Notes under the pieces: model-generated
Database searches by the model: none
Seen by the model: the letters and a program-made list of their open reading frames with translations, nothing else
What the model was told of the DNA's origin: nothing
Source of the DNA: a virus
DNA length: 20,308 bases
IMG/VR virus record: IMGVR_UViG_3300048778_000432
Location: 1 to 20,308 of that record
Strand: one strand, 5' to 3'
In this document: in pieces, positions 1 to 20,308 of the stretch
How the letters are laid out: each line of letters starts with the position of its first letter
Numbering within the stretch: the first letter of the stretch is position 1
Position numbers and translations under genes: made by a program

Positions 1-185
1 ACCTCTATCTCGGCAGCCTGACCGGCATCCCTGAAGGGGTGACGCTCAGCGCGGGCGGCTACCTCGATCTCGGCAGCCTGACCGGCATCCTTGAAGGGGT
101 GACGCTCAGCGCGGGCGGCTACCTCGATCTCGGCAGCCTGACCGGCATCCCTGAAGGGGTGACGCTCAGCGCGGGCGGCTACCTC
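1..185 (+). repeat. 60-bp tandem repeat, at least 3 copies
   Basis: Units at 1-60, 61-120 and 121-180 match except at unit position 6 (t/g) and position 31 (c/t). The first 5 bases of a fourth unit follow at 181-185 before the similarity ends. The period is a multiple of three, so the units translate as 20-residue protein repeats. The array is cut by the left edge, so the true copy number is unknown. Confidence 0.97.
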
Positions 186-491
186 CTGAGAACCGGCAAA
201 ACTACCTTTGACTCGCTTACGGACATAGGCGCGATCGAACAAGAGAAGGCCGAATGCCGGCGCGTTTTCAAGGAAATCAACCCGCCCATAGGAGCGTGGT
301 GCATGTGGCTGCACCACGAAGTTCAATTCGAGCGGCTGACGGAGCCATGGGAAAAGCGTTTCGATTACATTGCCAAGTATAAGACCGACAATGTGGCCAA
401 ACGCTTTCGCCTGATGCGCCCCTTAACCGGCGACATCGATGAAGCCGTCAGAAAGGTTGTACGGGGAAAAGAGGGTTCTTTCCATGCCTGA
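1..491 (+). CDS. Repeat-containing protein, 5' partial
   Basis: The reading frame is open from the left edge (first full codon at base 3), so the true start lies outside the window; the internal GTG at 39 is only a repeat codon. The visible N-terminal part consists of 20-residue units of the form YLDLGSLTGIPEGVTLSAGG, a leucine-rich-like beta-solenoid pattern with regularly spaced L, I and V residues. After about three units the repeat stops and a non-repetitive domain of roughly 100 residues follows. It contains aromatic and charged stretches such as WCMWLHHEVQFERL and ends near VRKVVRGKEG. I do not recognise this C-terminal domain. The gene overlaps the next one by 8 bp. Repeats this similar at DNA level suggest recent expansion and likely copy-number variation. 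The function is unknown; repeat proteins of this sort may serve in binding, but that is inference. Confidence 0.7.
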   Translation, partial: LYLGSLTGIPEGVTLSAGGYLDLGSLTGILEGVTLSAGGYLDLGSLTGIPEGVTLSAGGYLLRTGKTTFDSLTDIGAIEQEKAECRRVFKEINPPIGAWCMWLHHEVQFERLTEPWEKRFDYIAKYKTDNVAKRFRLMRPLTGDIDEAVRKVVRGKEGSFHA

Positions 492-822
492 TAATCACAA
501 CAGCGATCTGCCGGCGGATACAGCGGATGTTCTTGGCCCTCAGCCAATACCGGGCACGCCTCGCAGGCCGCATTGCATCCACCGCAAAGAAGGCGGCGCC
601 GTGCGCTTCCGTGGCGTGCTCCTGCATATTCACGATGAGGGCTATGCCTTCATTCACACTGAAACCAGCGGAGACTTCTACGTCAACATATCCTCCATGC
701 AAGACCGTGCTGAATGGAAAGAGGGCTTGCTGGTATCATTTCTTCCCGGCACAGCCAAGCCCGGCAATGCTCCGCCAGCCTACCAGGTGCGCGCCGTCCA
801 CTCACCGCGGCGGGAGGCATAG
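484..822 (+). CDS. Cold-shock-domain-like small protein
   Basis: A 112-aa protein. The start at ATG 484 is chosen because GAGG at 471-474 sits 9 bases upstream and the gene overlaps the previous stop by 8 bp; an upstream ATG at 439 would overlap far more. Residues 1-35 look disordered. Residues about 40-105 resemble a cold-shock OB-fold: a G-V-L-L strand, GYAFIH (53-58) in the place of the RNP1 aromatic strand, DFYVNIS (64-70) in the place of RNP2 (normally VFVHIS), then a strand ending VSF and a closing strand with YQVRAV. Cold-shock domains bind single-stranded nucleic acid, so a role as an RNA or ssDNA chaperone is plausible. The RNP motifs are divergent and the call rests on pattern only. 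The next gene begins directly after its stop. Confidence 0.6.
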   Translation: MPDNHNSDLPADTADVLGPQPIPGTPRRPHCIHRKEGGAVRFRGVLLHIHDEGYAFIHTETSGDFYVNISSMQDRAEWKEGLLVSFLPGTAKPGNAPPAYQVRAVHSPRREA

Positions 823-1008
823 ATGCGGCCCCAATCCATCTCTGAAATTCTTTCGCCCGAGCGCGACGCCCTGACCGCCTTCAACCGCTCGGAAAATGAG
901 CGCATCCGCGCCCGCTACGCCCGTATCCGCAGGCGCATCTCGATCGGCTTTTTTGTCGTCATAGGCGCCCTCTTCTTGGTCATTTTATTCCTCGCGCTTT
1001 CGCCCTAG
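823..1008 (+). CDS. Small single-pass membrane protein
   Basis: A 61-aa protein. ATG 823 directly follows the TAG of the upstream gene, and GGAGG about 7 bases before the ATG supports the start. Residues 1-38 are polar and Arg-rich (including RIRARYARIRRR). Residues about 39-59 form one strongly hydrophobic helix (GFFVVIGALFLVILFLALSP) at the C-terminus. This charged cytosolic N-terminus with a tail anchor predicts an inner-membrane protein. No family was recognised; a lysis or membrane-targeting role cannot be told from sequence. It is the last gene before a 330-bp non-coding gap. Confidence 0.65.
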   Translation: MRPQSISEILSPERDALTAFNRSENERIRARYARIRRRISIGFFVVIGALFLVILFLALSP

Positions 1009-1010
1009 CC

Positions 1011-1228
1011 TGTGCATAACTTTTCCTGTGTTTTCTTTATGTTAACCGTCTTATCCACATTTTAAACAGGCTGTTTTGGACTCTCTGTGGAAAGCGTGGA
1101 ATTCAGGGGTGTTTCTGTGGAGGTTTCTACTTTTTATCCACTTTCGCAAAAATCCTTCCACAGATCGATCCACAGGGTGCTTCATGCCTTAGCTCAATCG
1201 GATCATGTGTTTAGGAAGGTTGTCCACT
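1011..1228. other. DnaA-box-like cluster, candidate origin region
   Basis: This lies in a 330-bp stretch (1009-1338) with no credible gene. Two 9-mers fit the consensus TTWTNCACA: TTATCCACA at 1051-1059 and TGTGCATAA (reverse of TTATGCACA) at 1011-1019. One has a single mismatch, TTATCCACT at 1134-1142. Weaker relatives are TGTGGAAAG 1086-1094, TGTGGAGGT 1116-1124, CCTTCCACA 1154-1162, CGATCCACA 1166-1174 and TTGTCCACT 1220-1228. TTAACCGTC occurs at 1042-1050 and again at 1284-1292. The stretch is more AT-rich than its surroundings. Such clusters mark DnaA-dependent origins or DnaA-controlled promoters; which applies here is inference. Confidence 0.5.
1064..1076. promoter_or_regulatory. Palindrome AAACAG-G-CTGTTT, possible operator
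   Basis: A perfect 6-bp inverted repeat around a single G, five bases downstream of the perfect DnaA box in the non-coding gap. The short, nearly spacer-free symmetry fits a dimeric repressor site better than a terminator. No binding protein is known from this window. Confidence 0.3.
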
Positions 1229-1338
1229 TTTCAACCGCGAACGGTTACTACTACGGGTATTTATAGGTCTTTTAACCCCGTATTTAACCGTCGCCTCCAC
1301 CAGCGGTCCACCCGCTCCACCGGAAAGGATTCTCCGCC

Positions 1339-1929
1339 ATGCCTAAACCCGACCTGCAACCCGTTAACCTCGGCTCCATTTCGCGCGGCGCGCTGATGGA
1401 ACTCTTCGAGATCGAGATCGACAAGATCGCGAAGAACATCGCCGACACCAAAACCAAAGCCACACAAAAACGCAAGCTCGTTCTCGAACTGACCTTTGCG
1501 CCGGACATTGATCGCAAGGTACTCGACATCACCGCCAACGCCAAAACCAAACTTGCCTGCATCGCCGATCATGCCAGCCGCGCCTACCTCGGCAAAGGTA
1601 CTGACGGCCAGCCTTACATTCTGAAGGCCGGAAACACGGTACAGGTGGACGACGACGGCTTTGGCCAGACGGTCACCCTCAAAGCCGGCGAAGTCAACAC
1701 CGTCGAAAAGAAGATCGAGCCGCGCATCAAGCTGATTCCGCTGCGCACCTTCTCCGAGTGCAACCCCGTCGAGAGCGAGTTTCTGATTCGCTTCCAGCAG
1801 ACCAGGGATCAGACCCCCTCAATTGCTCTCTTTGATCTTGAAGGAACCAAGTGGCAAGGCGACCTGATGCGGTCGATCAAGAAGTATCTTGTCGATAACT
1901 TGCCGGAAAATGTGCCGGTGCTTGCGTAA
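1339..1929 (+). CDS. DUF2303-like phage protein
   Basis: A 196-aa protein. ATG 1339 has AAGGA at 1325-1329 nine bases upstream. The N-terminal 75 residues (GALMELFEIEIDKIAKNIAD at 16-35, then a KRKLVLELTFAP strand) resemble a small phage protein family often labelled 'replication terminator protein', a label I regard as unproven. The C-terminal 70 residues, with IPLRTFSECNPVESEFLIRF (133-152) and then FDLEGTKWQGDLMRSIKKYL (165-184), resemble the end of DUF2303 phage proteins (R-T-F, P-x-S-x-F, L-F-x-x-x-G-x-W). Both resemblances are from memory. Position directly after the DnaA-box-like gap and before early genes fits a DNA-metabolism or early role, but no catalytic motif is visible. A GT/CA hairpin follows the stop. 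Confidence 0.7.
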   Translation: MPKPDLQPVNLGSISRGALMELFEIEIDKIAKNIADTKTKATQKRKLVLELTFAPDIDRKVLDITANAKTKLACIADHASRAYLGKGTDGQPYILKAGNTVQVDDDGFGQTVTLKAGEVNTVEKKIEPRIKLIPLRTFSECNPVESEFLIRFQQTRDQTPSIALFDLEGTKWQGDLMRSIKKYLVDNLPENVPVLA

Positions 1930-1934
1930 AAACT

Positions 1935-1985
1935 AGTGTGAGTGTGATGTGTGTGTGTGGCACACTCACACACCACACTCACACT
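1935..1985. repeat. Long GT/CA inverted repeat (hairpin)
   Basis: Left arm 1935-1959 and right arm 1961-1985 pair over 25 positions with two mismatches and a one-base centre (G1960). It is built mostly from GT and CA dinucleotides. Only TTT follows on the plus strand, so it is not a standard intrinsic terminator. It lies between two co-directional genes (stop at 1929, start at 2002) and could attenuate transcription or protect mRNA ends. Confidence 0.8.
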
Positions 1986-2001
1986 TTAAGAGGCTGTTCT
2001 C

Positions 2002-2211
2002 ATGAACTTATTCAACAGGATTTCTCTCCCGTTTCGCTTTCGTCGCCTGCCCAAGGCCGCCGCGCCTGGCCGTCTGTGCTGCTCCGAGTGCGGAGGAGGC
2101 ATTCACCGTCATGACCGCTATGTCATTCTCGCGGCACGTCATCGAGACTGCGGCGATCCCAAACTCACAGGCCAAAGAAGCCTGACCGTCTTCCCGGAGA
2201 AAACTCCATGA
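2002..2211 (+). CDS. Zinc-finger-like microprotein
   Basis: A 69-aa protein with AAGAGG about 8 bases before ATG 2002. The N-terminus is basic (RFRRLPK). The core reads CCSEC (Cys26, Cys27, Cys30), then His35 and His37, and HRDC (His47, Cys50). This makes a plausible Cys2/His-Cys zinc site of treble-clef or ribbon type. I do not recognise the family. The last four bases overlap the next start (ATGA), suggesting translational coupling. It follows the GT/CA hairpin. Confidence 0.6.
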   Translation: MNLFNRISLPFRFRRLPKAAAPGRLCCSECGGGIHRHDRYVILAARHRDCGDPKLTGQRSLTVFPEKTP

Positions 2212-2447
2212 AAATCACCCTCGAAAACACAACCCAAATCGTCACCATCTTCGACGAGAAGACCGGCACAGAGATCCCCGCCCGCGTGTGGGAGGGAACA
2301 ACCGAGAGCGGCATCAAGGTCCAGGCGCTCATCACGCGCATTGCGGCCAAGGCCACCGAGGACCTTTCCCAGTTCGAGCGCGAACTGCAAGAGACGAAGC
2401 CGCCCAGTCCCGACTTTCAGCCGTTTCCGCTGCGCATGATCCTCTAA
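2208..2447 (+). CDS. Small conserved phage protein
   Basis: A 79-aa protein. GGAG at 2196-2199 lies 8 bases before ATG 2208, and the start overlaps the previous stop by 4 bp. The sequence opens with an MKITLEN strand, followed by the segment VWEGTTESGIKVQALITRI (about 27-45) and an acidic FERELQET helix, ending PFPLRMIL. I recall short phage and prophage proteins with the same V-W-E-G-x-T-x-S-G-I pattern and F-x-x-E-L-x-E ending, without known function. No metal or catalytic motif is visible. Confidence 0.65.
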   Translation: MKITLENTTQIVTIFDEKTGTEIPARVWEGTTESGIKVQALITRIAAKATEDLSQFERELQETKPPSPDFQPFPLRMIL

Positions 2448-2504
2448 CCGTTTTTCACACTCCAAACTCACACGCGCACCGGGCGCGCACCTACCAAGGA
2501 ACCC

Positions 2505-2939
2505 ATGAGACCTAAAAAAGTTATTCTTTTATTGCTAGCCAATGAGCAGGAACTCTCGGCGACCAGTTACATGCTGGGCATCAACGGATATATCGCGCTT
2601 CAAGCCGCCAATGCTGCGGAGGCCGTCGCAATCTTCTCAAAAACAGCGATAAACCTCGTAATCGTCGATTTTGATATAACGCCGGTCGATGGCGATGCGC
2701 TGGTCAAGCAGCTTAAAAAGATTGCCAGTCACGTTCCTATGATACTGGTCGGCGATCTGGAGGCGATGAGCGGCAAGTTTCACCAGGCCGACGCACTCCT
2801 CCCTAAAAAGGGCGTATCCACTTTCGATCTGCTGGAGCGGATCAAGATCATGATCGCCCGCAGGCGTGGCCCGCGCAAGGGCATCTACCGTTGTGTCGAT
2901 GGCAAACTCACGTTGAAAAATCCCGAGGTGTCCGCATGA
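2505..2939 (+). CDS. Degenerate response-regulator receiver domain protein
   Basis: A 144-aa single-domain protein, close to the usual 120-130 aa receiver length, with AAGGAA just before ATG 2505. The beta1 strand VILLLLANEQEL (6-17) has Asn13-Glu14 where active receivers have the Asp-Asp metal-binding pair. Asp55 in NLVIVDFDITPVDGDAL is the expected phosphoacceptor. The Thr/Ser position after PMILV is Gly83. A Lys pair (101-102) in LLPKKG fits the conserved lysine. The C-terminal tail (RRRGPRKGIYRCVDGKLTL) is basic and carries no recognised output domain. The fold call is firm. Loss of one acidic residue and of the switch Thr suggests weak or phosphorylation-independent signalling (inference). 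It could be a phage anti-signalling or adaptor protein. It overlaps the next start by 4 bp. Confidence 0.8.
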   Translation: MRPKKVILLLLANEQELSATSYMLGINGYIALQAANAAEAVAIFSKTAINLVIVDFDITPVDGDALVKQLKKIASHVPMILVGDLEAMSGKFHQADALLPKKGVSTFDLLERIKIMIARRRGPRKGIYRCVDGKLTLKNPEVSA

Positions 2940-4075
2940 GTTCTCAAACCGGAATCGAATGGACGGACGCGACGTGGAACCCACTGCGGGGCTGCTCGCC
3001 GGTGTCGGCGGGATGCAAGAACTGCTATGCCTCGCGCGATGCGAAGCGCTTCTCAGGGCCGGACGCGCCGTTCGAAGGGTTGGTGCGCATCAACGCCGCC
3101 GGCGAGCGCACTGACGAGTGGAATGGCCAGGTGCACTTTATCGAAAAGCATCTGCTGGACCCGCTGAAGTGGAAGCCTATCAAGGAGCAGACCGAGCCTG
3201 AAGAAATGGCGGGGATTTTTCACACGCGCCCGCGCCGCATCTTCGTCAACTCGGTCAGCGACCTGTTTCATGAGAACGTGCCGGACGATTGGATCGACCG
3301 GATTTTTGCGGTGATGGCGCTTTGCCCGCAGCATATCTTCCAGGTGCTGACCAAGCGGCCCGAGCGGATGCTGCGGTGGTTCAAGAGCGGCCCTCGTCCA
3401 AGCACGATGACTTGCCCGCGCCGAAATCACATTTTGAATGTAACGGATTTTATGACGAGAGCAGGAGAGATCGCCGAAAAATATCGAGGCCTAGAAATTG
3501 CACTTGCAGCGCGATTGGTACACGGTGAGTGGAAATGGCCACTACCGAACGTCTGGCTGGGCGTGAGCGTAGAGAATCAGGCGGCGGCAGATGAACGGAT
3601 TCCGCTGCTGCTGCAAACACCGGCAGCGGTGCGGTTCGTGAGCTGTGAGCCGCTCTTGGGGCCGGTGCGCCTGGACCGCATTGGCGAGGAGCCAGAAGGC
3701 TATCTGAACGCCCTGGCCGCGGTGGTTCATTGCGATGGCCGGGGAACGAAGTCAATTACTGGCCTCGACTGGGTGATCTGCGGTGGCGAGAGCGGGCCTG
3801 GCGCGCGGCCCATGCACCCTGACTGGGCGCGCAATCTGCGCGATCAATGCAAGGCCGTGGGCGTGCCGTTCTTCTTCAAGCAGTGGGGCGAGTGGGCACC
3901 TTGTGAGAATGGGGAAGTTACGCCGAACCCGCAAGACTGGGATACACCGCCCCCTACTCACGAATTCCATGGCGATGATCGACCACGGTGCGCGCAAGAG
4001 GTTGTTTATCGCATCGGCAAGAAAGCTGCTGGCAGCTTGCTCGATGGCCGCGAATGGAAACAGTTTCCGGAGTAA
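2936..4075 (+). CDS. Phage Gp37/Gp68 family (DUF5131) radical-SAM-like protein
   Basis: A 379-aa protein. ATG 2936 is preferred because GAGGTG (2925-2930) precedes it and it overlaps the previous stop as ATGA; an in-frame start at 2891 lies deep inside the upstream gene. Residues 7-32 carry the family signature IEWTDATWNP followed by Cys20, Cys27 and Cys30 then YA, a C-x6-C-x2-C arrangement read as a probable Fe-S/radical SAM site. Further conserved blocks are VNSVSDLFHENVP, QVLTKRPERM, VWLGVSVENQ, VSCEPLLGPV, the ICGGESGPGARPMHPDW segment and FFFKQWGEW. The length fits the family (PF07505). Members occur in phages, prophages and bacterial defence-rich islands; the substrate is unknown. About 40 residues after the RPERMLRWF block (to roughly residue 200) look like a lineage-specific insert. 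Family assignment is high confidence, reaction unknown. Confidence 0.93.
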   Translation: MSSQTGIEWTDATWNPLRGCSPVSAGCKNCYASRDAKRFSGPDAPFEGLVRINAAGERTDEWNGQVHFIEKHLLDPLKWKPIKEQTEPEEMAGIFHTRPRRIFVNSVSDLFHENVPDDWIDRIFAVMALCPQHIFQVLTKRPERMLRWFKSGPRPSTMTCPRRNHILNVTDFMTRAGEIAEKYRGLEIALAARLVHGEWKWPLPNVWLGVSVENQAAADERIPLLLQTPAAVRFVSCEPLLGPVRLDRIGEEPEGYLNALAAVVHCDGRGTKSITGLDWVICGGESGPGARPMHPDWARNLRDQCKAVGVPFFFKQWGEWAPCENGEVTPNPQDWDTPPPTHEFHGDDRPRCAQEVVYRIGKKAAGSLLDGREWKQFPE

Positions 4076-4079
4076 ATTC

Positions 4080-4667
4080 ATGGTTGAAGCATACCCGCTC
4101 TACTGGCCGGAAGGGTGGAAAAGAACTCTTTCTTGGCAGCGCACTCACAGCCGGTTTAAAATTGGCTTTGCAACCTCACGCGATTTTCTGATAGCTGAGG
4201 TCAAGCGCCTGGGAGGTACGCAGATTATTCTCTCGACAAACGTGCGGTTGCGCGGTGATGGTTTGCCGTATGCCAGCGAGAGAGAACCTGAAGATGGCGG
4301 CGCTGCAGTCTACTTCACTTACAAAAAGAACCCGATGTGCTTTGCTTGTGATCGCTACAAAACCGTGAAAGAGAACCTGACCGCCATCGGCAAGACCATA
4401 GAGGCTTTACGTGGAATGGAGCGGTGGGGAGCCAGCGACATGATGGAAAGAGCTTTCCGTGGTTTCGCTCAACTTCCCGATAAAACCGGGCGGGACTGGT
4501 GGGATGTTCTTCAGGTGCGCCGCGATTCGTCCCGCGAAGTGATTGAAGCTAACTTCCGCAGGTTGGCTATCGATCGGCATCCAGACCATGGGGGAAGTAG
4601 TGACGCAATGTCCGAACTTAATCAAGCTCGCGCTCATGCACTCACTGAAATTTCAGGGCGTGCCTGA
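4080..4667 (+). CDS. Phage protein with C-terminal J-domain
   Basis: A 195-aa protein. ATG 4080 has GGAG at 4069-4072 and lies five bases after the previous stop; an upstream in-frame start at 3783 would sit inside the Gp37/Gp68 gene. The N-terminal part (1-135) matches a phage family I recall by YPLYWPEGWKRT, LSTNVRLRGDGLPY, AVYFTYKK and FACDRYKTVKENLTAIGKTI. The C-terminal part (139-195) is a J-domain: WWDVLQVRRDSS, helix II, then the diagnostic His-Pro-Asp at 167-169 (RHPDHGG) and helix III. J-domains stimulate host DnaK, so the protein probably recruits the Hsp70 machine to a phage process such as replication or assembly. The partner of the N-terminal half is unknown. It overlaps the next gene by 1 bp (TGATG). 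Confidence 0.88.
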   Translation: MVEAYPLYWPEGWKRTLSWQRTHSRFKIGFATSRDFLIAEVKRLGGTQIILSTNVRLRGDGLPYASEREPEDGGAAVYFTYKKNPMCFACDRYKTVKENLTAIGKTIEALRGMERWGASDMMERAFRGFAQLPDKTGRDWWDVLQVRRDSSREVIEANFRRLAIDRHPDHGGSSDAMSELNQARAHALTEISGRA

Positions 4668-4873
4668 TGGCTCACTTCGTCCCAGCCGACTTCGCCACCA
4701 AGTGCGATGAGTGCGGTGAACCGATTCCCGTTGATGCCCTAGTCATGCATACCGAGGTGCGGTCTCCGACTCTCCTCTTTCACCACTACAACCGCCGCCG
4801 CGTGGTCTACTGCGAGGCCTGCGGCAAGCTTTACCTTGAATCGCAGTGGAAGAGTGGGAGCCTAAGTAAGTGA
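4667..4873 (+). CDS. Zinc-ribbon microprotein
   Basis: A 68-aa protein. Its start overlaps the upstream TGA by one base. Two CxxC knuckles, Cys13/Cys16 (KCDECGEPI) and Cys49/Cys52 (YCEACGKLY), are separated by 32 residues and make a likely four-Cys zinc ribbon. His28, His39 and His40 lie in the loop between them. No further domain is present. The short acid-neutral body suggests an adaptor or nucleic-acid-binding role, but no family function is known to me. It overlaps the next gene by 4 bp. Confidence 0.65.
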   Translation: MAHFVPADFATKCDECGEPIPVDALVMHTEVRSPTLLFHHYNRRRVVYCEACGKLYLESQWKSGSLSK

Positions 4874-5142
4874 CGCTGCAGATCGTCAACGGAGAGCCGG
4901 TCGACATGCCGCCAGGGGCGGTCATGGGTGCGGAGTTAATCTTTCCGCACCAGCGCAACCGTGCGGAGTTTCCGTATACCTATAACTGGCATCGCTTGGC
5001 CTGGACCGGCATTGACCGTAAAGGATGGCGCTGCCGGGTACTCTGCCGCGGAACTATGAACTCCTGTCTGCTTGAGTTTGAAGACGGCTTCCGCGTCGTC
5101 ACCAGCCGCAACGCACTCCGAAAGGTGAAACTGCTGATATGA
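4870..5142 (+). CDS. Small phage protein, SH3-like C-terminus
   Basis: A 90-aa protein starting at GTG 4870, which overlaps the previous stop as GTGA. Residues 51-88 (GWRCRVLCRGTMNSCLLEFE, then DGFRVVTSRNALRKV) have the alternating strand pattern and the closing V-x-x-R-x-A-L-R-x basic segment seen in small beta-barrel SH3/KOW-like phage proteins. The N-terminal half (VNGEPVDMPPGAVMGAELIF) is not recognised. It overlaps the helicase start by 4 bp, which suggests the two are made together. Its function is unknown; a nucleic-acid contact is plausible. Confidence 0.6.
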   Translation: MTLQIVNGEPVDMPPGAVMGAELIFPHQRNRAEFPYTYNWHRLAWTGIDRKGWRCRVLCRGTMNSCLLEFEDGFRVVTSRNALRKVKLLI

Positions 5143-6527
5143 GTTACGAAGATTTCCTACAGAGTAAGGCCCAATATATGAAAGATTCTGGGTTTGCAGC
5201 GGTATCTATGCCGTCTCAGATTTTTGATTTTCAGGCGGACCTGATTGAGCGATCTCTCCATAAGGGCCGTTCGGCTATCTTTGCCGACTGTGGGCTTGGC
5301 AAAACTCCAATGGAACTCACTTGGGCCGATAACGTTGTGCGGCATACAAACAAGAAGGTTCTTTATATCACGCCTCTCGGCGTAGCAAAGCAGACAATTC
5401 GCGAGTCTGAAAAGTTCGGCATTGAGGCGCACCGATCGAACGACGGGCAACTTGTTTCAGGAATCAACGTCACCAACTACGAGAAATTACACAGGTTCAA
5501 TCCAAACGACTTCGCTGGCGCGGTATGTGATGAATCCTCGTTCATCAAGGCGATGAACGGAAAGCGGCGCGCCCAGGTGACAGAGTTTTTGCGCACACTT
5601 CCATATCGGTTGTTAGCCACCGCTACGGCAGCGCCCAACGACTACATTGAACTCGGGACGTCTTCTGAAGCTCTCGGCGTCATGGGCCAGATTGACATGC
5701 TGAATAGGTTCTTTAAAAACGATCAAAACACCAGCGACACTCGCATGACGCTGCGGCGCGCACCATCTCAAGGTGGCCCTGTTAGTGCTGGGTGGCGGTT
5801 TAAAGGACACGCCGAGGAACCTTTCTGGAGGTGGGTGTGCTCCTGGGCACGTGCAGCGCGCAGGCCTTCTGACGTTGGGCTATATTCCGACCTGCGCTTT
5901 GTCTTGCCGCGATTGGTTGAACGTGAGCATATTGTCGAGACGCGTAACCTGGCTTCGGGGATGCTTTTCCCGTTGGCGGCTACCAATATGCGAGAGGAAC
6001 GCGAGGAGCGCCGCCGGACCGTACAAGAGCGCTGCGAGATGGCCTCTTCTTTGGTCGGCAGCACAGGAAAACCGTTTGTCATATGGTGCCAACTCAACCC
6101 AGAAGGAGATCTACTCGAACATTTGGTTTCGGACGCAGTTCAAGTATCAGGGTCGGATAGCGATGAGGAAAAAGAAGAGAAGTACGAGGCATTTTCCAGC
6201 GGCCAAGCGCGCGGAATTATCACAAAGCAAGTCATCGGCGGCTGGGGTCTCAACTGGCAACATTGCGCTCATGTGGTCGAGTTTGCAACTCATAGTTTCG
6301 AGCAACACTATCAAGGCGTTCGCCGGTGCTGGAGATTTGGTCAGACGCAGCCCGTCGTCAACGACCTGATTGCCACGGAAGGCCAGCGTGGGATCAAAGA
6401 AAATCTGCGCCGGAAACAGGTCGCCGCCGATAAGATGTTCGACGAATTAGTCCGACACATGAACGAGTCTATCCGCATTGAAGGCGGATATAAATTTGAG
6501 AAAGAGGTCGCCACGCCATGCTGGTAA
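5139..6527 (+). CDS. SF2 (SNF2-like) DNA helicase/translocase
   Basis: A 462-aa protein with AAAGGTG 11 bases before ATG 5139. The two RecA-like lobes are visible. Lobe 1 has the Q-motif-like FDFQADLIERSL (29-40), Walker A CGLGKT (51-56), motif Ia YITPL, Walker B CDESS (130-134) and motif III LLATATAAP (158-166). Lobe 2 has the FVIWCQLNPEG strand, motif V QVIGGWGLNW (364-373) and motif VI QGVRRCWRFGQ (392-402). The motif VI form and compact size (no nuclease or DNA-binding add-on) match helicases found in many phages next to methyltransferases. It should couple ATP hydrolysis to movement on DNA. Its last 10 bases overlap the methyltransferase start, so the pair is probably one functional unit in replication, DNA modification or restriction evasion. 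Confidence 0.9.
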   Translation: MSYEDFLQSKAQYMKDSGFAAVSMPSQIFDFQADLIERSLHKGRSAIFADCGLGKTPMELTWADNVVRHTNKKVLYITPLGVAKQTIRESEKFGIEAHRSNDGQLVSGINVTNYEKLHRFNPNDFAGAVCDESSFIKAMNGKRRAQVTEFLRTLPYRLLATATAAPNDYIELGTSSEALGVMGQIDMLNRFFKNDQNTSDTRMTLRRAPSQGGPVSAGWRFKGHAEEPFWRWVCSWARAARRPSDVGLYSDLRFVLPRLVEREHIVETRNLASGMLFPLAATNMREEREERRRTVQERCEMASSLVGSTGKPFVIWCQLNPEGDLLEHLVSDAVQVSGSDSDEEKEEKYEAFSSGQARGIITKQVIGGWGLNWQHCAHVVEFATHSFEQHYQGVRRCWRFGQTQPVVNDLIATEGQRGIKENLRRKQVAADKMFDELVRHMNESIRIEGGYKFEKEVATPCW

Positions 6528-7555
6528 TCGATCAGAAAATCACAGACAAGTACGCAATCTATAACGGTGATTCGGTTGAGATGCTCACCGCTCTAAAAGA
6601 CCAATCGATTCACTTTTCCGTGTACTCGCCACCCTTCGCCACAGAGAGCGGGGGCGCTCTTTACCACTACAGTTCGTCTGACCGCGACTTGTCAAACTCG
6701 CGCACTTATAAGGAGTTTTTCGACCACTACGAATTCATCGTGAAAAGCCTTCACCGGGTCACATTGCCAGGGCGCATGACAGCCGTGCATTGTATGGATG
6801 TGCCGAACAGCAACAGCGGAAACGGCGATTCCTACACTGACTTTCCGGGCGACATTATTCGCCTCCATGAACGTTGCGGATGGCACATGGCATCCCCGCG
6901 CATCACAATTTGGAAAGAACCACTTGCGGTCCGCAACCGCACCATGACAAAAGCGTTGGCACACAAGTCAATTGTAGAGGATTCGTGCAACTGTGCCGTA
7001 GCTGGCGCTGACTATTTGCTGATTTTTCGACGGTCGGGAACGAATGAAATTCCAGTGACGCACCAGCATGGCCTTATGAGCTACGCCGGCGCTCGCAAAA
7101 TTCCAAAAGAGCTTTTGAAATATAAGGGATGGACCGGCAACCAGATTGAAAACCGCTATTCGCATTGGATTTGGCGGCAGTACGCGTCGTCGGTGTGGGA
7201 TGATATTCGCGGTAACCTTGGAGATCGAAAAGAACGAGGCGTACTTCCTTACCGTGAAGCTCGCGAGGAAGAGGACGAAAAACACCTTCATCCCCTCCAG
7301 CTAGATGTCATCACTCGCGCCGTTGAGTTATGGTCCAACCCGACAGAAACTGTATTGACTCCATTTATGGGGGTCGGCAGCGAAGTTTGCGCGGCACTGA
7401 TGAGCGGGCGCCGCGGCATCGGATGCGAACTCAAACCAAGTTACTACCGTCAGGCCGTCAAAAATATCGACGGCGTTCTCCAGAATGGATGGCATGACGA
7501 CAGCGGGCAAGAGTTGATGTCCTTTAGTGATGAGGCTATCGAGGCATCCGAATAA
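6518..7555 (+). CDS. DNA methyltransferase, beta-class (N6-adenine or N4-cytosine)
   Basis: A 345-aa protein. ATG 6518 overlaps the helicase by 10 bp. Motif order is catalytic first, cofactor last: NGDSVEMLTAL (16-26) precedes motif IV SPPF (37-40). Near the C-terminus are HLHPLQLDVITRAVELW (257-273), the motif I loop TPFMGVGSEVCAA (281-293) and RRGIGCELKPSYY (298-310). This order defines the beta class of amino-methyltransferases. SPPF does not by itself separate N4-cytosine from N6-adenine activity. The middle (about 60-250) is the likely target-recognition part. No cognate restriction endonuclease is visible nearby, so this is probably a phage modification enzyme that shields viral DNA or marks it for other steps, acting with the helicase. 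The specificity is unknown. Confidence 0.93.
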   Translation: MLVIDQKITDKYAIYNGDSVEMLTALKDQSIHFSVYSPPFATESGGALYHYSSSDRDLSNSRTYKEFFDHYEFIVKSLHRVTLPGRMTAVHCMDVPNSNSGNGDSYTDFPGDIIRLHERCGWHMASPRITIWKEPLAVRNRTMTKALAHKSIVEDSCNCAVAGADYLLIFRRSGTNEIPVTHQHGLMSYAGARKIPKELLKYKGWTGNQIENRYSHWIWRQYASSVWDDIRGNLGDRKERGVLPYREAREEEDEKHLHPLQLDVITRAVELWSNPTETVLTPFMGVGSEVCAALMSGRRGIGCELKPSYYRQAVKNIDGVLQNGWHDDSGQELMSFSDEAIEASE

Positions 7556-7617
7556 CGTTTGGACCAAAATTCAATGAAAGGAGACCTTGCAAACGAAACT
7601 TTCCTGAACAGGCTTCT

Positions 7618-7658
7618 GGAGCGGCTCTAACTCGCTTTTTTCCAGTTTTTGCCGCTCC
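7618..7658 (+). terminator. Possible terminator after the helicase-methyltransferase unit
   Basis: GGAGCGGC (7618-7625) can pair with GCCGCTCC (7651-7658) across a 25-base loop. Alternatively AGCG (7620-7623) pairs with CGCT (7633-7636), directly followed by six T (7636-7641). Either form is weak, but this is the first stem plus T-run downstream of the methyltransferase stop. Confidence 0.3.
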
Positions 7659-7820
7659 GTTGGCCGCTGCCGGGTGTATCCTTATTTCAATCATCCAGCA
7701 CCTCGAAAACTCCTCGCAATACCCTCCCGCCTCCGCAGTTTCCGCCTGCAAATCCCTCAGCCCACCGTTCCGCTGGTCCAACACACCGGGAGGAATCCCG
7801 GCTTGCCGCCGCACTCGTTT

Positions 7821-7836
7821 CTATGAATATTCGTAG
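7821..7836. promoter_or_regulatory. 16-bp near-palindrome, operator-like
   Basis: CTATGAATATTCGTAG has dyad symmetry with one mismatch pair. It ends 48 bases before the ATG of the following zinc-ribbon gene. A poor promoter can be drawn across it (TTCGTA 7830-7835, 16 bases, TATGGT 7852-7857), which would place a repressor over the -35 element. This reading is inference. Confidence 0.35.
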
Positions 7837-7884
7837 ATTCCTAATCCAAATTATGGTACGCTTTTGGGTAGAAAGGAGTCCGTC

Positions 7885-8166
7885 ATGGCCACTTCTACCC
7901 CCGTTTTCCCTGTCAGCGCCGTTGTTGTATGCCGCGCCTGCGGCTCCCCGGCGCGCGCGGACCAAATCTACTGCACCGCCTGCCAGCGCGCCATCCAGAA
8001 AGCCTGCGACCGGCCCATCCCCGCGCATCCCATGCTGACCTGTGATGTCCTTTGGGCTTCGCAGGAGCTCACCCGCCGCGCGCGGGTCTCCCGAGCCGAC
8101 CTTCCGCCGGATGCCTTCGACAGCCTCAATGAAACGCTCTATCGTTACCGCCGCAATGCGGCGTAG
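7885..8166 (+). CDS. Zinc-ribbon small protein
   Basis: A 93-aa protein. ATG 7885 is chosen over an upstream TTG at 7864 because AAAGGAG (7872-7878) lies six bases before it. Cys16/Cys19 (CRACGSP) and Cys30/Cys33 (YCTACQR) form a compact four-Cys zinc ribbon. The C-terminal half (TCDVLWASQELTRRARVS to the end) is predicted helical and basic with no recognised motif. It is the last plus-strand gene and converges on the large terminase gene. It stands alone behind a possible operator, so it may be separately regulated. Its function is unknown; nucleic-acid or protein binding is likely. Confidence 0.7.
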   Translation: MATSTPVFPVSAVVVCRACGSPARADQIYCTACQRAIQKACDRPIPAHPMLTCDVLWASQELTRRARVSRADLPPDAFDSLNETLYRYRRNAA

Positions 8167-8170
8167 TTTT

Positions 8171-8202
8171 GCTAGAGGCTAAAAGCTAGAAGCTAGCGGC
8201 TG
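8171..8202. repeat. Period-7 repeat tract (GCTAGAA-like)
   Basis: Four and a half heptamers: GCTAGAG, GCTAAAA, GCTAGAA, GCTAGCG, GCTG. It fills the gap between the convergent genes and contains the stop codon of the large terminase gene (8193-8195). Confidence 0.8.
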
Positions 8203-9869
8203 CCTTTCCGCAGCGGCAGCCCCTTCGCCTGGGCCTGCGCCTTCTTCCTCAACTTTGCCATCTCCATCAGGCTGCGCCGCGCCAGCGCCGTGGCATCCGC
8301 CCCGGCCAGCCGCATCTTCTCGAGCGACTCCTGCAGCCTCATCAGGTCCGGCTTCACACTCTCCAGCACCCATGTGTTGTAGGCGTAGCTCAGCATGTCG
8401 TAGAGATCGTCCAGTTCGTCGCCATGGATCTTCTTCACCGCGTGCCGCTCGTCAATCACGCGCGTGGTGATCGAGTTGAACGTCTTCCGCATCGCCGACG
8501 TCAATACGATATGGAAGCTGCTCAGGCCGGTGTAGAGCACCTGGGCATTGTCGGCGGGGCTCTTGTGCGCGTAGATGCAGGTCACGCCATACTCTGCAAA
8601 CACTTCCGCCATCTGCTCAAAGTTGCTCTTGCCCACGTCGTGGTGCTGGTCCATGGCGCTGTCCATGCAGCAGAACAGGAACCTCGGCTTCTGCTCGCCC
8701 ATCTTCGGCTTCACCCATAGTTCGCAGACCTTTTTTGCAAAGTCCACCGCTCCCATCTTGCGCTCCACCAGTTCGCCGGTACCGAACACGCGCCCGTTGT
8801 CGTCCACGCTGAACCGGCCTGCCGCCGCTGCCGAGCTGCCGTAGCCGTAGTCGATGCACAGGAAGTGATTCCACCACCACTCGTCCTGGATGGTCTGGTA
8901 GGGAATCATCCACTCCGGCCGCATAAAGCCGTAGTAGAGGCTCTCGGCGTTGCACCAGCACCCATGCAGCAGTTGCATCTGGATCTCGGCCGTCTGCGAC
9001 AGCAACTTGTTGACCTTGTCTTCGCCGTAGAGCGGGTTGTCGGTCACCGCGGCCGGGAAGAAGGCTGTCGTCATGTGCACCAGTTCGGCGCGCGAGGGCG
9101 GCCACTTCCAACTCGCGCCGCAATAGACGCGCCCCGGCCACACTGAACTGTTGATGTTGTTGTCCAGTTCCGTCGCCGGAAAGTGCAGTGGGCACTTGTT
9201 GCGCAGAAAAACCGACATCTGCCAGCCATGGCCCACACCGCCGGGGTTCGATGTCAGCCGCATCCGGCCGCGCAGCCGCGGGTCGGTCGGAGCCAGCCAG
9301 GGAACGATAGAACGCACTCGCCGTTCCGGCTGCAACCCGCTTTCGTCAATCCCGATCCAACTGCGCGGGTTGCCGCGGTAGCGGCCCAGGTCCTTATCCT
9401 GAGCCAGGTAGCCAAACCGGATGCGCGCGCCGCCCTTGGTCCGCACCGCCTTGCGCGTCACCTCGTCGAAGACGGGAAACTCCCACTGGCCTCCGCCTGA
9501 GCGCTGCTTATAGACGGCGCCCACCGACAAACAAAGTTTCTCCAGCCGGTCGGCAATCTGGTCCATCTCGCCCAGGCTCTCGCGCAGCAGCAGCCCGCGA
9601 AAGGTAGGGATATGGTATTCCTGCACCGCATCGCCCACCAGAAAGTCTGTTTTGCCGCCGCCCGATTGGCCGCCGAACAGCAGCATCTCCGCCAGCGAGC
9701 TCAGCGCCGCCTGCTGCGCCGGATTGATCGGCCACCAGCACGGATCAACGCCCGGAGGCGGGGGCACCCAGGCTGGGAAGTTGTGAGGGATGGAAAGGTT
9801 GGCGGGCTCAATCAGCATTGACGGCGCCGGCGGCGCCCACGCCAGCGTGGGAATGTGCGCCGTGATCAT
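8193..9869 (-). CDS. terL: Large terminase subunit (TerL)
   Basis: A 558-aa protein, typical for TerL. The start at 9869 overlaps the upstream stop by 4 bp. The N-terminal ATPase has Walker A FGGQSGGGKT (65-74), Walker B IGIDES (172-177) and the coupling motif LTSNPG (205-210). The C-terminal RNase-H-like nuclease has acidic residues Asp340 (CIDYGYG), Asp403 (CMDSAMD) and the GDELDD cluster (483-488). It cuts concatemeric phage DNA and pumps it into the prohead with the portal and TerS. The last residues (LRKGSR) are basic, and the stop codon falls inside a period-7 repeat tract. It is the distal gene of the minus-strand block, as in T7-like late operons. Both enzyme centres look intact. Confidence 0.96.
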   Translation of the reverse strand: MITAHIPTLAWAPPAPSMLIEPANLSIPHNFPAWVPPPPGVDPCWWPINPAQQAALSSLAEMLLFGGQSGGGKTDFLVGDAVQEYHIPTFRGLLLRESLGEMDQIADRLEKLCLSVGAVYKQRSGGGQWEFPVFDEVTRKAVRTKGGARIRFGYLAQDKDLGRYRGNPRSWIGIDESGLQPERRVRSIVPWLAPTDPRLRGRMRLTSNPGGVGHGWQMSVFLRNKCPLHFPATELDNNINSSVWPGRVYCGASWKWPPSRAELVHMTTAFFPAAVTDNPLYGEDKVNKLLSQTAEIQMQLLHGCWCNAESLYYGFMRPEWMIPYQTIQDEWWWNHFLCIDYGYGSSAAAAGRFSVDDNGRVFGTGELVERKMGAVDFAKKVCELWVKPKMGEQKPRFLFCCMDSAMDQHHDVGKSNFEQMAEVFAEYGVTCIYAHKSPADNAQVLYTGLSSFHIVLTSAMRKTFNSITTRVIDERHAVKKIHGDELDDLYDMLSYAYNTWVLESVKPDLMRLQESLEKMRLAGADATALARRSLMEMAKLRKKAQAQAKGLPLRKGSR

Positions 9870-10543
9870 GGCTCGTCCGCCACGGAGGCCGAGCAGTTCT
9901 CAGTTCTCAGTTCGCAGTTCTCAGTTAACCGCACCGACAGCAAACTTCTGAATTGCCGCGCGGCATTCAAAAGCGGCAGGGTTTTGGCGTACATCGTCGC
10001 CGAGGTTCCATCGAAGCTATGCGCGCCGGCCTCTTCACACATCCGAATGCGCCGCGCCGAATTAACCCGCCCAACATGGTAATGCCGGGCGTAGCGCGCC
10101 GCAAACTCGCCCCACGAAAACATCGTCTTGAGCTTCCATTCGGTACTGCCGCCTAAAAACAACCCTAAGTGCCGGTTTTCAGTCAAAACCTGGCCGATGA
10201 TCTTTTCGGTCATGCCGTCCTGCAAAGGTAACAGCAACTTTGGATATCCCTTCAACCGTTGCAGCCAACTCAACGAGAAATCGAGGCTCTTCAGACCTCC
10301 GGCAACGATATCCGGGATCACAACAAAATCCGCAGTACTTCCGCCTTTTTCGAGGACACGCTCAAACCCATCTGCGTCGAAATCTACTCTCTGAATGAAA
10401 GCCTTCCACGCGCCGTTATCTACACCATGTTGCAACCCGTCACGCGGTGTTGCATTGTCCGGCGTCAGCAGGATACCCCAACCAGTCTCGCGCAGCGCCT
10501 GTAGGTTACGCCTGGTCCCCGTGTTGGAGGCATAGCCCTTCAT
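9866..10543 (-). CDS. tRNA-guanine-transglycosylase-like / DpdA-like protein
   Basis: A 225-aa protein with start 10543 overlapping the TerS stop by 4 bp. The order of motifs parallels bacterial Tgt: VDNGAWKAF (Asp42) for DSGGFQ, VIPDIV (Asp78), LPLQDG (Gln108) for the Gln-Gly motif, LFLGGS (131-133) for the GG loop, HVGRVNS (156-162), then HSFDGT with Asp178 where Tgt has its nucleophile in FDCV. I recall phage proteins with the same H-x-G-R-V-N-S and S-x-D-G-T blocks annotated as queuine tRNA-ribosyltransferase-like. DpdA enzymes insert 7-deazaguanines into DNA, so phage DNA base exchange is the leading idea; tRNA is an alternative. It is shorter than Tgt (about 370 aa) and lacks its Cys-zinc C-terminus. 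Residues 206-217 are encoded by a period-7 repeat, an apparent tail extension. No preQ0 synthesis gene is visible here. Confidence 0.72.
   Translation of the reverse strand: MKGYASNTGTRRNLQALRETGWGILLTPDNATPRDGLQHGVDNGAWKAFIQRVDFDADGFERVLEKGGSTADFVVIPDIVAGGLKSLDFSLSWLQRLKGYPKLLLPLQDGMTEKIIGQVLTENRHLGLFLGGSTEWKLKTMFSWGEFAARYARHYHVGRVNSARRIRMCEEAGAHSFDGTSATMYAKTLPLLNAARQFRSLLSVRLTENCELRTENCSASVADEP
9894..9928. repeat. Period-7 repeat tract (CAGTTCT)
   Basis: Five heptamers: CAGTTCT, CAGTTCT, CAGTTCG, CAGTTCT, CAGTTAA. It lies inside the 3' end of the DpdA-like gene and is translated as the tail LTENCELRTENC. Confidence 0.95.
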
Positions 10544-11295
10544 CCAATCTGCAACTTTCCCGCCTTGCGCGCAGGAGTTGGATCTGCGGTAAATTTCGCT
10601 ATTGGCTGGTTTGTCAGTTTACGGACTCGCTGGCGTATGGTCTCGTCGTCTGCTCGATCGGCTGGCGCGCTGGATGGTTGCGCTGGAATAGAAACTGGAA
10701 TATTTTGTGCACGATTTTGCAAAGTCTCGTTCGCTGGGATAATCGGAGCGGGCTCCTGCGCGGGAGGCTGAGAAGCCAGCGGCGAGCGCGGTTGCCCGTC
10801 AATCCCCTGACCACTGACCACTGATCCCTGTTCACTGTCTTTCGGCACAATCGGCGAAGCCGGCACGCCCACGGGAATGAATGCCTGGTAGAAAGGCGCG
10901 GTGTTCGCCGCGATCCCGTTGCCCGCGGGCTCCAGAAGCTTGGTCGCTCCGGCTTGGATGCGGCCCGTCACAATATAGCCGAGCTGGATAGCTTCCTTCT
11001 TGAGCGTTCCCTTTTCCTCGCGAATCACCTTGATCAGCTCACCGTCCAGAAATGCGTTCGTCAGGTTCTCAACCTCAACCTGCTGCCGAGCGCGCTCCTG
11101 ACGCACCACATCGTCCTGCCGCTCAATCTCTTCCTGCACCTGAATCAGGTTGAAGGTCCGCACGGCCGCGTTCTTGGGGATACCGGCCTTCGCTGCGGCC
11201 TTATAGATGTCCTTGATTCTGCGGTAGGCCGCGACAAACTTCTCCTGTTCGCGCGTCAGCGGTGCTTCTTCATGTTGTGGGCCTTTCCTTGGCAT
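10540..11295 (-). CDS. terS: Small terminase subunit (TerS)
   Basis: A 251-aa protein with GGGAAGG upstream of ATG 11295. Residues 13-60 (LTREQEKFVAAYRRIKDIYK then AAAKAGIPKNAAVRTFNLIQ) match the helix-turn-helix start of Terminase_2-type small subunits: L-T-x-x-Q-x-x-F, a helical A-A-x-x-A-G block and a following paired helix. Residues 60-125 are helical and charged, probably the oligomerisation part. From about 130 the protein becomes Pro/Gln/Ser-rich, partly encoded by a period-7 repeat (about 152-166), before a basic C-terminus. TerS binds the packaging site and feeds DNA to TerL. Position next to TerL, separated only by the DpdA-like gene with 4-bp overlaps on both sides, supports the call. 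The long disordered linker is unusual and looks repeat-expanded. Confidence 0.82.
   Translation of the reverse strand: MPRKGPQHEEAPLTREQEKFVAAYRRIKDIYKAAAKAGIPKNAAVRTFNLIQVQEEIERQDDVVRQERARQQVEVENLTNAFLDGELIKVIREEKGTLKKEAIQLGYIVTGRIQAGATKLLEPAGNGIAANTAPFYQAFIPVGVPASPIVPKDSEQGSVVSGQGIDGQPRSPLASQPPAQEPAPIIPANETLQNRAQNIPVSIPAQPSSAPADRADDETIRQRVRKLTNQPIAKFTADPTPARKAGKLQIG
10806..10840. repeat. Period-7 repeat tract (ACTGACC)
   Basis: Five heptamers: CCTGACC, ACTGACC, ACTGATC, CCTGTTC, ACTGTCT. It is in frame in the TerS linker and encodes DSEQGSVVSGQG. Confidence 0.9.
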
Positions 11296-11315
11296 TGCCG
11301 GGCCTTCCCGTGAGA

Positions 11316-11346
11316 CAGTTCGCAGTTCACAGTCCTCAGTCGTCAG
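11316..11346. repeat. Period-7 repeat tract (CAGTTCG/CAGTCGT)
   Basis: Four heptamers and a half: CAGTTCG, CAGTTCA, CAGTCCT, CAGTCGT, CAG. It occupies most of the space between TerS and the 57-aa gene and contains that gene's stop codon (11336-11338). Confidence 0.85.
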
Positions 11347-11509
11347 AACAAATTTCGAAACATCCGATACATAGCATTACCGAATCATCCGTCTCATAAA
11401 GCGCATCGGTGATCATACCGCATCCCTCGCATTTGAGATCGCTTCCCGTGAATCCAACAATCTCCGTCACATCGCCATCCTGTTGTGTGATCAAGCCTTC
11501 TACACTCAT
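11336..11509 (-). CDS. 57-aa zinc-ribbon microprotein
   Basis: A short gene found by reading the minus strand. ATG at 11509-11507 overlaps the upstream stop by 4 bp (ATGA), and the frame stays open for 57 codons to a TGA at 11338-11336. The product opens MSVEGLITQQDGDVTEIVGF and has Cys27/Cys30 (KCEGCG) and Cys47/Cys50 (LCIGCFEIC), with an extra Cys54, a compact zinc ribbon. It is acidic overall. Coupling to the upstream gene and retained CxxC pairs argue that it is real. The function is unknown; small zinc ribbons in phage late operons may act as transcription or assembly cofactors. The stop lies in a period-7 repeat. Confidence 0.65.
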   Translation of the reverse strand: MSVEGLITQQDGDVTEIVGFTGSDLKCEGCGMITDALYETDDSVMLCIGCFEICSDD

Positions 11510-12000
11510 TGCGCGGCCTCACCTTCCGACACGCGCGCTACTTCCCTTTCAACTGAGTTGTTGAAATCGGCCGCGACAGGTTTGAGTCCAGGCGGATAGT
11601 ACTTCGTCTGTATTCTGGGCTGTGGAGAATTCATGGTGTAGTGATTCCTGTAGAAATCATCCAGACGCGCGGTCTTGCCTCCACGTTGTCCACCCCAAAC
11701 GAACGACGCACCGGTGTCACTGCGCTTGATATCTGCATATCGCGGGCTGTCGTCAACCAGAGGTCCCGGCGGGGCCGCCCACTCACCCATGTACATTTGC
11801 TTGAATGTGTTTGGGTAGATCTTTTCAAACTCATCAGGTCCGGCCTCATGGAGAAACATCCGCTTAAACCAACTTTCTCCGGCTGTCTCCGCAAAGAAAG
11901 GGTGCATCGCCTTGTGCTTGGGCGGATCACCTACCAGCAGCAGCTCGACCCCAACCACAGGCCGAAACAGAATTTCGCCTTGCCGTCTACCAAACATCAT
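11506..12000 (-). CDS. Unknown protein with Walker-A-like motif
   Basis: A 164-aa protein. The ATG at 12000 is chosen because it lies four bases after the upstream stop and has AGG-rich bases before it; an upstream start at 12036 would overlap the HAD ORF by 32 bp. Residues 103-110 read GGQRGGKT, a textbook G-x4-G-K-T P-loop, preceded by SFVW as a possible beta1 strand. No Walker B or other NTPase motif follows in the remaining 54 residues, so a complete ATPase is unlikely. The motif may be chance, or the gene may be a fragment. The N-terminal half has hydrophobic and aromatic blocks (VVGVELLLVG, SWFKRMFLHE, FKQMYMGEW). I do not recognise the family. It overlaps the 57-aa gene by 4 bp. Confidence 0.55.
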   Translation of the reverse strand: MMFGRRQGEILFRPVVGVELLLVGDPPKHKAMHPFFAETAGESWFKRMFLHEAGPDEFEKIYPNTFKQMYMGEWAAPPGPLVDDSPRYADIKRSDTGASFVWGGQRGGKTARLDDFYRNHYTMNSPQPRIQTKYYPPGLKPVAADFNNSVEREVARVSEGEAAQ

Positions 12001-12004
12001 TGCC

Positions 12005-13774
12005 CTACCTGCCCTTCTCAGACTGCCTGTGCGCATCGCCGGCCGCGTGCAGCGCCTTGGCGCCGCCTACGATCCGGCCCGTATTCTCTTCCACCTGCAC
12101 AGCACGGTCATCCAACAGTTTAACCATTTTTGAGTCTTTTGTATTGGTTACCGGCAGTGCCTTACCCAAAAACTGCTCCGTCCAGGCCTCAATCGCCGCC
12201 TTAGCCTCGCCTTTCGGGTCGTGCGAGATCCGCGCACTCAAAATGCGCACGTCGCGTCCCTCGGCAATCCACTTCTTCACCGTGTTCAGCGCGCTGTCGG
12301 GCGAGTCCACGCCCACCGGCGCGCCAATCTTGTCCAGGCCTTCGAATCCGTGATACTCGGCCAGCGTTCCATCCAGGTCACAGCCGTACCAGCCGCTCTC
12401 CGGGTCCACGGGCGGCGCCGTCACCAGTGTCATCTCTTCCGGTCGAACGTTCTGGATAATCTTGTTGTCGGCCCCGCGAACCCGCGCTCGCGCGGGCTGC
12501 CCGTTGGTCGGATTGAAATACTTCACCACGCCCGCGCGGCCATCCTTCAACCGCACTACGGCGCCGGTCTTTATTTCTTTCGTTTTGCCGCTGCTTCCTT
12601 GAACCGCGTTCGCACCGCTTCCCTGCTGTCGCTGTGCTTCGGCATATCCATCCCCTTGCTGGCTGAGTTCCACTCCTCCACGTCCACTCCCTGCTTTTCC
12701 ATCTCCTTCTTGTGGATATTGAAGTACGCCGCCTGCGCCTGGCTTTTGTACGGCATCGCTATTCTCCTTCGGTTTGGATGAGGAGGCTGTTATAGCCTCC
12801 CCACCCTGCTCTGGGATGTTCGCCTGCGTATTGCCAAACTTGTACTTCGTCTCACCTACAGGCGCTTTCGTCTCGTTTTGCCGACTCGCTAACTTGCTAA
12901 CTTGCTGACTTGCTGCTTTAAACTGGTCCCGCGTCGCCGCTTTATGCATGGCTGTGATCTCAGCACCCAGCCGTGCAGCCTCCGCCTTATCTCCCCGCGC
13001 TTCCGCCTTCTTCTGTTTTTCATACAGCGGTTCCGTTTGTTTCAGCGCGTCCACCTGGTCCTTGCCGCCCACCTGCAACTCTGAGACCTGGTTTGCCGCA
13101 TCCTTGCCGCCGGTGCGGATCGAGTACTGGTCCATATCCAGACCGTTGGACGTGATCTTGCTTTTATTCTCTACCGGCAGCTTCTTTTCGATGTGATCCC
13201 GCAGCTTCTCCAATGCCGAGCGCGAGTTCGCAGAGAGCCGGGCGCCCAGGTTGTCGATGTTGGTTTCCGCCGGCTTGCCGCGTTCGGCCTTCGTCTCCTG
13301 GCTGGCGTCCTTCTTTACGCGCACGCCCTCAACCTTTGCCCCCGGCACCGCCGCCGTCACCGCGGCAACCATCGCCTGCAGCACCGGCTCCTGTTCCTTT
13401 GCCGATGCTCGAATTTCACCTGCGTCGTTCGATCCCTGCACTACCGGACGATCTGAGCTTTCAGCTTCTACTGACGGCTGACGGCTGACGGCTGACGGCT
13501 GCTTTTCCGGCTTGTGCGCCTCATCCCGCCGCACGATCGGCAGCCCCGTCTCCTCGTCGATCCCAGTCACCTTCCCCGCCGGATGAGTGATGAGTTTTTG
13601 TGTTCCAGCTGAAAGCTGACGGCTAGAAGCTGAAGACTGTTTTACCGGCCTCAGCATCGCGCCGCTGGGCAATCCGCGCACAGCGCCCATGGGGCGCATC
13701 AGCGCACCGGGCGGCAAGCCTTTCGGCGTCGCTGCCCATTCCGCGTTACCGAGTTCCGCTAAAGTTGTAGCCAT
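12005..13774 (-). CDS. Long linker protein with C-terminal HAD phosphatase domain
   Basis: A 589-aa ORF with only a weak AAGAAAA-type RBS. Residues 460-575 are a HAD-like hydrolase: CDLDGTLAEY (Asp466, Asp468), ILSARIS (Ser513), Lys549 and LLDDRAVQ (Asp555-Asp556). This matches a stand-alone phage HAD family of about 150 aa that begins with G-W-x-G-x-D-L-D-G-T. Residues 402-451 (TGAVVRLKDGRAGVVKYF then the EEMTLV strand) look like a KOW/SH3-like barrel. The N-terminal 330 residues are polar, with a charged helical stretch (241-290), and include repeat-encoded QPSAVSRQPSV and SSASSRQLSAG. Residues 340-401 are Gln/Gly-rich and read across another gene in a different frame. It may be a fusion of once-separate genes. 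The substrate is unknown; polynucleotide 3'-phosphatase or nucleotidase activity is possible. Confidence 0.7.
   Translation of the reverse strand: MATTLAELGNAEWAATPKGLPPGALMRPMGAVRGLPSGAMLRPVKQSSASSRQLSAGTQKLITHPAGKVTGIDEETGLPIVRRDEAHKPEKQPSAVSRQPSVEAESSDRPVVQGSNDAGEIRASAKEQEPVLQAMVAAVTAAVPGAKVEGVRVKKDASQETKAERGKPAETNIDNLGARLSANSRSALEKLRDHIEKKLPVENKSKITSNGLDMDQYSIRTGGKDAANQVSELQVGGKDQVDALKQTEPLYEKQKKAEARGDKAEAARLGAEITAMHKAATRDQFKAASQQVSKLASRQNETKAPVGETKYKFGNTQANIPEQGGEAITASSSKPKENSDAVQKPGAGGVLQYPQEGDGKAGSGRGGVELSQQGDGYAEAQRQQGSGANAVQGSSGKTKEIKTGAVVRLKDGRAGVVKYFNPTNGQPARARVRGADNKIIQNVRPEEMTLVTAPPVDPESGWYGCDLDGTLAEYHGFEGLDKIGAPVGVDSPDSALNTVKKWIAEGRDVRILSARISHDPKGEAKAAIEAWTEQFLGKALPVTNTKDSKMVKLLDDRAVQVEENTGRIVGGAKALHAAGDAHRQSEKGR
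12571..12756 (-). CDS. Nested 61-aa phage protein (MPYKS family)
   Basis: It is read in a different frame from the 589-aa ORF that covers it. GGAG lies 8 bases before ATG 12756 (AAGGAGAATAGCG). The product begins MPYKSQAQAAYFNIHKKEME and continues with KQGVDVEEWNSASKGMDMP, which I recognise from many short phage proteins starting M-P-Y-K-S-x-x-Q with V-D-V-x-E-W and A-S-K-G; their function is unknown to me. Third codon positions in this frame are mostly G or C, whereas the covering frame here is A-rich at third positions and gives low-complexity Gln/Gly sequence. I take this as a true gene. The C-terminus is basic (RFKEAAAKRKK). Confidence 0.78.
   Translation of the reverse strand: MPYKSQAQAAYFNIHKKEMEKQGVDVEEWNSASKGMDMPKHSDSREAVRTRFKEAAAKRKK
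12883..12914. repeat. Period-8 repeat tract (AACTTGCT)
   Basis: Four octamers: GACTCGCT, AACTTGCT, AACTTGCT, GACTTGCT. It is inside the 589-aa ORF (around residues 287-297) and resembles the period-7 tracts but with unit length 8. Confidence 0.85.
13471..13501. repeat. Period-7 repeat tract (CTGACGG)
   Basis: Four identical CTGACGG heptamers plus CTG. In the 589-aa ORF it encodes QPSAVSRQPSV (about 92-102). It is the most regular of the tracts. Confidence 0.97.
13608..13639. repeat. Period-7 repeat tract (GCTGAAA/GCTAGAA)
   Basis: Four heptamers and a half: GCTGAAA, GCTGACG, GCTAGAA, GCTGAAG, ACTG. It encodes SSASSRQLSA in the 589-aa ORF. Confidence 0.85.
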
Positions 13775-13827
13775 CGCGTCCGGTTTTCTTGGTACACTGT
13801 CCTTGCACTTCAGGGAGGATCAATCCC

Positions 13828-14070
13828 ATGCTCGCATTTCTCGGTTACGCCCTGCTCGCCGTTGTCGTCTTCTTCGCCCTCATCGCCATCGTCGAACACT
13901 TTTCAGCCAGCCTCGCCAATAAGGTTCTGGTGCTCGTTCCGCTTTGCCTGCTGGCGCTTCCCTTTCTGCTCTTGGGCTGCTGGGTGCTCTCCGCCATTCC
14001 CGCCATGCTGGCCTACCTGCTGATCGGCCTGTTCATCCTGGTCAACGCGGCAATTCAACTCCAGCGGTAA
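13828..14070 (+). CDS. Small multi-pass membrane protein on opposite strand
   Basis: An 80-aa protein. ATG 13828 has GGAGG at 13814-13818 nine bases upstream, the strongest ribosome site in the block; an in-frame GTG/ATG further upstream lacks one. Three hydrophobic helices are predicted: about 1-22 (FLGYALLAVVVFFALIAIV), 31-51 (LVLVPLCLLALPFLLLGCWV) and 55-76 (PAMLAYLLIGLFILVNAAI), separated by short polar turns. Third codon positions are mainly G or C. It lies in the 316-bp gap between two minus-strand genes and is transcribed against them. Size and three helices would fit a class I-type holin, and T7 has its holin in a comparable place, but strand inversion and lack of a lysin neighbour leave this open. 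Alternatively it is host-derived cargo. Confidence 0.72.
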   Translation: MLAFLGYALLAVVVFFALIAIVEHFSASLANKVLVLVPLCLLALPFLLLGCWVLSAIPAMLAYLLIGLFILVNAAIQLQR

Positions 14071-14072
14071 CA

Positions 14073-14105
14073 CACTCGCACTCGCACTGTTCACTGCGCA
14101 CTGTC
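14073..14105. repeat. Period-6/7 repeat tract (CACTGNN)
   Basis: Units CACTCG, CACTCG, CACTGTT, CACTGCG, CACTGTC. It spans the stop codon of the 1020-aa gene (14091-14093) and directly follows the stop of the plus-strand membrane gene. Confidence 0.8.
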
Positions 14106-17100
14106 CGTTGTTTCCAGCGGCACATACTCCCCATTCACCACATGTCCGAGCAATGTCTTGCCGTCTGGATGCAAGACTTCGTGAGTTGCTCCCTCCGGCG
14201 CTTGACCGGGGCGATAGATCACGTTTCCCGACGGCTCTTGCAGATTCGCTACCCCACCCGATCTTCCCGGCGCAGGTCCACCAGGAGGCGGTGCGCCCGC
14301 CGATCCCAGCGCCGCCATGGCCACCTGTTCCTTCGCCGCATCATGCACCTCGTTCGGTTCGCTGGCCGTCACGTCGGTAACCTGCCCGCCATTCGGCGGT
14401 GTCGACACACCTTCTCGATCTTCCGGCTTCTGCGTTGCCTGCTGAGCCGCCGCCGGCGCGGCCTTCAGCGCCGATTGAGGCAGGTTCTTCACTGTTTCCG
14501 CCGCCGCGTTTTTGATGGCCGTCGTCACCGGCATCGGCGGCGTGTGTTCCATCACCGCCGCTGTCGCATCGGGGTCGAGCAGCCTGCGCGCTACAAGACC
14601 TTTGCCAACAATATCGGCGGCGGCTCCCAGCGCGGTGCCCGCCGCGGCGCCAAGCGGGCCGCCCACCGCTGCTCCGGTTGCGGCGCCCACGGTACTCGCT
14701 CCCAGGTTCGTACCGGCGCGCAAAACCTGCCCCGCCTCCGATGCCGGCTGCAACACGCTCGCTGTGCCGGATGGATTCGATGGAAGATTGACAGTTCTGG
14801 ACACACTGGCCAGGTCGGTCAGGTCCTTTATCTGGTCCGGTGTCAGCACACCCTGCAACGGTTCCTTTTGTGCCCGGTTCCATCGCGATGCAAAGTTACG
14901 TAGGTCGACCGTTCCGTTTCCGGCCGGGTCAAACTGCCGCTCGATTGCCTGTCTGCGCAACATCGGAACCAGGCTTGGGTCAGCCTGCTCCATCGTCGCC
15001 ACTTCTTCCGGTGTCAGCAGCAACTTGCCGCTATCGTTGAAAATCTTCTGCGCCGCCGTCGTCCCGTCCGGAGCGTCCACCACCTGTTTCAATTGCGATC
15101 CCGGCTTGTCGTACACCGTTTGCTGTGCGGCCTTGTCTGCCAGGTCGCCCAGCGCTACCATGTGATCCGGCTGCAGAATCCCCTCCACCGTCGGCTTATC
15201 CGCGCTCTTCCACCGTTTAGGCAATCCAGCCAAATCTGGCGTCCCGCTGCCCGTAGGGTCCATCAACCTTTCGGCAAACTGCCGTCGCGCCTGCGCCACC
15301 ACGTCGCCGCGGTTGATCTCGTTCATCGACGATTGCAGCCGCTGGAAGTTCTCCGGGCTTAATCCGTTGATGCGGTCCGCCACTGCCGACGGATCGTCGC
15401 GCAGCAGCCAATAGAACGGGCTTTGGTTGTTGTCGTAGGTTTCCTTCAGTCCACGGTGCATCTCATTCGCGGAGCGGAAGTCGGCCACATCCTTTTTCGT
15501 CATGCCGGGTGTGTGTTCGGCATCTGTCATTGTTTCGTCGATCTTGCCGGTCAACTGTTTTATCCACGCCGTCGGCCGCGCGCCCACCACATCCTTGCCC
15601 CGCGTCATATCCAGCAGGTGGCTGCGCACCGTTTGCAGGTCTGACCAGTTGCGCAAACCTGTCGGATCGTTGATCGGTGCGAGCTTGCCGTCTTTGTCCA
15701 CGCCCGCCAGATCTTTGATCCATTTCCATGCTCGCGCATCGCCGCCGCTTAAGGCCTCTGGATGCTCGTCATAGAAACGCTTGTTCGCGTCGTAGATGCC
15801 GCGAGCCGACTGACGAATCTGCTGCACCTTGGGCGGCTTGTCGCCGATGCGCTGATCCAATCCGGCGTAGATTTCGTTTTCTGCATCCCGCACTGTAGCC
15901 AAGTGCTCTTCAAGCGCAACTTTGGCAGCCGCGCCAAACTGAGGCCGCGTCATCTTTTCCGGATGAATGCCGTTCAGCAGCGTATCCGCCGCCGCCGCCT
16001 GTCCCGGCACATCCGCCAGCGCATCGCGGTGCGCCTGCAGCGCGCCCTGCACCCGCTCGCCAAAGGTTCTACGGTCCATCGCCTCCGGATGCGCCCGGTC
16101 CAGTATGTCCGCCGCATGGCTATGCAGAGCCTGCACGTTGGCCGCGTTATTCGCCTCAAACTGCGGATTACCCGTCAGCGACTTTTCAGTCGCCGTCTTG
16201 GCTATGCGCGGGACCGGCGCGTTCGTAGCCTGTGCCCGATCCAGATTCACGCCCATTCCATGCGCAGCGCGCCAGCGTTCCATCGGCGAGGGTTCCCCCG
16301 GCGCAATCGGCTTGTCGAGCATCGCGCGCGGCGCCTGCATCTCCGCCAGCCGCCCGCGCGCTGCTTTCCTGAAGGCTCCCAAAGCTCCTTCTCCGGCTTC
16401 CGGCGCGGCGGCCACCGCCAGATTACCTGCGGCCGTGCCCAGCGCACCGGCAATGTCTCCAGATGCCGCCTTCCGCACCATCTGGTCCTCCGTTCCCACT
16501 ATCCACGGCCCCAGCATGGGCAGCGCAGCGCCCACGCCATGCCTTACCGCTTCCAGGCCATGCGCGCGCGCGTCGGGTCCGCCTGCGAGCGCGGCACGCG
16601 CTTCTTCCATCGCCTGCTCGCCCATCTCTACCTGCGGTTCCAGCAACCGCGTGACCGGACCACCGGCAGCGGCAAGCGGCGTGTTCCATGCCGGATGCGT
16701 CTGTTCGAATTCGTTTGCTCGCGGATCGAACATCGCCGGTATCCCCTTGATCGCTCCGCCAATCGCCGAACCCGCCGACGATAAAAAGCGCGACACCGGC
16801 CCTGCCGGTTCATTTGAACGATCGTAAAGCGGCATCCCCGAGGCATCTCTGCCAAGATATTTAGGCCCGCTGCCCCACATCGGCTGGCCGGCGGCATTCA
16901 CGCCGGTAATCACCGGCTCCGTGCCAGAGGCATATTCCTTGCCGTCGTTTTGCACAAAGCGGCCGCCGTGCGCCTGCGCTTCCACTGCCTGGTCCACAGG
17001 TACCCAGTGCTGGGCTCCGCCCGGAGCTTCCACGCGCAGAGCGAGTCTTCCCCTATGCAGATGCGCCTCGGCAATCTGATCCGGAGGGACCATGTAAACC

Positions 17101-17153
17101 TGGCCGTCCGGCGCCAGGATGGGAATACCGTTGGTTTTTGGTTTCTCAGCCAT
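14091..17153 (-). CDS. Large internal virion / DNA-ejection-like protein
   Basis: A 1020-aa protein. ATG 17153 overlaps the upstream TAA by one base, with GAAGG eight bases upstream. The N-terminus has two copies of a V-P-x-D-Q-x-x-E-A-x-x-H-x-G-R motif (22-36 and 51-65). Hydrophobic Gly/Ala helices occur at 129-141 and 205-252. Two internal duplications follow: HPEAMDRRTFGERVQGAL (355-372) with HPEKMTRPQFGAAAKVAL (397-414), and a D-P-x-G-x-G-T-x-D-L-x5-R-W block at 632 and 742. Residues 814-848 form a glycine-zipper-like segment (STVGAATGAAVGGPLGAAAG). The C-terminus is Pro/Gly-rich. Size, helical character, membrane-active-looking segments and position before the terminase genes resemble the T7 gp16 class of ejected proteins. 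No lysozyme motif was identified. The stop lies in a short-period repeat. Confidence 0.65.
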   Translation of the reverse strand: MAEKPKTNGIPILAPDGQVYMVPPDQIAEAHLHRGRLALRVEAPGGAQHWVPVDQAVEAQAHGGRFVQNDGKEYASGTEPVITGVNAAGQPMWGSGPKYLGRDASGMPLYDRSNEPAGPVSRFLSSAGSAIGGAIKGIPAMFDPRANEFEQTHPAWNTPLAAAGGPVTRLLEPQVEMGEQAMEEARAALAGGPDARAHGLEAVRHGVGAALPMLGPWIVGTEDQMVRKAASGDIAGALGTAAGNLAVAAAPEAGEGALGAFRKAARGRLAEMQAPRAMLDKPIAPGEPSPMERWRAAHGMGVNLDRAQATNAPVPRIAKTATEKSLTGNPQFEANNAANVQALHSHAADILDRAHPEAMDRRTFGERVQGALQAHRDALADVPGQAAAADTLLNGIHPEKMTRPQFGAAAKVALEEHLATVRDAENEIYAGLDQRIGDKPPKVQQIRQSARGIYDANKRFYDEHPEALSGGDARAWKWIKDLAGVDKDGKLAPINDPTGLRNWSDLQTVRSHLLDMTRGKDVVGARPTAWIKQLTGKIDETMTDAEHTPGMTKKDVADFRSANEMHRGLKETYDNNQSPFYWLLRDDPSAVADRINGLSPENFQRLQSSMNEINRGDVVAQARRQFAERLMDPTGSGTPDLAGLPKRWKSADKPTVEGILQPDHMVALGDLADKAAQQTVYDKPGSQLKQVVDAPDGTTAAQKIFNDSGKLLLTPEEVATMEQADPSLVPMLRRQAIERQFDPAGNGTVDLRNFASRWNRAQKEPLQGVLTPDQIKDLTDLASVSRTVNLPSNPSGTASVLQPASEAGQVLRAGTNLGASTVGAATGAAVGGPLGAAAGTALGAAADIVGKGLVARRLLDPDATAAVMEHTPPMPVTTAIKNAAAETVKNLPQSALKAAPAAAQQATQKPEDREGVSTPPNGGQVTDVTASEPNEVHDAAKEQVAMAALGSAGAPPPGGPAPGRSGGVANLQEPSGNVIYRPGQAPEGATHEVLHPDGKTLLGHVVNGEYVPLETTDSAQ

Positions 17154-19159
17154 TATTGTGCCTTCGGATGCTGGTTAAACCATCCATCTCCGCCCGCTGC
17201 CGGCGCACCCGATACCCCACCACCAGATGCTGCGCCTGCGCCGCCCATGATGGTCGAGAGAGGACTGACAGCCCCTGGGGGCATAGCGCTTTCCCATTGC
17301 TGCTGATAGCTGGCTAGTTTTCCTTGCAGCAAGCCGCGAAATTCCTGGATATTGGCCCTCAGGTTAGCCGGTGCAGCGTTCCTGTTTAGCAACTTGCTCA
17401 TGTGATCGAATTCCTCTTTGGTGATCACGCCACCCTTGTAGGCCTTCGATACTTCATTTGAAACTGCCGTCGCATCGGCGTCGTAGGCGGCAAGTTGCCG
17501 GCCTCGCTGCGAGCCGGAAGGCGTCAAGGCATTTTCAGCGGCATTCACCGTCGAGAAATACGTGTTATCTGGAATGTGCTGCTCCAGCCGGTTCAGATGT
17601 TGCAGCGCGGTGTTAAAGCTGTTGATTGCCTGCCCGGTTGTGCCGGAAGTGAAAGCCCGGCGCGTCGCGGCATAGGTTGGAAATTGTGCGGCGTCGTATC
17701 CGGGATAGGCACGATTCACCGCCTGTAAAATAGCCTGCGCCTGCGGGCTTCGACTGCTGGCCGTTGGTGGCGCCTCACGGCCTTCGCCGATCGCGCGCAC
17801 TACCCCGGCCATATTCGGATTGAGAGTCTTCAAAAACTCTTCGCCCGTCGTGCTTCCCGGCATCGCCGGCGCTGCACCGCCCATGCCAACATTCACGTTC
17901 ATCGGCCGCTCGTAGTGCACGCCCAGGTCCATCACCTTATTACCCTTGTCGTCGAGCATGTAGGTGTGCGGCTTATTATCTGGTCCCATGATCGGCTGCG
18001 ACTCTTTCAGTTGCACCTTCGGCCCCACCGGCTGTCCGTTGGCCATCACGGGCTGCGCTTCACCGGTTTGCCGGTTAATCATCATTGGGCCGGCGGCAGT
18101 TTCATGGAACTCCAGATTCCCGGCGCCCTGCTGTGTTTTCATCAGGTCATTGGCTGTTTTGGCCGCATCGTTATAACTGGTAGACACATCCCTTAGCGTT
18201 CCCGTCAATCCCTTCCGCCGGTCGGTCTGGTCCTTGAACTCCTGCAGCGTCGCCGCCCGCTGCGCCTGGTCGGTCGCCAGCGTGTTTTGCCGCGTCGCTT
18301 CCGTCGCATGGTAGGCCCGATCCGGCGCGCCATAAGCTGTACCCCCGGCAATATCCTGGGGCTCGATCGCACCCACCACCGCGCCTGGAATGCCGCCGGT
18401 CAGCAAGCCCACCACGCCGCCGCGCAGCCCGCGCAGAATTCTCGTGCCCACTCCAGGCTCATAACCGGCCTGCTTGGCCGATTCGGCTATCTTTCCCGTC
18501 TTGGGGTCATAGTAGGGCGTCGTTGCCGATTCGCCGGAAATTTTGGTGTCAATACCTGAAGTATCCGGGGCCGAGGCGTTTTGGAGTTCCGTCGCCACAT
18601 CGCTGGCCTGCTTTCCGGCAGCCAGGGCGCCGCGCACGCCTTCAAGGCCCAACGAAAGTGTTTCCGGCACATCCTGCGCCGGGCTGCTCGCCGTTCCCGT
18701 CGGGCTTACCTGCGAGCTGCTCTGCCCCGTCGTCTGGGACGGCTTGGGCATGGCCACCGGCGCGGCAGCAGCTTGCGTCGGTTGCGGTGTTTGCCCAGGC
18801 CTGGGCGGTTGTGCGCTGGCAGTACTCTGCGCCGCCAGCGCCATCGCTGGCCGTTGCATCGACGCGTTGGGCATCGGCGTCATTGCTCGAGGTCCCGGCG
18901 CGGCATTCGCGGTGTCGAGCGCGGCCATCACTGGCCCCTGATCCCTGACCCCTGCCGGGGTTCCCGACGGCTGATTTGTGGCCGGTGGGGTGGCTGATCC
19001 CTGGCTGTACGGCGACCCGAGTTTGCCCATCACCTCGGCGCGCAGTGCCGGGCTTGCCCGCACCTCGTCCGGGTCGTAGCCCATGCTCTGCAACACATTC
19101 CCCGCGCGGCTCAGGCCGCCCAGCTCGTCAGGATCGGCCCAATCGTTACCGTTCGACAT
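17153..19159 (-). CDS. Internal virion protein-like, middle-sized
   Basis: A 668-aa protein with GGAGG seven bases before ATG 19159; the start overlaps the upstream gene by 14 bp. Residues 1-50 are a short helical domain (DELGGLSRAGNVLQSMGYDP). Residues 50-165 are a Pro/Ala/Gln/Ser-rich linker, partly encoded by a period-7 repeat. A hydrophobic Gly-rich stretch lies at about 240-265 (LRGGVVGLLTGGIPGAVVGA). Residues 430-630 contain a helical domain I recall from podovirus internal virion proteins: a FNTALQHLNRLEQ helix, TFSTVNAAEN-type turn, TAVSNEVSKAYKG, and a FDHMSKLLNRN / FRGLLQGKL pair. By position and size it parallels T7 gp15, a protein ejected into the periplasm. The C-terminus is Gly-rich. 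No enzyme motif is visible. Confidence 0.65.
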   Translation of the reverse strand: MSNGNDWADPDELGGLSRAGNVLQSMGYDPDEVRASPALRAEVMGKLGSPYSQGSATPPATNQPSGTPAGVRDQGPVMAALDTANAAPGPRAMTPMPNASMQRPAMALAAQSTASAQPPRPGQTPQPTQAAAAPVAMPKPSQTTGQSSSQVSPTGTASSPAQDVPETLSLGLEGVRGALAAGKQASDVATELQNASAPDTSGIDTKISGESATTPYYDPKTGKIAESAKQAGYEPGVGTRILRGLRGGVVGLLTGGIPGAVVGAIEPQDIAGGTAYGAPDRAYHATEATRQNTLATDQAQRAATLQEFKDQTDRRKGLTGTLRDVSTSYNDAAKTANDLMKTQQGAGNLEFHETAAGPMMINRQTGEAQPVMANGQPVGPKVQLKESQPIMGPDNKPHTYMLDDKGNKVMDLGVHYERPMNVNVGMGGAAPAMPGSTTGEEFLKTLNPNMAGVVRAIGEGREAPPTASSRSPQAQAILQAVNRAYPGYDAAQFPTYAATRRAFTSGTTGQAINSFNTALQHLNRLEQHIPDNTYFSTVNAAENALTPSGSQRGRQLAAYDADATAVSNEVSKAYKGGVITKEEFDHMSKLLNRNAAPANLRANIQEFRGLLQGKLASYQQQWESAMPPGAVSPLSTIMGGAGAASGGGVSGAPAAGGDGWFNQHPKAQ
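18931..18958. repeat. Period-7 repeat tract (CTGATCC/CTGACCC)
   Basis: Heptamers CTGGCCC, CTGATCC, CTGACCC, CTGCCGG. A two-unit echo (CTGATCC CTGGCTG) follows near 18993-19006. It lies in the N-terminal linker of the 668-aa gene and encodes GVRDQGPV. Confidence 0.75.
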
Positions 19160-20030
19160 CGTGGGCCTCCAGTGCTCTCAAAGTATCCCGTTGCAGCGAT
19201 ACCGGGACGCGCAGTGCGTTGCGGCCATCTTTGGTTGCCAGCCATTCTTCCGCCTGAGCCAGCAAGCCATCGAAGACCCATTGGAAGAATCGCCGGAGTC
19301 TGCGCTGGGTTTTGATCCGCGCCGCCATCTTTTCACCCCAACGCGCGTAAGCCGCCAACAGCAGCGGTCCGTACCATCTGCGCGCAAAGGCGATCTGTAA
19401 CCACATTCTCACCAGTATCGTGCGCGGATCTTCCCAGCCGCCATACAATTCCGCGGCTATCCAGCAGAAGCCCTTCGCAAAACTGGAACCCACAGAAAGC
19501 AGGCTACTCCCAAGCTCATCCCCAAAGCTCGGCGTTTCCGCCGCTTTCTGTGCGTCGCTTTCGGCAGAGTTCTGCGCCGTCAGTTGCTGGCCGGTCAGCC
19601 CAGCTTCAAGTGTTGCCGGAACCTCTGAAGCGCTCAACACCGATTTGCCGTAGTCGGCTCCCTGGCTAATGCGGCTGGCATTGTTCTTGGCCTGCTCCGC
19701 CATCAGATCGCGTGTATTCTGCTGCTGCGTTGCCTGGCTGGCCGCAATGCCGCCGGCGGCATTCTGTCCGGTGCGCACCGCCTGCGACTGCAACTGCTGG
19801 CCAGCGGCCTGGCTGGCCGCGTCGGCGGTGTTCGCTGTCGCCTGGTTTTGCGCCGTCTGCAGCGCGCCGCCCGCGCCATAAGGGTTCGCCGCGGCGTACT
19901 GCGACAGCTGGTTCTGATAGTTGCCAATGTCCGTTTGGGCGGAGTTGTAGCTGTTCTGAGCGTTCTGCGCCGCCGTCGCATTCTGGGCGGTTGCGGTGTT
20001 AAATACCTGGTTTTCCTGCCCTCGGCTCAT
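19146..20030 (-). CDS. Internal virion protein-like, small, Ala/Gln-rich
   Basis: A 294-aa protein with GGGAG eight bases before ATG 20030. Residues 1-165 are rich in Ala, Gln, Asn and Ser with heptad-like helices (TAQNATAAQNAQNSYNSAQT), as in T7 gp14-type internal core proteins. Residues 188-240 form a different, aromatic and hydrophobic domain: FCWIAAELYGGWEDP, VRMWLQIAF, and YGPLLLAAYARWGEKMAARI. It begins with the C-x-I-A-x-x-x-Y-G motif I recall at the end of several phage and bacterial proteins. A basic helical tail (KTQRRLRRFFQWVF) follows. It is the first of three consecutive ejection-type genes with sizes rising 294, 668, 1020 aa. A membrane-associated role at infection is inferred. 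The 3' end overlaps the 668-aa gene. Confidence 0.65.
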   Translation of the reverse strand: MSRGQENQVFNTATAQNATAAQNAQNSYNSAQTDIGNYQNQLSQYAAANPYGAGGALQTAQNQATANTADAASQAAGQQLQSQAVRTGQNAAGGIAASQATQQQNTRDLMAEQAKNNASRISQGADYGKSVLSASEVPATLEAGLTGQQLTAQNSAESDAQKAAETPSFGDELGSSLLSVGSSFAKGFCWIAAELYGGWEDPRTILVRMWLQIAFARRWYGPLLLAAYARWGEKMAARIKTQRRLRRFFQWVFDGLLAQAEEWLATKDGRNALRVPVSLQRDTLRALEAHDVER

Positions 20031-20050
20031 CGTTCGCTCCCTGCCCGCGC

Positions 20051-20308
20051 TTAACGCGAGGTTCCCAGCATGGTAAAGAAATGGGCTAATCTTGGGTCGA
20101 GCCGGGTCAAACCGTAGGTTTCGAGCCGTTTGCGATGTTCTTCCGACACCCGCGCTTGCGGAATAAATACATGCACATCATCGTACCCCATCCGGCGCAA
20201 GATATCGAAAGCTAAAGGAATATGCCCGGCGTCAAACTCCATATCGTCGCGTCCGCCGCCAAAATGCATCACCTCGATCGTGCGCAGAAAAACTGTTCCA
20301 CTTCGCAG
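20051..20308 (-). CDS. Unknown late protein, 5' partial
   Basis: The frame is open to the right edge; the codons before the first possible start (GTG at 20272) read LRSGTVFLRTIE without a stop and in similar style, so the true start is probably outside. The visible 86 codons include the HFGGGRDDMEFDAGH segment, DILRRMGYDDVHVFIPQARV and a helical EEHRKRLETYGL stretch. The alternation of strand and helix and the final Y-G-L resemble the end of GNAT acetyltransferases, which do occur near podovirus internal proteins, but the acetyl-CoA loop is not in view. By position it could also be a counterpart of T7 gp13. Only 20 bases separate its stop from the next gene. Confidence 0.5.
   Translation of the reverse strand: MRSGTVFLRTIEVMHFGGGRDDMEFDAGHIPLAFDILRRMGYDDVHVFIPQARVSEEHRKRLETYGLTRLDPRLAHFFTMLGTSR

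Follow-up and report, generated by a model that had tools for sequence, protein, structure and literature searches.

The window, that is, the whole 20,308-nucleotide stretch of viral DNA that was analyzed, contained three consecutive open reading frames on the minus strand: a small-terminase-like gene (terS-like), a gene for a compact protein resembling tRNA-guanine transglycosylase (Tgt) and its DNA-modifying relative DpdA, and the gene for the terminase large subunit (terL). The features of the locus are listed in Table 1. A preliminary description of this DNA had reported that the three genes follow each other with 4-bp overlaps and that the tgt-like protein has 225 residues; both junctions were exactly 4 bp, and the open reading frame gave the same length. 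The small-terminase label is a putative one that comes from a sub-threshold Pfam match and from synteny with terL in relatives.

Table 1. Genes, overlaps, repeat and codons of putative active-site residues at the tgt-like locus
Feature	Position	Strand	Basis
Compact TGT/DpdA-like base-exchange enzyme (putative), 225 aa, phrog_15826	9866..10543	-	ORF; phrog_15826 E = 5.2e-42; AF2 pLDDT 93.1; Tgt profile match E = 5e-6
Small-terminase-like ORF, 251 aa	10540..11295	-	Sub-threshold Pfam match to Terminase_2 (E = 0.011); L102 has a homologue with 65% identity at the corresponding position ahead of terL
Terminase large subunit (terL), 558 aa	8193..9869	-	phrog_979 terminase large subunit E = 2.1e-21; homologues 47-99%
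terS-like/tgt-like stop/start overlap, 4 bp, ATGA	10540..10543	-	ORF coordinates
tgt-like/terL stop/start overlap, 4 bp, ATGA	9866..9869	-	ORF coordinates
Heptamer tandem repeat CAGTTCT x4.7, codes for part of the C-terminal tail of the tgt-like protein	9894..9926	no strand	
Asp42 codon (DNGAW), pairs with E. coli Tgt Asp89	10418..10420	-	Family alignment and profile alignment
Asp78 codon (IPDIV), pairs with E. coli Tgt Asp143	10310..10312	-	Missed in the preliminary description
Gln108 codon (LPLQDG), pairs with E. coli Tgt Gln187	10220..10222	-	Family and profile alignment
Gly131-Gly132 codons, pair with GG of Tgt VGGLAVGE (GG213-214 in E. coli)	10148..10153	-	
Asp178 codon (SFDGT), pairs with the nucleophile position of E. 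coli Tgt, Asp264	10010..10012	-	

The predicted barrel of the tgt-like protein comprised residues 1 to 200, and part of the C-terminal tail was simply the translated heptamer repeat, which leaves roughly 200 residues for the enzyme proper. The G+C content of the gene (0.556) fell inside the range of the neighboring genes and was therefore uninformative about its origin.

Catalytic landmarks and similarity to Tgt and DpdA

We aligned 63 sequences, in which the relatives were 28 to 64% identical to the phage protein, and D42, N43, P77, D78, Q108, G131, G132, K137, H156, S176, and D178 were invariant. Asp42, Gln108, the Gly pair, and Asp178, which had been proposed as substrate and catalytic landmarks, were thus all found in the motifs originally given for them. 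Asp78, Lys137, and His156 were additional to that proposal. The protein was also said to lack the Cys zinc site, and no CxCxxC motif was found in it; the only cysteines were at positions 169, 210, and 217.

No Pfam or NCBIfam family scored above the cut-off with the 225-residue protein, a PF01702 search of the phage record yielded no match (the control genomes matched in 14 of 14 cases), and sequence searches of the PDB returned chance matches only. When viral contigs were scanned with the single sequence, 0 relatives were recovered. An alignment query was required to find them, and a genome scan with alignment A1 yielded 19 loci.

In a profile-profile comparison with hhalign, the family profile matched that of bacterial Tgt at E = 5e-6 (probability 86%, score 48.9), and the order of landmarks in Tgt and DpdA (D..D..Q..GG..D) was present in the phage protein, with each landmark in Table 1 paired with its E. 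coli counterpart. As controls, the reversed Tgt profile gave an E value of 0.69, 40 column shuffles scored about 20 at most, and the QueC, QueD, QueE, FolE, and PAPS profiles gave E values of 0.056 to 0.66. Because the landmarks were invariant in all 63 sequences, and because the Tgt match was at 5e-6 whereas the controls were at 0.05 or above, the landmark order is more than a chance resemblance. The family profile also matched a set of phage DpdA proteins (E = 5.8e-5 to 8.7e-5). The profile search that had been recommended thus supported the assignment to the Tgt/DpdA group.

The AF2 model of the protein was a high-confidence eight-stranded TIM barrel (pLDDT 93.1, pTM 0.87), and DSSP analysis of the model placed the landmark residues at the C-terminal ends of the barrel strands, which form the catalytic face. 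In a Foldseek search of viral structures, the closest named matches were the queuine tRNA-ribosyltransferases of SBRV1 (E = 6.1e-7, TM 0.62), Mufasa8, and Megan; the tRNA guanine transglycosylase of Motura and protein R9TGF0 of Vibrio phage nt-1 were matched as well. Foldseek against the PDB returned generic TIM barrels (best E = 5.4e-4), with no Tgt among the 50 matches listed. The AF2 model of the phage 9g DpdA was poor (pLDDT 45.7).

All five E. coli Tgt landmarks had counterparts in the compact protein, but it differed from Tgt in lacking a PF01702 match, the zinc site, and the C-terminal third. The DpdA of Enterobacteria phage 9g and the DpdA2 of Vibrio phage nt-1 showed the same landmark order (DSGAF, LD, H, GG, HGFGIT, and CDSSS; profile E about 6e-5). 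However, the 9g protein has 317 residues rather than about 200, and its His141 stands where the compact family has a Tgt-like Gln108. Among named phage proteins, the phrog_15826 members annotated as "DpdA-like tRNA-guanine transglycosylase" in actinophages (Aoka gp40, Sonali gp81, and GreaseLightnin gp55; about 30% identity) together with gp10 of Erythrobacter phage R6L and ZS04_101 (47% identity to R6L and to ZS04) belonged to the same family. These relatives had the same size and the same invariant residues as the phage protein, but their genes were not located between terS and terL; the neighbors were DNA-metabolism, que, or unknown genes.

Genomic neighborhoods of the family

Viral contigs with a relative of the compact protein numbered in the hundreds, and relatives were also found on Pseudomonas plasmids. 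We examined 80 viral loci, and in 29 of them, spread across the whole tree, the gene was adjoined by queC, queD, or queE. In total, 40 QueC, QueD, QueE, or FolE genes were present in 30 of the loci, all on the same strand as the compact-enzyme gene, and 28 que-type genes lay within 100 bp of it versus 1.1 expected by random placement. Pfam or NCBIfam profiles confirmed 35 of the adjacent que genes (16 QueC, 12 QueD, and 7 QueE). The linkage was scattered over the tree, with at least seven changes forced by strongly supported branches. This association supported a role in 7-deazaguanine base exchange, most likely in DNA. As a line of evidence independent of the Tgt profile match, the viral queuine-transferase fold matches, and the invariant landmarks, it joined them in upholding the original view of the protein as TGT/DpdA-like. 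Other relatives adjoined methylases, HNH nucleases, or primases. (A local ParB profile was discarded; it had drifted into DNA methylases.)

In the clade of the phage protein itself (11 rows in the tree), no que genes were present in the records, up to 73 kb long, of the 10 other members. Likewise, the search for folE, queD, queE, and queC homologues in the rest of the genome, which had been suggested as a check, found no precursor genes in the available sequence of this phage. DpdA phages without precursor genes have been published (PMC6884629).

The preliminary description had also inferred that modification is coupled to packaging. If so, the enzyme would serve only DNA awaiting packaging or would mark the packaging substrate, and its position between terS and terL would be functional. 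The 4-bp overlaps on both sides of the gene are in line with such a role. However, TerL relatives with 49 to 83% identity to the phage TerL (L102, L104, L105, L106, and L107) had no tgt-like gene between terS and terL or elsewhere in their records. In L104 and L105, terS and terL overlapped directly, and in L102, the nearest TerL relative, the site between the two genes was empty. When additional copies of the terS junction were sought, only the L102 record had the same site; one short match to the TerS-like protein lay elsewhere. The gene between terS and terL thus looked like an accessory insertion with no conserved partnership, and coupling did not stand as a conserved feature. What still spoke for it was a distant clade (L070, L071, and L073; 34 to 36% identity to the phage protein) in which the gene lay directly before an unrelated TerL; the distance was 2 bp in L071, and the arrangement was kept in L073 at 67% protein identity. 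On the other hand, many relatives lay beside que genes and others beside the methylases, nucleases, and primases noted above, and a few terminase neighbors among some 50 lineages would be expected from random placement of an accessory gene. We therefore consider a dedicated packaging role very improbable.

Probable function and alternatives

The open reading frame probably encodes a compact, zinc-less enzyme of the Tgt/DpdA superfamily that swaps guanine for a 7-deazaguanine in a nucleic acid polymer; the DNA of the phage itself is the likeliest target. The choice of DNA, the base inserted, the activity, the protection, and the timing are all proposals. By analogy with the established chemistry of Tgt, Asp178 would be the nucleophile at C1' of the target nucleotide, guanine would leave, and a covalent intermediate would be held until an incoming 7-deazaguanine displaced Asp178. 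Asp42 would serve as the general acid/base, and Asp78, Gln108, and Gly131-132 would read the base. Since such an exchange acts on the finished polymer, it could take place after replication and before packaging, and the modified phage DNA would be protected from restriction. The lack of precursor genes in the available phage sequence suggested that preQ0 or a related base of the host is used. The gene would have entered the interval between terS and terL as an accessory, and its expression is presumably late, together with that of the packaging genes. Several results count against this reading: no curated family matched the protein, the PDB fold matches were generic barrels, the phage's own clade lacks que genes, some relatives share a genome with a full DpdA, and the protein is about half the size of Tgt and has no zinc site.

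Two other functions were weighed against exchange in DNA. The protein might instead act on tRNA of the host or the phage, as a compact Tgt that modifies the wobble position (with a queuosine precursor supplied by the que genes) and thereby tunes translation. In favor of this, the E value against tRNA Tgt (5e-6) was lower than that against the small DpdA set (5.8e-5), and for phages that have que genes without a DpdA, a role in raising host Q has been proposed (PMC6884629). However, besides the zinc site, the protein lacks all of the C-terminal part of Tgt, and its invariant His156 faced His196 of the 9g DpdA in the hhalign alignment, where E. coli Tgt has Leu. (DpdA2 is without a histidine at 9g position 196 [PMC6884629].) Moreover, hosts carrying relatives mostly own a Tgt (eight of nine genomes), and carriage by both plasmids and phages, at times with DNA methylases, better fits DNA protection. 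A tRNA substrate thus seemed unlikely.

We judged similarly unlikely a role as a partner or as a specificity subunit, or the use of some other base or nucleoside substrate by a TGT-fold enzyme, in place of stand-alone 7-deazaguanine exchange. The compact size fits such a role, as does the frequent presence of just one of queC, queD, and queE beside the gene. In addition, some genomes with a relative (Sonali, Vibrio phage R29Z, and L089) also encode a full-length DpdA, and the compact protein may therefore have a different task. Nevertheless, every catalytic position was invariant, unlike what is expected of a non-catalytic subunit, and most loci had no second TGT (L089 was the only one with it among the 80).

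Extending the preferred reading, base exchange in DNA, to the whole family is more tentative. The family could possibly be an additional class of DNA 7-deazaguanine transglycosylase, compact and distinct from DpdA and DpdA2, that is common to phages and large plasmids. Its members might need just one que gene when the host supplies precursor, or might add a second kind of base or site where a full DpdA is present, and might thereby shield mobile DNA against restriction. In two or more lineages, a place in the packaging operon might serve to have DNA modified just before packaging. If so, 7-deazaguanine would be more widespread in mobile DNA than the DpdA counts so far indicate, because the family goes undetected by Pfam, NCBIfam, and PF01702 and most of its members are annotated as "hypothetical." A minimal zinc-free exchange enzyme of about 200 residues would also be useful for studying the choice between DNA and tRNA by transglycosylases. 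Plasmids, in turn, might carry a base modification that evades restriction. The homologues on pND6-1 and other large Pseudomonas plasmids, annotated only as hypothetical proteins and with neither packaging nor que genes nearby over the stretches examined, were the closest named relatives of the phage protein (52 to 54% identity over about 195 residues).

Relationship of the TGT-like protein to Tgt and DpdA

In the window, a single virus record of 20,308 bases that is possibly a fragment, the genes for a TerS-like protein, a TGT-like protein, and the terminase large subunit (TerL) were consecutive, with 4-bp ATGA overlaps at both junctions, as the preliminary description had claimed. Every Tgt landmark that it listed was found in the TGT-like protein sequence.

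Features of the window
Feature	Position	Strand	Match or remark
60-bp tandem repeat, three copies, left end of record	1-185		97% matches
DUF5131 protein	2891-4075	+	PF07505, E 5e-96
DnaJ-domain protein, longest ORF	3783-4667	+	phrog_9210; overlaps DUF5131 ORF by ~290 bases in a different frame
Helicase	5139-6527	+	phrog_62, E 3.9e-43; overlaps methylase
N6/N4 DNA methylase	6518-7555	+	PF01555
TerL, 558 aa	8193-9869	-	phrog_979, E 2.1e-21
TGT-like protein, 225 aa	9866-10543	-	phrog_15826, E 5.2e-42
TerS-like protein, 251 aa	10540-11295	-	Terminase_2, E 0.011 (sub-threshold); position before terL kept in relatives
Heptamer tandem repeats (CAGTTCT, CTGACCA, CTGACGG, similar)	9894-9926, 10807-10824, 11315-11333, 13471-13501, 18931-18954

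Pfam and NCBIfam scans of the TGT-like protein yielded nothing above the cut-off. When the family was aligned to a Tgt set (E. coli Tgt and eight other Tgt sequences) with hhalign, the probability was 86% and the E value 5e-6, and D42, D78, Q108, G131-G132, and D178 were paired with E. coli D89, D143, Q187, G213-G214, and D264, respectively. Controls (reversed Tgt, 40 column shuffles, and five unrelated profiles) gave E values of at least 0.05 or far lower scores. The match to a DpdA set had an E value of 5.8e-5, with H156 aligned to His196 of phage 9g DpdA. The AlphaFold2 model (pLDDT 93.1, pTM 0.87) predicted an eight-strand barrel with the landmarks at the C-terminal ends of the strands, which form the catalytic face in TIM barrels. 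The profile comparison and the predicted structure supported the proposed kinship. Foldseek searches of the PDB returned generic barrels (E about 5e-4). Among viral models, a family member and an unnamed phage protein ranked highest, followed by queuine tRNA-ribosyltransferases of SBRV1 and Arthrobacter phage Mufasa8 and then by matches in Microbacterium phage Megan, Achromobacter phage Motura, phage nt-1, and others.

D42, N43, P77, D78, Q108, G131, G132, K137, H156, S176, and D178 were invariant in 63/63 sequences. Based on established Tgt chemistry, Asp178 would be the nucleophile acting on C1', Asp42 would serve as the acid/base, and Asp78, Gln108, and Gly131-132 would recognize the base. 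We infer that DNA is favored over tRNA as the substrate of the predicted enzyme because it has neither the zinc site nor the C-terminal region of Tgt, because it shares the DpdA-type histidine (H156), because its carriers are phages and plasmids, with DNA methylases sometimes nearby, and because 8/9 bacterial genomes carrying relatives have their own Tgt.

Distribution of the family and linkage to que genes

The nearest named relatives were Pseudomonas plasmid proteins (54%), followed by those of Erythrobacter phages R6L and ZS04 (47%). Actinophage relatives (about 30%) carry the GenBank annotation "DpdA-like tRNA-guanine transglycosylase," so a link to DpdA already exists for these members. 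With an alignment as the query, relatives were found to be encoded in 455 stretches of viral contigs, 80 of which were fetched and analyzed, and in 19 stretches of genome contigs. A 499-aa marine virus protein (A0A0F7L9Z1, BFVD) combined a TGT-like domain (42% identity) with about 290 extra residues.

Searches of the 80 viral loci with profiles seeded by genes of 9g, SHIN8, and Sonali identified 40 genes for QueC, QueD, QueE, or FolE, which were distributed over 30 loci. Each shared the strand of the TGT-like gene; 36 were within 600 bp of it and 28 within 100 bp, whereas random placement in the same loci would put 1.1 within 100 bp. Only locus L089, which also has a full DpdA, had its que-type genes at 4 kb. 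A Pfam/NCBIfam scan of 35 adjacent genes confirmed 16 QueC, 12 QueD, and 7 QueE, and frequently just one of queC, queD, and queE was present at a locus. The que-linked members were scattered on the tree: strongly supported branches require at least 7 changes, and 18 are needed overall. This recurrent linkage supports a 7-deazaguanine role independently of sequence similarity to Tgt.

The window and L013-L022 made up a clade of 11 rows (support 99) in which no que genes were near the TGT-like gene. A search of the whole records of this clade (8.6 to 73 kb, the window possibly being a fragment) found no QueC, QueD, or QueE; positive-control records matched. Phages with DpdA and no precursor genes form the largest published group and are the proposed users of host preQ0 (PMC6884629). 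By analogy, host preQ0 use must be assumed for the window phage, although its record may be incomplete.

DpdA function has been published (PMC6884629). Judging from a limited literature search, several features appear to be new: the family of compact proteins without the zinc site, taken in its entirety; its que operons with a single gene; its distribution on plasmids; its presence in genomes that also encode a full DpdA (Sonali, R29Z, and L089); and the insertion between terS and terL. In L005, L009, and L089, the full-length DpdA and the compact protein were encoded a few kb apart.

Insertion between terS and terL

The TGT-like gene was not found anywhere in the records of seven TerL relatives: L102 (83%), L103 (99%, a fragment that stops short of the terS-terL site), L104 and L105 (62%), L107 (60%), L106 (49%), and L108 (47%). 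In L104, terS runs straight into terL with a 4-bp overlap. L102 has GGCGGGAAAGTTGCAGATTGGATGA at the terS end, identical to that of the window and found among viral contigs only in this other record, and then 58 bp of unrelated DNA up to terL. The gap in L107 contains heptamer-like repeats. The most parsimonious interpretation is a permissive terS-terL gap that received the TGT-like gene in the lineage of the window. Heptamer arrays like those of the window also occurred in L104, L105, and L107, and several window arrays lie inside reading frames (the TerS-like protein and the tail of the TGT-like protein).

The immediate neighbors of relatives mostly had no known identity, and the named ones included methylases, HNH nucleases, and primases. 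In L070, L071, and L073, which form a clade distant from the window, the TGT-like gene immediately precedes an unrelated TerL (2-bp gap in L071), an arrangement kept at 67% protein identity, and in L017 it follows a head-closure protein. Thus, the gene entered the packaging/head module more than once. The suggested coupling of the enzyme to packaging is possible in that this placement recurs, but the TerL relatives have no TGT-like gene, and the frequency of recurrence seems to be that of a randomly placed accessory gene.

Homologues of the helicase/methylase pair occur close to the TGT-like gene in L027, L045, and L048 and are fused in one ORF in L035. A homologue of the DnaJ-domain protein adjoins the TGT-like gene in ZS04 and R6L. 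A four-gene block (TGT-like, QueC, ParB-profile, and PAPS-reductase-like) is conserved in L023, L024, and L063, and further PAPS-reductase-like genes are in the vicinity of the TGT-like gene in ReqiPine5, R6L, L022, L039, and a Burkholderia plasmid.
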